From Vallitaleaceae bacterium (GTDB taxonomy: Bacteria; Bacillota; Clostridia; Lachnospirales; Vallitaleaceae): 64,000 nt of DNA. The stretch's first letter is position 1; each line of letters begins with the position of its first letter. The notes beneath the pieces were generated by a model. The model worked only from the letters and a program-made list of their open reading frames with translations. It was not told where the DNA came from and searched no databases. Positions 1-64,000 of this stretch are shown here, piece by piece. Location of the stretch: NCBI GenBank assembly GCA_028277605.1, contig JANQFZ010000072.1, positions 1-64,000 on the forward strand, read 5' to 3'. Made by a program: the position numbers and the translations under genes.

Positions 1-91
1 CACGATGGACACCCTTGCTCTTGGCTAACACCTATATCACCTTCGGTGTTCGGGACTTTCACCCTATAGATTACGCCCATGCTGGGCGCAC
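1..91 (-). mobile_element. Group IIC intron, 5' end (truncated by window edge)
   Basis: Read on the minus strand, this begins GTGCGCCCAGCATGGGCG and continues through CTATAGGGTGAAAGTCCCG and GTGTTAGCC to GCAAGGGTGTCC. That is the domain I start of bacterial group IIC introns and closely matches the opening of the Oceanobacillus iheyensis IIC intron as I recall it. The intron boundary falls at position 91, directly after the rnpB terminator hairpin and its short T-rich tail. This fits the known habit of IIC introns of inserting behind intrinsic terminators. The catalytic core, any reverse transcriptase/maturase gene and the 3' end lie outside the window, so completeness and activity cannot be judged. 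Confidence 0.85.
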
Positions 92-125
92 ATAAAAAGC
101 ATACCTACTAAAAGCAAGTATACTT
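92..125 (-). terminator. rnpB intrinsic terminator
   Basis: Read on the minus strand, AAGTATACTTGC pairs along its full length with GTAGGTATGCTT, allowing G-U pairs, around a five-base loop. The hairpin occupies 97-125 and is followed by a short T-rich tail at 92-96. It lies just after the 3' end of RNase P RNA. The group IIC intron starts at the next base. Confidence 0.8.
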
Positions 126-130
126 CAATA

Positions 131-480
131 ACGAGCAAGTCGATAAGCCGAGTTCTGTCGAGGATGATCATCTATCTCACCTTACTGTTACCAGCAAGTT
201 CTAGCGACCTACCCGAGAGCGTGACGGGCAGCCACAACTGCTCTCCTATCCGGTCTTGCTCCAGGTGGGGTTTACATGTGCCCCCTTTGTCGCCAAAGGG
301 GCGGTGAGCTCTTACCTCACCTTTCCATCCTTACCTATAGATCTATAGGCGGTTTATTTCTGTTGCACTTTCCTTAGAGTTGCCTCCACTGGGTGTTATC
401 CAGCACCCTGCCCTATGGAGCTCGGACTTTCCTCACATGCTACCTTTCGGTTGACACGCGCGATCACCTAACTTACTCAT
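131..480 (-). ncRNA. rnpB: RNase P RNA (bacterial M1-type)
   Basis: This is the catalytic RNA of RNase P, which trims tRNA 5' leaders. The minus strand shows the near-universal GAGGAAAGTCCGAGCTCC stretch near the 5' end, the internal GGTAAGGATGGAAAGGTGAGG region, and ACAGAACTCGGCTTATCGAC near the 3' end. The ends GAGTAAGT (471-478) and ACTTGCTC (133-140) pair to form helix P1, which sets the approximate boundaries. It has its own promoter upstream and a terminator downstream. The exact ends are inferred from P1 pairing only. Confidence 0.95.
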
Positions 481-506
481 TAATATTTAATTTTAACAAC
501 CAAAAT

Positions 507-535
507 AGTCTACCACCAATTGGGTTGTTTGTCAA
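507..535 (-). promoter_or_regulatory. rnpB promoter (sigma-A type)
   Basis: On the minus strand, TTGACA (530-535) is separated by 17 bases from TAGACT (507-512), which puts the start near 500. It sits between the stop codon of the upstream nucleoside kinase and rnpB, so the RNA gene can be transcribed independently. Confidence 0.75.
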
Positions 536-558
536 AGGTAAATTTTGTTTAACTATTA

Positions 559-2226
559 TTATCTGAAACAGCTACCGCCAATAAATTCTCTAATTAAGGA
601 ATTATAGGGGATTTTCTCACTGCTCACACCAAGAAAATAATCTAAAAACTTGATTAAACGCTTGGCTTCTAAGAATTCTACTCTATCCTTAGGTATATTA
701 AATAGTAAAGGCTCAGCGTATTGCTTTAATATGGCTAATTCATAAACTAGGGCTGAATTAAACATAGCATCTGCTTCTTCCTGATGAGGGAATATATACT
801 TTTCTTCTCCTCTTCTAACTGAAGGCCACATAGCAATGGTATCTAAAGCCGATAATCCTCTATAATTATTATCTCTAACAATTCTTCTAAGTAACCTCGC
901 TTGTGTTGTTGATATTCGATTATGGTCATCAATATTCAGCTGTGTTAAAGCACTAATGTAAATTTTGAACTTATTTTCCTTAGGAATAGAATAAGATAAC
1001 TGGTCGTTAAGACAATGAATGCCCTCTATAATAAGAATATCTTTTTCCTCAAGCTGTAACAAGTTACCCCTATAGTACCGTCTTCCAGTTTTAAAATTAA
1101 AATTAGGTAAATCAACGGCTTTTCCTTCAAGCAATTGCATCATATCTTGATTGAATTGCTTAATATCTAATGCCTCAAGTCTCTCAAAATCGAAATTGCC
1201 ATTTTCATCTTTTGGTGTTAATTCTCTGTTTACAAAATAATTATCCACCGATATGGTATGAGGAGAAATTCCATGCACCTTTAATTGAATAGCTAAACGA
1301 TGAGCAAAGGTTGTTTTTCCCGAAGATGAAGGCCCAGCAATTAAAACAATTTTCTTATGTCCTATATCTCTAATAATAGCATCTGATATTTCAGCTATTT
1401 TTTTCTCCTGCAAAGCTTCGGATACAAGAATAAGTTCATTTATCCTACCACCAGATATAATATCATTTAAACCACCAACCGTATCTACCTTCATAATTTC
1501 TCCCCATTGTGAAGCCTCATGAATAACATTGAACAATTTTTTTTGAGGATTAAAAGAAGCGACACGATTCGGTTTATTTCTATTGAAAAATTGAAGAATG
1601 AAGCCATCATGATAATCAATTAAGTCAAAGTCTTTTAGATAGCCTGTGCTAGGAACCATATAACCATAAAAGTAGTTTTCAAAATCTTCTAGCTGGTATA
1701 GATTGACATTCGATACACGCCTATATTTAAAAAGCTGAACCTTATCCAGCATTTCTGCTTTTTCAAATATCTCTAAAGCTTTGCTTAGGCTAACTGTCCT
1801 CTTGTTGTAGGGAATATCTCTTTTTACAAGTTCCATCATTTTATCTTTAACTTTATGTAGCAACTGTTCTGTCACTTTAACTTGACCTCGAATTTCACAA
1901 TAATACCCTTTACCTATTGCTTGGTGGATAATGACCTTTTGGCACTGCTTTCCTAATATGTCATGAACAGATTTAATCAATAAAAAGGATAAGCTTCTTT
2001 GATAGGTTCTATAGCCGTCTTTATGTGTCATGTCTATAAAATCAATGCTACAGTCTTCTTTTACTTGACATCTAAGCTCCTTTAGATTATTGTTCACAAT
2101 AGCTAAAACAATAGGTGTTTCAAATTGAGCTTCAAACCTTTTACTTAGCTCCAATAAGCTGATGCCTTTCTCTACCTGATACTGCTGTCCTTCTTTACTG
2201 GTTACGGTTACATAGCTCTCTTTCAT
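559..2226 (-). CDS. Nucleoside (uridine) kinase with TGS / ThrRS-like N-terminal region
   Basis: This is a 555-residue protein of the Firmicutes type in which a TGS-like domain (about residues 1-65) and a threonyl-tRNA-synthetase-like accessory region precede a uridine/phosphoribulokinase-type P-loop kinase domain. The Walker A motif GPSSSGKT is at about residues 298-305. The kinase half should phosphorylate a nucleoside with ATP or GTP; uridine or cytidine is the family expectation, but the substrate is not proven. The N-terminal half resembles the non-catalytic part of ThrRS, and its role here is unclear. The start has a strong AAGGAGGGA site seven bases upstream. It lies between rnpB and the nif3-trmK pair on the same strand. 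Confidence 0.88.
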   Translation of the reverse strand: MKESYVTVTSKEGQQYQVEKGISLLELSKRFEAQFETPIVLAIVNNNLKELRCQVKEDCSIDFIDMTHKDGYRTYQRSLSFLLIKSVHDILGKQCQKVIIHQAIGKGYYCEIRGQVKVTEQLLHKVKDKMMELVKRDIPYNKRTVSLSKALEIFEKAEMLDKVQLFKYRRVSNVNLYQLEDFENYFYGYMVPSTGYLKDFDLIDYHDGFILQFFNRNKPNRVASFNPQKKLFNVIHEASQWGEIMKVDTVGGLNDIISGGRINELILVSEALQEKKIAEISDAIIRDIGHKKIVLIAGPSSSGKTTFAHRLAIQLKVHGISPHTISVDNYFVNRELTPKDENGNFDFERLEALDIKQFNQDMMQLLEGKAVDLPNFNFKTGRRYYRGNLLQLEEKDILIIEGIHCLNDQLSYSIPKENKFKIYISALTQLNIDDHNRISTTQARLLRRIVRDNNYRGLSALDTIAMWPSVRRGEEKYIFPHQEEADAMFNSALVYELAILKQYAEPLLFNIPKDRVEFLEAKRLIKFLDYFLGVSSEKIPYNSLIREFIGGSCFR

Positions 2227-2363
2227 TCTATCCCTCCTTATGTCATATCTTATCTTTCTAGTATTTATCTACAAGTTTAATTGATACTACTGTAGAGTCA
2301 GAAGTTCTATCTTCTAATACTTTTTGTAACAAAATTTTAGCATACATAAATCTATGAATAAAG

Positions 2364-3473
2364 CTAAATAACAATAAAAGGATCGATATTCTTCTTGGAT
2401 TCATGTATGACAATTTCATTTCCAAAATGGTTCTCTAAATAAGCTTTTAGCATGGATGTAACAATTATTTCAGAACCATAATGACCAACATCGATAAGAT
2501 TTAATCCTAATGCCTTCATATCTAATGCATTGTGATATTTCATATCACCTGTAACATAAACATCTGCACCTGAACGAACAGCATCGTATCTAAATTCCAT
2601 GCCGCTACCTGTACATACAGCTACGTTTGAAATAGAGGCTTCTAAATCGCCCACCACTCTAACAGATGGTAAATTGAGCTCTTGCTTTAAAAGGTGTGCA
2701 TAAGCCTTTAAGCTCAGTGTATTTTCAAGTTTTCCTATACGTCCATACCCATAGGCTAAGCCTTCCTGCTCTACCTTATAGATATCATAAGCTACTTCCT
2801 CATAAGGATGAACTTCTTTCATACTACGTATCGTTTCTGAAAGCTTGCTTTCAAATACAACGGTCTCAATTCTCACCTCATCAACATGTTCAAGTTTATC
2901 TATTTGACCAATATAAGGATTGGAACCCTTCAGGGGCTTAAATGTTCCTGTTCCTTTGGAGGAAAAAGTACAGTCTGAATATTGATCAATATGCCCAGCA
3001 TCAGAATTACACATAGCTTCTCTTACTTCTTCACTGTGACCTATAGGCACAAATACGACTAGCTTATATAAAGACCGAGTGGTCGTTTTATTCAACAACT
3101 TTGTAGACTTTAGCTTGCATTTATGAGCAAGGTAATCATTTAACCCCCCTTTGGCACAGTCTAGATTCGTATGTGCAGAATAGAGCACCATGTTATGCTG
3201 TATCATTTTTAGAATCTGTGCTCCTTCTGGTGTTGAAGGACCTATGGATTTTGCACCATTAAAGAGTATGGGGTGATGGGTAAGAAGCATATCTGCTTCT
3301 AACTCAACTGCTTCCTCTATAACTTCCATGCTTGGGTCTAGTGCCACTAGAATCTTATGAATCTTCTTCTTTTCATCACCAAGGATCAAACCTACATTAT
3401 CCCAGCTTTCTGCTAATTTTTTTGGTGCTAGCTGCTCCATGATATGAATAATATCTAAACAGGTTACAGACAT
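2364..3473 (-). CDS. yqfO: Nif3-like dinuclear metal centre protein (YqfO type)
   Basis: This is a member of the NIF3/DUF34 family, whose toroidal hexamers bind two metal ions per subunit. The molecular role is not settled; GTP cyclohydrolase I-like metal sites and YqfO-type functions have been proposed. The metal-binding motif LTHHPILF is at about residues 64-71, and a second ligand region (VGHYGSE) is near the C-terminus. At 369 residues it is the long form with the inserted PII-like middle domain seen in Bacillus YqfO, rather than the roughly 250-residue short form. Its start overlaps the end of trmK by 10 bases, indicating translational coupling, as in the yqfN-yqfO pair of Bacillus. Confidence 0.93.
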   Translation of the reverse strand: MSVTCLDIIHIMEQLAPKKLAESWDNVGLILGDEKKKIHKILVALDPSMEVIEEAVELEADMLLTHHPILFNGAKSIGPSTPEGAQILKMIQHNMVLYSAHTNLDCAKGGLNDYLAHKCKLKSTKLLNKTTTRSLYKLVVFVPIGHSEEVREAMCNSDAGHIDQYSDCTFSSKGTGTFKPLKGSNPYIGQIDKLEHVDEVRIETVVFESKLSETIRSMKEVHPYEEVAYDIYKVEQEGLAYGYGRIGKLENTLSLKAYAHLLKQELNLPSVRVVGDLEASISNVAVCTGSGMEFRYDAVRSGADVYVTGDMKYHNALDMKALGLNLIDVGHYGSEIIVTSMLKAYLENHFGNEIVIHESKKNIDPFIVI

Positions 3474-4153
3474 TTTAACACCTCTTCCATTTCTCTATTC
3501 TTTTGTTTAAGTATCTCCTGCCGTTGTTTGCTATTTTCTGAGGAAATACCTTCAAGCTCTTTAATGATTTTTTGATGAGTGTTATATTTTTTTAGTATAT
3601 ATGCTTTTAAAATCTTAGATTTCTGGTCGATGAGAATTTTTCCGTATTGGTAATCTCTCTCATTTGTATAAGTTTGTTGACCTTTAACTGCTGTTATAAT
3701 TGTATAGTATTTTTCTTCCTCACAAATCATAGCTTCCATTTCTATTTTAAAATCTATGTGATGGATAGCTTTTCTTAGAACATCAACATCAATATGAGGA
3801 GATAAAATGAGTTTTCTAGCTTTTTTTATTACCTTTTGTCCATTCATTAGCAGTTCACTTATGAGCTTACCTCCCATACCTGCAAAAATCAACGTATCTG
3901 CTTCTCCGGGTTTAAGACTCATAACACCATTAGATAATCTAGTCTCAACGATAGACTCAACACCATATCTTTTAATATTTTTTTTTGCTCTTGCTAATGG
4001 CCCTTGATTAATGTCCATGGCAAAAGCATGCTTAATAATACCTTCTTTTGCTAAATTAATAGGAATATAACCATGATCCGTTCCTATATCAGCTACAATC
4101 GAGTCTTTATCAACCTGTTCTGCTATTGTTTGAAGTCTTTTTGATAAAATCAT
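3464..4153 (-). CDS. trmK: tRNA (adenine(22)-N1)-methyltransferase
   Basis: This SAM-dependent methyltransferase makes m1A22 in bacterial tRNAs (TrmK/YqfN family). The class I SAM-binding motif VADIGTDHGYIP is at about residues 20-31, followed by AMDI at the end of strand beta-2 and FAGMGGKLI in the catalytic region. The C-terminal 60 residues are lysine-rich and predicted helical, matching the coiled-coil tail of TrmK. Length (229 aa) is normal. The start codon follows AGGAGCGGCAT. It is followed by nif3 with a 10-base overlap and preceded by rpoD, from which a hairpin terminator separates it. Confidence 0.93.
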   Translation of the reverse strand: MILSKRLQTIAEQVDKDSIVADIGTDHGYIPINLAKEGIIKHAFAMDINQGPLARAKKNIKRYGVESIVETRLSNGVMSLKPGEADTLIFAGMGGKLISELLMNGQKVIKKARKLILSPHIDVDVLRKAIHHIDFKIEMEAMICEEEKYYTIITAVKGQQTYTNERDYQYGKILIDQKSKILKAYILKKYNTHQKIIKELEGISSENSKQRQEILKQKNREMEEVLKCL

Positions 4154-4187
4154 ATGCCGCTCCTAAATTCTCTATATTTAAAAACAA

Positions 4188-4235
4188 ATCACCACAGATT
4201 CTTGATAAACAAAAGAATAAGAATCTGTGCTGATT
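4188..4235 (-). terminator. rpoD intrinsic terminator
   Basis: On the minus strand CACAGATTCTT (4219-4229) pairs perfectly with AAGAATCTGTG (4193-4203) and the stem extends through AATCA/TGATT. It is followed by TTGTTTTTAA. It lies 40-90 bases after the rpoD stop and before trmK, so it should end most dnaG-rpoD transcripts. Confidence 0.8.
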
Positions 4236-4274
4236 CTATAAGGCATATCCTTTATGATGAATGCTTATAATAAA

Positions 4275-5351
4275 TTACTCTAAGTAATCCTTAAGCTTTC
4301 TACTTCTGCTGGGATGTCTTAATTTCCTTAAGGCTTTAGCTTCAATCTGGCGAATTCTTTCTCTCGTTACATTGAATTCTTTACCAACTTCCTCAAGGGT
4401 TCTTGCTCTGCCATCATCTAAGCCAAATCTAAGTCTTAGAACCTTTTGCTCTCTATCTGTTAATGTATCTAGTACATCCACGAGCTGTTCTTTTAATAAA
4501 GTAAAAGCAGCAGCATCCGCAGGAACTGGAACATTTTCATCTTGTATAAAATCACCTAAATGACTATCTTCCTCTTCACCGATTGGTGTTTCGAGTGATA
4601 CAGGCTCTTGAGAAATTTTCAGAATTTCTCTTACTTTGTCTACTGGCATATCGAGTTCATCTGCTATTTCCTCTGGACTTGGATCTCTACCTAACTCTTG
4701 AAGTAGCTGTCTTGACACTCTAATTAATTTATTAATCGTTTCCACCATGTGTACTGGAATTCTAATAGTCCTTGCTTGATCTGCAATAGCTCTTGTGATG
4801 GCTTGTCGTATCCACCAAGTTGCATAAGTACTAAACTTATACCCTTTAGTATAGTCGAATTTTTCAACCGCTTTGATGAGACCAAGATTACCCTCTTGAA
4901 TAAGATCTAAAAACAGCATGCCTCGACCAACGTATCTTTTAGCAATACTGACTACCAATCTTAAATTAGCTTCAGCCAGTTTTTTCTTGGCTTCTTGATC
5001 GCCTTCCTCCATGCTCCTTGCAAGGGTAACTTCTTCGTCGGCTGACAATAGAGGTACCTTACCAATTTCTTTTAAGTACATTCGGACAGGATCGTCTATA
5101 TTGACTCCTTCTGGTAGCGTTAGATCTAATTCTTTCTCTGGCTCTTCTTCTTCATCTATCATACCAATGACATCGATGTGGTTCTTTTCAAGGTACTCAT
5201 AAATGAGCTCAATTTTATCTGATTCTAAAGCTAACTCTCCGAAATGCTCCTCTATATCACTATACTCAAGAACGTTTTTTTTCTTTCTGGCTATTGCAAT
5301 TATTTCTTTCAGTTTGTCGTTAAACAGCTTCATGGTTTCTTCATTTGCCAT
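4275..5351 (-). CDS. rpoD: RNA polymerase primary sigma factor (sigma-A/sigma-70)
   Basis: This is the vegetative sigma factor that recognises TTGACA/TATAAT promoters, which are seen many times in this window. It contains region 1.2 ([16 protein letters not shown]), region 2 ([19 protein letters not shown], then [14 protein letters not shown] for -10 recognition), region 3, and the region 4.2 helix-turn-helix ([18 protein letters not shown]). The open frame continues upstream to 5396, but that ATG has no ribosome site and overlaps dnaG. ATG at 5351 ([10 protein letters not shown]) is preceded by AAGGAAAGGA and gives 358 residues, normal for clostridial SigA. It is the second gene of a dnaG-rpoD operon. 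Confidence 0.97.
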
Positions 5352-5385
5352 AGCACAAATCCATCCTTTCCTTGTGTTTACTAGT

Positions 5386-7155
5386 CTAACCATCATTTAG
5401 AGAAATATGCAAATGTTCTAATTCTCTTTTGGCTAAGATAAGCTTCTGTAATTCTATAGTCTTTTCAATACTTCTTGAAAGGGCTTCAATATTTGATAGT
5501 TTAATTTTTTTGATGCTTTCATTGACAATTTTTTCTAGTTGTAACGGATGCTTATAAGCTACTTTATGATTGAATATAGAAGCCATTTTGGTTTGCTCGG
5601 CTAACTCTGTAAAGTGATTAATAAGAGTAGCTGGTACAATTTTTTGCCCTTGTTCGTAGCTATTATAAATATAGCTTGCAGCCCTTTGGCAAAGATCATC
5701 TGTAAATTCTTCTGGTTTTAAATGGTCTTTTATCACAGTATATAGGTTTTTCTTATCAGTTATTAACGTAAGAAGCGTTTTTTGAGCTAAAAATAGTCCG
5801 TCTTCTGATGGTTTCTTCTTCGTTTTTGGCTGATTATTCTTTTTCTGACTAATAATACCAGTGTTTTTTCCAATATCTGCTATCAACTTTTTCATTGACG
5901 ATTGATTAATGGAATACTTTTCAATGATTGTTTCCATAAAGTTGTCTCTTTCAATATCACTCTCAATACGAAGGAGAAGCTTTGCTATTTCATTCACAAA
6001 TCGGGTCTTATGTACGGGATCTTTTAAACGATAGTTGGTTTCTAGCCGCTGAATTTGATAAATAAAGCTTGGTTCGGCAGTTTCTAATAGCTTTTCAAAA
6101 GCCTTTGGTTCATTGTTTTGAATAAATTCATCGGGATCCTTATATTCGCCTAGATGTAGTACCCTCACAGAAAGTTGTTCTGCTTCTAAAATCGGTATGG
6201 CTCTTAAAGTCGCATTTATACCTGCTTCATCACTATCGTAGGCAATAATAACCTCATCCGTATATCTCTTTAAAAGCTTTGCATGACCTCCAGTTAAGGC
6301 AGTTCCCAAAGACGCCACTGCGTTATTAAATCCAGCTTGATGTAATGCAATTACATCCATATAGCCCTCAACCATAAGGATATTGGACTTTCTTGAAGTA
6401 CGTGCTATATTTAATGCATATAGGTTTCGACTCTTCTCAAAAAGCTTAGTTTCAGGTGAATTAAGATATTTGGGATTTCCATCCCCTAATACTCTTCCAC
6501 CAAAGCCAATGACATGACTATGCACATCTAAGATTGGAAACATAACACGATTCCAAAACCTATCATGGTACGTATTTTCTTGTTTCTTATCCTTGTTGGT
6601 TAACCCAGCGTCAAATATGACCTGTTTAGAATAATTCTGTTTCGTTAAATATTGGTATAAATCATTTCTATAGACATTAGAATAACCTAATCCAAATTTT
6701 TTTCTTAAAGTCTCAGTTATGCCTCTGTTATCCAGATATGTTAAGGCTTTATTGCCTCTTTCAGAATATAATTGGTAGTAAAAATATCTCGCCGCTTCTC
6801 TATTGACCTCCATCAACTGCTGTTTATATTCAATTTTTCTTTTTACTGCTTCGGATAGCTCTGGGGTCGGCAAAGTAATATGCGCTCGATCTGCAAGATA
6901 TTTAACCGCTTCTAAAAAAGTATAGTTTTCATATTCCATAACAAAGGTATACACATTGCCACAAGCGCCACATCCAAAACAATAATACATTTGTTTTTCT
7001 TCGCTGACAGAAAAAGATGGTGTTTTTTCATTATGAAATGGACACAGCCCAAAATAAGAGCTCCCCTTTTTCTTAAGCTGTACATGCTCAGAAACAACAT
7101 CCACAATATTGTTTTGTATTCTTATTTCTTCAATAAGATCCTCAGGATAATACAT
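5386..7155 (-). CDS. dnaG: DNA primase
   Basis: This makes RNA primers at the replication fork with the DnaB helicase. The N-terminal CHC2 zinc domain has Cys38, His41, Cys59 and Cys62 (CPFH...CFGC). The catalytic core follows, with the Toprim segment [16 protein letters not shown] at about residue 260 and IAYDSDEAG further on. A helical C-terminal helicase-interaction region completes the protein. Length (589 aa) is typical. The start has an AAGGAGTAGGTC site. It is directly upstream of rpoD in the classical macromolecular synthesis arrangement. Confidence 0.97.
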
Positions 7156-7282
7156 GACCTACTCCTTGTGTTTATTGCATACCATATAGTTGTTCGACAT
7201 AATTATAAATTTTCCTTTATAATTATAGTTATTTTTAAAAAAACTACAGTGTTTTACAAATGAGGTGGTTAAATAGACGGCA

Positions 7283-8293
7283 TTATAATACTTTCCATGG
7301 CGGTGGTATAAATAGTTCATAGAATTTACGAATAGCATATCGGTCGGTCATGCCTGCTATATAATCACAGACGATCTGTTCCAAAGTTTCATTTCCGTTC
7401 TCCATCATTTCCTGAAACTCCACTGGTAACAAATGAACTTTATCTTTAAAATAAAGAAATAACTGTATTAGCATATTTTTAGCTTTTTGCTCGTGCTCCT
7501 TTGCTTTAGAGCCTATATAAACATTTTGAAACATATATTTCCTTAGGGACATTAAAGCAGTTTCTATTTCTTGAGTCATTCGAATATCATTGATATCTAA
7601 GCTTTGCTTAACAATATCATGAATAATTGTATTAATTCTTTCACTACAAGTCTGCCCAAGAACATCTATATTTTCTCTTGGAAGATCGCTTGGCTTTATT
7701 ACTTTGCCTCGAATAGCATCATCTATGTCATGATTAACATAAGCAATTTTGTCTGCTAAACGTACAACTTTTCCTTCTAAGGTGCTTGGTTTGCGAGCTG
7801 TTGGATGATTAACTATGCCATCCCGAACTTCCCATGTAAGATTTAATCCTTTACCTTTATTTTCTATCCTTTCAACCACTCTTAGGCTTTGTTCATAATG
7901 CCTAAAGCCTAAAGAACTTGCTTCATTGATGGCATGTTCTCCTATATGACCAAAAGGTGTATGCCCTAAATCATGTCCTAAGGCTATGGCTTCTGCTAAG
8001 TCTTCATTAAGTTTTAAGGCTCTTGCAATCGTTCGAGCAATTTGAGCGACTTCTAAAGTATGCGTTAACCGAGTTCTATAATGGTCACCTTCAGGAGAAA
8101 TAAATACTTGAGTTTTATGTTTCAGTCTCCGAAACGCTTTTGAATGGATAATTCTATCACGGTCTCTTTGAAAATCTGTTCTTATGTCGCACGGTTTTAT
8201 TTCACTATCTCTTCCACGTGTATTTTTACTTAGAGTAGCATATCGGCTTAAAGTCTTGGTTTCTAACTCTTCTCTTTGTTCTCTAAGATTCAT
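7283..8293 (-). CDS. dgt: Deoxyguanosinetriphosphate triphosphohydrolase-like protein
   Basis: This HD-domain dNTP triphosphohydrolase cleaves a dNTP to the deoxynucleoside and tripolyphosphate. The HD motif is clear: RLTHTLEVAQIARTIAR, then ALGHDLGHTPFGHIGE, and a later D (LADKIAYVNHDIDDA) that completes the metal site. At 336 residues it is the short dGTPase type common in Firmicutes, where the gene also lies next to dnaG. The start follows TAGGAGGGAGTGC. Substrate preference cannot be told from sequence. Confidence 0.92.
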   Translation of the reverse strand: MNLREQREELETKTLSRYATLSKNTRGRDSEIKPCDIRTDFQRDRDRIIHSKAFRRLKHKTQVFISPEGDHYRTRLTHTLEVAQIARTIARALKLNEDLAEAIALGHDLGHTPFGHIGEHAINEASSLGFRHYEQSLRVVERIENKGKGLNLTWEVRDGIVNHPTARKPSTLEGKVVRLADKIAYVNHDIDDAIRGKVIKPSDLPRENIDVLGQTCSERINTIIHDIVKQSLDINDIRMTQEIETALMSLRKYMFQNVYIGSKAKEHEQKAKNMLIQLFLYFKDKVHLLPVEFQEMMENGNETLEQIVCDYIAGMTDRYAIRKFYELFIPPPWKVL

Positions 8294-8413
8294 GCACTCC
8301 CTCCTAATTCATTCACTTATAATAATATATACTACATTTATTTAATAATTCCTCTAATTTTGTCAAACTTTACATCTTTAAGTTTTGATTCTATGCTTAA
8401 TAATTAGTCTAAT

Positions 8414-9784
8414 TTAGACAGCCAAGCTTATAAGTCCCATTAGAAAGCCTAACAGCGCACCAAACCATGTAATGGCTGTAAACTCCTTTTGAATAACAGC
8501 TAATAGAATATCTTCAAGTTGCTTTATATCAAATGTATTAATTTGTTTCTCTACCACCACACCAATTTTAACATCCTTAATTAAAGACTTTACTTGAGTT
8601 TTTATAAAATACGTATAAAGATGAGATAGAATAGGCTTAAGCTCCCCAATATTCGTTAATGCCTGCTTAATGAACAAACTAAGCTGTTCCACACTGCCTT
8701 TTCTCTGAATCCAATCTTCTAACATGTTTTCAACAAAAGATCGGATCCACTCAGTACCATTATCCCTTTGACTTATCACATCATAGAGCTTTTTGTCTTC
8801 TTGAATAACAGCTTCTAAGCTTTTAGCAACGGAGCATTTGGATAGAGCACTTAACAGTTTATTAATCCCCAACTCCATCAACAGCTGTCTATCCTGCTCT
8901 TCTACAATATCTGCTATTCTCTTATCTCTTAAACTTTGAATTCCTTGATAGATGGTTCGCTCGATAGCTTGTTTTGTTTCATCCTCTTCTAGCATATGAT
9001 TGATTTTATCTACAGCTGTTTCATAGATGCTTGCAGGATTAACAAACATTGCCCCAAGAGCTCCTACTTTTTCCTTAATCGTATCTGCAATGATCTCTTC
9101 CGCCTTTTCTCTTACGGCCTCTTGACTTAACAGGCCTTTTACAGCTTCCATAGCTCTAGGAATATGCATCTGTATGATACGATAAATCTCATTAATTAAA
9201 TCTTCATCCAGCAGATCCCCGAGTGTTTTTTCATCATTGACAGCATGATTCAATTGTTCCTGTAAATAGGTTTCAAAATGATGATTTTCTATGATCTGCT
9301 TAAATAGAATATCTAACTCATCATGAAAACTATGAACCAGTTCTTTCATACTCATTTTCTTAGAATAATTAACAATGCTCTGAGTAATAGAATCAATAAT
9401 AGAAGTTTTATGAGAAAGAATCAGCTGTTGAGCTGTTCTACCAAATGTTTGATTAAGCTGATCTGCAAAGCCTTCCTCTTGTAATGGTTCTGTGGGATTT
9501 GAGATTGCATGGGTTACTGCTGTTATTATTCTTGACTTTACAGATTCAGATAGTAATTCTTCTATGATGACATCTTCTGTTAGTAAATACCCTTGAACAA
9601 CCTCACCAAGCTTACTAGCAATCCTCTTTCGTTCCTTAGGAATAACCCCTGGTGTAAAAGGAATAGGTATTCCTTTTATCTTAATTTTTTTGTAGGGCTT
9701 AAAAAGCATTTTGATAGCCAGCCAATTGGTGCTATAACCGATAACAGCTCCAACAACTGGTGGTATGACCCATTCCAGTGTCAT
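8414..9784 (-). CDS. DUF445 family membrane protein
   Basis: This 456-residue protein matches the DUF445 family (Bacillus YheB-like). It has an N-terminal hydrophobic segment (VIPPVVGAVIGYSTNWLAIKML) and the family signature KGIPIPFTPGVIPKERKRIA, then a long helical middle rich in charged residues, and a C-terminal membrane segment (ITWFGALLGFLMGLISL). The two end anchors suggest a protein attached to the membrane at both termini. In other Firmicutes members have been linked to envelope or sporulation functions, but no activity is established. It stands alone between dgt and ppdK. Confidence 0.88.
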   Translation of the reverse strand: MTLEWVIPPVVGAVIGYSTNWLAIKMLFKPYKKIKIKGIPIPFTPGVIPKERKRIASKLGEVVQGYLLTEDVIIEELLSESVKSRIITAVTHAISNPTEPLQEEGFADQLNQTFGRTAQQLILSHKTSIIDSITQSIVNYSKKMSMKELVHSFHDELDILFKQIIENHHFETYLQEQLNHAVNDEKTLGDLLDEDLINEIYRIIQMHIPRAMEAVKGLLSQEAVREKAEEIIADTIKEKVGALGAMFVNPASIYETAVDKINHMLEEDETKQAIERTIYQGIQSLRDKRIADIVEEQDRQLLMELGINKLLSALSKCSVAKSLEAVIQEDKKLYDVISQRDNGTEWIRSFVENMLEDWIQRKGSVEQLSLFIKQALTNIGELKPILSHLYTYFIKTQVKSLIKDVKIGVVVEKQINTFDIKQLEDILLAVIQKEFTAITWFGALLGFLMGLISLAV

Positions 9785-9830
9785 ATAGATCCCCTCATTT
9801 CTCTAGGTTGTTATTTTAAATAAATCTATT

Positions 9831-10000
9831 CTGGATAGTCAAAAGTTCTAATTAACCATAATATATGAATTAAACTATCCCACCACAATTTCTTATGCTG
9901 TCATACTACTGAAGCTCTTATAATGACTGCATCACATTTAACGTGTAAAAGTTGAGTATGTGGAAACGTCTAAGAGTAACTAGAACTTTTGACTAGCCAG
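9831..10000. repeat. Possible MITE: 24-bp imperfect terminal inverted repeats
   Basis: CTGGATAGTCAAAAGTTCTA (first 20 of 24 bases, 9831-9854) recurs inverted at 9977-10000 with three differences over 24 bases. The two arms enclose about 122 bases without coding capacity, between the DUF445 gene and the ppdK terminator. The size and inverted ends fit a small non-autonomous element. I see no clear target duplication and no second copy in the window, so a fortuitous long-range hairpin remains possible. Confidence 0.45.
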
Positions 10001-10040
10001 TACAGCACTCATGCTGCTGATTAATAAAAAAAGGTAAAGA

Positions 10041-10070
10041 TAAAATAAAGCCACCGAACAATCGGTGGCT
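10041..10070 (-). terminator. ppdK intrinsic terminator
   Basis: On the minus strand AGCCACCGA (10062-10070) pairs perfectly with TCGGTGGCT (10049-10057) around four bases, followed by TTATTTTA. It starts about 18 bases after the ppdK stop codon. Confidence 0.9.
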
Positions 10071-10087
10071 CAGTTAGATCCTAATGT

Positions 10088-12709
10088 CTAATTATTAATT
10101 GCAGCCTGAGCAGCAGCTAATCTTGCAATAGGTATTCTAAATGGTGAACAGGAAACATAGTTTAATCCTGCTTTATGACAGAATTCAATAGATGATGGAT
10201 CGCCACCATGCTCGCCACAGATACCTAACTTAATATTTGGTCTTGTAGATTTACCCTTATCAGCAGCCATTTGAACTAATTGACCGACACCTGTTTGGTC
10301 TAATCTTGCAAATGGGTCAGTTTCAAATATGCCTTTTTTATAATAGTCATCTAAGAAACTTCCTGCATCGTCACGTGAGAATCCAAAGGTCATTTGTGTT
10401 AAGTCATTGGTTCCAAATGAGAAGAATTCAGCTTCTTTAGCGATGGCATCTGCAATTAAAGCAGCTCTAGGAATTTCAATCATAGTACCTACTGAATATT
10501 CCATGTCAATACCAGCATCTGCAATAACAGCATCAACGGTCTTAACAACGACATCTTTCACATAAGCTAACTCTTTTACTTCACCAACTAGTGGGATCAT
10601 GATCTCTGGAACGATATCGTAACCTTTTTCTTTCTTAACTTCTACAGCCGCTTCAGCAATTGCTCTTGCTTGCATTTCAGCTATTTCTGGATACGTAACC
10701 GCTAGACGGCATCCTCTATGACCTAACATAGGGTTAAACTCATGTAGAGCATCTACCGTTTCTTTTAATTCTGCAAAAGTTAATCCCATATCAGCAGCTA
10801 ATGCTTTGATATCTTCATCTTCATGAGGTAAGAACTCATGTAATGGGGGATCAAGAAGACGTACGGTCATTGGTCTTCCTTCAAGTGCTTCATACATTGC
10901 TTTGAAATCACCTTTTTGATAAGGAATTAATTCCTCTAAAGCAGCTTTTCTTTCTTCCACTGACTTGGATACAATCATTTTTCTGATTTTAGGTATTCTA
11001 TCTTCTTCAAAGAACATATGCTCAGTACGGCATAATCCAATACCTTCTGCACCAAACTCGACTGCTCTCTTAGTATCTTGTGGATTATCAGCATTTGTTC
11101 TTACTTTTAAAGTTCTTGCTTCATCAGCCCATACCATGAATTTAGCAAAATCACCACTAATTTCAGGTTCAACTGTCTTAATATCTTCAAGATAAACGTT
11201 ACCTGTTGAACCATCTAAGGAAATATAGTCTCCTTCTTTGATGGTTTCTCCAGCAACTGTAAATGTCTTAGCTTCTTCATTAATTTTAATTTCACCACAA
11301 CCTGATACACAGCAGGTTCCCATTCCACGAGCAACAACTGCTGCGTGAGAAGTCATACCACCACGAACGGTTAAGATACCTTTGGATGCATACATACCTT
11401 CAATATCTTCTGGTGAAGTTTCAAGTCTTACTAAGATAACTCTTTCACCTTTGTTGTTAGCTTCAACAGCATCTTCAGCAGTGAAGTACACTTTACCAGC
11501 AGCAGCACCTGGTGATGCTGGTAGAGCTTTTGCAACTGGTGTACCAGCTTTTAAAGCAGCTGTATCAAAGGTTGGATGTAATAATTGGTCTAATTGCTTT
11601 GGTTCCACTTTTAAAATAGCTTCTGTTGGTGTTAATAAACCTTCTTCTACTAAATCAACAGCTATTTTAAGTGCTGCAGCGGCAGTTCTTTTACCATTAC
11701 GTGTTTGTAAGAAATAGAGTTTTCCATTCTCAATAGTAAACTCCATATCTTGCATATCTTTGTAATGGTTCTCAAGATTCTGAGCTATAGTTATAAACTC
11801 TTTATATATGACTGGCATATCTTGCTCTAAGCGTGTGATAGGTTCAGGAGTTCTAATACCAGCAACAACGTCTTCACCTTGAGCATTTAATAGATACTCA
11901 CCGTAAATACCTTTTTCACCGGTTGCAGGATTTCTTGTAAAGGCAACGCCAGTTCCTGAATTATCACCCATATTACCAAATACCATTGCTTGAACATTAA
12001 CAGCTGTGCCCCAGCTGCCTGGAATATCATTCATTCTTCTATAAACAATAGCACGTTCGTTATTCCATGAACCAAATACAGCTTCAACAGCTGCCATAAG
12101 CTGTTCTTTTGGCTCCTGTGGGAAATCTTGTCCTAATTGCTCTTTATATAGTCCTTTGTATTGCTCAATAACTTCTTTCAAATCTTCTGCTGTTAAATCC
12201 AGATCACTTGCGTAGGACTTGGACTCTTTAATTTCGTCTAAAACTCTTTCAAATTTTGACTTTGGAAGTCCTTTTACAACATCTGAAAACATTTGGATAA
12301 ATCTTCTATAGGAATCATATGCAAATCTTGGATTGTTTGTTACTTTAGCAAATCCTTCTACTGCAACATCATTTAATCCTAAGTTTAAAACTGTATCCAT
12401 CATACCTGGCATGGATACTCGAGCTCCTGAACGTACTGATACTAATAATGGCTGTTGTGTATCACCAAATTTCTTACCATTAATGGTTTCTAATTGAGAA
12501 AGACAGTCTGCAATTTGGGATTGGATATCATCTGAAATAGCTTCACCATTATCATAATAATCCGTACACGCTTCTGTAGAAACTGTAAAACCTTGGGGAA
12601 TTGGAAGACCAAGCTTTGTCATTTCTGCAAGATTAGCACCTTTCCCACCAAGAAGGTTTTTCATGGATGCATCAGCTTCGCTAAACATATACACGAATTT
12701 CTTGCTCAT
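10088..12709 (-). CDS. ppdK: Pyruvate, phosphate dikinase
   Basis: This interconverts pyruvate + ATP + Pi and PEP + AMP + PPi. In anaerobes it can serve PPi-dependent glycolysis or gluconeogenesis. The N-terminal nucleotide-binding domain starts at FSEADASMKNLLGGKGANLAEM. The phosphohistidine motif GGMTSHAAVVARGMG is in the middle. The C-terminal TIM-barrel includes GLCRTEHMFFE and the CGEHGGDP catalytic loop. Length (873 aa) is normal. The start has AGGAGGTAATTGTATA before ATG. It is monocistronic with a clear terminator; no PPDK regulatory protein is seen nearby. Pyruvate kinase is also encoded in this window. Confidence 0.97.
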   Translation of the reverse strand: MSKKFVYMFSEADASMKNLLGGKGANLAEMTKLGLPIPQGFTVSTEACTDYYDNGEAISDDIQSQIADCLSQLETINGKKFGDTQQPLLVSVRSGARVSMPGMMDTVLNLGLNDVAVEGFAKVTNNPRFAYDSYRRFIQMFSDVVKGLPKSKFERVLDEIKESKSYASDLDLTAEDLKEVIEQYKGLYKEQLGQDFPQEPKEQLMAAVEAVFGSWNNERAIVYRRMNDIPGSWGTAVNVQAMVFGNMGDNSGTGVAFTRNPATGEKGIYGEYLLNAQGEDVVAGIRTPEPITRLEQDMPVIYKEFITIAQNLENHYKDMQDMEFTIENGKLYFLQTRNGKRTAAAALKIAVDLVEEGLLTPTEAILKVEPKQLDQLLHPTFDTAALKAGTPVAKALPASPGAAAGKVYFTAEDAVEANNKGERVILVRLETSPEDIEGMYASKGILTVRGGMTSHAAVVARGMGTCCVSGCGEIKINEEAKTFTVAGETIKEGDYISLDGSTGNVYLEDIKTVEPEISGDFAKFMVWADEARTLKVRTNADNPQDTKRAVEFGAEGIGLCRTEHMFFEEDRIPKIRKMIVSKSVEERKAALEELIPYQKGDFKAMYEALEGRPMTVRLLDPPLHEFLPHEDEDIKALAADMGLTFAELKETVDALHEFNPMLGHRGCRLAVTYPEIAEMQARAIAEAAVEVKKEKGYDIVPEIMIPLVGEVKELAYVKDVVVKTVDAVIADAGIDMEYSVGTMIEIPRAALIADAIAKEAEFFSFGTNDLTQMTFGFSRDDAGSFLDDYYKKGIFETDPFARLDQTGVGQLVQMAADKGKSTRPNIKLGICGEHGGDPSSIEFCHKAGLNYVSCSPFRIPIARLAAAQAAINN

Positions 12710-13134
12710 TATACAATTACCTCCTAAAATTTAAAGTTTAGTTTAATGAAGAATAATAATGATTTTATATAGGCTGAATTGTATATTTGTTATAGAAAAC
12801 ATTAATGCTTTAGAACCAACAACCTATATAATAAATGAATACCTATTGAACTATACCCTATTACTATTTATCAAGGATTAAGTTCAATATATATCTAATA
12901 GACCAGCTCTTGTAACTCGCATTATATTATAACATAAAATGTAATTTTTAGTAGCCTTTTTTTTGTTTAATTTTATTTATGCATCATTTCAACAATTTTA
13001 TGTGATAACCTGTCCATTTTTTAGTGATTATCATGATATTTGTATCCATATTAATCGATAAAATGGTATGGCAATATGCGTATCATAAGAATCTTGGTCT
13101 TAATCGTTAGATTAATAATTAATTGTAGTATTAA
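12710..13134. other. Long AT-rich intergenic region upstream of ppdK
   Basis: This is a 425-base non-coding gap. On the minus strand it carries a TATAAT-like sequence near 12930-12940 that could be the ppdK -10 element, which would give a leader of roughly 220 bases. TATTGAACT and AGTTCAATA within that leader can pair. No known riboswitch signature or small reading frame with a ribosome site is recognisable, and no obvious terminator follows glyS. Confidence 0.4.
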
Positions 13135-14523
13135 CTAAAAATCAAATCTTTCTTCAAAATAAGTGCGTAAGTCATCTATTCTTATTCTTTCTTGCTCCAT
13201 TGTATCTCTATGTCTAATGGTAACGGCTTGATCGTCTAAGGTTTCAAAGTCAACTGTCAAACAGAAGGGGGTTCCAATTTCGTCCTGCCTTCTATACCTT
13301 TTTCCGATACTGCCCCTTTCGTCAAAATCTACATGGTAGTGCTTAGAAAGCTTCTTATAGATTTTTTCTGCTTCTTGAGATAGTTTTTTAGACAACGGTA
13401 AAACAGATATCTGAATGGGGGCAAGATTAGGATGAAATCTTAATACCGTTCTTACATCTCCATTCTCAAGGGTCTCCTCATCATAAGCCTCACATAAAAA
13501 GGCTAAGGTCACTCTGTCAGCACCTAAGGATGGTTCAATACAATAGGGGATATATTTCTCTTTTCTGACATCATCAAAATAAGTCATATCTTGACCTGAG
13601 TGTTCTTGATGCTGCTTGAGATCATAATCTGTTCTATCCGCAATACCCCACAACTCTCCCCATCCAAATGGAAAAAGATATTCAATATCTGAAGTTGCAT
13701 TGCTATAGTGGGACAATTCTTCTTGACTGTGATCACGTATTCTTAGATTTTCTTCACTAAGACCTAAGCTTAACAGCCAGTTATTACAGAATGATTTCCA
13801 GTAGTCAAACCATTCTAAATCTTTACCTGGTTCACAGAAGAACTCAAGTTCCATCTGTTCAAACTCACGTATTCTAAAAATAAAATTGCCGGGAGTTATT
13901 TCATTTCTAAAGGATTTTCCTACCTGACCAATACCAAATGGCAGTTTTTTTCTTGATGTTCTTTGGACATTTTTAAAATTAACAAAAATACCTTGTGCGG
14001 TCTCTGGTCTCAAATAGACAGTATTCTTTGCTTCTTCCGTAACCCCTTGAAAGGTTTTGAACATTAGATTAAACTGACGAATATCTGTAAAGTTATGTTC
14101 TCCACAAGAAGGGCAAACAATATGGTGTTCTTCAATATAGGCTTTCATTTCTTCATTGGACCAAGCATCTACCGATCCTTCAATTTCAATACCATTTTCC
14201 TTCATGTAGTCTTCAATGAGCTTATCTGCTCTAAAACGTTCTTTACAGCTTTTGCAGTCCATCAGTGGATCGTTGAATCCACCTACATGACCAGATGCTA
14301 CCCATACTTGAGGATTCATTAGTATAGAACAATCTAATCCAACATTGTAAGGACTTTCTTTAATGAATTTCTGCCACCAGAGTTTTTTTACATTATTTTT
14401 AAGCTCGACACCTAGAGGACCATAATCCCAAGTATTAGCAAGACCGCCGTAAATCTCTGAACCTGGATAAACAAAGCCTCTTGCTTTAGATAGTGCAACA
14501 ATTTTTTCCATTGTTTTGGCCAT
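13135..14523 (-). CDS. glyS: Glycyl-tRNA synthetase, single-chain (alpha2) type
   Basis: This class II synthetase attaches glycine to tRNA-Gly. It begins [21 protein letters not shown]. Motif 2 ([14 protein letters not shown]) and the class II region [13 protein letters not shown] are present, and the C-terminal anticodon-binding domain begins near [13 protein letters not shown] zinc-type CxxC pair (CKSC, CPSC) lies in the insertion. Length (462 aa) matches the homodimeric bacterial form, not the glyQ/glyS tetramer. The start has AAAGGATGATATA upstream. Expression is expected to depend on the T-box leader directly upstream. Confidence 0.96.
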
Positions 14524-14599
14524 TATATCATCCTTTCAATTATGTTGATTAACCTATCTTATAATTATTGTTTTTATCAATGGTTTGCTTTTTATCGTA

Positions 14600-14825
14600 C
14601 AAAAAAAGACATGCTCATCCCCTAAAAAGGGACGAAAAATGTCTTCCGCGGTTCCACCCTAATTGGCACATCATCGTGTACCCACTCTTTTTCTTAATAT
14701 CTGTTCAAAAGCGCCTTTCATTAACATCGTCTGCTTAGCTTCCACCATTCTAAACTCGCTATAAGACATACAGTTAATTACTCTTCTTTATCATTACAGT
14801 TATTCAACTGGAGAAAGTATAACAA
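14600..14825 (-). promoter_or_regulatory. T-box riboswitch, glycine (glyS leader)
   Basis: The minus strand shows the hallmark T-box sequence AGGGTGGAACCGCG (14647-14660) and a stem I distal segment GGTGGAAGC. The terminator hairpin is at 14607-14644 (AGACAT...CGTCCC...GGGGATG...ATGTCT) and ends in seven Ts. A GGC triplet at 14713-14715 is the best candidate glycine specifier, but I could not fold stem I fully, so that assignment is tentative. Uncharged tRNA-Gly binding should stabilise the antiterminator and allow glyS transcription. The upstream end is approximate. Confidence 0.9.
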
Positions 14826-14934
14826 ATAAGTGTATAAGTGTCAAGGTCTTCCTTTTTTGTTTTTTTACATACTTGCTTTTTAGTCTTGAATTTCTCTAAA
14901 TAACTATTAATATGATATCTGATGCTTTACTATC

Positions 14935-15819
14935 CTAGCCATCAACCGCTTGATTTTTCCATTCCTCTAACAGCTCATTCGCTTGATGCATCTCATCGGA
15001 AAAATCAGTAGGATTGAAAAGCTGAGTCATCTCTTCTTGATTTGTAATAGAAAATTTAATATAGTCCCTTATGAGCTCATACTGCTGAATTTTTAAGACA
15101 TTATAAGCTTCATCATCTTCTGTAAAGGTCGTAATGGCCTTGTAACCATTGATTAAATTGTCTATTTCTTTGTTAATTGACTCTAATCTTTCAACATTAA
15201 AATTATCACTGTCTAGAATCAATGTATAATCCACACGACTTAGCTCAGTAAATAAACTTTCATTTTCAGTTAAAACATCGTTGGCAGCTTTTTCATATTC
15301 CTCGGATAACTGCTGTTCATCGATTGCAATGGTGCTAAGCTCAAGATAACATTGAAACAAATCTCTTAATAGTATCATACCTTCTTCTGATACAGTCACC
15401 ATTTGAACCATACTACTTAGACTTGAATGATAAAGCTGGATACTCTGCAATAACTTTTCATTAAGGTCTTTCACTTGGTCATTTTTTATATCTAGGTTTT
15501 TCACTTGCTTCTCTAATTCAGTAAGCTTTGAATTGGCTTCTATGGCGTTATTTTTTAAAGTGTCAAACTCCATTGTGTCCACTTGGTCTATAAATTCGTT
15601 AATATCTGTATTTCCAGTAATGCTTTTCTTTATACTATCCGCCAAATCTTCAAAGTCTTCTGTAATGATGTCCACAACCTCTTGCTGTGTATCTAATACT
15701 TCAGTTAACTTTAGATCTTTCACCTTATCCTGATAGCTTTCTATAGCTGATGGAGCACAACTAGTGATAAGCATCACACATAGTGTAAATACAATCATTT
15801 TTTTAAAGTGAGCTAACAT
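14935..15819 (-). CDS. Predicted lipoprotein of unknown function
   Basis: This is a 294-residue protein with a lipoprotein signal peptide: basic start, hydrophobic core FTLCVMLITS, and lipobox ITSC with Cys21 as the lipidation site. The mature part is almost entirely helical and acidic, with heptad-like leucines (for example TKLTELEKQVKNLD-like stretches), suggesting an extracytoplasmic coiled-coil or helical bundle. I recognise no catalytic motif or named family. The start follows AAAGGAATGAATAGAT. It lies between recO and the glyS T-box on the same strand, which gives little functional hint. Confidence 0.75.
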   Translation of the reverse strand: MLAHFKKMIVFTLCVMLITSCAPSAIESYQDKVKDLKLTEVLDTQQEVVDIITEDFEDLADSIKKSITGNTDINEFIDQVDTMEFDTLKNNAIEANSKLTELEKQVKNLDIKNDQVKDLNEKLLQSIQLYHSSLSSMVQMVTVSEEGMILLRDLFQCYLELSTIAIDEQQLSEEYEKAANDVLTENESLFTELSRVDYTLILDSDNFNVERLESINKEIDNLINGYKAITTFTEDDEAYNVLKIQQYELIRDYIKFSITNQEEMTQLFNPTDFSDEMHQANELLEEWKNQAVDG

Positions 15820-15949
15820 ATCTATTCATTCCTTTCGCTTTAAAGAGGCAGTACCCTTTAAAAGCTATGTACCCTTTGGTAACCCATTGGTTTACAAAAT
15901 CTCTCATGTCAATATTACACTTACTCTAAAATAAATTCAATACTTAATT

Positions 15950-16702
15950 CTATTTTGTAGCTTCTAAAAACTCCAACGCTTTAAATGTTTTATTGATATG
16001 ATATCCAATAAATGTACGCATAATAGTCTTTAATTGCTTCAAAATGGCTTCATCTACTTTAAAGGTATAGAGGTCTGATAAAGAGGCTGATAGAATAAAC
16101 CGCATGGTATATAAAGTTCCTTGACTAATATTTTGAACAGGTTGAGAAGCCTGATTATAGCACCGTTCACAGACAACACCACCTTGTACAGCACTAAAGT
16201 ATATTAGAGCGTTCTCATCCTCAGATAGAACACAATGACTGACCTCGGGGGTTAGCCCTATATAGCTAAGGGCTTTTAATTCAAACACACAGATTATCAA
16301 TTCTTGCTGTAATGTGCCTTTTGTAAGCACTTGCAAGGTCTTTAATATCAACTTCATAAGCGGCAGATTTGGATTGTTTTCATCTGATACAAATTCAGCA
16401 AACTCTAATAGATACAGACCATAAGAAAGCGTCTCAATATCTTCTCTTATGGCATGAAATGAATCTATACACTCAACCTGTGTGACTGTATAGTTTTTCT
16501 TTTTATACAGTAAAAAGTCACCATAGATAAAAATACTTGTCCCTGCTAAGAGTTTGCTTTTAGCTCGTCTAGCCCCTTTAGCAAAAGCTGTTATTTTTCC
16601 AAACTCCTTAGTTAACAGAGTAAGCCTCTTATCATGCTCGCCAATTGGCATTTCGTGCAGCACAAGACCCTTCGTTTTTTGATATCTAGTCAAACTAATC
16701 AC
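15950..16702 (-). CDS. recO: DNA repair protein RecO
   Basis: This is a recombination mediator that helps RecA displace SSB together with RecR. The N-terminal OB fold begins KTKGLVLHEMPIGEHDKRLTLL and continues EFGKITAFAKGARRAKSKL. The C-terminal half has the helical domain with a cysteine cluster (CVLSED...CERCY) that may bind zinc. Length is about 250 residues. The first codon shown is GTG (16702), but its AGGA site is too close. TTG at 16693 (fourth codon) has better spacing and may be the true start. It follows yqzL and era, the usual Firmicutes order, and is preceded by a terminator-like hairpin. Confidence 0.93.
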   Translation of the reverse strand: MISLTRYQKTKGLVLHEMPIGEHDKRLTLLTKEFGKITAFAKGARRAKSKLLAGTSIFIYGDFLLYKKKNYTVTQVECIDSFHAIREDIETLSYGLYLLEFAEFVSDENNPNLPLMKLILKTLQVLTKGTLQQELIICVFELKALSYIGLTPEVSHCVLSEDENALIYFSAVQGGVVCERCYNQASQPVQNISQGTLYTMRFILSASLSDLYTFKVDEAILKQLKTIMRTFIGYHINKTFKALEFLEATK

Positions 16703-16709
16703 TCCTACA

Positions 16710-16761
16710 AAAAAACACCCTTTAACTAAAAGTTACCATAAATCAACTTAGAGTTAAAGGG
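16710..16761 (-). terminator. Terminator / possible attenuator between yqzL and recO
   Basis: On the minus strand CCCTTTAACT (16752-16761) pairs perfectly with AGTTAAAGGG (16718-16727), followed by a run of seven Ts at 16710-16716. The recO ribosome site (AGGAG) begins within a few bases of the T-run. Transcripts from era-yqzL should largely stop here, so recO depends on read-through or on a promoter hidden in this segment. Confidence 0.8.
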
Positions 16762-16876
16762 AAAATCGACCCATATAATCATGAACGATATATTGGATTT
16801 AAGAAATATTAACCATCCTGCTAATTAAGCCTGATATATAAAGTTCATGATATTGTATAATTTTTCACTTCATTAT

Positions 16877-17020
16877 TTATTGACACATTTTGTTTTGCTG
16901 AAAATAGGGCATACTTGGATTCTGCATTACACTGATTTGGCGTTGATAATCTTTATAAGCAATGTAGTATTCAATATTACCTGTTTTCTTAAAAAGCTTC
17001 CAATAAGTATCTGCTATCAT
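16877..17020 (-). CDS. yqzL: YqzL-like small protein
   Basis: The 47-residue frame starts at ATG 17020, preceded by AGGGGGCAATGAC. It begins MIADTYWKLFKKTGNIEYYI, which matches the short YqzL family (W-K-x-F-xx-TGNIxxY) found between era and recO in Bacillus. The function of that family is unknown. The open frame extends upstream to 17110, but that extension lacks a ribosome site and would put unrelated residues before the conserved core. Length equals the 47 residues I recall for B. subtilis YqzL. Confidence 0.8.
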   Translation of the reverse strand: MIADTYWKLFKKTGNIEYYIAYKDYQRQISVMQNPSMPYFQQNKMCQ

Positions 17021-17153
17021 GTCATTGCCCCCTATAAAATAATGTAGTATTATATTCATAGGTTTTCCCTCATCTAATAATATATACTGCGAAAATATTC
17101 CCATAGACAAATTTCAATCAACACCTTGACATACTGAATTAAACATTTTAAGA

Positions 17154-18065
17154 TTAACTCTCTAATCCTTTTTTATCAAACCCGTAGTTTTTCAACTGAA
17201 ACTCGCTGTCTCTCCAATTCTTCTTAATTTTAACCCATAAATTCAAATAGATTCTTGAACCTAATAAGCTTTCAATTTCCTTTCTTGCTAGTGTGCCAAT
17301 TTTTTTTAGCATTGCACCCTGCTTACCTATAATTATCCCCTTATGGGAATCCTTCTCACAAATGATAGTTGCATCTATATCTACAACCGGCTGACCTTTT
17401 CTCTTTTTCATCTGATCAATAACAACAGCAATACCATGTGGAATCTCCTGCTGTAATAAATGCAATGCTTTTTCTCTGATTAGTTCTGAAATCAATTGTC
17501 TTTCTGGCTGATCGGTTAACATATCAGATGGGAAGAATTGAGGTCCATCTTCCATTGATTCATAGATAACATCTAGAAGAGATTCTGTGTTCTCGCCAGT
17601 TTTTGCAGATAAAGGAATAATTGCTTTAAAATTATATGTTTCTTTATAATTATTAATTATCTCAAGAATTTCTTCTTTAACTATCGTATCAATTTTATTA
17701 ATGATTAGAACCACTGGAGTTTTTATGTCAGATAACTGTTCTAAAATATAGTGATCCCCTTTACCAATTGTTTTACTAGGTTCAATTAACCACAATATGA
17801 GATCAACCGTATTAAATGTGGTGTATGCCGCTTGATTCATATAGTCACCTAATTTATGCTTAGGTTTATGAATGCCTGGTGTATCAATGAAAATGATTTG
17901 CCCTTTTTCTGTTGTTATTATGGTTTGTATTCTATTCCTTGTGGTTTGGGGCTTATCAGAAACTATGGCTATCTTTTGACCAATCAATTGGTTCATTAAT
18001 GTTGATTTTCCTACATTGGGTCGACCAATTAGTGTTACAAAACCCGATTTAAATCCTTTATCCAA
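17154..18065 (-). CDS. era: GTPase Era
   Basis: This essential GTPase binds the 3' end of 16S rRNA during 30S assembly. It has G1 GRPNVGKST, G2/G3 with TTRNRI and DTPGIHKPKH, G4 NKID, and a C-terminal KH domain (ATIICEKDSHKGIIIGKQGAMLK contains its GxxG loop). Length (303 aa) is standard. The start codon is TTG at 18065, preceded by AAGGAGGAATATT. It is the first gene of an era-yqzL(-recO) unit. Confidence 0.96.
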   Translation of the reverse strand: MDKGFKSGFVTLIGRPNVGKSTLMNQLIGQKIAIVSDKPQTTRNRIQTIITTEKGQIIFIDTPGIHKPKHKLGDYMNQAAYTTFNTVDLILWLIEPSKTIGKGDHYILEQLSDIKTPVVLIINKIDTIVKEEILEIINNYKETYNFKAIIPLSAKTGENTESLLDVIYESMEDGPQFFPSDMLTDQPERQLISELIREKALHLLQQEIPHGIAVVIDQMKKRKGQPVVDIDATIICEKDSHKGIIIGKQGAMLKKIGTLARKEIESLLGSRIYLNLWVKIKKNWRDSEFQLKNYGFDKKGLES

Positions 18066-18176
18066 AAATATTCCTCCTTAGGCTTATGTACTATTCAATC
18101 AAGTTTGAAGCGTAGTTATTAACCAGCTTTAGTATGTTATCCATTCCTATAAGATTTATTCTTTTTAAACATAGTG

Positions 18177-18220
18177 AAGCTATACGAAAAAAATAATAAA
18201 CTGATTTATTCGTATAGCTT
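18177..18220. repeat. Perfect 12-bp inverted repeat upstream of era
   Basis: AAGCTATACGAA (18177-18188) and TTCGTATAGCTT (18209-18220) form a perfect stem, with a smaller TAAA/TTTA hairpin possible inside. Neither flank has a T-run, so it is not a standard terminator. It lies between the M16C peptidase gene and era and could be an operator or an mRNA-stabilising structure. Confidence 0.5.
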
Positions 18221-18289
18221 ACTAAGCTAATCGTTAATTAATGATTACAAATTTCCAGATAAATAAAATCTAGGAAAGAGTGGATTTGA

Positions 18290-21217
18290 TTACTTTATAA
18301 CTGTCATTAACTGGTCAAAAAGATTTTTATGCTTTTCAATTTTATTTTCATTACCAAGAACACAGAGGTTATCCTGCTTAACCGCAGATTTAACTAAATC
18401 AGATAATTGTTGTATGTCTTTTTGAGTTGTTGCTAATATTTGATTTCTTTCCTCTTGTCTGTCCTCAAAGGATATGTTACTTAAATAATTATTAAGCGCT
18501 CTTTCTCCTATCATAGAAGGCGTCAACGGAGTATCCATGCTACTAATTGTACCAATAATATATTTCGTCATTTCACGTTCATCAGCACTAAAGGTTGAAA
18601 TGTAGCTGTGGACATTATCATATGCCGCTATGGTTTCAATGATATTGGGATCACGATAGGATACAAAGTACAAATCTCCATTGCGTGAATACCCTGTCAT
18701 ACAACCGTAGGCACCGCCTTTTACTCTTACTGTATTCCACAGATAATCCAGAGATACAATAGTTTGAAGAACTCTTAAACTGCCCACGTACTTGTAACCA
18801 TCACACATAAAATTGCCGACCTTTGCGACATATTGTATTTTGCCCGGTGTGAGTAGTCCTTCATTTTTCTTTTTCAATGAAACCGTTGGCTCTACTTCAT
18901 CTATAATACCTGTATCTAGAGATTTAATAAAAGCTACTAATGGATCCTTGATGGACTCAACACCCTCAAGTTCAGTAGTTGTACTGAGTAATAAATGCTC
19001 AGGCTTAAAGATATAATGAACGACTTGTTTAAGCTTGGTTACAATCTCTTGAGCAAGCGTATCAAAATTATTGTCAAGATGATCGATAAAGTCATAAAAA
19101 TCAATACCACCTATCATCTCTTTATAATAAGCTAAAGGGGAATAATAAGATTGTGCTCGGTTAACTGCAATCGTATGCCCGCTGCTGGTTATGGTCATTT
19201 CAAGTCTTGACTTGGTTTCCGTAATTAATTCGTGAAGCCTGTTAACATCTGAAAAATCTGTTCTCAAAATGATTTCTTCAATGAGCTGACACACATTTGA
19301 TGCTTTATCATATAAACCTTTGCCCCTAATTTCAAACTTAGGCTGATAAACATCAGGTTCCCCATTTTGACCATATACTTTTGTGTTTACTCTGATACCG
19401 CCCGTCTCAATATTGATTTCATTAGCAAGCTCACCAAATGTATAATTACTAGTATCCATTTTACCTAGTACCTTAGATAGTAATCCGATATAAGGTATCA
19501 AATCCATAGGTACATACTTTGTATCAAATGCTAAATTAATATAAGCGATTTGATTAGTAACCGTTGGGTGAAGCAGCCACTTAACATTCTCAAGTATTTT
19601 TTCTTCAAGTGGGAGTTTCTCTACCTCTTTTTTAATATCTTTCAGTTTAAGGATTGGCAGTGATTCTAAATCTTCCTTTGAATCGGTTGTATTTTGGTAT
19701 TCTGCCAATTGCTCTGTTTTCTTTATAATCGTTTGAAGCTCTGATTCACTCAAACTACTTTTATAAGCAGCTAAGTGCTGTTTTACTTCATTTTCTTTGA
19801 CTGCTGTTAAACCTTTTTCAGGTTCAATAACAACAAGGGTTGCATGTTTATTATTGATAAGGTAGTCTTCTATTAGATTTTCAAAATAATTATTGCTTAT
19901 CTCTTTCTTAATCTTTTCAAAAACTTCATCGTATTCTAAGTGCATAAATGGGTCTTCATCATATAGCCAGCTCCCCATCATCATAATACCATAGATAAGA
20001 CCTTTAGGGTATCTACCGTAATCAGCTTCCCTTACTTTGAACTCATGGTAATTGATAGCTCCTTCAATCTGTCTTTTATTGATACCATTCTTAGCTAAAG
20101 TTTTCAATGTATCATGTATGGTTTGGATAAATTTATCTTTTTTTGTGTGGCTGGAATTCTTAGCAACAATGCTAAAAATCGGTTGTTTAATACTATTATC
20201 ATATGACCCAAAGATGTCTTTACCTATCTTTTCTTTAATCAATGATCTTTTTAAAGGTGCTCCAGGAGCCTCTAACAACATATACTCTAATATTTCAAAT
20301 GCTATGTTCAACTCTTTATTGGTTGATTGATCGACGGAAAAATTATAGCTTAAATAAGTTTTATCTTTTTCGCTTTCTTTTGAAGAGATAGGATACCTTT
20401 CTTTTATCTCTATCTTTTGTTCAAAAGACTTCTGAGTTATTAGTTCAGAATTAATTTGTTTTTTATCAAAATCTTTTAAGTAGTTTTCATTCAGCCACTC
20501 TAATTTTTCTAAAACATCGCAGTTCCCATATAAATAAATATAGCTATTGGAAGGATGGTAGTATTGATTATGAAAATCTAAAAAAGCTTCATAGGTAAGC
20601 TCAGGAATAATTTCTGGAGTACCTCCTGAATCATTTGCATAAGGTGTATCAGGGTAAAGAGACTGCTTGATGCATCTAAAAAGAAACTGATCTGGAGAGG
20701 AATATGCCCCCTTCATCTCATTATAGACGACCCCCTTATAAGTGAGCTCTTCGTCAAGATTTTCTAATTGATAATGCCAGCCCTCTTGTTCAAATATCTC
20801 AGGTTTCTTGTAAATATTAGGATACAAAACAGCATCCATATAGACATCCATTAAATTAATAAAATCCGTTTCATTACAGCTAGCTACAGGATACATAGTT
20901 TTATCTGGATAAGTCATTGCATTTAAAAAAGTATTCAGTGAGCCTTTAGCTAGCTCTACAAAAGGTTCTTTTATAGGAAATTTTCTAGATCCACACAAAA
21001 CAGAATGCTCTAATATATGTGCAATACCTGTACTATCCTCTGGCGGAGTTCTAAAGCTGATGCAAAACACTTTATTGTCATCTTCGTTTGAAATAAAAGC
21101 TAGTTTAGCACCACTCTTTTCATGCTCAAAATATCTTCCTGTAGCATGTATTTCTTTTAGTTCCTTTTCATCTACCAATTTAAAACCATGGTAGACTTTA
21201 TTTAATTCTAAGCTCAT
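18290..21217 (-). CDS. Insulinase-family (M16C) metallopeptidase, PreP-like
   Basis: This 975-residue peptidase is of the presequence-protease/CYM1 type. The inverted zinc motif HxxEH is His67-Ile-Leu-Glu70-His71 (AHILEHSVLCGS), followed by the third ligand region NEMKGAYSS. The protein comprises four homologous domains in two halves joined by a linker (about residues 480-560), forming a closed chamber for peptides and unstructured proteins. No signal peptide is present, so it is cytoplasmic. The start has AAAGGAGTAAATGCA before ATG. It is apparently a single-gene unit. Confidence 0.94.
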   Translation of the reverse strand: MSLELNKVYHGFKLVDEKELKEIHATGRYFEHEKSGAKLAFISNEDDNKVFCISFRTPPEDSTGIAHILEHSVLCGSRKFPIKEPFVELAKGSLNTFLNAMTYPDKTMYPVASCNETDFINLMDVYMDAVLYPNIYKKPEIFEQEGWHYQLENLDEELTYKGVVYNEMKGAYSSPDQFLFRCIKQSLYPDTPYANDSGGTPEIIPELTYEAFLDFHNQYYHPSNSYIYLYGNCDVLEKLEWLNENYLKDFDKKQINSELITQKSFEQKIEIKERYPISSKESEKDKTYLSYNFSVDQSTNKELNIAFEILEYMLLEAPGAPLKRSLIKEKIGKDIFGSYDNSIKQPIFSIVAKNSSHTKKDKFIQTIHDTLKTLAKNGINKRQIEGAINYHEFKVREADYGRYPKGLIYGIMMMGSWLYDEDPFMHLEYDEVFEKIKKEISNNYFENLIEDYLINNKHATLVVIEPEKGLTAVKENEVKQHLAAYKSSLSESELQTIIKKTEQLAEYQNTTDSKEDLESLPILKLKDIKKEVEKLPLEEKILENVKWLLHPTVTNQIAYINLAFDTKYVPMDLIPYIGLLSKVLGKMDTSNYTFGELANEINIETGGIRVNTKVYGQNGEPDVYQPKFEIRGKGLYDKASNVCQLIEEIILRTDFSDVNRLHELITETKSRLEMTITSSGHTIAVNRAQSYYSPLAYYKEMIGGIDFYDFIDHLDNNFDTLAQEIVTKLKQVVHYIFKPEHLLLSTTTELEGVESIKDPLVAFIKSLDTGIIDEVEPTVSLKKKNEGLLTPGKIQYVAKVGNFMCDGYKYVGSLRVLQTIVSLDYLWNTVRVKGGAYGCMTGYSRNGDLYFVSYRDPNIIETIAAYDNVHSYISTFSADEREMTKYIIGTISSMDTPLTPSMIGERALNNYLSNISFEDRQEERNQILATTQKDIQQLSDLVKSAVKQDNLCVLGNENKIEKHKNLFDQLMTVIK

Positions 21218-21257
21218 TGCATTTACTCCTTTCTTTATTCATCATGTCAAACCAAAA

Positions 21258-21749
21258 TTATGACCAATAGCATTGTTCTGTTAGTATTTCCACAAGTTTT
21301 TTTAAATAAACTTGATCGATGTCGTCAAATCTTGAGTAAATAGGACTATCAATATCTAATACTGCTAATAACTGCCCTTTCTTAACCATAGGTACAACGA
21401 TTTCTGATTTGGAAGCATCATCACAAGCGATGTGTCCTGGGAATGTATGAACGTTTTCTATACATTGTACCTGCCTAGTCTGTGCAGCTTTACCACAGAC
21501 ACCTTTACCTATCTCTATCCTAATACATGCAGGCTTACCCTGAAAGGGTCCAAGTACAAGCTGATTATTTTTAAAAAGATAAAAACCTGACCAATTTATT
21601 TTTTCCATTGTGTTATAGATTAATGCAGCTACATTTGCCATATTTGCTATGCTGTCATGCTCTCCGTCAATAATTGCATCTACATGAATGAGTAAATCAT
21701 TATAATAGGCTTCTTTATCCGAAATAGCTGTCCTATTCATTTTAATCAC
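21258..21749 (-). CDS. GAF-domain free methionine-(R)-sulfoxide reductase
   Basis: This single GAF-domain protein is of the fRMsr (MsrC/YtsP) type, which reduces free Met-R-sulfoxide. Diagnostic parts are INWSGFYLF, VLGPFQGKPACIRI, GKGVCGKAA, HIACDDASKSEIVVP and VLDIDSP, including the three cysteines of the catalytic and resolving set. The open frame reaches 21830, but those residues lack a ribosome site. GTG at 21749, behind GAGGTGAGAAGC, is the best start, and ATG at 21740 is an alternative. A promoter lies about 115 bases upstream. Confidence 0.9.
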   Translation of the reverse strand: MIKMNRTAISDKEAYYNDLLIHVDAIIDGEHDSIANMANVAALIYNTMEKINWSGFYLFKNNQLVLGPFQGKPACIRIEIGKGVCGKAAQTRQVQCIENVHTFPGHIACDDASKSEIVVPMVKKGQLLAVLDIDSPIYSRFDDIDQVYLKKLVEILTEQCYWS

Positions 21750-21865
21750 GCTTCTCACCTCTTTGCTAATTTTACGCAGAATGACTAATATAGAACAATT
21801 AACCAGTTCTGCTTTTTGTAGAATAAACATCTATAGAAGAATAAGTCCGAATACAATTCATCTAT

Positions 21866-21894
21866 ATTATACTGTTCATAAAGTGTGAATACAA
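21866..21894 (-). promoter_or_regulatory. Predicted promoter of the fRMsr gene
   Basis: On the minus strand TTGTAT (889-894 of 21 kb) is 17 bases before TATAAT (21866-21871). The same TTGTATTCACACTT stretch recurs at the promoter of the VanZ-like gene near 51.6 kb. Confidence 0.55.
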
Positions 21895-22010
21895 ATCTTT
21901 TGAGTTTATTTATGAATTACTTTAATATTAAATAGTCTAGATGATACTAATTAAACGATTAGAAATGATATTTTTCAGCAAGGATCATTTAAAATTATTT
22001 TTTTAGATAA

Positions 22011-22046
22011 AAGACCTTTCACTTAAATCAATCAGTGAAAGGTCTT
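22011..22046 (-). terminator. Hairpin, probable distal terminator of the cold-shock transcript
   Basis: AAGACCTTTCACT (22011-22023) and AGTGAAAGGTCTT (22034-22046) form a perfect 13-bp stem. On the minus strand it is followed by TTTATCT, a weak T-tract. It lies about 210 bases after the csp stop codon, which would leave an unusually long structured 3' UTR. Confidence 0.6.
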
Positions 22047-22171
22047 GTTACAACCTAGGTATGTGAAGCTATTTATTAAATATATATAAACATTAACAGG
22101 TATCAATAAATAAAGTTCAAAAACGAAAATCAAAGTTAATAGGATGAAATAATCTATTAATCATCTATATA

Positions 22172-22250
22172 TGGGTTAAACAATAACTCTATTCTCTATG
22201 TCATAAGAAATTGTACCATTTGTTTAACCATCTTAACAAATAGAGAATAA
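22172..22250 (-). other. Interleaved inverted repeats (possible pseudoknot) in csp 3' region
   Basis: Two perfect 10-bp pairings interlock: 22174-22183 with 22220-22229, and 22190-22199 with 22240-22249. The order (first stem, second stem, first, second) is that of an H-type pseudoknot, with loops of about 6, 20 and 10 bases. It starts eight bases after the csp stop codon on the minus strand. No known RNA class is recognised. Confidence 0.45.
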
Positions 22251-22257
22251 GCCTTGA

Positions 22258-22458
22258 TTATAACTTAATTACATTAGAAGCTTGTGGTCCTTTAGCTCCT
22301 TCAACGATTTCAAATTCTACTTGGTCGCCTTCTTCAAGGGATTTAAACCCATCTCCACCAATAGCTGAATAATGTACAAAAACATCATTTTCGCCATCAA
22401 TAGCAAGAAAACCGAATCCTTTTTTTGAATCAAACCATTTTACTGTTCCTTGTTTCAT
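22258..22458 (-). CDS. Cold-shock protein (CspA family)
   Basis: This 66-residue single cold-shock (OB-fold) domain binds single-stranded RNA and DNA as an RNA chaperone. RNP1 (KGFGFLAI) and RNP2 (VFVHYSAI) are intact, and the start [14 protein letters not shown] is canonical. The ribosome site AGGAGGAAGTCAAC is strong. A consensus sigma-A promoter lies 35-64 bases upstream, so no long cold-shock 5' UTR is present. An unusual structured 3' region follows. Confidence 0.97.
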
Positions 22459-22493
22459 GTTGACTTCCTCCTAAATATTAAATTACAAGGTAT

Positions 22494-22522
22494 AGTATAG
22501 TAGAGTACCCAAATATTGTCAA
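22494..22522 (-). promoter_or_regulatory. csp promoter
   Basis: On the minus strand TTGACA (22517-22522) is 17 bases before TATACT (22494-22499). The leader to the csp ATG is only about 30 bases. Confidence 0.8.
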
Positions 22523-22540
22523 TGCTTTCAGAAAAATAAA

Positions 22541-24097
22541 TTAATGTTTAAAATGGCGCATTCCTGTAAATACCATAGCAATATCATATTTATCACATGC
22601 TTCTATTGATAAATGATCTCTTATCGAGCCCCCAGGCTGAATGATGCAGCTAACCCCAGCTTTTGCAGCTTCTTCAACGCAGTCGGCAAAGGGAAAAAAA
22701 GCATCTGATGCAAGTGCTGATCCTTGTAGACAAGCCTCTCCAAGATGTTCTTTTGCATGATCAACAGCTTGTCGGCAAGCCCATATTCTGTTCACCTGAC
22801 CAGGTCCTATCCCAATGGACTGTTGATTAACACCTATGGCTATTCCATTGGATTTGGCATACTTAACAACCTTCCAAGCAAACAATAGATCTTTCATTTC
22901 TTTTTCTGTGGGTTGTCGCTTAGTCACAACCTTTAAAGGCTCTTCTGATAAAAGAAGAGCATCTACAGTTTGAACCAATAAGCCCCCGTTCACTTTCTTA
23001 AGATCATATGCTGTACTTGGTTGTTTTTCTTTTATATTTTCTAGCTGCAGCACTCTAATGTTTTTCTTTTGCATCAAAATATCTAAAGCAGCCTTTTCGT
23101 AACTTGGCGCAACTACGATTTCTACAAATATCTTATTAATCTCTCTAGCAGTTGCTTCATCTATTTCTCCATTAGCAACGACAATACCACCAAATATGGA
23201 TACTGGATCTCCTTTATAGGCTCTTACATAAGCCTCATAAATACTTTTACCGCTCCCCACACCACATGGATTCGCATGCTTGGATGCAACCACTGTCGGC
23301 TCACTAAATTCCTTTAAGAGTTCAAGCGCACCGTTGGTATCATTGATATTATTAAAGGAAAGTGCTTTTCCATGCAGTTGTTTTGCATCTGCCAAGGTTC
23401 CAGTCGTATTTCTTACTTCCCTATAGAATGCTGCCTGCTGATGTGGATTTTCACCATATCTCATATCCTGAACTTTTTCATAGGTTAGACTCATCGTTTT
23501 AGGTAATGTTGTATCCTTGCGTTCTTGTTTCATATAATCAGCAATTAAGGTATCATAATGGGCTGTATGCTCAAAAACTTTAGAACATAAATAGAACTTT
23601 GTTTCTAAACTAATTGTACCTTTATCATCTAACTCATTAAGTACCCGATCATAGTCCATTGGATCAACAATCACAGCAACATCCTGATAATTTTTAGCAG
23701 CTGAACGAAGCATGGTTGGACCACCGATATCAATATTTTCAATGGCATTCTCTCTAGTTACATCCTTTTTAAGTATGGTCTGCTTAAAAGGATATAAGTT
23801 TACAATAACGATATCTATCGTTTCTACTTTTAAATCCTTTAATTGTTCCATATGAGCTTCGTTATTTCTAACAGCTAATAAACCAGCATGAATATTAGGA
23901 TGAAGGGTCTTGACACGTCCATCTAAACACTCAGGAAATCCTGTGACATCAGAAATATTGATAACTGGCACTTCAGCTTCAATAAGCTTCTTAGCTGTTC
24001 CTCCTGTAGAAATAATTTCAATACCGAGTTCAATTAACCGTTTTGCTAATTCTACAATCCCCGTTTTATCTGATACACTAATTAAAGCTCTCTTCAT
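22541..24097 (-). CDS. purH: Bifunctional AICAR formyltransferase / IMP cyclohydrolase
   Basis: This catalyses the last two steps of de novo IMP synthesis. The N-terminal MGS-like IMP cyclohydrolase domain covers about residues 1-195 ([42 protein letters not shown]). The C-terminal AICAR transformylase domain includes [15 protein letters not shown] and the catalytic Lys-His pair in [11 protein letters not shown]. Length (518 aa) is typical. The start follows AGGAGAATTACA. It stands alone, downstream of a purine permease and directly under a ZTP riboswitch, which couples its expression to a ZMP/ZTP build-up. Confidence 0.97.
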
Positions 24098-24170
24098 TGT
24101 AATTCTCCTTTCAGGTGTTTAATTGTTTAAAGGTTACACTTCACTCCTGCTATTAATATGTGATGCATAA

Positions 24171-24273
24171 AAATAACCGCCTGAGCAAACATAATTCTGC
24201 CCAGGCGGTCGACATTTTATACTCTGTACTCCCTGTGGGTTATCCCACTTCCGCCAGTCATACAGAGATTGGT
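24171..24273 (-). promoter_or_regulatory. ZTP riboswitch (pfl motif) controlling purH
   Basis: The minus strand carries the ZTP/pfl signature: a P1-type pairing CTCTGTA/TACAGAG, the ACTGGCGGAAGTGGGA segment, ACCCACAGGGAGT, and the conserved CCGCCTGGGCA. The last element also forms the left arm of a terminator (ACCGCCTGGGC with GCTCAGGCGGT, 24176-24209) followed by TATTTTTAT. Ligand binding should interfere with terminator completion and turn purH on when ZMP/ZTP accumulates. Position and target agree with the known class. Confidence 0.95.
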
Positions 24274-24406
24274 TATTCTTATTATATAATAAGGAAACAA
24301 TGTTTTAAACCTTTTTTATTTTAATTAACACATAATATTTGTGTAAATTTATCTGTTGATTCTTGTGTAATTAAGTTAAGTTAGTCCAATCGTTAACTTA
24401 ATGCTT

Positions 24407-25723
24407 TTATAGTATGATGTATTTCAAAATAAACAATATGGATAGTACATATAGTATAGGATGTACTTTCTTAGCTTGTCCAGTACATACGTTGATAACT
24501 GTATAAGAAACAACCCCAAAAATAATACCCTCTGAAATACTATAGGTAAGAGGCATTGCAACTACTGCTAATAACGCTGGTACGTACTCCGCAACTTGTT
24601 TAAAATCTATTTTAACTATAGTTTCAAGCATGAAGAATCCAACAACAATTAATGCTGGAGCGGTAGCAAAGGATGGAATAGCACTAAATATAGGGAAAAA
24701 TGGTAAGGCAATTAAGAAAAGTGCTGCTGTGGTTAAAGAGGTTAACCCAGTTCTACCACCATCAGCTACACCTGCTGCACTTTCAATGTAGGTCGTAGTT
24801 GTTGAAGTTCCTAAACAAGCTCCTGCTGTTGTAGCAATAGCATCTGCAAGTAATGCTTGTTTTGCTTTAGGTAATTTACCATTCTTATCAAGATACCCAG
24901 CCTTACTGGACACACCAATTAAGGTTCCTAATGTATCGAATAAATCAACAAATAAGAAAGCAAAAATAATGATTAGGAAATCTATAGACCACATATTTGC
25001 AAAATCAAACTTGAATGCAATACTGGAAATACTAGGTGGTGCAGCAATAATTTGACTTGGAATGGTTGAAAAGAATGAGACGTTATCTGGAACATATAAA
25101 CCGATTGCTTCTGTCAGCATCGCTAAAACCCATGTTATTAGGATACCAATCAGTACAGCTCCTTTTATCTTTCGAGACAATAAAATAGCAATCACTATAA
25201 CACCTATAATAGCAAGAAGACCAGCCGTGATAACCGTTGAATTTAACTCGACATCATGTTTTACTAAAGTCAATATACTAGAATTATTAAATCCTATTTG
25301 AACAATGAATAATCCAATACCTGCACTAACACCAAATTTAAGGCTTTTTGGTATAGAATTGAACAAAGCTTCTCTTATATTGGTAACTGATAAGACAATA
25401 AAGATAATACCCTCAATCAGAACAGCTGTTAAAGCTAACTGCCAGCTGGATTGAGCAGCTACAGTTACAAAATAGGCATTCAGTCCTAATCCTGGTGCTA
25501 AAGCAAAAGGATAATTGGCTAGAAGCGCCATTGCAACACTACCTATAACAGCAGCTATTGCAGTAACGGTGAATAATGCCCCTTGATCCATGCCTGTCTG
25601 AGATAGTATCTGGGGATTGACAATCAGTATATAAGCCATGGTCATAAATGTGGTGACACCCGCAACTATTTCTGTTCTAGTGCTTGTCCCATTCTGCTTT
25701 AACTTAAAAAAACTTTCAAACAT
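24407..25723 (-). CDS. NCS2-family purine permease (AzgA/PbuG type)
   Basis: This integral membrane H+ symporter takes up guanine, hypoxanthine or adenine. It shows the family start REIVAGVTTFMTMAYILIVNPQ, APGLGLNAYF, the DLFDTLGTLIGVSSKAG motif and TTTTYIESAAGVADGGRTG, with 12-14 hydrophobic segments. The open frame reaches 25762. ATG at 25723 (MFESFFKLK) is nine bases after AGGGGG and gives 438 residues; ATG 25729 lies too close to that site. It precedes purH on the same strand. I see no purine (guanine) riboswitch in front of it. Confidence 0.92.
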   Translation of the reverse strand: MFESFFKLKQNGTSTRTEIVAGVTTFMTMAYILIVNPQILSQTGMDQGALFTVTAIAAVIGSVAMALLANYPFALAPGLGLNAYFVTVAAQSSWQLALTAVLIEGIIFIVLSVTNIREALFNSIPKSLKFGVSAGIGLFIVQIGFNNSSILTLVKHDVELNSTVITAGLLAIIGVIVIAILLSRKIKGAVLIGILITWVLAMLTEAIGLYVPDNVSFFSTIPSQIIAAPPSISSIAFKFDFANMWSIDFLIIIFAFLFVDLFDTLGTLIGVSSKAGYLDKNGKLPKAKQALLADAIATTAGACLGTSTTTTYIESAAGVADGGRTGLTSLTTAALFLIALPFFPIFSAIPSFATAPALIVVGFFMLETIVKIDFKQVAEYVPALLAVVAMPLTYSISEGIIFGVVSYTVINVCTGQAKKVHPILYVLSILFILKYIIL

Positions 25724-25847
25724 AAACATGTTCCCCCTAAGGTTTGTATTTTTAACATCCATATTGTATCAAAGTTACCATAGGGTGTCAATGAAAAAGT
25801 GAACATTATTTATATTTTATTATGTATCGTTCGGATTATGATAAGTG

Positions 25848-26002
25848 TTGGGGACGGTTCTTTTTGCTTATTCTGCTTATTAACAAAAGCCTATATTAAG
25901 AATACAATAGGATTAATCGTACGCCGTATATTTGCAAAAGTCTTATCATATTTTGTTATCAATCATGACTTCTATGCTAAAGCAAAAGGAACCGTCCCCA
26001 GC
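25848..26002. repeat. REP-like inverted pair (REPIN-like)
   Basis: TTGGGGACGGTTCTTTTTGC lies at 25848-25870 in plus orientation. A near copy (TGGGGACGGTTCCTTTTGCT) lies at 25978-26002 in minus orientation. The pair frames about 105 bases. The 155-base unit fills most of the gap between the divergent permease and DUF5658-like genes and contains no plausible gene. An open frame across it has no ribosome site and is spurious. Confidence 0.8.
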
Positions 26003-26073
26003 ACTTTTGTTCTATTCCATGCATATAAATATAAAAAAAGCAAATAATAACTATTATTTGTTTTGGTGATGTC

Positions 26074-26406
26074 ATGAGTGTAACGCTTAAGAAGGCTTTC
26101 GGTCTACCTCTTATCTTGCTGTATCTACTGACTGTATTGGACTACGTTTTAACATATATTGGTGTTCATCAGCTGGGTGTTATTAGTGAAGGCAATCCCT
26201 TGCTTACAGGTCTTATTGCATTGCCTTTTTGGGGTGGTATCCTTTGTCGTTGTTTCATCAGCGCAGTCCCTGTTTTTCTTCTCTTTATAGCTAAATATAG
26301 ATATTCTTATAAGCATTATCACCAGGTCATAGTACTTTTATTAGCTGTGCAAGTCATCCCATATAGCTTACATTTATTTTGGATTATCCGAACTCTTACG
26401 ACTTAA
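26074..26406 (+). CDS. Small membrane protein, DUF5658-like
   Basis: This 110-residue protein has three predicted membrane helices and the pattern D-(x)-LTYIG followed by SEGNPLL after the first helix, which resembles the DUF5658 family (conserved D...T...E-x-NP). Its function is unknown. It is plus-strand, 36 bases upstream of the LTA-synthase-like gene and probably cotranscribed with it, which would place it in envelope metabolism by association only. The ribosome site is weak (TTTGGTGATGTC). Confidence 0.65.
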   Translation: MSVTLKKAFGLPLILLYLLTVLDYVLTYIGVHQLGVISEGNPLLTGLIALPFWGGILCRCFISAVPVFLLFIAKYRYSYKHYHQVIVLLLAVQVIPYSLHLFWIIRTLTT

Positions 26407-26442
26407 AATAAACGATTAATCAGACTGAATTGAGGCATCTAC

Positions 26443-28287
26443 ATGAAAAGCAAAAGACGCTTAAGGTATTTATCCTTTAATTTATATCAATCTTTAATAC
26501 TATTATTGTTCCTTTCAGCAGCTTTAACAGGCTTAGCATTTGTTCTACAACCTAATAACATCCATGACGTTATAGACTGTATCTATCAAAACCCTATCAT
26601 TCTTTTTAACAATTTCTTGCCCATTTTCATTATGGCATTATTGGTTTTCTTTATTTTTAGCAGTCTATCTCTGTCTATTGTTATAACATCATGGGTGGCA
26701 ATACTACTATCCGTTACCAATCGATACAAAATACTTATTCGTCAAGAGCCCTTCTTGCCAGCAGATATCGGACTTTATAGAGAGGGTATGGCTATTATAA
26801 GTAAAGAATTGGACATGCAGAGAGTATTAGCTGTACTTTTTATCTTTCTTATTCTATCAATTTTTATTGTATTAATTCTTAGAACCATTAAGCTTAAATG
26901 GTTTCTAAGAATTAGCGGTGTACTTATATGTCTTACTGGAATACTCATTCTAAATCAAACCGTCTATAGTAATAAAAAGCTCTATTCAAATTTATATATT
27001 AAGGGAACCAATTGTTTTCAAGTTAATCATTATAACTCTAAAGGCTTTAATTACTGCTTTTGGTATTTTATGAACTCTAACCGTATAGAAAAACCAGAAG
27101 GCTACTGCTTAAATAATGTGAAAACTTATTTTGAGGATGAGACGTGTCAAACCTCCTCCATACCAGCTCCTGCTATCCATACTATTCTAATTATGGGTGA
27201 GGCATTCTCAGATATCTGTCAACATAAAGATTTATCTTTTGAAGAATTTTCCTACCCTCTTGAAAATTTTGAGAAACTAAAAAAAGAGGGGCTTAGCGGC
27301 TATATTATAACGCCTACATTCGGAGGCGGAACCGCTAATACTGAATTTGATGTTCTAACAGGATTATGTACACAATTCATTAATGAAAATGCATCATCTT
27401 TTTGGTATATCAGAAAACCCACAGATTCACTTGCACATCATTTTAAAAGAAATGGTTACAAGACTATAGCCATACATCCAGGGTACGCATGGTTTTATAA
27501 TAGACAAAATGTATATAAACACTTAGGCTTCGATACTTTTATATGCAATGAACAATTTGATCAATCGGTTTTAAAAGGTCAATACATCACTGAAAAAGCA
27601 ACAATAGATAAGGTACTTACTGTGTTTTCCAATCATCAGCTCCATTCTCATGACCCTATTTTTATTCATTGTGTCACTATACAGAATCATTACCCCTATA
27701 GCAACAAGTATGGAGCAGTTCAAAATTTTAGTAGCGAAATAAAGCTAAATGAAATAGAAGTCAACTACCTATCCAATTATTTTGAAGGTTTGAAGGATGC
27801 AGATATAGAACTTAAGCGTCTAACAGATACCCTTAATGAAAACCCAGAGCCTGTAATAGTTCTATATTTTGGTGATCATTTACCATCTTTCGGAGGTGGC
27901 CTAGAGCTGTATCAAAAAATTGGCTGTCCTATGGCTATGGACAGCACAATTGAAGAAAGACTTAATATGCATAAAGTGCCTTTTGTACTATGGCAGAATC
28001 AAGCGTGTAAGGGCATTTTAGGTAATCAGTCTCAAAATGAAGATATCAAAGAAACTAAGGATTACATTATGAGCGCCAATTATCTGGGTGGACTGCTATT
28101 AGAAATCATGAGATTTCACACCATTCCTCCCATTTTCAGTTATTCTAACCATATGTACCGTGATTTGCCTGTCATAACACGTCATCACTACAAAACTTCT
28201 TCTGGTTATACCAAGACTCTTTCTCATGACCTTGAAGAAATACTGCTTCAATATAAAAGAATGCAGTATTATATCTTAACAGAATAA
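26443..28287 (+). CDS. LTA synthase-family phosphoglycerol transferase / sulfatase-fold membrane enzyme
   Basis: This 614-residue protein has about five N-terminal membrane helices (residues 15-175) and an extracellular alkaline-phosphatase-fold domain. Metal and nucleophile motifs are ILIMGEAFSD (Glu253), FGGGTANTEFDVLTG (Thr297, the expected nucleophile), HPGYAWFYNR and VLYFGDHLPSFG. LtaS-type enzymes move glycerol-phosphate from phosphatidylglycerol onto teichoic acids or related glycolipids. The precise acceptor is not predictable. The length and the extra segment between helices and sulfatase domain fit the broader LtaS-like group rather than canonical S. aureus LtaS. Confidence 0.88.
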   Translation: MKSKRRLRYLSFNLYQSLILLLFLSAALTGLAFVLQPNNIHDVIDCIYQNPIILFNNFLPIFIMALLVFFIFSSLSLSIVITSWVAILLSVTNRYKILIRQEPFLPADIGLYREGMAIISKELDMQRVLAVLFIFLILSIFIVLILRTIKLKWFLRISGVLICLTGILILNQTVYSNKKLYSNLYIKGTNCFQVNHYNSKGFNYCFWYFMNSNRIEKPEGYCLNNVKTYFEDETCQTSSIPAPAIHTILIMGEAFSDICQHKDLSFEEFSYPLENFEKLKKEGLSGYIITPTFGGGTANTEFDVLTGLCTQFINENASSFWYIRKPTDSLAHHFKRNGYKTIAIHPGYAWFYNRQNVYKHLGFDTFICNEQFDQSVLKGQYITEKATIDKVLTVFSNHQLHSHDPIFIHCVTIQNHYPYSNKYGAVQNFSSEIKLNEIEVNYLSNYFEGLKDADIELKRLTDTLNENPEPVIVLYFGDHLPSFGGGLELYQKIGCPMAMDSTIEERLNMHKVPFVLWQNQACKGILGNQSQNEDIKETKDYIMSANYLGGLLLEIMRFHTIPPIFSYSNHMYRDLPVITRHHYKTSSGYTKTLSHDLEEILLQYKRMQYYILTE

Positions 28288-28337
28288 TTGGTATTTTTCT
28301 ATTAATATTCTGCCAGCATCTATCCACACTGAAGTGA

Positions 28338-28967
28338 TTACCAGCTGAGAGGATGTTCTCCATCATAATGAGAAATATCACCACTTAAGCTCACATTATA
28401 GTTTCCTTTACACAGTTCAATGATACTTAAGCTGGTTTGTCTAATATAAGGTTCACTCCACAATGTCTTCATTTCTCTTTTTTCAAAATAGGTGAGTAAA
28501 GCTTTAATAACAACTGCATGTGTAACGACTAAAATATTTCCTTCCACATGTTCTTGTACGATTTCATCAAGACATGCAACCGCTCTATTCTGTACATCAT
28601 AGAAAGTTTCTCCTTCTTCCCTTTGATACAAATGAGGCTGATACCAAAAGTCATGGGTAGCTTGGGGATATAGTGTTTCTATTTCATCTTTATCTTTACC
28701 TTCCCAGTCTGCAAGGTGTATTTCCATTAACTCATCTCTAAGATTAACCCTTAGTTCTCTATCACCCTTTAGTATCTGGGCTGTGTTTGCAGCTCGACCG
28801 CTTGAACTTGAATAGATAGCATTAAAGGTAATATTCTCAAGCCTTTTTGCTAATTGATGTGCTTGTCTTACTCCAAGCTCAGTTAAATTAGAATCTTGTT
28901 TGCCCTGCAACCTATGTTTGGTATTCCATTCTGTTTCACCATGTCTTGTTAAGTATATTTTTAGCAT
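28338..28967 (-). CDS. Histidine phosphatase family protein
   Basis: This is a 209-residue branch 1 histidine phosphatase (phosphoglycerate-mutase-like/CobC/YhfR type). The phosphohistidine motif LTRHGETEWN is at residues 6-15, the second arginine is in SSSGRAANTA, and the proton-donor Glu and second His are in LADWEGKD and VVTHAVVIKALL. The domain set alone cannot distinguish phosphatase from mutase, or name the substrate. GGAAGGGAGACAATC precedes the ATG. It is convergent with the LTA-synthase-like gene. A REP copy lies about 20 bases upstream of the start. Confidence 0.9.
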   Translation of the reverse strand: MLKIYLTRHGETEWNTKHRLQGKQDSNLTELGVRQAHQLAKRLENITFNAIYSSSSGRAANTAQILKGDRELRVNLRDELMEIHLADWEGKDKDEIETLYPQATHDFWYQPHLYQREEGETFYDVQNRAVACLDEIVQEHVEGNILVVTHAVVIKALLTYFEKREMKTLWSEPYIRQTSLSIIELCKGNYNVSLSGDISHYDGEHPLSW

Positions 28968-28987
28968 GATTGTCTCCCTTCCAAGCG

Positions 28988-29010
28988 TTGGGGACGGTTC
29001 TTTTTGCTTA
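28988..29010 (+). repeat. REP-like repeat, single copy
   Basis: TTGGGGACGGTTCTTTTTGC and the following CTTA are identical to the copy at 25848. It sits between the ackA stop and the ribosome site of the histidine phosphatase gene, with no inverted partner in that gap. Confidence 0.85.
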
Positions 29011-29073
29011 TTGCATCAATTTATCCCTAACTGAATTCTATTAAATCATTCTAGGCACACAATTAGTTACCAC

Positions 29074-30333
29074 TTACTGTTCAAAAGGATAGACATGTGG
29101 TAGTGATTGTTTAAGGTAACCAAGATATAAGGTATCATAACCTATGACACTTTCTTCATCTGTAGGTATGACAAGAGCGTGCAAACCTAATGCTTTGCTT
29201 ATTCCTATTTGTGTTTCCTGCTTTCTTATAGCATTTGCCTCTTCATTTATCTTGATTTTTAAATTCTTAAGAAACTGTAATATTTTCTTACGGACGTACC
29301 CTTCATTTTCTCCCAAGCCTGCGGTGAAGATAAGAGCATCACATGTATCTAATGTTGCCCAGTAAGCTCCAATGTATTTAGCAATTCTATAGGCATAGAT
29401 AGCTATAACTAATTCCGCTTGTACATCTCCTTCTATTGCTTTTTTCCTTATGTCCTGCATCATATTGGTCTTAGCTAAGGCTTTTAGACCGCTTTCCTTA
29501 TTCAATGCACGGGTTACCATTTTGAACGCTTGCGCTTCGTCTAAATTCTGTTTCTCTTTTATGCTTTTTGCTACATGTGCAATGAGAGCTGGGTCTATAT
29601 CTCCTGATCGCGTTCCCATTATAAGTCCTTCCAGCGGTGTAAAGCCCATACTTGTATCCATACACTTACCATTTGCTATTTTACTAATACTACAGCCATT
29701 ACCAAGATGAGCTGTGATACCGTTAAATTGGTGGTAAGGAATCTCTAAAAATTTCGCTGCTCTTTTAGCAACATACATATGAGAAGTACCATGAAATCCA
29801 TAGCGCCTAACACCAAAATCTTTGTACCATTCTTCTGGTATAGCATATCTATAGGCATATTCTGGTATGGTTCCATGAAATGCAGTATCAAAAATAGCTA
29901 CTTGAGGAACATCTGGCAGGAGCTTCATTGTTTCCTTGATACCATTTAGATTAGGAGGGTTATGAAGTGGGGCTATAGGGATTAAATCTTCAATAGCCTG
30001 TATAACATCATTATCAATACGAACACTTTTACTGTATTTATCACCACCATGTACAACTCGATGACCCACAGCTTTTATTTCATCTTTGCTTACATTAAGT
30101 GTATGAAAGGCATCAAATATTTTAATTAGAGCATCTCTATGCGTTTTTATGGAATGATTAATGATCTGCTTATCTTGTTTATAATTATATTTCAATCGAC
30201 TACGTTCAGTATTTCCTATTTCTTCCACCACACCTTGTATAAATGGTAGAAGTTTATTGTTTTCCTTCAATAAAAATAAGTTAAATTTCAAAGATGAACT
30301 ACCACAATTAAGTGCTAATATATAATTACCCAT
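29074..30333 (-). CDS. ackA: Acetate kinase
   Basis: This makes ATP from acetyl-phosphate + ADP during fermentation. The ASKHA-fold motifs are intact: LALNCGSSSLKF, HRVVHGGDKY, APLHNPPNL, FDTAFHGT, YGFHGTSHMY, HLGNGCSI and GLIMGTRSGDIDP. At 419 residues it is slightly longer than the usual ~400. The first ATG (30339) touches the GGAGG site, so ATG 30333 (MGNYILALN) is the better start. No phosphotransacetylase gene is adjacent, unlike the common pta-ackA pair. Confidence 0.95.
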   Translation of the reverse strand: MGNYILALNCGSSSLKFNLFLLKENNKLLPFIQGVVEEIGNTERSRLKYNYKQDKQIINHSIKTHRDALIKIFDAFHTLNVSKDEIKAVGHRVVHGGDKYSKSVRIDNDVIQAIEDLIPIAPLHNPPNLNGIKETMKLLPDVPQVAIFDTAFHGTIPEYAYRYAIPEEWYKDFGVRRYGFHGTSHMYVAKRAAKFLEIPYHQFNGITAHLGNGCSISKIANGKCMDTSMGFTPLEGLIMGTRSGDIDPALIAHVAKSIKEKQNLDEAQAFKMVTRALNKESGLKALAKTNMMQDIRKKAIEGDVQAELVIAIYAYRIAKYIGAYWATLDTCDALIFTAGLGENEGYVRKKILQFLKNLKIKINEEANAIRKQETQIGISKALGLHALVIPTDEESVIGYDTLYLGYLKQSLPHVYPFEQ

Positions 30334-30391
30334 AATCATCCTCCATTTTTTTATTTTATTCTATCATAAATGACAATTAACCTAAAGAGAA

Positions 30392-30874
30392 TTATACATT
30401 TAATTGCCAATAACCTATATCTAGCCATTGGTTGAATTTATATCCTACTTCAGTAAAACGAGCTACTTTCTTAAATCCTAGTTTTTCATGTAGTTGTACA
30501 CTTGCATCATTTGGTAAAGCAATACAGGCAACTACCCTATGTATATTACGATTTACTAACTCCTCAATTAAATGTTTATATAACTGTGTGCCAATTTTTT
30601 GACCATGACACTGCTTATCTAGATAGATAGTGGTTTCTACCGTATAACGATAAGCACTTCTCACTCTCCATTTACCAGCATAAGCATAGCCAATCACTGA
30701 ACCTTGACTTTCATAAACAAGCCACGGAAAATGTTCTAATCCTTTTAAAATTCTATTCTTCATATCATCCACTGTAACTGGTATTTCTTCAAAAGTAATA
30801 ATGGTATTTTCAACATAATAGTTATAGATTCTGCATAATGCTTCTGCATCCTCAATTCTAGCTCCTCTAATCAT
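30392..30874 (-). CDS. GNAT-family N-acetyltransferase (phosphinothricin acetyltransferase-like)
   Basis: This is a 160-residue GNAT enzyme beginning MIRGARIEDAEALCRIYNYY, the typical start of the YncA/PAT group. The acetyl-CoA loop is Q-C-HGQKIGTQLYKHL and the C-terminal motif is PNDASVQLHEKLGF. Members acetylate small amines such as Met sulfoximine or phosphinothricin, but the substrate here is unknown. The true start is ATG 30874, six bases after AAAGGAG. The open frame's apparent upstream start is a TTG that overlaps that site. Confidence 0.88.
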   Translation of the reverse strand: MIRGARIEDAEALCRIYNYYVENTIITFEEIPVTVDDMKNRILKGLEHFPWLVYESQGSVIGYAYAGKWRVRSAYRYTVETTIYLDKQCHGQKIGTQLYKHLIEELVNRNIHRVVACIALPNDASVQLHEKLGFKKVARFTEVGYKFNQWLDIGYWQLNV

Positions 30875-30914
30875 TTTTTCTCCTTTCAAAAGAACTGGTA
30901 AGCATTGGTAAGCA

Positions 30915-31302
30915 TTGGGGACGGTTCTTTTTGCTTAAGTTGACTTGGTAGCTTAGATTATTTGACATAGTTCATATTTTTATTACTAGGTTCATTCTAA
31001 GTACATATTTCTAGTATTCCTTATATTTTCCATCGTTTAGTAGACTTATTTTGATAGATTATCAAATTATATCACTCATTGATAATACAAAGATATACTA
31101 ATTTTTTTAAGTTTCTTTATTAATTATAGTTAGTTTATCTTAAGCACTAGATTAAATGTAGATAGGAATATAACAATTTTTTTCTAAGGAAAAATATAGC
31201 TTTATCTAATTAGTTTAGTTTTTGAAAGAGTAAAAGTTATGTTAGATGCAAAGCATAACAATAACTATTTAAACTTAAAGCAGTAGGAACCGTCCCCATC
31301 GC
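30915..31302. repeat. REP-like inverted pair framing about 340 bases
   Basis: A plus copy (TTGGGGACGGTTCTTTTTGC, 30915-30937) and a diverged minus copy (TGGGGACGGTTCCTACTGCT, 31275-31302) face each other. Their flanks extend the similarity (GGTAAGC on both outer sides, TTAAGTT on both inner sides), so about 36 bases are inverted. A 10-base tandem duplication (GGTAAGCATT) precedes the left copy. The interior is AT-rich and I see no gene in it. The unit fills the gap between the acetyltransferase and uvsE. Confidence 0.8.
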
Positions 31303-31308
31303 TTACCA

Positions 31309-32547
31309 TTAGTACCAGAAGTAATAGGAGTCTAATAAGTATTGCTTTTGATATTTAAGAGCGAGTTTATATAAATAAGCTTTTATTTTCTTATAGTCTC
31401 CGCCTGTTAATAGTTTCCTATAATGACTGCTTTCTCTAAAGGTTGATTCCTCATTGACATAGCCCCAAACGTGTTCTGCTGCATTGATGAAATTTCCTTT
31501 ATCTATAGGACAGTTCAGCGTATCATCCACGTAGGTATAAAAAGTTTTGTAAGAACATCCTTCTTTAACTAATTGACTGCATGTCTTATAATAAGCATAA
31601 TTACGTTCCATTAATAGATACTTATATTTCGCCCATTGATCTGTCAAATGCTTTTGAGGTTGACCACAAAACTCGTTAATGAGTGCCTTACATTTGATAG
31701 CAGAAATATCTTTATCCTTAGTCTCAAGCATGATATCGATATCTAATGGCATTACATTTTTATAATACTCCATAAAAACAGGTGAATACACTCTTTTAGC
31801 ATGCGCACCTATTTTCTTTCCTTCTGCTTGTTGACTATAATGTACTTTTACAGGTCCATCTTTTTGTGTCCAAGTTTCCTTCACCAAGTGCAGAATCTCT
31901 GGTATGGTTTTTAAATCGTTATGACAGCAATCATGATGTAAATTATCATAAATAACAGGTATATGACAGTCATAACTAATTCTCAAAACATCATCTATGT
32001 TAAAATGACGATCATCATTTTCAATCACTAATCTTGCTTTTACTTTATCGGGTAGCTTTCTATAATTTTTCTCAAACTGCTTAATAGCTTCCTCTTTATC
32101 ACCATAGACACCACCAATATGAAGAATAATTTTATGCTCTGCATTGACACCAAGACTATCTAAAAAATGCGTATGATAGAGCAGATCTTGCATCGCATTC
32201 ATAACAACTTTTTCATTTGGAGAATTAAGTACCGTATACTGACCTGGGTGCATAGATACTCTCATATGATTAGCTCTTACAAATGCTCCAATTACCTCTA
32301 GTTGTTTCTTAAAATGTCTTTGCCAGTCAATATCTAATACCTCGTGACTTCCAAACGGTAAAACATTTGAGCTTATTCGGAATAGGAAAATATTATTCTT
32401 AACATTATAACCAAGGATCTTGATTAAATCATCTAAATTCTCTTTAACCATTTGAAGCCACTTCTGCTGAGTGTAGTTCTTTAAAATCATTTTTCTGTTT
32501 GTTTTAAACTGAATTCCTAAAGGAAGACAGGCATAACCTATGCGCAA
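31309..32547 (-). CDS. uvsE: UV DNA damage endonuclease
   Basis: This TIM-barrel endonuclease nicks 5' of UV photoproducts and some other lesions, in an alternative excision repair route. Family motifs are MRIGYACLPLGI, FRISSNVLPFGS, RVSMHPGQYTVLNSP, LHIGGVYGDKE, LVIENDDRHF and IPVIYDNLHH, with metal-binding His and Glu residues in place. At 412 residues it carries a roughly 110-residue C-terminal extension rich in Tyr, Lys and Cys, as in several Clostridia and Bacillus members. A REP copy abuts the stop codon. Confidence 0.95.
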   Translation of the reverse strand: MRIGYACLPLGIQFKTNRKMILKNYTQQKWLQMVKENLDDLIKILGYNVKNNIFLFRISSNVLPFGSHEVLDIDWQRHFKKQLEVIGAFVRANHMRVSMHPGQYTVLNSPNEKVVMNAMQDLLYHTHFLDSLGVNAEHKIILHIGGVYGDKEEAIKQFEKNYRKLPDKVKARLVIENDDRHFNIDDVLRISYDCHIPVIYDNLHHDCCHNDLKTIPEILHLVKETWTQKDGPVKVHYSQQAEGKKIGAHAKRVYSPVFMEYYKNVMPLDIDIMLETKDKDISAIKCKALINEFCGQPQKHLTDQWAKYKYLLMERNYAYYKTCSQLVKEGCSYKTFYTYVDDTLNCPIDKGNFINAAEHVWGYVNEESTFRESSHYRKLLTGGDYKKIKAYLYKLALKYQKQYLLDSYYFWY

Positions 32548-32715
32548 AGGAAGACCTCCCTTATACCAAATTAATGCATTGATGGTCTATTCATTATAGT
32601 CTATTGATAATATAAAACTTAGGGTTTCCATTTAGCAGCCTTTATCATTCATAGATTTGCACCTTTTTAGAATTACTACCACTTATTGTATTCAGTTTAG
32701 TACTATACATATAAA

Positions 32716-32757
32716 TATAATCAAGTCCCCTTTAAAACAAAGGTGAACTTGATTATA
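32716..32757 (-). terminator. Terminator after the M29 peptidase/membrane protein pair
   Basis: TATAATCAAGT (32716-32726) pairs perfectly with ACTTGATTATA (32747-32757), and the inner CCCCTT/AAGGTG extends the stem. On the minus strand a T-rich tail (TTTATAT) follows. The hairpin overlaps the end of a REP copy. Confidence 0.65.
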
Positions 32758-32778
32758 AACAAAAAGAACCGTCCCCAC
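32757..32778 (-). repeat. REP-like repeat at the stop codon of a membrane protein gene
   Basis: Read on the minus strand, TGGGGACGGTTCTTTTTGTT starts at the final base of the TAG stop of the preceding gene. It is a single copy with no inverted partner in this gap. Confidence 0.8.
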
Positions 32779-33401
32779 TACTTGAGGAACCATTGATATA
32801 TTTTTAGGCTGTCTTCTAGATGCTGGGTATTGACGTAGATACTTATGATATTTTTCTCTTCGCCAAAGATAAGCTTGGATAAGGCAGGATTACTTGAAAT
32901 ATCAATACCGTAAATTTTATTATTTATCCGTACTAAGCTGTCTTCGTATTGTTCTAAGGTCTTTTGATCCAATACTTTGTCTAATTCCATATAAATACCA
33001 GCCTTATTCAGCTCTTTGAATTGATTTTCATCTATTATAAAGATATCAATCATATTCTCTTGTAGATTCGCCATAAATTTAGCACTGGAAGCCATCACCA
33101 TATTGGGATTGGCATTTTCTGCATCCATAAAATAGGCTTCTACAGTTACTACACTTGATTTTACATCTTCTCCTAGTAACACATGCTCTAATTCCTTAGA
33201 AAGATCTTCGGTCTTAGTCATGTCGACTTGATTCCCCATAATTGCTACATTAAATATTGATTTAGGAGGTGGATTAAAGATAAATGCATTCAGTGTATAG
33301 ATAAGTACAATCAATCCTACACAACCAGCTATTATGTGCAATTTATAATAGTCCCAAATATATTCTATTTTTTGTTTTCGGTTCAGATCTTGATATTTCA
33401 T
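32778..33401 (-). CDS. Single-pass membrane protein of unknown function
   Basis: This 207-residue protein has a short cytoplasmic start (MKYQDLNRKQKIEYIWDYYK), one membrane helix (about residues 22-42) and an extracytoplasmic domain of about 165 residues that I cannot assign. The pattern NVAIMGNQV...DIFIIDENQFKEL...GIYMELD looks like a small alpha/beta domain. ATG 33401 is preferred over 33407 because the CAGGAG site touches the upstream ATG. It lies 12 bases after the M29 aminopeptidase gene, so the two are very likely cotranscribed. Confidence 0.75.
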   Translation of the reverse strand: MKYQDLNRKQKIEYIWDYYKLHIIAGCVGLIVLIYTLNAFIFNPPPKSIFNVAIMGNQVDMTKTEDLSKELEHVLLGEDVKSSVVTVEAYFMDAENANPNMVMASSAKFMANLQENMIDIFIIDENQFKELNKAGIYMELDKVLDQKTLEQYEDSLVRINNKIYGIDISSNPALSKLIFGEEKNIISIYVNTQHLEDSLKIYQWFLK

Positions 33402-33413
33402 GTTCATCTCCTG

Positions 33414-35468
33414 CTATTTGAAAGCTTCATTTAATTTTTCTGTACCCTGAAGTACGAATCTACCATCTCTTATGATATCAATGGTTTTGCCACTCTTAGT
33501 GTGTACCGTAATAAATGCAATATCACAATAAGGTAAGGTCATATCCGTATGCGTAAATGTATACGCCTGATCCATATCTGTTTTTCTTAAGATAGATTTT
33601 TCATTGTCTCTAGCCGTCACTTCTTTTCCATCAAGCGGATTATACAATGGTAAATCTTCACTAAATTGAAAACAAGTATCTCCTATGGCAAAATGCGGTC
33701 CCATTTTTTCAATAATTAATATAGGAAGTATACTAATAATATCATATTTATCAGCCATTACGTAAGCTGTTGTATTAGTTCCAATTGCAAATTCGCCCAT
33801 TGGCAGCCTGTCATAATGTTTAAGAAGATTTTCTTTAATGAATTGTTTGCCTTCTTCCACCGTATCAAAATTAGTGCATGAATAGGTCTCAACATATCCA
33901 TCCTTGAATTTCAATTCTAAATTCTCATATCTTAAACCGAAATTCTCACTAGCTGATTGAAGGAAGGTCTGTTTTAAGTGAAGAATACCATGGGTACCTT
34001 TTAATTGAGGGGATGTGTACACCTCACCAAGCGGAACATTAACATCTGCAATGCAATTATGAAAATTGGTCTCTTTGTCTGGATTTTTTATGGTTTGAAG
34101 CTTAACTTTTATATCCGTTCGATTACCATCTCGCCCTTTAATATGGACATAATCTCCAAGATCTAACGCATCAATCATCGTTTGCTGAATGGGTTCAAAT
34201 ACATTATTATCAAGAGTATTGATTTTTATGGTTTCATTGAATATTTCTTCAAACTTATCCCCTATTTCTGGTGAAGGATAAGAAACCATAACAAAGCTCC
34301 ATTCGTTTCTTGGCTTGTAAGCGTTAATTTTTATGCCTATTTCTCTTTGTATTCTAGTTGCTAATTCAGCCTGCTTCTGTGTATATTTTAAGCTTTCTTT
34401 TTTTGTTTTAGGTGAAAAGGGTTTTTCACCAAAGATTTCAATAACAGCTGGTCCTGCACTCTGCTTAAAATTAACTTTATGCTTTTCTATTTGAGCTTTA
34501 GCTATTTTAACTTCATAATCAGCGAATGCCTCATCAAGATAAAGAGCATGATCATATTTATGATCTAAAACATATTGTCTATTTGGCTCTACTGAGTATA
34601 GTTGAGCAACAAGCGGCTTGAGTTTTAATGCTCTAAATTGTTTCATAGAAAGCTTGATAATTCTCTCTAGCCCTATTGGATACCGCATCTGTACAATTGA
34701 TTTTTTTGACATATCCTTATTATCTCTAATAAAGCCTAAACGATACGATTCTGTATAATTATTTGCGATAAGCTGTATAGTCTCATTAGGTAATGTCTGA
34801 ATGTACTGAGCTAAGGTCACCTCATTATCACTAATATATCTACCATATTTGAATAGATAATTGACATGAGTAAAATCTTCTAACTCAAGCATATCTTCAA
34901 CATAAGTATCCTTCGGATCTGTTATATTTTGGAAATAATTATCGTACTTATGCATCATAGATTTTTTTGCATAATTTTTAATAATGTCTTTTAAGAACTC
35001 AAGATCTAAACTATTGGAGTCCATAACTGCATGATAAAAGGAAATAAATAAATCATTGAGTTCCTTCATTCTAAAGAGCTTATGCTGATAAGCATAGGGT
35101 ATGTCGTCTCTTATTTTTACATAGACTATAGAAAGCATTTGTCCTATTTCCTCTCCAAAACACCTAACCATGTAATTAGGATTAGCATAACTAGAGGAAT
35201 AGTTTTCAGGCAGAATATCTTGATACAGCTTATAATTCATCTGCTTAAGTACATCAATGCTTTTTTGTTCGAAGTACTCCTCACTAAGCTCTTTTTCATG
35301 TTCATAAAGGTCTAATATAAAGGTGCTGACAAAATTAAAATATTTTATTAAATCTGTTTTATAATCATTCGTCTTATTTTGAATATCCTTAATAACCTCT
35401 ATGGTCTTTTCATAATCATCTATGATTGGGTCATTATAGGACTGATAATATACTCTGTAATCAAACAT
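33414..35468 (-). CDS. Aminopeptidase, M29 family (thermophilic aminopeptidase type)
   Basis: This 684-residue protein has an M29-type catalytic C-terminal half: LGDYVHIKGRDGNRTDIKV, the metal-ligand segments NCIADVNVPLGEVYTSP and YENLELKF, ELAIGTN-like GEFAIGTNT, KMGPHFAIGDTCF and TDMTLPYCDIAFITV. M29 enzymes are two-metal aminopeptidases of broad specificity, usually about 410 residues. Here about 250 helical N-terminal residues precede the peptidase domain, a longer form I also associate with Clostridia. It is cytoplasmic, with no signal peptide. It is paired with the downstream membrane protein. Confidence 0.88.
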   Translation of the reverse strand: MFDYRVYYQSYNDPIIDDYEKTIEVIKDIQNKTNDYKTDLIKYFNFVSTFILDLYEHEKELSEEYFEQKSIDVLKQMNYKLYQDILPENYSSSYANPNYMVRCFGEEIGQMLSIVYVKIRDDIPYAYQHKLFRMKELNDLFISFYHAVMDSNSLDLEFLKDIIKNYAKKSMMHKYDNYFQNITDPKDTYVEDMLELEDFTHVNYLFKYGRYISDNEVTLAQYIQTLPNETIQLIANNYTESYRLGFIRDNKDMSKKSIVQMRYPIGLERIIKLSMKQFRALKLKPLVAQLYSVEPNRQYVLDHKYDHALYLDEAFADYEVKIAKAQIEKHKVNFKQSAGPAVIEIFGEKPFSPKTKKESLKYTQKQAELATRIQREIGIKINAYKPRNEWSFVMVSYPSPEIGDKFEEIFNETIKINTLDNNVFEPIQQTMIDALDLGDYVHIKGRDGNRTDIKVKLQTIKNPDKETNFHNCIADVNVPLGEVYTSPQLKGTHGILHLKQTFLQSASENFGLRYENLELKFKDGYVETYSCTNFDTVEEGKQFIKENLLKHYDRLPMGEFAIGTNTTAYVMADKYDIISILPILIIEKMGPHFAIGDTCFQFSEDLPLYNPLDGKEVTARDNEKSILRKTDMDQAYTFTHTDMTLPYCDIAFITVHTKSGKTIDIIRDGRFVLQGTEKLNEAFK

Positions 35469-35541
35469 CCGATCACTCCTTCAATAAATAATACAAGTCA
35501 TACTAAAATTGGTACATATAGAGAAATACTACACTGTTGCT

Positions 35542-36087
35542 TTACTTAGCTATATTTTTCATACTATAGCCAACTCCCAAAATAACACCTTTAGAAATAA
35601 CAAAGGCAATAATAACGCCAGCTATAATATCCGTTGGGTAATGCACACATAAGTATACTCTAGACAATGAAATTACAGCTGCTAATATAATAACACTGGT
35701 TTTCAACCATTTTTCTTTAACTAAATCAACTATGATAAATGCAACAGCAAAGGAACTCAAAGTATGTCCAGAGGGCATAGAAAATGATTCACTAATAGGT
35801 ATAATAATTGGCAGTTCCAAAGCAACAAAGGGTCTGGGTCTTTGTATGATATTTTTGAGTAAAACATTACCTATCAATCCACTTAGGATTAACGTTAGTG
35901 TAATCATAAGCCCTGTTGAACGATTTTTCTTAATCCAAATCATCATAACAATAATAATTATCCAAATAATGCCATAATTGCCTAATGACGTTATACTCAC
36001 CATAATTTTATCCAATAGAGGATGTCTTAAATGATAAAATATATAGAGAATAATCTCTTTATCCAGCAAATCCAGCCATTGATACAT
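35542..36087 (-). CDS. PAP2-family membrane phosphatase
   Basis: This 181-residue integral membrane phosphatase acts on lipid phosphates such as undecaprenyl-PP or phosphatidylglycerol-P. The three PAP2 signature parts are present: KNIIQRPRP, SMPSGHTLSSF and SRVYLCVHYPTDI. Five to six membrane helices are predicted. ATG 36087 (MYQWLD) is the likely start; an in-frame GTG 12 bases upstream is also open and lies almost on the AAGAAGG site. It follows the activase gene by about 17 bases, probably on one transcript. Confidence 0.9.
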   Translation of the reverse strand: MYQWLDLLDKEIILYIFYHLRHPLLDKIMVSITSLGNYGIIWIIIIVMMIWIKKNRSTGLMITLTLILSGLIGNVLLKNIIQRPRPFVALELPIIIPISESFSMPSGHTLSSFAVAFIIVDLVKEKWLKTSVIILAAVISLSRVYLCVHYPTDIIAGVIIAFVISKGVILGVGYSMKNIAK

Positions 36088-36104
36088 TGAGAAGACCACC
36101 CTTC

Positions 36105-39100
36105 TTAAGCATACTTCTCATTATCATTTTTTTTCTTTTCTGGAAATGCTTCGACATTATTAATCTCTAAATTCTTTTTAGCCACTGCCAGCATAAGCTT
36201 AATACGATTAAGCTGATTGACCTCACTTGCACCCGGGTCATAATCAATAGCTGCAATATTTGCTCTTTCATATTTCTTTTTAATAGGTTTTATCATTGAT
36301 TTTCCAACCACATGATTGGGTAAGCATGCAAACGGCTGGACACATACAATATTTTCTATTCCATGCTTTACAAGTTCTACCATTTCTCCAGTTAAAAACC
36401 ATCCTTCTCCGGTTTGATTACCCAAAGAAATAAGTTCCTCAGCATGGTGTGCCTTCTCTTCAATAGTTGTAGGTGCTCTAAATCTTTTGCTTTTTTCTAG
36501 AGCTGCTTTAGCAGGCTTTCTATACTGTTCTATAACTTGTATAGCCAATTTCGCGTATTTCCATCCTTTTTTTGAAGCACCAAGTTTCTCATACTTAAAC
36601 TTTGCATTATACGCACAATATAGGAAGAAGTCTAATAAATCAGGCACACTAACTTCTGCACCCTCTTTTTCAAGTACTTCTACCAATTGATTATTACCCG
36701 TTGGATGGTACTTAATCAGGATTTCACCTACAACACCTACTTTTGGCTTGTTCAGTTGAATGAGTTCTAGTTTATCAAAGTCATTTACAATGGCTTTAAT
36801 ATTCTTTTTGAATGTAAAAATATTTCCATTTTCTACATTTTTAATGCATATATGCTTCCATGATTCGTATAGTTCATTTGCGGAGCCTTCAACTTTTTCA
36901 TAAGGACGCGTAGCATAAAGTACACGCATTAATAGATCACCATAAATCGTTCCCATTAGAGCACGATGCGCAAGTGCTGGGGATAATTTAAAGCCGGGAT
37001 TCTTTTCTAATCCAGCAGCATTAACTGAAACCACTGGTATGTTAGGCATTTTTGCTTCTACTAATGCTTTCCTTATAAAACCGATGTAATTGGATGCTCT
37101 ACATCCTCCACCAGTTTGTGAAATAAACACAGATGTATTTTCTAAATCGTATTTACCAGATTTTAAAGCCTTAATAATCTGACCAGTAACAAGGATCGAT
37201 GGGTAACATGCATCATTGTTAACATAACGCAGTCCCTCTTCTATAGCACCTTGATCGACTTTTGGCAGAATATCCACCTTATATCCTAATTTTAATAAAC
37301 CTGCTTCGTAGAAGTCAAAATGGATAGGTGACATCTGAGGTGCAATAATCGTATGATTTTTTCTATGCTGCTTTGTAAATGGATGACGGTACTTTACTTT
37401 TTCACTCTTCTTAGGTTTTATTCCGCTTCTATCTCTTTCATCAAGAGCTGCTTTTAAGGAGCGCATTCTTATTCGAATAGCACCTAAATTATTGCCTTCG
37501 TCTATTTTAATTAAAGTATAGATCTTACCATGTTGAGTTAATATTTCATGCACTTGATCGGTAGTTACAGCGTCAACACCACAGCCAAACGATGTTAACT
37601 GTACCAATTCAAGACCATCGGTCTGTCCTACATATTCAGCGGCAGCATACAGTCTTGAATGATACGACCATTGGTCGAGAACTCTTAAGGGGCGGTCTAC
37701 TTCTGCTAAATGACAAACGGAATCCTCAGTTAAAACAGCCATACCCAAAGTTGTAATAATATTGGTTAAACTATGATTTATTTCAGGGTCAACATGATAA
37801 GGACGTCCTGCTAGCACAATACCCTTCTTATTATTAGCTTTCAGATATTCAACGACTTCTTCTCCCTTGTCTCGAATATCCTGTAAGGTCTTTAATTTCT
37901 CCTGCCATGCTTCCTCACTAGCTTTTTTAATTTCTTCAGCTGGAATACCAAGCTGTGAAAATTCCTCAACAAGCCGTTCTGTGAGCTTATCTTTATCATG
38001 CATTGGTAAAAATGGATTCATAAAGGTAACTTTTTCATCCTTTATTGCTTCTACATTATGCTTGATTGTTTCCGGGTAAGAGGTTACGATCGGACAATTA
38101 TAGCAATTATCTGCTCCCGGTTCTTTTACTTCATATGGAATACAAGGATAGAAAATACGCTTAACGCCACTTTCAATTAAAGACATGACATGACCATGCA
38201 CAAGCTTAGCTGGGTAACATACAGATTCAGATGGAATCGTTTCTATACCCTTTCCATAGATTTTTTTAGACGATCGAGGAGATAATACAACACGATAACC
38301 AAGGTTTGTAAAGAATGTAAACCAATATGGATAATTTTCATAGAAATTCAGTACTCTGGGTATACCTATATTACCTCTAGTCGCCTCTTTTTCGGTTAAT
38401 GGCTTATAGTCAAATAGTCTTTTATATCTGTAATCATATAGATCAGGAAGATCTTTATTTTTAATTTCTAATCCTGCCCCCCTTGGACATCGGTTACCTG
38501 AAATATAGTGACTACCATCTGAGAATTTATTAACGGTTAATAAACAATTATTATTGCAGAGCTTGCATCGTCTTAATTCAGTTTCAAATGTAAAACTGTC
38601 TAATTGGTCCATGGGGAGTAAAGTAGTAGCTTCACCGTTATAGCGTTCTTTTGCAATTAGTGCTGCGCCAAATGCTCCCATAATACCAGCAATATTAGGT
38701 CGTACAACCTCTCTTTGTGAGATTTTCTCAAAAGCTCTTAGCACTGCATCATTATAAAAGGTTCCGCCTTGAACAATAATTTTTTTGCCCATTTCTTCTG
38801 GATTTCTTATTTTGATTACTTTTAGAAGAGCATTTTTTATGACTGAATAGGATAAACCAGCAGATATATCCCCTACTTTTGCTCCTTCTTTTTGAGCTTG
38901 CTTTACCCTTGAGTTCATAAACACAGTACATCTTGAACCTAAATCTACAGGATTTTTTGCCAATAAAGCTTCTTTAGCAAAATCTCTAATATCCATTTTT
39001 AGAGATATTGCAAAGGTTTCTAGGAATGAACCGCATCCTGAGGAGCAGGCTTCATTTAATAGGATATCATCAATCACTCTATCCTTTATCCTTAGACACT

Positions 39101-40382
39101 TCATATCTTGACCACCAATATCAAGTATGAAGTCTACACCTGGAAGAAAAAATTCTGCTCCTTTATAATGGGCAATGGTTTCTATTTCCCCAATATCTAC
39201 TTTTAAAGCTGCCTTAATAAGCGCTTCCCCATACCCTGTAACGGTTGAGTGTACGATTTTGGCATTCTTATTTAGTTTTGAATAAATCTTCTTTATAATA
39301 TCAACCACTAATGCTAGTGGTTTTCCCAAATTGCTTCCATAATAAGTATAAAGCAGCTGTCCTTCTTCATCGATCAAAACTATTTTAGTTGTTGTCGAAC
39401 CAGCATCAATACCTAAAAAGCATTTGCCTTCATAGGTCTCTAAGTCTTTGGTTTTAACCATATATTGGCTATGACGCTTTCTAAATGCTTTTAATTCTTC
39501 TTCATCCTTAAACAGCGGATCCAGACGAGCAACCTCATGGGATGTAATATCGCCCATTTTTAGAATTCGCTCACTAAGCTCTTTAAAAGCTAGTGGTTTT
39601 TGATCTACGGAACCTAAAGCAGCACCTTGAGCAACAAAGAGCTGAGAATGCTGAGGTATAATCACTTGTTCCTTTGGAAGCTTTAAGGTTTCAATAAACC
39701 TTTGTCTTAATTCAGATAGAAAGAATAGAGGACCACCTAAAAAAGCTACATTGCCTCTGATAGGCTTACCACAGGCCAAACCACTTATGGTTTGATTAAC
39801 AACAGCTTGAAAAATAGAAGCTGCAAGGTCTTCTTTTTTTGCTCCTTCATTTAATAAAGGTTGTACATCGGTTTTAGCAAAAACACCACAGCGTGATGCA
39901 ATGGGGTAAATGACTTTATGCTTTTTAGATAAATCATTTAATCCAGCGGCATCGGTTTGAAGAAGTGTTGCCATCTGATCAATAAATGCACCTGTTCCAC
40001 CGGCACAGGTACCATTCATTCGTTGATCCATAGAACTACCTTCAAAATAAGTGATTTTTGCGTCCTCTCCTCCAAGCTCTATTGCAACATCCGTTGAAGG
40101 AATAAATTTATTCACTGTGTTCGTACAAGCAATAACCTCTTGAATAAAGGGAATCCTTAACCATTTTGATACAGCCATTCCCCCTGATCCTGTCACCATG
40201 ATGGTTATCTCAGTATCCATAAAATGGACATATGCCTTATTAATTATTTTTGCTACAGTAGTTCGAATATCGGAATAATGTCTTCTATATTTACTATATA
40301 ATAATTTACCTTCTCTATTAATCACTACAATTTTCACAGTTGTAGAGCCAACATCTAATCCAACGTGTAATTTATTTTTCAT
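36105..40382 (-). CDS. 2-hydroxyacyl-CoA dehydratase activase-type multidomain protein (BcrAD/BadFG)
   Basis: This 1425-residue protein has two ASKHA ATPase domains, [15 protein letters not shown] (residue 4 on) and [15 protein letters not shown] (about 322 on), each with the helix-capping Cys region that in HgdC-type activases holds a shared [4Fe-4S] cluster ([22 protein letters not shown]). A DUF2229/HgdD-like part follows, with many cysteines ([20 protein letters not shown]). Such giant activase proteins are widespread in Clostridia; ATP-driven low-potential electron transfer is the family idea, but the client enzyme is unknown. The ribosome site is oddly distant (see findings). Confidence 0.88.
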
Positions 40383-40633
40383 AACAATAGCAGTTATCGC
40401 TGCTTCGCCTCCTTTTATATTCTAGCTATTTTGTATGCTTCACTCGTATTTTTCTATGCGACTAATACGATTAGCTTTCATTATATCTGATTTGATGCAA
40501 ATAATCTAGTTCTATAAATCTGGTTATACAAATATTATAATATACAATCAGTCCTTCAACAATAAAATATATTTAAAACAAATTAAAAATAATTTTAATG
40601 TTTAGTTCAATACATGATTTATGACTTATTTAC

Positions 40634-41224
40634 TCAATCCTCTTTTAAATATCCTTTATCAACTGCTTTGTCAATAATGTATTGTATAAATTCCCATATA
40701 GCTTTGGAGCCCTGTACTGTCTGCTTATTTCTATTAAGAACCTGCGATTTAGTTATGCCATTTTCTTTCCAAGCCTTGCCCCCTTGAAAAAAATTAAGTA
40801 AAACAGGTTGTAGCCTATCTAATGCAACAGCAAATTTAGCTTCTTGCGTTTTTCTTTCTTCAAATTCATCCCATAAAGCGCGTATTGATGCAGCCTGATC
40901 TTCTGGAAGAAGATTAAATAACCTTTCGGCAGCTTGTATTTCCCTTTCTAATTTATCTTCATGCCCTTTCACATCATAGGCGAAAGTATCTCCAGCATCA
41001 ATTTCTATTAAATCATGTATGACTACCATTTTCATTACTCTTAATACATCCATATCATGGTTGGCATACTCACTTAAAATAATTGCCATCAAAGCTAAAT
41101 GCCATGAATGTTCAGCATCGTTTTCTCTTCTTGATCCATCGATAATGTAAGTCCGTCTAAAGATGCTTTTTAATTTATCAACTTCAACTATGAAATCTAA
41201 TTGCTGTTGTATTCTTTCTTCCAT
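40634..41224 (-). CDS. HD-domain phosphohydrolase (YfbR/HDDC2-like)
   Basis: This is a 196-residue HD protein. The metal motif is H...HD...D: ENDAEHSWHLALMAI, then MVVIHDLIEIDAGDT, and a final D in AVALDRLQPVLLN. This matches 5'-deoxynucleotidases of the YfbR/HDDC2 group, which dephosphorylate dNMPs. The GGAAAGAGGGGTTACTC ribosome site supports the start. It is a single-gene unit with no informative neighbours. Confidence 0.87.
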   Translation of the reverse strand: MEERIQQQLDFIVEVDKLKSIFRRTYIIDGSRRENDAEHSWHLALMAIILSEYANHDMDVLRVMKMVVIHDLIEIDAGDTFAYDVKGHEDKLEREIQAAERLFNLLPEDQAASIRALWDEFEERKTQEAKFAVALDRLQPVLLNFFQGGKAWKENGITKSQVLNRNKQTVQGSKAIWEFIQYIIDKAVDKGYLKED

Positions 41225-41408
41225 GAGTAACCCCTCTTTCCTATTATTCCTTTTCTGTAATAGTATATATATAAGATTATTCCATTAAACTGGCTTACTA
41301 TTACTAGTGCATTTTTAATACAGTGCAATTATAGTATCTTGGATTATACCTTACTTGGTATGTTAATCATAGCACCAGTAAATATTAATTAAATACCTAC
41401 TTATACAA

Positions 41409-41873
41409 TTATGTTTTCTTTATCGCTTTTTCATGGTCTAATAGCCACTGCTTTCTCCATAGACCCCCTTCATACCCAATTAATTTATGATTACTTCCAA
41501 TAACTCTATGGCATGGAATAATGATCGGTAGTTTATTTTTATTATTGGCATTACCAACCGCTCTAAAAGCTTTGGGATTACCTATGGCTATGGCTATATC
41601 TTTATAAGTAACTCTATCCCCATAGGATATCTTTTGAAGTGCCGTCCATACTTTTTTTTGAAAATCTGTCCCCTTCAGGTGTAAGGGAATATCGAAATTC
41701 AATCTTTTACCATTAAAATACTCATGTAGCTGTTGTAGAGCTTCTTCAAGGATGGGTACCTTATGGTTGTCCGCTCTTCTATGCTCAACGAAACATACCC
41801 CACTTAAAAAGCAATCATTAGCTGTTAACTCTAATAAACCTATGGGTGAGCTGTAGTAAGTAATCGCTTGCAT
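41409..41873 (-). CDS. ogt: Methylated-DNA-protein-cysteine methyltransferase
   Basis: This suicide repair protein transfers O6-alkyl groups from guanine to its own cysteine. The active site is IPCHRVIGSN. The helix-turn-helix and arginine finger KISYGDRVTYKDIAIAIGNPKAFRAVGNA are intact. Length (154 aa) fits Ogt-type single-domain enzymes. The start follows AGGAGGTACATAAAGAT. It lies alone between the HD gene and the SDR gene. Confidence 0.95.
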   Translation of the reverse strand: MQAITYYSSPIGLLELTANDCFLSGVCFVEHRRADNHKVPILEEALQQLHEYFNGKRLNFDIPLHLKGTDFQKKVWTALQKISYGDRVTYKDIAIAIGNPKAFRAVGNANNKNKLPIIIPCHRVIGSNHKLIGYEGGLWRKQWLLDHEKAIKKT

Positions 41874-42016
41874 ATCTTTATGTACCTCCTGGTAACATTG
41901 TCTTTAATCATTCTAACATGATTTATTATGTTGTAAAAGCAAAATTTATCAAGAATATAAATTTGTCTTAATGGTTATGAAAGTCAGGAAATATTAACAA
42001 ATACAATTTGATATTA

Positions 42017-42802
42017 TTAATTACTAAAGAGATCCCTCTTTATAAAGGGTGCTGTTAAAAATCTGTAAAGAATCTTTGGGACTGTTAACCATTGGATATG
42101 TACATTGTTGCTGGTATTATCCAATATTTTTCTTCCTAGATATTGTGTAACAGTGGTTACATCATCTGCTAAAATATTGAAAACCTTTTTGTTTTTTTGA
42201 GCTTCCTTTTCGTCCTTTGACATAGAATGTAGGAGTAAATCTGTAACAACTATTCCAGGGCTTAAACGTCCTACGACTACACCTGTGTCTTCTACTTCTC
42301 TAGCTAATGACTTTGTAAAATAAGTGACAGCTGCTTTTGATGTTCCGTAAACGGTCATTTTGGGCATAATTGTAGCATTACTTCCAAACCCCTCCATGTT
42401 ATAAATCTGACCAAATCCTTGATTTAACATATGCTTTACAGCCACATGACTTCCATTGATGACACCCTTTATATTAATATCAATTAAGTGTTCCACATTC
42501 TGAATTTTTAATTGCTTGAACCATTCTCTTTCCTGATTTATACCTGCATTATTTATCCACATGTCAACTTGACCAAAGTGATGAGCAGATTTAATCCAAA
42601 GCTCTTCCATCGCCTCATAAGAGCAAACATCAGCTGAAAAACCCTTAACACTTTGCTTATATTTTTTTGATAACTTTTTGACTGTATACTGTACGCTTTC
42701 TTTAGATGTTCCATTGATAATAACTCGATGTCCTTTTTCCAAAAAATACTGCGCTAATCCCCTGCCAATACCTCTTGTACTTCCAGTAATAACAATGTTC
42801 AA
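42017..42802 (-). CDS. Short-chain dehydrogenase/reductase
   Basis: This 261-residue classical SDR has a Rossmann motif TGSTRGIGRGLA at residue 7, NNAG (MWINNAGIN), and the catalytic Tyr-Lys in YGTSKAAVTYF. The usual catalytic Ser position reads EGFGSNATI, consistent with a serine there. The substrate is unknown; the closest impression is plant-chlorophyll-b-reductase-like SDRs, but I hold that weakly. The start is TTG at 42802, ten bases after GAGGAGG. Confidence 0.85.
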   Translation of the reverse strand: MNIVITGSTRGIGRGLAQYFLEKGHRVIINGTSKESVQYTVKKLSKKYKQSVKGFSADVCSYEAMEELWIKSAHHFGQVDMWINNAGINQEREWFKQLKIQNVEHLIDINIKGVINGSHVAVKHMLNQGFGQIYNMEGFGSNATIMPKMTVYGTSKAAVTYFTKSLAREVEDTGVVVGRLSPGIVVTDLLLHSMSKDEKEAQKNKKVFNILADDVTTVTQYLGRKILDNTSNNVHIQWLTVPKILYRFLTAPFIKRDLFSN

Positions 42803-42952
42803 TCGTATGCGCCTCCTCGTATCATAAGGTTAATTATGTTTTAGATTAAATGAATACTATTCTTAGAACTATTATACTCTATTTTTTGAAGAATAGTATA
42901 CTAACGTCTTATAATAAATTCCTTAGTTATCACCTTTTCCACCTCTTAATAG

Positions 42953-42992
42953 AAAAAAATAGCTTTCTATGCATTTTTCTCATAGAAAGCTA
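42953..42992 (-). terminator. trpB intrinsic terminator
   Basis: On the minus strand TAGCTTTCTAT (42982-42992) pairs perfectly with ATAGAAAGCTA (42960-42970), followed by TTTTTTTC. It lies about 150 bases after the trpB stop, downstream of the REP copy. Confidence 0.8.
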
Positions 42993-43112
42993 CTTAACAT
43001 TAATATAATATAATGTTATATTTACTAGCTTTAAAAAATCATTATTTTTAACTACGCGATTCCAAATTAATTATATACCGTTTGTACTGTATTTGCAATT
43101 CCCCAGCTTTCC

Positions 43113-43139
43113 AAAGCAAAAAGAACCGTCCCCAGTGCT
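43113..43139 (-). repeat. REP-like repeat at the trpB stop codon
   Basis: On the minus strand, CACTGGGGACGGTTCTTTTT and the following GCTTTGG begin directly after the trpB TAA. It is a single copy. The sequence GCACT occurs on both sides of the stop region. Confidence 0.85.
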
Positions 43140-44309
43140 TTAGTGCTTAAGATAAGCTTCGATGGTTTCTACGTCTTTATCTCCTCTGCCAGAAATATTA
43201 ATGATAACTGTGTTGTTTTTAGGCAATGTTGGTATGAGCTTGAGTGCATAAGCGACAGCATGTGCGCTTTCTATGGCTGGTATTATTCCTTCTGTTTGTG
43301 TAAAATACACAAATGCGTCAACCGCTTCTTTATCGGTAACTGATTCATAGCTAACTCTTCGGGTTCTTTTTAAATAGGCATGCTCTGGACCTATTCCTGG
43401 ATAATCCAAACCTGCTGATATAGAGTAGACTGGTTTAACCTGCCCTTCGTTATCTTGAATAAATAGGGTTTTCATACCATGCAATACACCTTCCTGCCCC
43501 AGTGTCATTGTTGCCGCATGCTCTTCTGTATCAAGTCCTCTGCCTGCTGCTTCTATGCCAATGAGTTTAACCTCTTTGTGTGGAATGAAGGCTGAGAACA
43601 GACCTATAGCATTACTTCCCCCACCTGTACAGGCAATACAATAATCTGGAAGTCTGCCTTCTTTTTCTTTAATCTGCTTCATTGCTTCTTCTCCAATTAT
43701 TTTTTGAAATTCTTTAACAATCGTAGGATAAGGATGAGGTCCTACAGCTGAACCCAATAAATAAAAGGTATCTTCGACTCTACCTATCCATTGTAATAAG
43801 GCTTCGTCAACAGCATCACTTAATGTCTGTGTCCCTCTGGTTACTGGAGTTACTTTTGCCCCTAGCAGTTCCATTCTAAATACATTAAGCTTTTGCCTTT
43901 CTATATCTTCTTTTCCCATAAAAATCTCACAATCCATACCAAACATAGCTGCTGCCGTGGCAGTAGCAACGCCATGCTGACCTGCTCCAGTCTCAGCAAT
44001 AACTTTCTTCTTTCCCATTCTTTTTGCCAATAATATTTGACCAATAGTATTGTTGATTTTATGAGCTCCTGTATGATTTAAATCTTCACGTTTTAAATAG
44101 ACCTTAGCACCCCCTAATTTTTTCGTCATATTTTCTGCAAAATACAATGGACTTGGTCTTCCAACATATTCTTTTAAGTAATATAAATACTCTTCCTTAA
44201 AGCTTGGATCCTTGATGGCTTGGTTGAATGCCTTTTCTAATTCATTTAAAGCAGGTATTACAGGTTGGGGTACATATTGTCCTCCATATTCTCCAAATTC
44301 ATGGTTCAT
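43140..44309 (-). CDS. trpB: Tryptophan synthase beta chain
   Basis: This PLP enzyme condenses indole and serine into tryptophan. The PLP lysine is in [10 protein letters not shown], the glycine-rich phosphate loop is [12 protein letters not shown], and the start [16 protein letters not shown] is typical of TrpB1. Length (389 aa) is normal. Notably, no trpA or other trp gene is adjacent: it has its own tryptophan T-box leader and terminator, so it may serve indole salvage or partner with a distant trpA. The ribosome site is AAGGAGGAGCATAAGT. Confidence 0.95.
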
Positions 44310-44344
44310 ACTTATGCTCCTCCTTAATTATTTAAAAATAGTAA

Positions 44345-44610
44345 TAAAAAAACACCTCAATCCCTACGTTGGGACGAAGTGTGTCGTGGTGCCACCCAAT
44401 TTTAAGCTCCAAATGTTGTTAACTAGAGCTTAATCTCTTTTCGGATACTATCATATCCTATCCCTATAACGTGGGAAAAACGGTATCGGTTACTAATTTC
44501 ACCTAACTTCTCATGAATCCATTCAGAATAATAGAGAGTATCAGGCTCACACCACCCCTGATTCGCTTAAACTTCTAATTACTCTTACTATTTTCAATCA
44601 TAGAATTAAT
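44345..44610 (-). promoter_or_regulatory. T-box riboswitch, tryptophan (trpB leader)
   Basis: The minus strand has the T-box TGGGTGGCACCACG (44385-44398) and a terminator of ACACTTCGTCCC with GGGATTGAGGTGT, followed by seven Ts. The stem I segment contains GAATGGATTC, giving a TGG specifier at 44519-44521, which matches tRNA-Trp and the trpB target. Uncharged tRNA-Trp should promote read-through into trpB. The upstream limit is approximate. Confidence 0.93.
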
Positions 44611-44701
44611 ATATGAAAATATGAATTAATCTAATCATAGCATTTTAAAGTAACTTAGTCAAGGTAATGAATATTTATACATTTATAAATTGAATTCTAA
44701 A

Positions 44702-45190
44702 CTAGTAAATTTTATAATGATCCTTATCCGAATGTAACGGTTCACCACAATACGGACAATAAGATATATGAGGATCAAACTCTGATAAATCTTTTTCACA
44801 GACTGGACATTTTCTAATACTATTTTTACTGTGTGTATCATCTATATCTCCAAGTGTACTCTTTAAGGTCTGTACTGAAAGGGGAGTTTTTATAACGCCA
44901 TCGACTTGTTGTACTGAATAATCATTGGCACTCATTTTTTGGTTGGTTGATATCATACACTTTATCTTAGAATTAATTACTTTTATCAAATCAATGAGAT
45001 TATCTCTATTTCCCTTTTTTAAATTATTATTAACAATAACAATATCTGGATGAAATTGCTCAACTTCGTATAGCGCATCAAATTCATGGGCGATTTCAAC
45101 ATCATATCCAATTTTGTTCAGCATATCTTTAAGCAGGAAGCTTTCAAATCTTGTATCATTGACTAATAGAACTCTCTTACTACATTTCAA
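44702..45190 (-). CDS. Degenerate response-regulator receiver with C-terminal zinc ribbon
   Basis: This 162-residue protein has residues 6-118 folding like a CheY receiver (VLLVNDTRFESFLLKDML, HPDIVIVNNNL, KCMIST, GVIKTPLS). The phospho-acceptor Asp is replaced by Asn54 and one residue of the acidic pair by Asn11, while the conserved Lys remains. The tail has CPVC...CPYC, a zinc ribbon. It is therefore unlikely to be phosphorylated in the usual way and may bind a partner constitutively. The start is TTG 45190 behind GAGAGGATGAGTAGCGA. No histidine kinase is nearby. Confidence 0.8.
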   Translation of the reverse strand: MKCSKRVLLVNDTRFESFLLKDMLNKIGYDVEIAHEFDALYEVEQFHPDIVIVNNNLKKGNRDNLIDLIKVINSKIKCMISTNQKMSANDYSVQQVDGVIKTPLSVQTLKSTLGDIDDTHSKNSIRKCPVCEKDLSEFDPHISYCPYCGEPLHSDKDHYKIY

Positions 45191-45424
45191 TCGCTACTCA
45201 TCCTCTCATAAAACTGTAGTATACTTTTAAGTATTTACTACTATTCCTTTAAATTTATTTCATTCACATGGATAATTAAAGGCTTATTTATCTATTACCC
45301 TATCCTTGAGATGAATGTTTATATGTATGTTTCTTAGAAAATCCTTAGTAAAGTGTTATTTTATTTATAATTATTATATTTTGGTACATAATAATAGTAT
45401 TATTGAGAAAGGAGCTTACTACAA

Positions 45425-45586
45425 ATGGGACAGAAACCAACCGTTGTTCATGATGGTGTTGATTTTTCAAAGTATAAGACAATAGCTGCTAAAGAAGTAG
45501 AAGTAGATAATGATGCAACACAAGGGATTGAAAATGATAAGGATACCCTCACAAGTAATGTTCCCGAAGACAACTTCAATGCATAA
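45425..45586 (+). CDS. Small acidic protein, unknown (53 aa)
   Basis: This frame starts at ATG 45425 behind GAGAAAGGAGCTTACTACAA, a good AAAGGAG site. It encodes MGQKPTVVHDGVDFSKYKT and continues in an acidic, Asn/Asp-rich, hydrophilic tail to TAA. It has no membrane segment and no family I recognise. An AT-rich segment upstream contains TAATAATAGTATTAT, which could be a -10 region. It is divergent from the receiver gene and convergent with the MocR gene. Coding status is supported by the ribosome site and the isolated position, not by homology. Confidence 0.55.
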   Translation: MGQKPTVVHDGVDFSKYKTIAAKEVEVDNDATQGIENDKDTLTSNVPEDNFNA

Positions 45587-45627
45587 CACCTAGCATCTAT
45601 CTATGGAAATACCTGCTATTAGTTTAA

Positions 45628-47031
45628 CTAAATGCTTATACTTTTATACAGTAAGTCAACTGCTTTCTCTATTTTATTTATGGGCAAACCTCTATACGAA
45701 AGTATAACTACAGGTTTATTATGACTCCTTTTAACTATTTTATACTCAGAAAGTGATGCTAAAAGTATTCCATTTTTCTTGCATCGCTTTACAATTTCTT
45801 CCTCTGTTAAAGTCGTGTCAATATGCATAACAATTTTAAGTCCAGATTCACGACCACCAATTTTAATCTTATCTCCCATGACTTTCTTTAGCTGTTTAAT
45901 TAGAATACCATTTTTCTTTGCATAATTTTTTTTTAATTTTCTTATATGTTTTTCAAACATACCCTCTTCCATAAAACGTGATAAAGCCAATTGCTCTATT
46001 TTAGAAGCTGATTGAGGGTATTTTTGCTTGTTTTTCTGATACACATGTATCAATGAATGAGGTAGTATCATATAGCTGATTCGTATGGAAGGCAGCAAAA
46101 GAGTAGAAAACGATCCAAAATAGATGACTCTTCCCTTTTTATCAAAGCTTTGCATAGAAGGAATAGGTTTCCCAATATATCTTAACTCACTATTATAATC
46201 ATCCTCTATAATATAACATAAATTATCTCTTGCCCATTTTAAAAGTTTAATTCTATGGCTAACAGGCATAACCGTACCCATCGGGAATTGGTGAGATGGA
46301 CTTACATAACATAAATCAGCTGACGTTTCATTGAGGCAGTCAATATCCAATCCTTGATGTGTAACGGGAATCGGTATAATCATCATTTCATTGTGTAAAA
46401 ATATATTCTTAGCTCTATTAAATCCAGGATCTTCAATAGCACAGCTATTAACACCTAATGACTTCAAAAGATAAACCAATACATTTAGTAATGGCTGAAC
46501 TCCTGCTCCAACAATCACTTGATCAACATCAGCTACAACACCTCTAGCTTGATATACATATTTAACGATTTCCTTTCTTAACACATACTCTCCTTGTAAA
46601 TCACCGCTCTTTAACAGGGTTTTGTAGTTATAGTTTAAAATATGATTCAGTACTTTTCTCCAGCTATTAAAATCAAAAAGATCCTCTTGAACATAATCGT
46701 TTCTCAAATCGTATAAAAACTGTTGTTCTTTTGGCAAAGGATTGTTGATTTTTAATGTGTCACTATTGAAATGAACATATTCTGTATCAATATTAGAAAC
46801 ATAATAGCCTTTTTTAGGCAGACTAAAAATATATCCCTCTACAAGTAATTGGTTGAAGGTATTTTCTACTGTCGTTCTACTTATCTCTAACCCTTTAGAA
46901 AGCTGGCGAATAGATGGAAGCTTTTCGTTCTCATGAATTCTACCATTGATTATTTCTTTCTTAATATAGTTGTAAAGTTGAATATAGAGAGGACCATCGT
47001 CAGTTTTTAAATTTGGAATTAAATCTATCAT
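45628..47031 (-). CDS. MocR/PdxR-type GntR regulator with aminotransferase-like domain
   Basis: This is a 467-residue transcription factor. A winged helix covers residues 10-78 (LYIQLYNYIKKEIINGRI, LPSIRQLSKGLEISRTTV) and a fold-type I aminotransferase domain covers about residues 100-465 (VGAGVQPLLN, EDPGFNRAK, IIEDDYNSELRY). The position of the PLP lysine, normally in GTFSKxLxPSLR, reads GSFSTLLLPSIR, so Thr310 replaces it. Relatives sense PLP or GABA-PLP adducts. It is divergent from an ECF S component with a palindromic site between them, suggesting control of vitamin B6-type uptake. Confidence 0.9.
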   Translation of the reverse strand: MIDLIPNLKTDDGPLYIQLYNYIKKEIINGRIHENEKLPSIRQLSKGLEISRTTVENTFNQLLVEGYIFSLPKKGYYVSNIDTEYVHFNSDTLKINNPLPKEQQFLYDLRNDYVQEDLFDFNSWRKVLNHILNYNYKTLLKSGDLQGEYVLRKEIVKYVYQARGVVADVDQVIVGAGVQPLLNVLVYLLKSLGVNSCAIEDPGFNRAKNIFLHNEMMIIPIPVTHQGLDIDCLNETSADLCYVSPSHQFPMGTVMPVSHRIKLLKWARDNLCYIIEDDYNSELRYIGKPIPSMQSFDKKGRVIYFGSFSTLLLPSIRISYMILPHSLIHVYQKNKQKYPQSASKIEQLALSRFMEEGMFEKHIRKLKKNYAKKNGILIKQLKKVMGDKIKIGGRESGLKIVMHIDTTLTEEEIVKRCKKNGILLASLSEYKIVKRSHNKPVVILSYRGLPINKIEKAVDLLYKSISI

Positions 47032-47056
47032 TTTCTATCTGTCCCTTTAATTTTTG

Positions 47057-47090
47057 TTGTATCTGTCTCTTTCAAACCAGACAGTTGTAT
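47057..47090. promoter_or_regulatory. Candidate operator between MocR gene and ECF S component
   Basis: CTGTCT (47063-47068) and AGACAG (47079-47084) form an inverted repeat with a 10-base spacer. This unit is flanked by direct repeats TTGTAT at 47057-47062 and 47085-47090. MocR-type regulators commonly bind paired repeats in the divergent gap. The core promoters here could not be assigned with confidence. Confidence 0.5.
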
Positions 47091-47140
47091 ATTATAGTAA
47101 CTATTATAAAAAAAATGATTCAGAAAGGCAAGGTAACAAC

Positions 47141-47902
47141 ATGAAAACAAAAAAAATAGCTTATACAGGAGTAATGACTGCTCTGGTTTTCTTAGCAACT
47201 TTTCTATTCCAAATTAGGGTTCCTTTTACAAACGGGTACATACACTTAGGAGACAGTATGATTATTATTGCTGCTGTCTTACTTGGATGGAAGTATGGTG
47301 GCTTTGCTTCTGGCGTGGGATCCATGCTTTCTGATTTAGCATTAGGTTGTGTAGGTTGGGCATTACCTACTCTAATCATTAAAACGATTATGGGCGTATT
47401 GATCGGCTATGCTGTTCATCAGCAAAAAAACAAAAGAAGCTTAATTATCTTAAGTTCAATTGCAACCCTCTTATGGATTGGTTTTAATACTTTTCTAAAA
47501 CAGCTGCTAAACGCTCACATAACTCCTGATTCTATACATTTGGTTGAAGACATATCGGGTGTTGACTCTATGGAACAATTAATAGCACTAACCGATAAGG
47601 TGCAAGTCCAGTTATTTGCATCCTCTATAGCTATACCTCTAATTTTTGTTTTAATAGTTTTGTTCTTACGTCAAGTTATCCCATCTAAGTTAAAGTCATC
47701 TTATCTGCTCTCTTATATTGTTGCTGGAATTTGGATGGTTTTTGGTTACTATATCACTTATAACCTTTTATATGGTAATTACATAACACCTATCTTTAGT
47801 GTTCCTTTAAATATTGTTCAATACGCCTTAGGATTTATAATTGCAGAAGTTGTTTTATATGGTTTAAAAGGGCGAATTTCTTTAAGTACTTCAATACAAT
47901 AA
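47141..47902 (+). CDS. ECF transporter substrate-binding (S) component
   Basis: This integral membrane S component is of the ECF vitamin transporter type. The family pattern is the N-terminal TKKIAYTGVMTALVFLAT, then GYIHLGDSMIIIAAVLLGW and GSMLSDLALG. About seven hydrophobic segments are predicted. The open frame extends to 47054, but ATG 47141 with AAAGGCAAGG is the real start (253 aa). It would use a shared EcfT/EcfA module encoded elsewhere. Divergence from a MocR/PdxR-like gene points to pyridoxine or another B6 vitamer as substrate, by inference only. Confidence 0.85.
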   Translation: MKTKKIAYTGVMTALVFLATFLFQIRVPFTNGYIHLGDSMIIIAAVLLGWKYGGFASGVGSMLSDLALGCVGWALPTLIIKTIMGVLIGYAVHQQKNKRSLIILSSIATLLWIGFNTFLKQLLNAHITPDSIHLVEDISGVDSMEQLIALTDKVQVQLFASSIAIPLIFVLIVLFLRQVIPSKLKSSYLLSYIVAGIWMVFGYYITYNLLYGNYITPIFSVPLNIVQYALGFIIAEVVLYGLKGRISLSTSIQ

Positions 47903-47979
47903 AAACAGACTGTCTCATCATCCATTTTACTTGCTATCTAATCGTTTATAGATAAGAAAAATGTGATATGAGACAGCCT
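47902..47979 (-). terminator. Terminator of the SLH-GH18 gene (convergent region)
   Basis: On the minus strand AGGCTGTCTCAT (47968-47979) pairs with ATGAGACAGTCT (47907-47918) through one G-U pair; the stem continues with CACATTTT/AAAATGGATG and the tail is GTTTTTATTG. A nested hairpin (TATCTA/TAGATA) occupies the middle. The G-U pair and T-tail both favour the minus direction, though it may also stop the plus-strand ECF transcript. Confidence 0.75.
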
Positions 47980-48013
47980 ATGTACTTACTTGTTCATCTA
48001 TATGATAGGGTTA

Positions 48014-49672
48014 CTATTCAATTCTTAAGGCTTTTAACTGCTCCCAAATATCTAAGTCCACTTCATTATGATTATTATAATCTGGTATATTCCCAATTTT
48101 CCATAAGGAAATGCGGTGGATATCGAACATCTTAGCTACCTTAAGCTTTTCAAGAACACTTTGAGTATTTTCATACCATATCACATTTTTTACACCTGTA
48201 TCTTCATTGGTATAGACAGCGCAGGGGTTTTGGTAAGTTTTATTAAAATGGATGCTTGTCCCATCTTTTATTAATCGATTATAAATCTTATCATAGGTAG
48301 GTCTCCAAGCATTTTCATTGATTACTACACCATCATCGACCTCCCATTGCACGGAGTCAAAGCTAATTTGCAACATGATCTTTTCTTTATCTAAAACACC
48401 ACTGGCTTCATCTGTTATTGATTTTAATGCTTCATATATTTCATGTATAGGTGTTAATGGCGTAGTGGTATAGCCTTGATTTCTATAAGCCGAGCTTAGT
48501 TTTTTCGCGTTATAGTCATGTGCCATTAGTATTATCTTATCTGCTATTTCTCCTATTACCTTATAATCATAGCCATTATAGGAGGATTGGCTTGGATGTA
48601 CAGCTACGAGCAGTCGTTGATTATTCAACTCCAACGCTTCTTTTAATTGTAACAAAAAAAGATTAAAGGCTGATTTGGTTTCTTCTCCTTTGAGTTGCTC
48701 AAAATCAATGACGATGCCATCAAACTCCAAGTTTTTGGTAACTTGTACAAGTTCTTCTGTTATAGATGTCCAATACTTATTTTCTTGGAGAAAGTACTCT
48801 AATACACCTATTGCTTCCAATTGCGTAGCTACTTTCTCATTCCAGATGGATGTAACCATAAAGTATTTCTCTTGCTCATGGTTTAACCTTCGTTCTTTTA
48901 TAGTATCATAGTCTTTAACATCAAGATAATAGCTATCTTTGGTCTCATCATATTTAAGAAGACCCAAATCATAGCTTACTGAATCGAATTGCGTTACTAT
49001 ATCTTGTTGGTGATGGGAACGATAAGAATAAAACCCATGCAGCTCTTGAATGGGTTTATTTAGCTTATCAGCCATACGTATTAAAATAGCTGCTGCTTCC
49101 TCTCTTTTTGCTGTTCCATAAGGGTTAAAAAGTGAATCCCCTACACCCTTAACGATACCTATCTCTTCTGCTATTTTTATGTAGCCAATATTCCTATCTA
49201 CATCCTTAAACGAACTAGTCATTTCTTTAAATTGTTGTGCTAACCCCTCATAACCAAGCGTTCTTACAATCATAATTGCCATTTCTTCTCTCGTAATTGG
49301 CTCTGATGGAAAAAAGAAATCTTCACTAGGTTCAATAACTCCTTGCTTAATAGCTGTTTCTATATAGCCGTAAAACCATGCTGTCTTATCCTTATTATCC
49401 CTAAAACTACCTTCTTCAGGTTCATCAATTTCCCAATCCATAAGTCTAACTAGAAAAGCAATGAACTCACTTTTGGATAGAGTCTCTCCTATACCAAAAG
49501 CATTACTATTCTTCCCTTTTGTTATTCCTAGTGCTTTAAGCTTATGAACATATTGATCAGCCCAATGTCCCAAGGGTACATCTGAAAAACGCTCATTACT
49601 ACCATTAACAATATGTACTGGTACTGTCAAGCAAACCAAGAGCATTATTAATACTACAACTCTAACTTTCAT
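48014..49672 (-). CDS. SLH-domain glycoside hydrolase family 18 protein
   Basis: This 552-residue secreted protein has a signal peptide (MKVRVVVLIMLLVCLTVPVH), three S-layer homology repeats (about residues 28-205; FSDVPLGHWADQYV, SFRDNKDKTAWFYGYIETAI, SFKDVDRNIGYIKIAEE) that anchor it to cell-wall polymers, and a GH18 barrel. The catalytic signature is DGIVIDFE (about residues 318-325). GH18 enzymes of this bacterial type cleave chitin-like or peptidoglycan GlcNAc linkages. The frame opens at GTG 49693, but ATG 49672 follows AAAGGAGAAAACT and starts the signal peptide. Confidence 0.92.
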   Translation of the reverse strand: MKVRVVVLIMLLVCLTVPVHIVNGSNERFSDVPLGHWADQYVHKLKALGITKGKNSNAFGIGETLSKSEFIAFLVRLMDWEIDEPEEGSFRDNKDKTAWFYGYIETAIKQGVIEPSEDFFFPSEPITREEMAIMIVRTLGYEGLAQQFKEMTSSFKDVDRNIGYIKIAEEIGIVKGVGDSLFNPYGTAKREEAAAILIRMADKLNKPIQELHGFYSYRSHHQQDIVTQFDSVSYDLGLLKYDETKDSYYLDVKDYDTIKERRLNHEQEKYFMVTSIWNEKVATQLEAIGVLEYFLQENKYWTSITEELVQVTKNLEFDGIVIDFEQLKGEETKSAFNLFLLQLKEALELNNQRLLVAVHPSQSSYNGYDYKVIGEIADKIILMAHDYNAKKLSSAYRNQGYTTTPLTPIHEIYEALKSITDEASGVLDKEKIMLQISFDSVQWEVDDGVVINENAWRPTYDKIYNRLIKDGTSIHFNKTYQNPCAVYTNEDTGVKNVIWYENTQSVLEKLKVAKMFDIHRISLWKIGNIPDYNNHNEVDLDIWEQLKALRIE

Positions 49673-49944
49673 AGTTTTCTCCTTTAATGTCACATTTTCT
49701 TCCGCTTTTATTAGTTTTACATTTATTTTTAATTAATCCTAAACCTACTTAAATTATACTGGTCTAATCGGATATGTCAATAAAGGATTATTTTAGCTGA
49801 ATATATAAGTTAAATCATTTGAAGTAAAGAATTTTAATCGAAAAAATTATTTTCACAGAGAATTAATAGTTTGATTTTAAATAGATACGTTATAAGATAG
49901 GAAACTAAACACTATAATACTGCCTATTAAATGGAGATAGAGCT

Positions 49945-49971
49945 TAAAAAAGGACTGCATAAAGCAGTCCT
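49945..49971 (-). terminator. bioY intrinsic terminator
   Basis: On the minus strand AGGACTGC (49964-49971) pairs with GCAGTCCT (49951-49958) around five bases, followed by TTTTTTAAG. It is about 10 bases after the bioY stop codon. The rest of the gap up to the SLH-GH18 start is AT-rich with nothing recognisable. Confidence 0.9.
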
Positions 49972-49979
49972 AATCTTTG

Positions 49980-50549
49980 TTAGCTGGTTTGTACTCTATA
50001 CAGTAAATTTTGTTTCCTTAATGCATTTCGAACAAAATAAGCAACTAATGAGCCTACAACCATTTTTATAATATCTGGTACAATAAACGGTAAAACTCCT
50101 GATACTATAGCTGTATTCATATCTAATTTTGCTATAATCATCATTTGAATAACTCCAAAGGCATAAATAATTATCAACCCTATCAACATAGAAAAGAGCA
50201 TAATAATATATTGTAACCAACGATTAATAGTTGTTACATTATCAACAATAAGACCAATAACAAATGCCGCAGCAATAAACCCAAAAATATATCCTCCTGT
50301 TATGCCAAATAGTACCCCTGGTCCAGCAGTAAAACCTGAAAAAACTGGTAATCCTATGAGACCTAGTAAAGTGTATATGACCATAGATAAAAATCCCATC
50401 TTGGCACCTAACACAGCTCCTGTGACACCTACTGCTAATACTTGTAACGTAATCGGTATAGGAGTAATTAATAAAGGTATTTTAACTATAGACAATACTA
50501 TAGTAATAGCAGTAAACAAGCCTACATAGGCTATTTCTTTTGTTTTCAT
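49980..50549 (-). CDS. bioY: Biotin ECF transporter S component BioY
   Basis: This 189-residue membrane protein with six predicted helices binds biotin for ECF-type import. BioY signatures are ITPIPITLQVLAVGVTGAVLG, GFLSMVIYTLLGLIGLPVF and TAGPGVLFGITGGYIFGF. The ribosome site is GAGGAGGTAGAAAG. It stands alone with its own promoter, BirA box and terminator, so EcfT/EcfA must be supplied in trans. The operator shows it is repressed when biotin is ample. Confidence 0.96.
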   Translation of the reverse strand: MKTKEIAYVGLFTAITIVLSIVKIPLLITPIPITLQVLAVGVTGAVLGAKMGFLSMVIYTLLGLIGLPVFSGFTAGPGVLFGITGGYIFGFIAAAFVIGLIVDNVTTINRWLQYIIMLFSMLIGLIIIYAFGVIQMMIIAKLDMNTAIVSGVLPFIVPDIIKMVVGSLVAYFVRNALRKQNLLYRVQTS

Positions 50550-50578
50550 CTTTCTACCTCCTCATTATGTACAAGTTT

Positions 50579-50631
50579 ATTTTACACAGAAAAACATAAA
50601 TTGTCAACCGCTCTTTTTGATTGGTTAACAA
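50579..50631 (-). promoter_or_regulatory. bioY promoter with overlapping BirA operator
   Basis: On the minus strand TTGACA (50602-50607) is 17 bases before TAAAAT (50579-50584). The -35 lies inside the palindrome TTGTTAACC (50623-50631) ... GGTTGACAA (50601-50609), with a 13-base spacer. This is the known BirA box arrangement (TTGTNAACC-spacer-GGTTNACAA), though the spacing is slightly short against the 14-16 usually quoted. BirA-biotinyl-AMP binding would block RNA polymerase directly. Confidence 0.9.
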
Positions 50632-50698
50632 TAAGGTCGAGTATTCATAACAATGGCTATATCAAAGGCTACAAACATCATGCCTATATAGCTATAGA

Positions 50699-51034
50699 TT
50701 ATATGCTCCAATAGCCATTAATTAATATAAAGACATGGATAATTAGTAAAAACAAATTAAGTCCTATGCCCATATGAGCATAGTATTTGTTAGTATCCTT
50801 TGAACCTATACCAATAAAAGCAAAGACGAGTCCAGCTAAAGTTGTTAGTATACTGAACAACTCCAATACCCCTATAGTTATTGGACCTTGATAACTCTCT
50901 GTAATAGTACTTACAGAAAGAATAACCGCTCCTAGAAATATCAATAATGAACAAACCGCTAGTACAGAGGAAACTATACCACTACGTGTATGCTTTTTCT
51001 TATTTAAGCTAAAAGTCTTTGTTTTTCTTTTCAT
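50699..51034 (-). CDS. Small membrane protein (DUF6142-like, tentative)
   Basis: This 111-residue protein has a very basic start (MKRKTKTFSLNKKKHTRSG) followed by three hydrophobic helices. The pattern KKKHTRSGIVSSVLAVCSLLIF and later AFIGIGSKDTNK resembles a small uncharacterised family of Clostridia membrane proteins; I am not certain of the family name. ATG 51034 follows GAGGTCTACT, whereas the upstream ATG 51052 lacks a site. It is 25 bases downstream of the VanZ-like gene, likely one transcript. Confidence 0.65.
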   Translation of the reverse strand: MKRKTKTFSLNKKKHTRSGIVSSVLAVCSLLIFLGAVILSVSTITESYQGPITIGVLELFSILTTLAGLVFAFIGIGSKDTNKYYAHMGIGLNLFLLIIHVFILINGYWSI

Positions 51035-51059
51035 AGTAGACCTCTTTCTCATGTACGAC

Positions 51060-51539
51060 CTAAGTTTTTTTCTGTTTAAGGAATAAGCCTCTTAAAATCT
51101 TATAGAGAATGTACCCTACTATACCCCCTAATGTATTGAGAATAATATCATCAACATCAAAAACACCAACGGCAAATCTATATTGAATGAGCTCCACACT
51201 TAGGCTAATGAATGCTGATAGAGTTAATATTTTTATCAATCCTCTTGTTCTATGAAAAATAACAGGAATAAAATATCCCATAGGTATAAATGCTATGATA
51301 TTACCAGCAAGATTGGTAATAAGCACACTAATGTTTACATAATTTCTATACTTAATATAATTATTGATTGTTTTAAAGAACTGTAAATTAACATTCTTGG
51401 TATACATTTCAGTATTAACTCTACCGTAAAACGGACTAAGAAATAAAAAATAAGATAATATGATAATATAGGCTAAAAAAAGCAGGATGCTTATCCCTTT
51501 GATTAACTGTTTAATACCACTAGTAACTTGGATACCCAT
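51060..51539 (-). CDS. VanZ-like family membrane protein
   Basis: This 159-residue protein has four predicted helices. The VanZ-like signature is NLAGNIIAFIPMGYFIPVIF, then LSVELIQYRFAVGVFDVDDIILNTLGGIVGYILY. Family members are linked with altered envelope or teicoplanin tolerance in some contexts, but most are uncharacterised and no van genes are nearby. It is first in a pair with the small membrane protein gene downstream. A sigma-A promoter lies about 70 bases upstream. Confidence 0.88.
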   Translation of the reverse strand: MGIQVTSGIKQLIKGISILLFLAYIIILSYFLFLSPFYGRVNTEMYTKNVNLQFFKTINNYIKYRNYVNISVLITNLAGNIIAFIPMGYFIPVIFHRTRGLIKILTLSAFISLSVELIQYRFAVGVFDVDDIILNTLGGIVGYILYKILRGLFLKQKKT

Positions 51540-51610
51540 TCCAGCCCTCCAATTTTATCTTTAGTAATTCTAAAGGCTTAATTTAAATCCTAATTAACAC
51601 TTCTAAAGCT

Positions 51611-51639
51611 ATTATAGAGTAATAGAAGTGTGAATACAA
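51611..51639 (-). promoter_or_regulatory. Promoter of the VanZ-like gene
   Basis: On the minus strand TTGTAT (51634-51639) is 17 bases before TATAAT (51611-51616). CACTTCTA/TAGAAGTG flank the -10 as an inverted repeat (51598-51605 with 51623-51630), which could be an operator. Confidence 0.65.
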
Positions 51640-51771
51640 GTAGAATACAAGCTAACATATTATGTTTCTTTTAATATAACGCACATTCTGATTAATGGTT
51701 CATATACTATAGTATACAAAAGATGACTAGGACAAGCACTGCATATCAATTTAATCCTCCGCAACTTACAC

Positions 51772-51801
51772 GTATAGGGTACAGTTATCTGTACCCTATA
51801 C
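51772..51801 (-). terminator. Hairpin over the stop codon of the 51796 gene
   Basis: GTATAGGGTACAG (51772-51784) and CTGTACCCTATAC (51789-51801) form a perfect 13-bp stem with a four-base loop. It covers the TAG stop of the minus-strand gene. The following sequence is not T-rich, so it may be an mRNA-stabilising 3' hairpin rather than an efficient terminator. Confidence 0.55.
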
Positions 51802-52503
51802 AACTATAGTTATTTCAAACACTAAATAATGATAGAGCCTGTTCATTTCTTCTGTCTTAAAGACCTGACAAATCAAATGTTTTTCTAAGTCGTAGTCATC
51901 TCCCTCTTCATAGTCCATTGGAAACAACACCGTTGTTGAATATTTTCGTTTGGTCTTAGCTATTTCATCTAATTCCTCATGCTCTTCATCTGTTCGAACC
52001 ATTCTTTTCTTAAAGAAATTATTATCTAAGGAATAGTGAATAATAAATTCAACCACTCCTTCAACAGATAAAACATAACGATTTTGAATGGTATCTTTAC
52101 TTATTTCTGTTTGATCTATCTTTATATCTATACTTACATTATCAACAGTTACAATTTGATAGTTGTCCTCTTCAATAAAAAAATCGCCTTCTATTTCTAC
52201 TAGTTGAGAACTTCTTGCTCTTACAAAACTCTCCATGACTTCTATTTTTATTGTAGAACACCCTATAGCTTTTCCACTTAAAAAAACTTCTATTGAAAAA
52301 GTATCCTGTCCAATAAATTCCTTGTTTGGTATATAAACCCAATACCCTTCTTTCTCTACATGGGCTGTACCATTTTGGGGTTCATCTTTTAATGCAAAGC
52401 TCAGATGCTCCTTAGGTGCTCTCTCTACAACTACCTGACCTGATAATTTATTGGACTGATATATCGCTAATTCATAATTTGGAATTATTACTTTATGTTC
52501 CAT
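51796..52503 (-). CDS. Ig-like/cadherin-like domain protein, unknown function
   Basis: This 235-residue protein has residues 40-95 (NGTAHVEKEGYWVYIPNKEF, then GQDTFSIEVF) with the pattern of Big/cadherin-like tandem repeats, normally found in adhesins. Here there is one copy, no signal peptide and no anchor. The C-terminal half (VSIDIKIDQTEISKD, YVLSVEGVVEFIIHYSLDN) faintly resembles DUF3794/SPOCS-type spore coat domains, but I would not rely on that. It is preceded on the strand by pyk but separated from it by about 100 bases. Confidence 0.6.
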   Translation of the reverse strand: MEHKVIIPNYELAIYQSNKLSGQVVVERAPKEHLSFALKDEPQNGTAHVEKEGYWVYIPNKEFIGQDTFSIEVFLSGKAIGCSTIKIEVMESFVRARSSQLVEIEGDFFIEEDNYQIVTVDNVSIDIKIDQTEISKDTIQNRYVLSVEGVVEFIIHYSLDNNFFKKRMVRTDEEHEELDEIAKTKRKYSTTVLFPMDYEEGDDYDLEKHLICQVFKTEEMNRLYHYLVFEITIVV

Positions 52504-52603
52504 CTCTCATCACCCTTATACTTTTGCTTCATTATATGATGCAAATCCATCGGATGATAACATTTATTCAACATTTTTCGTAATCCATCACAACTGAAAT
52601 GGT

Positions 52604-54019
52604 TTAAATCTTATGCACCTTCATTAAGTTTGTTCCTCCAGATGACCCTGCAGGAACGCCAGCTGTTATAACCGTCAAATCACCTTCATTTACATATCCC
52701 ATTTCCTTGGCTTTATGAACAGCAATTTCTAGAAGTTCGTCTGTATCGTCAACCTCTTTAATTAATAAAGGGATAACTCCCCAGTATAATAACATTCTTC
52801 TCTGAATTTTTTCAAGAGGCGTTACTCCAATAATGGGTGCTTGGGGTCTAAACTTTGACACCATTCTTGCAGTTGTCCCTGAATAAGTAGCGCTTATGAT
52901 TGCCTTTGCTTCTAGCCCTTGAGCTGTGGCGCAGGATGAAAAACTCACAGAGTTTTCAATATTCATTTTCCTATCATACTTTCTTTTTTTAAGAAGCATG
53001 GTATAGTCGAGTGAGTTTTCTGTCGTTTCAGCTATTTTGTCCATGGTTGTTACAACCCCAGCTGGGTTAATGCCTACTGCGGTTTCACCTGACAGCATAA
53101 CGGCATCTGTTCCATCGTAAATAGCATTGGCTACATCTGTTACTTCTGCTCTTGTTGGACGACAATTTCTAATCATAGAATCTAGCATATGAGTAGCAAT
53201 AATAACTGGTTTACCTGCAAGATTACATTTTTTTATGATTGTTTTCTGCATGATAGGTACCATTTCTGTTGGTATTTCGACACCTAAGTCACCTCTTGCA
53301 ACCATTACGCCATCTGTATAACGAATAATCTCATCAATATTATCAATACCTTCTTGGTTTTCAATCTTAGCAATAACTTGAATATCTGGCGCACCATTAT
53401 CTTTTAACAAACTTTTAATTTCTCTAACAGCCTCTGCACTTCTTACAAAAGAAGCTGCAATAAAATCTATACCATGTTTTATACCAAATAAAATGTCTCT
53501 TTTATCTTTTTCAGTAATTGCAGGTAATTTAATTTTTACATTAGGTATATTCATACCTTTTTTATTACCTAACACACCGCCATTGACAACAATACAATGA
53601 ATTTTATTCTGCTCAACATTCTGTACCCTTAGTTCAATTAAACCATCATCAATAAGGATGGTATCATTAACTTGAATATCATTTGGTAATTGCTTGTAAG
53701 TTACACTACATTGAGTATGATCCCCTAAAATATCTTCTGTTACTAAAGTAAAGGTCTGACCAGTTACAAGGTTAGCTTCCCCTTCTTTGAATTGTCCTAT
53801 TCTAATTTCAGGTCCTTTAGTATCTAATAAAATAGCTATAGGTATCTTTAATTCTTTTCTAACTTCTTTAATCATAATAATCCTATTTAATTGTTCTTCA
53901 TAACCAGCATGTGAAAAATTTAACCTAGCAATATTAAGACCTGCTTTCACTAAAGCAGTGAAGACTTCTTTAGCCTCTGATACTGGACCTATTGTTCCAA
54001 TGATTTTTGTTTTTCTCAT
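52604..54019 (-). CDS. pyk: Pyruvate kinase
   Basis: This converts PEP + ADP to pyruvate + ATP. It has KIIGTIGPVSE at the N-terminus, the B-domain region, KIENQEGIDNIDEII with the catalytic Lys/Glu, MVARGDLGVEIP, and MLSGETAVG. The C-terminal regulatory domain ends with AGVPAGSSGGTNLMKVHKI. At 471 residues it lacks the extra PEP-utiliser-like domain found in Bacillus and many Clostridia. It is monocistronic and coexists with ppdK. Confidence 0.96.
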   Translation of the reverse strand: MRKTKIIGTIGPVSEAKEVFTALVKAGLNIARLNFSHAGYEEQLNRIIMIKEVRKELKIPIAILLDTKGPEIRIGQFKEGEANLVTGQTFTLVTEDILGDHTQCSVTYKQLPNDIQVNDTILIDDGLIELRVQNVEQNKIHCIVVNGGVLGNKKGMNIPNVKIKLPAITEKDKRDILFGIKHGIDFIAASFVRSAEAVREIKSLLKDNGAPDIQVIAKIENQEGIDNIDEIIRYTDGVMVARGDLGVEIPTEMVPIMQKTIIKKCNLAGKPVIIATHMLDSMIRNCRPTRAEVTDVANAIYDGTDAVMLSGETAVGINPAGVVTTMDKIAETTENSLDYTMLLKKRKYDRKMNIENSVSFSSCATAQGLEAKAIISATYSGTTARMVSKFRPQAPIIGVTPLEKIQRRMLLYWGVIPLLIKEVDDTDELLEIAVHKAKEMGYVNEGDLTVITAGVPAGSSGGTNLMKVHKI

Positions 54020-54149
54020 TGATTCAGCCTCCTAATAATTTGTCAATAATTTAAGTAAAAAACAGCAATATAATAAATCTATCAGCTATCCATTAACATC
54101 TTAGAACAGCTGTCATTCTTTATTATTCTCCCACCAATTCAATAAAAAA

Positions 54150-54190
54150 AGTAATCTATAAAACCATCTTATAGATTACTCTATTTTTTA
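54150..54190. terminator. Bidirectional terminator hairpin
   Basis: AGTAATCTATA (54150-54160) and TATAGATTACT (54170-54180) form a perfect stem. It is flanked by TTTTTTTATTG on the minus side and CTATTTTTTATG on the plus side. It lies directly after the 53-residue minus-strand frame and upstream of pyk. Confidence 0.8.
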
Positions 54191-54193
54191 TGT

Positions 54194-54355
54194 TTAGTCA
54201 ATTAATTGCTTCCTTAATCTTAATAAGTTACTTACGTATACAATAGACATAATACCTAACACAATATCGCTAATTATGGGCATTATCTCTAATATCACAT
54301 TGGTTTTCCCTTCTAAATTAACATTATTGTATAGCTTATCACTATAATATATCAT
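54194..54355 (-). CDS. Small membrane protein, unknown (53 aa)
   Basis: This is a short minus-strand frame. ATG 54355 follows AGAAGGAGAACAGA, a strong site. It encodes MIYYSDKLYNNVNLEGKTN, then a hydrophobic segment (IISDIVLGIMSIVYVSNLL), and a basic tail ending KQLID. A bidirectional terminator sits immediately after the stop. Site, membrane helix with positive-inside tail, and terminator together argue that it is a real gene. I recognise no homologue. Confidence 0.65.
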   Translation of the reverse strand: MIYYSDKLYNNVNLEGKTNVILEIMPIISDIVLGIMSIVYVSNLLRLRKQLID

Positions 54356-54674
54356 TCTGTTCTCCTTCTACATGCCTATCTATCAAACTTAAGAGAAATT
54401 TTAATTACCAATGTTACAAAAATATTTTAATTTCTATTAACCAATAAAAAATATTAGTGTAATTATACTTACACAAAATATTGTAAGTTATGTTCTTATA
54501 TATCTATATCTTGTATAGGAAACGAATTATTCTTGGTTTTGTGGAATACCCTTATTATAGCATTATCGATAGATATTTTTCAATAATTATTATAAATTTT
54601 ATGGTATTTTCTAGTGTCACTGTATGTACTACAAAAACATATAGTGTAGTGACATTAATTTTAAGGAGTTCATG
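54356..54674. other. Intergenic region between small minus gene and DUF4397 gene
   Basis: This is very AT-rich DNA. It must hold divergent promoters for the 53-residue gene and the plus-strand DUF4397 gene. A 61-codon plus frame across it has no ribosome site and low-complexity Ile/Tyr composition, so I do not count it. No other feature is seen. Confidence 0.4.
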
Positions 54675-55286
54675 ATGAATAATAACACTTCTTATGTACG
54701 GTTACTTCATGCATCCCCCAATGCTCCAGCGGTCGATGTATTTGCTAATGGAAATTTGATTGGCGATGATCTAAGATTTGGTGAGTTTACAAATTATCTA
54801 CCTATACCTCCAGCAGAATATCAAATAGAAATCTTTCCAGCTATGGGACCTAAGCAGTCAGTGCTTAGTGAAGAAATAATTATTCCAGATAATACTATAT
54901 TAACAGTTGCTGTCATAGGTGAATTGCCCAATATTGAACTCTATGCTATCGTTGACCCTAAAGAACAATTGTCCTTAAATATGACTGGTTTAAGGTTCGT
55001 TCATTTATCTCCTAATGCACCACCAGTTGATATTCGGCTGCCTAATGGTACTATTCTGTTTGATGATGTTAGCTATCGAGAGGTTACCGATTATCTTGAG
55101 GTTCCACCAAGAACGTATACTGTAGAAGTCGTACCAACTGGAACAGATAATGTTGTTCTTTATGTTCCTAATATCAATTTAATGGGGAACAGATTCTATA
55201 CGGTCTATGCTGTTGGATTAGTTAACGATGAGCCAGAGCTGCAAGTACTGATTCCATTAGATGGCAACTCATATATCAATGTATAA
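54675..55286 (+). CDS. DUF4397 domain protein, two repeats
   Basis: This 203-residue protein has two copies of the DUF4397 pattern: YVRLLHASPNAPAVDVFANG (residue 6 on) and LRFVHLSPNAPPVDIRLPNG (about 110 on), each followed by a beta-sandwich-like stretch (PPAEYQIEIFPAG-type, PPRTYTVEVVPTG). The domain is common in Clostridia and Bacilli, sometimes secreted, with no known activity. There is no signal peptide here. ATG 54675 is better spaced from AAGGAG than ATG 54672. A hairpin terminator follows. Confidence 0.9.
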   Translation: MNNNTSYVRLLHASPNAPAVDVFANGNLIGDDLRFGEFTNYLPIPPAEYQIEIFPAMGPKQSVLSEEIIIPDNTILTVAVIGELPNIELYAIVDPKEQLSLNMTGLRFVHLSPNAPPVDIRLPNGTILFDDVSYREVTDYLEVPPRTYTVEVVPTGTDNVVLYVPNINLMGNRFYTVYAVGLVNDEPELQVLIPLDGNSYINV

Positions 55287-55287
55287 C

Positions 55288-55319
55288 AAGATTAGGAGCT
55301 GAAAACAGCTCCTAATCTT
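55288..55319. terminator. Hairpin between convergent DUF4397 and LysM-GH18 genes
   Basis: AAGATTAGGAGCT (55288-55300) pairs with AGCTCCTAATCTT (55307-55319). The T-tracts on both sides are weak. It can serve both converging transcripts. Confidence 0.7.
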
Positions 55320-56613
55320 ACATAATCCTTTTGTTAGGAATAAAATTCTCTTGTAATAATACCCAATTCTGAGGAGCTTCTCTACCTAAAACCCAATAGA
55401 AAAAACCTTTTAAATCTAGTTCTTTCACTAAATCCATTTTAGCTTGAATACTTCTCGCATCATCGAACCATACCTCATGAACTTTTCCATCTTCATCTAT
55501 ATAATTAAAATAAGGCGCTTGAGCTTCATTATCATACTTTATTTCTACCTGGTATTGATTAGCAAGTGCATATGCCTCTTGAAAGCTTATTGCTTTTGCA
55601 AATTGACCTCCTTTGACATAGGGCAGTGTCCAGTCATATCCATACAGAGGTATTCCCATCATAATTTTTTCTCTAGGAACAACAGACATTGCATATTCCA
55701 TAACCTTACGAACCTCATTTAGGGGAGATACTGCTCTAGGTGGTCCACCTGACCAGCCCCACTCATAGGTCATAAAGAAAATAAAATCAACGATTTTACC
55801 TTGTTCTTCGTAATCGTGCCCTTCATAGAGTACACCAATTTGATCCTCTCTATTTTTGGGAGCTAATGCTGTTGATATGGTATAATTTCTTCCTTCTGAT
55901 TTCAATTTTTCACTTGCTTTTCTCAAAAATTCATTGTATGGCTCTCGATTTTCAGCTCCTAAATATTCAAGGTCAAAGTCTATACCCAAAAATCCTTTTG
56001 CTTCCATAAGTTGTATTGCTTCATCTAGAAGCTTATCTTGAAGATTCGGGTCAGATAAAATAGTTGTAGCCAATTCCGTACTAAATTGTCCTTCTTCAAT
56101 ATTAGTAATAACCATCAAAGGGACAACATTGTCTTCATAAGCAGCGTTAATAATAGGTTCATCTCCAAAAAGAGGGGTTAACGTACCATCTCTGTTCATT
56201 TTATAGCTGAATAGATTCAAATAAGTTAAGTTCTCGCCAATTTCGTTAACTGTTTCGACCGAGCGCTGACCCGTTATATCAGGATCCAAATAAGCGCCTA
56301 TATCCACTCTTTCTTTAGGCTGCTGCGGAATATAAATAGGTACTCCTACTGGTAACTGATTTGGATTAGGAATACCATTAATCCTCGCTAATGTCTCCAC
56401 TGGAACATTATACTTCATGCTGATTGAATACAACGATTCTCCAGGCTGTACATAATGATAACCCCCTTGTATTGGGATTAAAAGGGTCTGACCTATTGAA
56501 AGCTGACCTGGGTTTGGCAATTCATTAATAGTAATTATATCCTCAATATCAACCCCAAAAGCATTTGCAATGGTATATAAAGAATCCCCAGCTTGAACTG
56601 TGTAGATTTGCAA
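55318..56613 (-). CDS. LysM-GH18 protein, spore cortex N-acetylglucosaminidase type (SleL/YaaH-like)
   Basis: This 431-residue protein has two LysM modules (residues 2-47, YTVQAGDSLYTIANAFGV; 53-96, HYVQPGESLYSISMKYNV) that bind GlcNAc polymers, then a GH18 catalytic domain with DFDLE at residues 212-216. There is no signal peptide, as is usual for SleL/YaaH proteins packaged in the spore coat. SleL-type enzymes degrade cortical fragments during germination. This is the main hint that the organism makes endospores. A second GH18 gene, with SLH anchors, is 6 kb away. Confidence 0.93.
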   Translation of the reverse strand: MQIYTVQAGDSLYTIANAFGVDIEDIITINELPNPGQLSIGQTLLIPIQGGYHYVQPGESLYSISMKYNVPVETLARINGIPNPNQLPVGVPIYIPQQPKERVDIGAYLDPDITGQRSVETVNEIGENLTYLNLFSYKMNRDGTLTPLFGDEPIINAAYEDNVVPLMVITNIEEGQFSTELATTILSDPNLQDKLLDEAIQLMEAKGFLGIDFDLEYLGAENREPYNEFLRKASEKLKSEGRNYTISTALAPKNREDQIGVLYEGHDYEEQGKIVDFIFFMTYEWGWSGGPPRAVSPLNEVRKVMEYAMSVVPREKIMMGIPLYGYDWTLPYVKGGQFAKAISFQEAYALANQYQVEIKYDNEAQAPYFNYIDEDGKVHEVWFDDARSIQAKMDLVKELDLKGFFYWVLGREAPQNWVLLQENFIPNKRIM

Positions 56614-56713
56614 TGTTTTTCATCCTTATATTTTTTCTTAATAAAAGTATATTCAAAGTCAAGCTTAATGTTTAGAAAACAGCTTATCTTTATTTTAAAT
56701 GGATAAACACACA

Positions 56714-56762
56714 AAGTAAGCATGACAAACAACACTTCTTAGCTACCATGCTTACTTTTTGC
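56714..56762. terminator. Hairpin after ilvE
   Basis: AAGTAAGCATG (56714-56724) pairs with CATGCTTACTT (56747-56757) across a 22-base loop. The plus side is followed by TTTTT, the minus side by TTTGTGTGTTT. It lies 40 bases after the ilvE stop and upstream of the LysM-GH18 start. Confidence 0.6.
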
Positions 56763-56796
56763 ATACTAATTTTATTTTATTTTTAAATCCTAAAAG

Positions 56797-57861
56797 CTAA
56801 ACTTCTACAATCCAACCAAATGAGTCTTCAATGTCTCCTCTTTGTATTCCTGATATCGTTTTATATAGTCTATTGGATAAATCACCAATTTTTCCGTCAT
56901 TCATAATCATAATCTTACCTTTATAATTAAGCTCTCCTATAGGTGAAATAACAGCAGCCGTACCTGTTCCAAATGCTTCTTCAAGCAGACCATTTTCATA
57001 GGCTGAGATTACTTCATCAATGGTTAGTTTCCTTTCTTTTACAGGTATATCCCATGACTCAAGTAGCTGTATAACCGAATCTCGTGTTATACCAGGTAAA
57101 ATACTGCCTTCAAGTGATGGGGTAATGACCTCTCCATCGATTTTAAAGAAAACATTCATGGTACCTACTTCTTCGATATTTTTTCTTTCAATTCCATCTA
57201 GCCATAAGACCTGAGTGTACCCCTTTTCTTTAGCAAGTTTTTGAGCTTTTAGACTTGCCGCATAATTACCACCTGTTTTAGCAAAACCAACGCCGCCTTT
57301 AACAGCTCTGACATATTCTGTTTCTACCCATATTTTAACAGGGTTAATACCCTCTTTATAATAAGCCCCAACTGGACATAGTATAATCATAAATTTATAG
57401 GTATTGGATGGTCGAACGCCCACATAAGGATCAGTTGCAATAATAAAAGGACGAATATATAGCGATGTTCCAGGGCTATCTGGTATCCAGTCTTTCTCTA
57501 AATTAACTAATGTTTTTGCAGCTTGAACCATATCTTTCACTGGTATTTGAGGTATACAAATTCTCTCATTTGTAACATTCGTTCTTTTGGCATTCATCTC
57601 TGGTCTAAAAAGTAAAACTCGGTCTTCCTTTGCTTTATAAGCCTTCATGCCTTCAAACATTTCTTGTCCATAATGAAAGACCATTGCAGATGGCTCCAAA
57701 GTAATGGGTTGATAAGGAATAATACGAGGATCATGCCATCCTTCCCCTTCTGTATAATCCATGACAAACATATGATCTGTGAATATGGTCCCAAAAGCCA
57801 AATTGTTGACATCAGGCTTTGATTTAGGTACTGCAATCTTTTCCACTTTAATGTTAAGCAT
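56797..57861 (-). CDS. ilvE: Branched-chain amino acid aminotransferase
   Basis: This fold-type IV PLP enzyme transfers amino groups between Glu and Val/Leu/Ile keto acids. It has QEMFEGMKAYK, RPFIIATDPYVGVRPS, the PLP-lysine region FAKTGGNYAASLKAQKLAKE, and NVFFKIDGEVITP...GSILPGITRDSVIQL. At 354 residues it is the long BCAT II-like form rather than the ~300-residue form. No T-box or other leader signature is apparent upstream, and no other ilv/leu genes are nearby. Confidence 0.94.
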   Translation of the reverse strand: MLNIKVEKIAVPKSKPDVNNLAFGTIFTDHMFVMDYTEGEGWHDPRIIPYQPITLEPSAMVFHYGQEMFEGMKAYKAKEDRVLLFRPEMNAKRTNVTNERICIPQIPVKDMVQAAKTLVNLEKDWIPDSPGTSLYIRPFIIATDPYVGVRPSNTYKFMIILCPVGAYYKEGINPVKIWVETEYVRAVKGGVGFAKTGGNYAASLKAQKLAKEKGYTQVLWLDGIERKNIEEVGTMNVFFKIDGEVITPSLEGSILPGITRDSVIQLLESWDIPVKERKLTIDEVISAYENGLLEEAFGTGTAAVISPIGELNYKGKIMIMNDGKIGDLSNRLYKTISGIQRGDIEDSFGWIVEV

Positions 57862-58081
57862 TAGACATCCCCCTTTTCTAATAAGGTGCTTACATAATAA
57901 CAGAATGAGTAACGATTTTAAAATGTATGCATCTTATTGGTTAGATTTCTACTTTGTAAAACTATTATATACCTATCCCAGCGCTTATGCAATTACTTTT
58001 AATAACTAGATAGATTTGTTCCATCATAGTAATATAATGACGCAATTATTTCATTGCGCTAGGCTAAATAAGATATATGCA

Positions 58082-58114
58082 TAAAAAAAGACTGCTGACA
58101 AATGCCAACAGTCT
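58082..58114 (-). terminator. Terminator of the sugar ABC operon
   Basis: On the minus strand TGTTGGCA-type arm AGACTGTTGGCA (58103-58114) pairs with TGTCAGCAGTCT (58089-58100, one mismatch), followed by TTTTTTTAT. It is about 10 bases after the stop of the MalG-like gene. Confidence 0.85.
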
Positions 58115-58124
58115 ATCATAAATG

Positions 58125-59870
58125 TTATTCCTTAACACTTCCCAGTGTTAATCCTGAAACAAGGTATTTAGATAAACATATGAATACGATTATTACTGGT
58201 ATACTGGTAATCAAAGCAGCAGCGGAATATACCCCCCATTTGGTTTGAAACTCTCCTTGAAGAGTAACCAATCCAACAGGTAATGTAATCACACTCTTAG
58301 AGTTTACAATAATTTTTGCTACAACATATTCTGACCACGCAGTCATAAAAGCAAATAATGTAGCTATTGCTAAGGCTGGTTTTGCTAGAGGTATAATAAT
58401 TTTTATAAAAGTATACATTGGAGAACAGCCATCCACATAAGCACTCTCTTCTAAGGAACGCGGAATGGTATCAAAGTATCCTTTTAAGAGCCACACTGCA
58501 AAAGGTACTGCTGAGGCCACATAAGGGATTAATAACCCTAACAATTGGTCTGTTAATTGAAGCTTGCTAATCAGAATATAAGTGGGTAGTAAAAGCATTG
58601 GAGCAGGGAACATCTGAGTTATAAGAAAGATCATCATGCCTGGTTTTCTACCCGTAAATTTAAATCGAGAGAAAGCATACCCAGCTGAGGCTGAAAATAT
58701 AACACCTAACACAGACGTTATCAGAGCAACAATCAAACTATTCTTTAACCATATACCTAAATCAATATCAAAAATTGCTTCCCTGAAATTATCCCATGTA
58801 GCGTCTAATGGTATAATCCTTAAATCTGTAGCAAATAGGTTATTACCTGGTCTTAGAGATATTGAAAATACATTTAATAATGGATAAAAAGCAATTAAGC
58901 ACATTACCAATAGAATAATATAAGTAATAATAATTTTTGTGAAAGAATCTCCTCTTTCAAAATGATTATCTTTCCATAATTTTAATTGATGTTTCTTCTT
59001 ATATGAAGTGTTATTATTAATTGTATGACCGATAAATGCTAATAAAATTATCAATCCTATGGTTAATATTAAAGTTATTAAATAATTTAATCTAGAGTGT
59101 TGTATAACTTTTTTTATCCAATCCTCAAAATTAGTAACCTTCATACTACTTTGCTCACAATTTCTTTCACTTATCAAAGACAGAACTGTGTTTTCCCTTT
59201 TAATTAAAGATTTATATCCTTTAATTCCTGAAGCGTTTTGTTCAACTTCAACAATTTCACTCTCTAATTCTTTTCTTTGATTCTTAAGCTGTTTAACTTC
59301 CTCTTCATTAGCATTCTTGATTTGATTATCTAATGCTGTAAGCTCTTCTCTTTTGGATGTCATGTCAACTTTTGCATTAACATAAGTGTGTAGAGCATTA
59401 AAAGCATACTTCTCCAGGATAAGTACTTGGTCAATATCTTCATTAATTCTATGTGCAAACTCTGCTTCACTTACCCTTGCCAAATAATCTTTTAATACAT
59501 TGAGATATTCTATTTCATTTTCAAGTGCAATAATATTTTTCTTAGTTCCCTTCTCTTGACCTGATTCATATTTGTATAGTTGTTCTTTGTCTTGTTTTAT
59601 TTGTTGATCTATCGTTGATAAATCATATTGTTGATAAACTTCATATGTTCCCATGAGCTGCTTGCTCTTTTTCCTTAAGGTATCTTGCATCTCTAAAGCA
59701 AAATTGTATGTTTTTTCAGTATTGATTTGACCCGTTAGTATATAAGCTAGAGGTACATTAGTACCTGTATATTGTATTGAGGGACGTACAAATGTACCAA
59801 TAATCAGTCCAACAATAACTCCTAAAACAATTAAGCCCTTTGATATTTTAAAAGATTGTTTTTCAGCCAT
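58125..59870 (-). CDS. MalG-type sugar ABC permease with large N-terminal coiled-coil extension
   Basis: The C-terminal half (about residues 308-581) is an ordinary MalG-like permease with six helices and the EAA loop EESAYVDGCSPMYTFIKIII (474-493), which docks the ATPase. Before it lie a membrane helix (11-30), about 230 mostly helical, Lys/Glu/Gln-rich residues with coiled-coil character (50-235), and a second helix (262-281). The middle part should face outside. Typical MalG is about 280 residues, so the protein is doubled. It starts one base after the MalF-like stop, using GAGGAGGTACGTTAA. Confidence 0.92.
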   Translation of the reverse strand: MAEKQSFKISKGLIVLGVIVGLIIGTFVRPSIQYTGTNVPLAYILTGQINTEKTYNFALEMQDTLRKKSKQLMGTYEVYQQYDLSTIDQQIKQDKEQLYKYESGQEKGTKKNIIALENEIEYLNVLKDYLARVSEAEFAHRINEDIDQVLILEKYAFNALHTYVNAKVDMTSKREELTALDNQIKNANEEEVKQLKNQRKELESEIVEVEQNASGIKGYKSLIKRENTVLSLISERNCEQSSMKVTNFEDWIKKVIQHSRLNYLITLILTIGLIILLAFIGHTINNNTSYKKKHQLKLWKDNHFERGDSFTKIIITYIILLVMCLIAFYPLLNVFSISLRPGNNLFATDLRIIPLDATWDNFREAIFDIDLGIWLKNSLIVALITSVLGVIFSASAGYAFSRFKFTGRKPGMMIFLITQMFPAPMLLLPTYILISKLQLTDQLLGLLIPYVASAVPFAVWLLKGYFDTIPRSLEESAYVDGCSPMYTFIKIIIPLAKPALAIATLFAFMTAWSEYVVAKIIVNSKSVITLPVGLVTLQGEFQTKWGVYSAAALITSIPVIIVFICLSKYLVSGLTLGSVKE

Positions 59871-60824
59871 TTAACGTACCTCCTCTGTACCTTTAGTGTG
59901 TTTCATAAACGCAATTCCAAAGATAAGGAGTATCGCAAAAATTGCAACGGAATAAGCTGATGCATACCCATACCTATAGAAAGAAAATCCTTGTCGATAC
60001 ACTTCCGTTACTAATATTTGAGATTTCTCATTAGCAAAGCTACCAGCAATAATAAGAATGACGTTAAGCATATTAAAGGTCCATACGGTTCCAAGTACAA
60101 CAGCAGGAGCTAATACAGGCTTTAACAACGGTAATGTAATGGCTTTGAATTTCTGCCATGATGTTGCACCATCTATATCTGCAGCTTCATAGAATGATTT
60201 ATCAATAGATTGTAGACCACCTAAGCAAATCATCATCATAAATGGTACTCCTAACCATATATTGGTTAGTATTGATCCTACAAAAGTCCATACTGGATCC
60301 ATTAACCAAGGAATTGGGTATTTATCAATAATACCTGCATATAATAACTCTTTGCCTATACCACTAACATTTAAAATAATATTAATCAATCCATATTGAA
60401 GATTTAACATACCCCTCCAAGTCAGCGCTGAAATGTATTGGGGTATTGCCCAGGGAATAATCAAGAATATTCTTAATATTGAACGACCTGGGAGCTTTCT
60501 ATTTAAAAGGACAGCTAAAAATAATCCCCCTGAAACATGAACTGTTACGTTAACAGCTGTCCATATAATCGTTCTTAAAAAAGTTGTGAAAAATTTTGAA
60601 TCCTTAAATAAGTTTGAAAAATTGCTTAATCCAATGTAATTAGGGTCTTTAAATGATTCTAAACTCATATCTGTTAATGACAACCAAAATCCATAACCTA
60701 GTGGGTAAAATACCATGATAGCCATGACAATGAAAGCTGGCAAAAGGTAATAATATGGGGTTGCTTTCCCTATAGCAAGATTTCTCGATTTTGGCGCCTT
60801 TATTTTTTTAGCTTTAGCACCCAT
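59871..60824 (-). CDS. MalF-type sugar ABC permease
   Basis: This 317-residue permease has six helices and the EAA loop YEAADIDGATSWQKFKAITL-PLL. It begins PYYYLLPAFIVMAIMVFYPLGYG and forms the heterodimeric channel with the MalG-like protein encoded immediately downstream. It is in an operon behind the binding protein (gap about 110 bases). No ATPase gene is present, so a shared MsmX/MalK-type ATPase encoded elsewhere is expected. Confidence 0.93.
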   Translation of the reverse strand: MGAKAKKIKAPKSRNLAIGKATPYYYLLPAFIVMAIMVFYPLGYGFWLSLTDMSLESFKDPNYIGLSNFSNLFKDSKFFTTFLRTIIWTAVNVTVHVSGGLFLAVLLNRKLPGRSILRIFLIIPWAIPQYISALTWRGMLNLQYGLINIILNVSGIGKELLYAGIIDKYPIPWLMDPVWTFVGSILTNIWLGVPFMMMICLGGLQSIDKSFYEAADIDGATSWQKFKAITLPLLKPVLAPAVVLGTVWTFNMLNVILIIAGSFANEKSQILVTEVYRQGFSFYRYGYASAYSVAIFAILLIFGIAFMKHTKGTEEVR

Positions 60825-60935
60825 GCTTTACCTCCCATAAGTAATTTAAGAGCTTAAAGGTCTAATTCATATAATAGTTTTTAAAAAAGAGAGATAGATT
60901 TATCTCTCTTTAGTTTTATTTATTAACTTGACTCT

Positions 60936-62297
60936 CTATTCGTAGCTATTTGAACGGATCTTTGATATGTTATCGATTGCAGTTTCCTGCATATCAGCAG
61001 CTGCCTGCTCTGGATCCTTACCTTCATATAATACAGCCTCTAACTCAGGTCGTATTGCATCCCAAATACCTCTCATTTCTGGAACGATAGGCATTGGCTT
61101 TGTATAAATTAAAGTTTCTTGTTCTGCAACTTGTAATGGATCACTAGTTATTATATCTAATTCTCTTGATTCTAAATTAGTAGGTGCTTGTGAATTTGCT
61201 AAGGCAAATTTAGCATCATTTTCAGGATCTCCTACAAAGAAATCTAAGAAAGCTCTTATCGCTTCTACTCTGGCTTGATCATTTAAGTCAACTTCTTTAG
61301 AAATACTGTATCCTTTTGTAGCATTATAGAAAGTAACACGTTCTCCATTAGGTAAGGTTGGCATAGGAGCAACACCTAAATTTACGCCTGCATCAATATA
61401 AGACGTCCATGACCAAGCACCATTAAAAATCATAGCAGCAGTTTCTTCTAAGAATGCTGAATCAGCTGCACCGTAATCCATACCTTCAATACCTAAACCA
61501 TTTTCTTCTCTAATATCTCTAACAAATTGCAGAGCTTTTATCATTGGCTCAGTATTAAGTGTTGGATTGTATTCACTATCTAATACATCTCCACCAAATC
61601 CATTAAAGAAACCAATAAACCAGTATGGTTCTCTTTCATTGTATAATAAACCATATAATCCATTATCTGCATCTCTATTCTCTGAAGCTACCTCTACCAA
61701 TTCATCCCATGTTTGAGGTGCTGTATCTACCATATCTTTGTTATATAATAATGTAATATTATTTCCAAAAATATCTGGTACAGCATAATATTTACCACTT
61801 ACTTTAGTAAAATCTAATGCTGATTCATCAATTTTACTAATAAAATCTTGTGTTACAACGTCTGTAATAGGTATGATAACATCGGCTGTAATAAATGGTC
61901 CAACATTATCTCCAGGTCCATAAACAATATCTGGTCCTCCGCCTGCTACTGACGAATTCAAAAAGTTAGTTCTTAGTTCTTCAGTTTCATAATGCGTTCT
62001 CTCAATATCAATATTTGGATAAGCTGCTTCAAATTCTACTTCAACTTCATCAAAAGCTTCTTGTAGTGCTGGTTCCATTTGTTCCCAAACAACAAGTGTT
62101 ACTTTTTCATTTGACTGCTTGTCCGCATCTTGATCTTGATCTTTATCTGTGTCCTTGTCTGCATTATCTGTATCAGCATTATTACTTGTATCATTCGTTG
62201 CTGGTGTGTCATCCTTTGCTGATTTATTACTACCGCAACCTGCAAATAATGAAACAGATAACATCAAAACTAATATGACACCAAACATTTTTTTCAT
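60936..62297 (-). CDS. Sugar ABC transporter substrate-binding lipoprotein (MalE-like)
   Basis: This 453-residue family 1 binding protein has a lipoprotein signal peptide with lipobox LFAGC (Cys21), then an unusual low-complexity linker rich in Asp, Asn and Lys (about residues 25-66), then the binding fold (VTLVVWEQMEPALQEAFDE, AGGGPDIVYGPGDN, YAVPDIFGNNITLLYNKDM, AAMIFNGAWSW). Maltose or maltodextrin is the closest family resemblance, but the ligand is not certain. It is the first gene of the operon, with AAGGGGGATTTAATCC before the ATG. Confidence 0.92.
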   Translation of the reverse strand: MKKMFGVILVLMLSVSLFAGCGSNKSAKDDTPATNDTSNNADTDNADKDTDKDQDQDADKQSNEKVTLVVWEQMEPALQEAFDEVEVEFEAAYPNIDIERTHYETEELRTNFLNSSVAGGGPDIVYGPGDNVGPFITADVIIPITDVVTQDFISKIDESALDFTKVSGKYYAVPDIFGNNITLLYNKDMVDTAPQTWDELVEVASENRDADNGLYGLLYNEREPYWFIGFFNGFGGDVLDSEYNPTLNTEPMIKALQFVRDIREENGLGIEGMDYGAADSAFLEETAAMIFNGAWSWTSYIDAGVNLGVAPMPTLPNGERVTFYNATKGYSISKEVDLNDQARVEAIRAFLDFFVGDPENDAKFALANSQAPTNLESRELDIITSDPLQVAEQETLIYTKPMPIVPEMRGIWDAIRPELEAVLYEGKDPEQAAADMQETAIDNISKIRSNSYE

Positions 62298-62325
62298 GGA
62301 TTAAATCCCCCTTAGTTTTATTGTA

Positions 62326-62380
62326 GTGCAACCGTTTGCACTTTCAAGTGCATTGTATCATGTCTTTGTATAAATGTCAA
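62326..62380 (-). promoter_or_regulatory. Sugar operon promoter with LacI-family operator
   Basis: On the minus strand TTGACA (62375-62380) is 17 bases before TACAAT (62352-62357). Just downstream lies GTGCAAACGGTTGCAC (62326-62341), a near-perfect palindrome of the MalR/CcpA/LacI type. A second palindrome TGCACTTGAAAGTGCA (62337-62352) links it to the -10 element. Position favours repression by a LacI-family regulator released by sugar. No such regulator gene is in the window. CcpA binding is an alternative. Confidence 0.85.
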
Positions 62381-62577
62381 TAATAATTTGTATATATTTA
62401 CATCAACCTATGCTAATATAAGGTCATTTAATCCATTATTTTGTTGGTTATTTACAATATTAAAATGGTTTTGTAGCATTATTATTTAATTCTTTGTGCA
62501 TTATTATTTCGGCGTATTTCTTTTTATTTCGATATATTTCAACAAAAAACTACTCAATAATCCTCAAAAGATGTCGA

Positions 62578-63183
62578 TTAATAGTCAACCTTAGCACCTA
62601 ATGATTGAGCAAGCATGATACATTGAAACATATCCAAATGAGCACCTTTAATATCTAGTTCTGACCAATTAACACCTTCTACTTTAGCATTTCTTAAATC
62701 ACACCCTTTTAATTGAGCTTGATTCAAGTTAGCAAAGCTTAAATCTGCTTCATTCAATATTGTGTTCTCTAAATTACAAGCATATAAATCCGCTCTATTA
62801 AATCTTACCTGACTTAAATCTAAGTTTTTAAAGCTGTGATATCTTAAATTAGTATAAGACCAATTCCCCTTATCGATAATAATGCCCAAAAGATTTGCTT
62901 CGTTGAAAGTTGATCCAGTCATTTTGCAATCAATAAACACAGCACTGAACAAGTCAGCAAACCTAAATTTACAGTTTGTAAAAGCCGTATTTATATGTTT
63001 TGAAGCATTTAATCGGCACCCAGTAAAGTCACAGGTCATAAATAGACAGTTATTAAAATTAGCTTCATCAAAATGAGTGTTTTTAAAGGAACAATGATCA
63101 AACCTAGAATGTTTGACCTCAAGATATGGCATCTTCATTTCTTCAAATGACTGATGTGTATAGTCTTTATAATCAGTAATCAT
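62578..63183 (-). CDS. Pentapeptide-repeat protein, Qnr-like
   Basis: This 201-residue protein is built of A(D/N)LXX-type pentapeptides (ANFNNCLFMTCDFTGC, ADLFSAVF, ADLYACNLENTILNEADLSF), predicting a right-handed quadrilateral beta helix. The end, LDIKGAHLDMFQCIMLAQSLG, matches the C-terminal helix pattern of Qnr/MfpA-type DNA-mimic proteins that protect gyrase from quinolones. Length is close to Qnr (about 215). Whether it protects gyrase is untested. ATG 63183 is nine bases after AAGGG and is preferred over ATG 63192. Confidence 0.82.
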   Translation of the reverse strand: MITDYKDYTHQSFEEMKMPYLEVKHSRFDHCSFKNTHFDEANFNNCLFMTCDFTGCRLNASKHINTAFTNCKFRFADLFSAVFIDCKMTGSTFNEANLLGIIIDKGNWSYTNLRYHSFKNLDLSQVRFNRADLYACNLENTILNEADLSFANLNQAQLKGCDLRNAKVEGVNWSELDIKGAHLDMFQCIMLAQSLGAKVDY

Positions 63184-63346
63184 AACATTCATCCCTTTTC
63201 TATTGATTGATGATACTAAATAAGACGGTATTCTCTACCTATATACAATTATAATAACATAGATATGCTTTAAGCTAGAAAGATTAATAGGTATTTAGAC
63301 AAACCCTAACGTCATAAACTATATAAATGTCTTTCGGGTGACTCTT

Positions 63347-64000
63347 GTGAAATATATTAAGGTTATATTGGTATTAATTTTTATTCTGTTAGTTGGTAAT
63401 CTTATTGCCCAACAGTATTTTAATTTTAGAATAATTCCTACCATGTCCAATCGTTCTCCTCATATGAAAGATAATTATTTTATTATGGTGGATTTAGATG
63501 ATTACACATTAACACTATATAAGGATGGTATTATTCATAAAGAGTATCCTGTTTCAGGCGGTACTCCTCGTACTCCTTCACCTATCGGCACATGGAGTAT
63601 AGTATCTAAAGCCAATTGGGGTGAGGGATTTGGCGGATCATGGATGGGCTTTAATGTCCCATGGGGAAAATACGGTATTCACGGTACAGATGAGCCATGG
63701 TCCATCGGAAAACCTTTGTCCAAAGGATGCATTAGAATGTATAACAAAGATGTAGCAGAACTAAAAAAAATAGTTCCACACGGAACAAAAGTAACGATTA
63801 TAAAAGGACCTTACGGACCTTTTGGAGAAGGGTTTAGAACCTTAAAGCCAGGTGCTACGGGTTCTGATGTGTATGCAGTTCAATCGAGATTAAAGGATCT
63901 AGGCTACTACAATAACTGGGTGGATGGAAGATATGGTGATGGGATGAAAAGCTGTGTTAAAAAATTTCAGAAAGATAATAATCTTCATATAAGTACCTAT
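63347..64000 (+). CDS. L,D-transpeptidase (YkuD) with peptidoglycan-binding domain, 3' end cut by window
   Basis: The first 218 codons are visible. A GTG at 63347, behind GGGTGA, starts a signal-anchor (IKVILVLIFILLVGNLIA). The YkuD domain follows: YFIMVDLDDYTLTLYKDG, GGTPRTPSPIGTW, YGIHGTD and the catalytic SKGCIRM (Cys and upstream His intact). A PG_binding_1 domain begins at LKPGATGSDVYAVQSRLKDL and runs off the edge. Such enzymes form 3-3 cross-links or modify peptidoglycan; spore-forming relatives have several. Confidence 0.9.
   Translation, partial: MKYIKVILVLIFILLVGNLIAQQYFNFRIIPTMSNRSPHMKDNYFIMVDLDDYTLTLYKDGIIHKEYPVSGGTPRTPSPIGTWSIVSKANWGEGFGGSWMGFNVPWGKYGIHGTDEPWSIGKPLSKGCIRMYNKDVAELKKIVPHGTKVTIIKGPYGPFGEGFRTLKPGATGSDVYAVQSRLKDLGYYNNWVDGRYGDGMKSCVKKFQKDNNLHISTY

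Follow-up and report, generated by a model that had tools for sequence, protein, structure and literature searches.

A MalG-like sugar permease with an added N-terminal arm predicted to form a membrane-anchored helical ectodomain

CUT1 importers are a model for how sugars are handed over from binding proteins to a channel, and MalF-P2 of Escherichia coli is a well-studied extra docking element. Enlarged MalG proteins with a large N-terminal ectodomain, MalG1 and MalG2 of the Thermotogales, were described in 2008 (PMC2246101). Here we analyze a malEFG operon in the window, the whole stretch of 64,000 nucleotides under study, in which the MalG-like product carries 300 additional N-terminal residues (the arm). 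A sequence-only reading of this DNA had called residues 1–300 foreign to MalG; this holds for the sequence of the arm but not for its architecture, which has a published precedent in the Thermotogales (PMC2246101). A large MalG N-terminal ectodomain is already known, and it is the sequence of the window arm that is without detected relatives. The locus is organized as follows, in the direction of transcription.

60936–62297, minus strand: malE, a lipoprotein sugar-binding protein with a 44-residue Asp-rich linker (SBP_bac_1, E 2.4e-33)
59871–60824, minus strand: malF, 317 residues, a plain CUT1 permease without a domain of MalF-P2 size (62% identity to the L096 and L099 MalFs)
59876–59885, minus strand: Shine-Dalgarno (SD) region for the long malG start, lying in the 3' end of malF (the closest operons show an equivalent SD-stop-ATG junction)
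58125–59870, minus strand: malG-like gene, 581 residues, added N-terminal arm plus CUT1 permease (single open reading frame; Pfam BPD_transp_1 at residues 388–571)
58971–59870, minus strand: added N-terminal arm, residues 1–300, a helical ectodomain between two transmembrane (TM) helices (no close MalG has it; no relatives found)
59790–59846, minus strand: first TM helix, residues 9–27 (hydropathy 2.23)
59091–59780, minus strand: extracytoplasmic helical region, residues 31–260 (AlphaFold2 model; side assigned from topology)
59028–59084, minus strand: second TM helix, residues 263–281 (hydropathy 2.68)
58125–58970, minus strand: permease core, residues 301–581, a complete MalG (56–63% identity to the closest plain MalGs over 275–280 residues)
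58089–58114, minus strand: terminator-like hairpin just after malG, the end of the operon (11 bp stem and a T run)

The three genes form one apparent operon on the minus strand. The range first assigned to the permease, 58125–60824, covers malG but runs on into malF (59871–60824); malG itself ends at 59870. No amylase-like gene or partner gene was found beside or within the operon in the window; maltodextrin is a putative substrate, suggested by the amylase-like genes that lie beside some relatives. The window MalF exceeds its closest orthologues by about 12 residues, with an apparent insertion in an external loop at about residues 153–168.

Open reading frame analysis gives one uninterrupted frame of 581 codons at 58125–59870 (minus strand). 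Its long start is an ATG directly after the malF stop, with GAGGAGGTAC upstream and a strong SD motif, AGGAGG, spaced ahead of it. Codon usage in the N-terminal part is above the median of 134 genes from the same genome and better in the real frame than in either shifted frame. The arm comprises 300 stop-free codons at 29% GC which, together with the genome-typical codon usage and the AGGAGG before the ATG, excludes a chance frame. The view that the permease truly starts internally, with the upstream part a separate gene or an artefact, draws on the homology of the core, which begins at residue 301, and on the upstream in-frame start codons at residues 243 and 273. However, in-frame start codons within residues 230–335 occur only at 232, 243, 273, 321, and 323, and none has an SD match longer than 3 nt. 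From residue 274 to residue 320 the frame has no ATG, GTG, or TTG, which leaves no internal start from which a MalG of normal length could be made, nor any in-frame start where plain MalGs begin (about residue 301). The strong SD sits before the long start, and nothing is encoded between malF and malG in the closest operons. Both alternatives that the sequence-only reading had set against the fusion fail on these points: an internal start near residue 300 lacks a suitable start codon, and a separate gene joined by a lost stop, or read-through of a neighboring gene, has no counterpart in the closest operons, where malF and malG adjoin. We regard a separate or artefactual upstream part as very improbable.

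From residue 301 onward, the protein can be aligned with plain MalGs over their full length, and it retains the conserved EESAYVDG...P segment in the EAA-loop region. The Pfam family of CUT1 inner-membrane permeases (BPD_transp_1, PF00528) matches only residues 388–571, with 65.1 bits against a gathering score of 26.4, and the best NCBIfam match, the MalG equivalog NF008231, scores 168.8 bits, under its curated cut-off of 261 bits. Judged from these matches, the product is a MalG-like CUT1 permease and, by the NF008231 rule, not an E. coli-type MalG. Residues 1–300 contain no Pfam domain above cut-offs and no NCBIfam family.

Between the two TM helices of the arm lie about 235 residues that are predicted to be all-helical. 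Five long helices (51–81, 84–102, 110–132, 135–186, and 189–237) span residues 51–237 in an AlphaFold2 model built from a 24-sequence alignment in which no other row covers the arm, which makes the arm effectively a single-sequence prediction. The full model has a mean pLDDT of 76.9 with a confident core; within the arm, block means reach 79–94 at residues 81–130 and 75–95 at 161–210, and confidence is low next to the membrane, at 21–51 and 225–259. The N-terminal part modeled alone scores 56. The arm contains amphipathic helices, and heptad-like stretches at about 151–213 accompany the long predicted helix pair 135–186/189–237. The loop between the second TM helix and the core is rich in lysine and arginine (seven in residues 282–312), as expected for a location inside the cell. 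Two added TM helices keep the N-in orientation of the core and place the ectodomain outside, where we infer it to be located. The result is a MalG with eight TM helices, the two added ones preceding an unchanged six-TM permease, and these features bear out the earlier description of a helical ectodomain, TM-anchored and joined in frame to a complete permease.

The closest malEFG operons belong to other families and encode plain MalGs of 283–290 residues directly after malF. The closest MalG cores, 56–63% identical, come from other families of the class and phylum, and those in L096, L099, L100, and L097 (283–286 residues, without the arm) have the same malEFG order and cores 60–63% identical to that of the window; their MalE and MalF are best matches too. 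To L096 and L099, malEFG is orthologous as a set (MalE 52–54%, MalF 62%, MalG core 61–63%). Within the host's family itself, MalG cores are at most 38% identical, and among the 54 MalG matches listed there only four lie in open frames of more than 330 residues: the window gene, two others of its genome, and one in G017. Because the closest MalGs are found in other families and MalF and MalE agree for the nearest operons, the sequence comparison would fit an operon gained by transfer. In L099 and L100, the malG ATG comes straight after the malF stop and leads into MSKKLSSHFERNDS or MRKKIASHFERNDS; the window shares this junction and then runs through about 300 additional residues that end in KLWKDNHFERGDS. 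By this comparison, the arm was added cleanly and in frame, between the malG start codon and the old N-terminus. Only short, chance-like repeats were seen when mobile-element signatures were sought. In one set of relatives (L106, L108, L109, L110, and L111), the MalFs (344–394 residues) carry an extra N-terminal hydrophobic stretch, and the binding proteins have no lipobox by script.

The sequence-only reading had proposed a search for other MalGs with this N-terminal part, and none was found in the collections searched. Protein searches with the arm across 59 relatives, 392 genomes of the order, and 391 of the class returned only the arm itself and weak, local hits to proteins of other kinds, among them release factor 1, a V-type ATPase subunit, and UvrC, and no homologue was found in its own genome. 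With the full-length protein against 398 phylum and 391 class genomes, no other MalG among the high-scoring matches aligned through the arm. Nothing came from viral contigs, plasmids, phages, or PDB sequences, and peptide-pattern scans of genome contigs found no arm relative, weak evidence given that the full-length query also gave none. A Pfam SOAR match (E 1.6e-4) falls short of the curated cut-off and was judged to reflect coiled-coil composition. A Foldseek search with the low-confidence model of the arm alone returned only BAR and coiled-coil matches of a generic kind, none of them under E 0.001. The VIA-align structure match list covers the core only.

The 44 residues between the lipobox cysteine and the first strand of the window MalE had been singled out as an unusually long, Asp-rich linker. 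The description is apt beside the lipoprotein MalEs of the closest orthologues, whose linkers are 9–22 residues, but the window linker ties with that of the L081 binding protein, whose MalG is plain. Other binding proteins of the same genome have linkers of 9 to 44 residues by script, most of them 27–44, with or without an extended MalG. The protein beside an 829-residue MalG scored 38 (first strand misplaced in the alignment) and measures about 52 by eye; the two binding proteins paired with extended MalGs are thus among those with the longest linkers, although n = 2 and this is no correlation. Long linkers appear mainly to be a habit of this genome, which leaves the suggested matching adaptation to the arm weak.

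The sequence-only reading had put forward three roles for the arm, holding the lipoprotein, reaching through the wall, or sensing the substrate; all three are conjectural, and what the arm may do can be framed as follows. A malEFG operon with its closest relatives outside the host family would have received about 290–300 codons in frame after the malG start, either in this genome's lineage or in that of its donor. The resulting ectodomain would stand beside the MalE docking face, where it may hold or orient the binding lipoprotein or a cell-surface partner and stand in for the MalF-P2 domain that the window MalF lacks. In simulations of the E. coli complex, MalF-P2 moves around MalE (PMC8134467). 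By analogy with MalF-P2, and given the short window MalF, the simplest proposal is an external arm by which the binding lipoprotein is held or positioned; it is speculative, with a chance somewhat short of even. In its favor are the 317-residue MalF without a large periplasmic insertion, the large MalG ectodomains of the Thermotogales and of a second operon in the same genome, and a single frame with a strong SD, an intact core, and an ectodomain predicted to be all-helical. Against it, the searches found no homologue of the arm whose conservation, or co-variation with MalE, would point to selection or function; the arm part of the model is in effect a single-sequence prediction, of low confidence at 21–51 and 225–259; and many CUT1 importers, among them most of this genome's and all close relatives found, have no such arm. 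The more specific claim, that a plain MalG gained a new all-helical ectodomain as a built-in lipoprotein docking arm replacing MalF-P2, is in our view doubtful. As for a fold shared with MalF-P2, the arm is predicted all-helical, and its low-confidence model gave no significant structural match.

With one arm sequence known, the main rival is a recent, near-neutral insertion without a role in transport, tolerated by the permease since two TM helices keep its topology. The arm occurs in one genome only, lacks relatives, is missing from all close orthologues, and leaves the core intact, all as such an insertion would. An intact frame of 300 codons with genome-typical usage, amphipathic helices, and partly confident predicted helices argue the other way, and we consider neutrality conceivable, if somewhat unlikely. 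The heptad-like stretches and the long helix pair could instead belong to a wall spacer or a clustering or anchoring device that locates the importer by self-association or by binding the cell wall or a surface amylase, which we judge improbable: no wall-binding domain was recognized and the operon has no partner gene. A helical region between two TM helices is a layout common to many sensor domains, and the arm might resemble a helical-bundle sensor that couples an outside signal to transport rate, but no sensor family matched in Pfam or NCBIfam and Foldseek gave only insignificant generic helical matches, so we give this reading little credence. Returning to a docking arm that replaces MalF-P2: if true, MalG ectodomains would have arisen more than once, by convergence. 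If they arose separately in different lineages, they are natural tests of the role of an arm, and the before-and-after comparison is unusually clean here since the close orthologues are entirely without one.

Among structurally known importers, E. coli MalG in MalFGK2-MalE (2r6g, 3puy) shares the core fold (2r6g_G: Z 25.2, rmsd 2.4 over 267 residues, 34% identity) but has no N-terminal ectodomain, the enlarged loop there being MalF-P2. SugB of the mycobacterial LpqY-SugABC (8hps_B) likewise has the same core fold (Z 26.0, rmsd 2.3 over 262 residues, 29% identity) and works with a lipoprotein binding protein, as in the window, but lacks an added arm, as do most CUT1 importers of the window's own genome and all close relatives found.

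Two permeases resemble the window protein in joining a MalG core to an enlarged, helix-rich N-terminal ectodomain: the 829-residue MalG of the same genome (L039:6804-9293, minus strand, contig C37) and the 984-residue MalG of G017 (L041:1671-4625, minus strand). They differ in the size of the ectodomain (about 500–650 residues) and in a MalF partner of 440–452 residues. The arm of the 829-residue protein is not detectably related to that of the window (BLASTP E 2.2), and derivation from it was rejected. Both begin with lipobox-like sequences (ISGC and LTGC, respectively), so these giant MalGs may be lipid-anchored at the N-terminus before the ectodomain. A 379-residue MalG (L040:13306-14445, plus strand, contig C45) retains just the final portion of an ectodomain of the giant type, with no adjoining malF or malE, and is probably the remnant of a giant-MalG operon; it adjoins a 561-residue protein of repeated SHAEG-type motif (L040:14593-16278, plus strand).

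The closest described counterparts are the malEFG MalGs TM1202 and TM1836 of Thermotoga maritima, in which a large hydrophilic region separates the first TM helix from the permease (PMC2246101), a feature that the window protein shares, at about 235 residues. Compared by description only, the Thermotogales MalG1/MalG2 ectodomain is larger (about 500 residues, in proteins of about 825), and these MalGs are reported with an enlarged-loop MalF (PMC2246101), whereas the window MalF has no such loop. As far as sequence can tell, the window protein is of Thermotogales-type layout, shorter, and encoded inside an operon whose relatives are plain.
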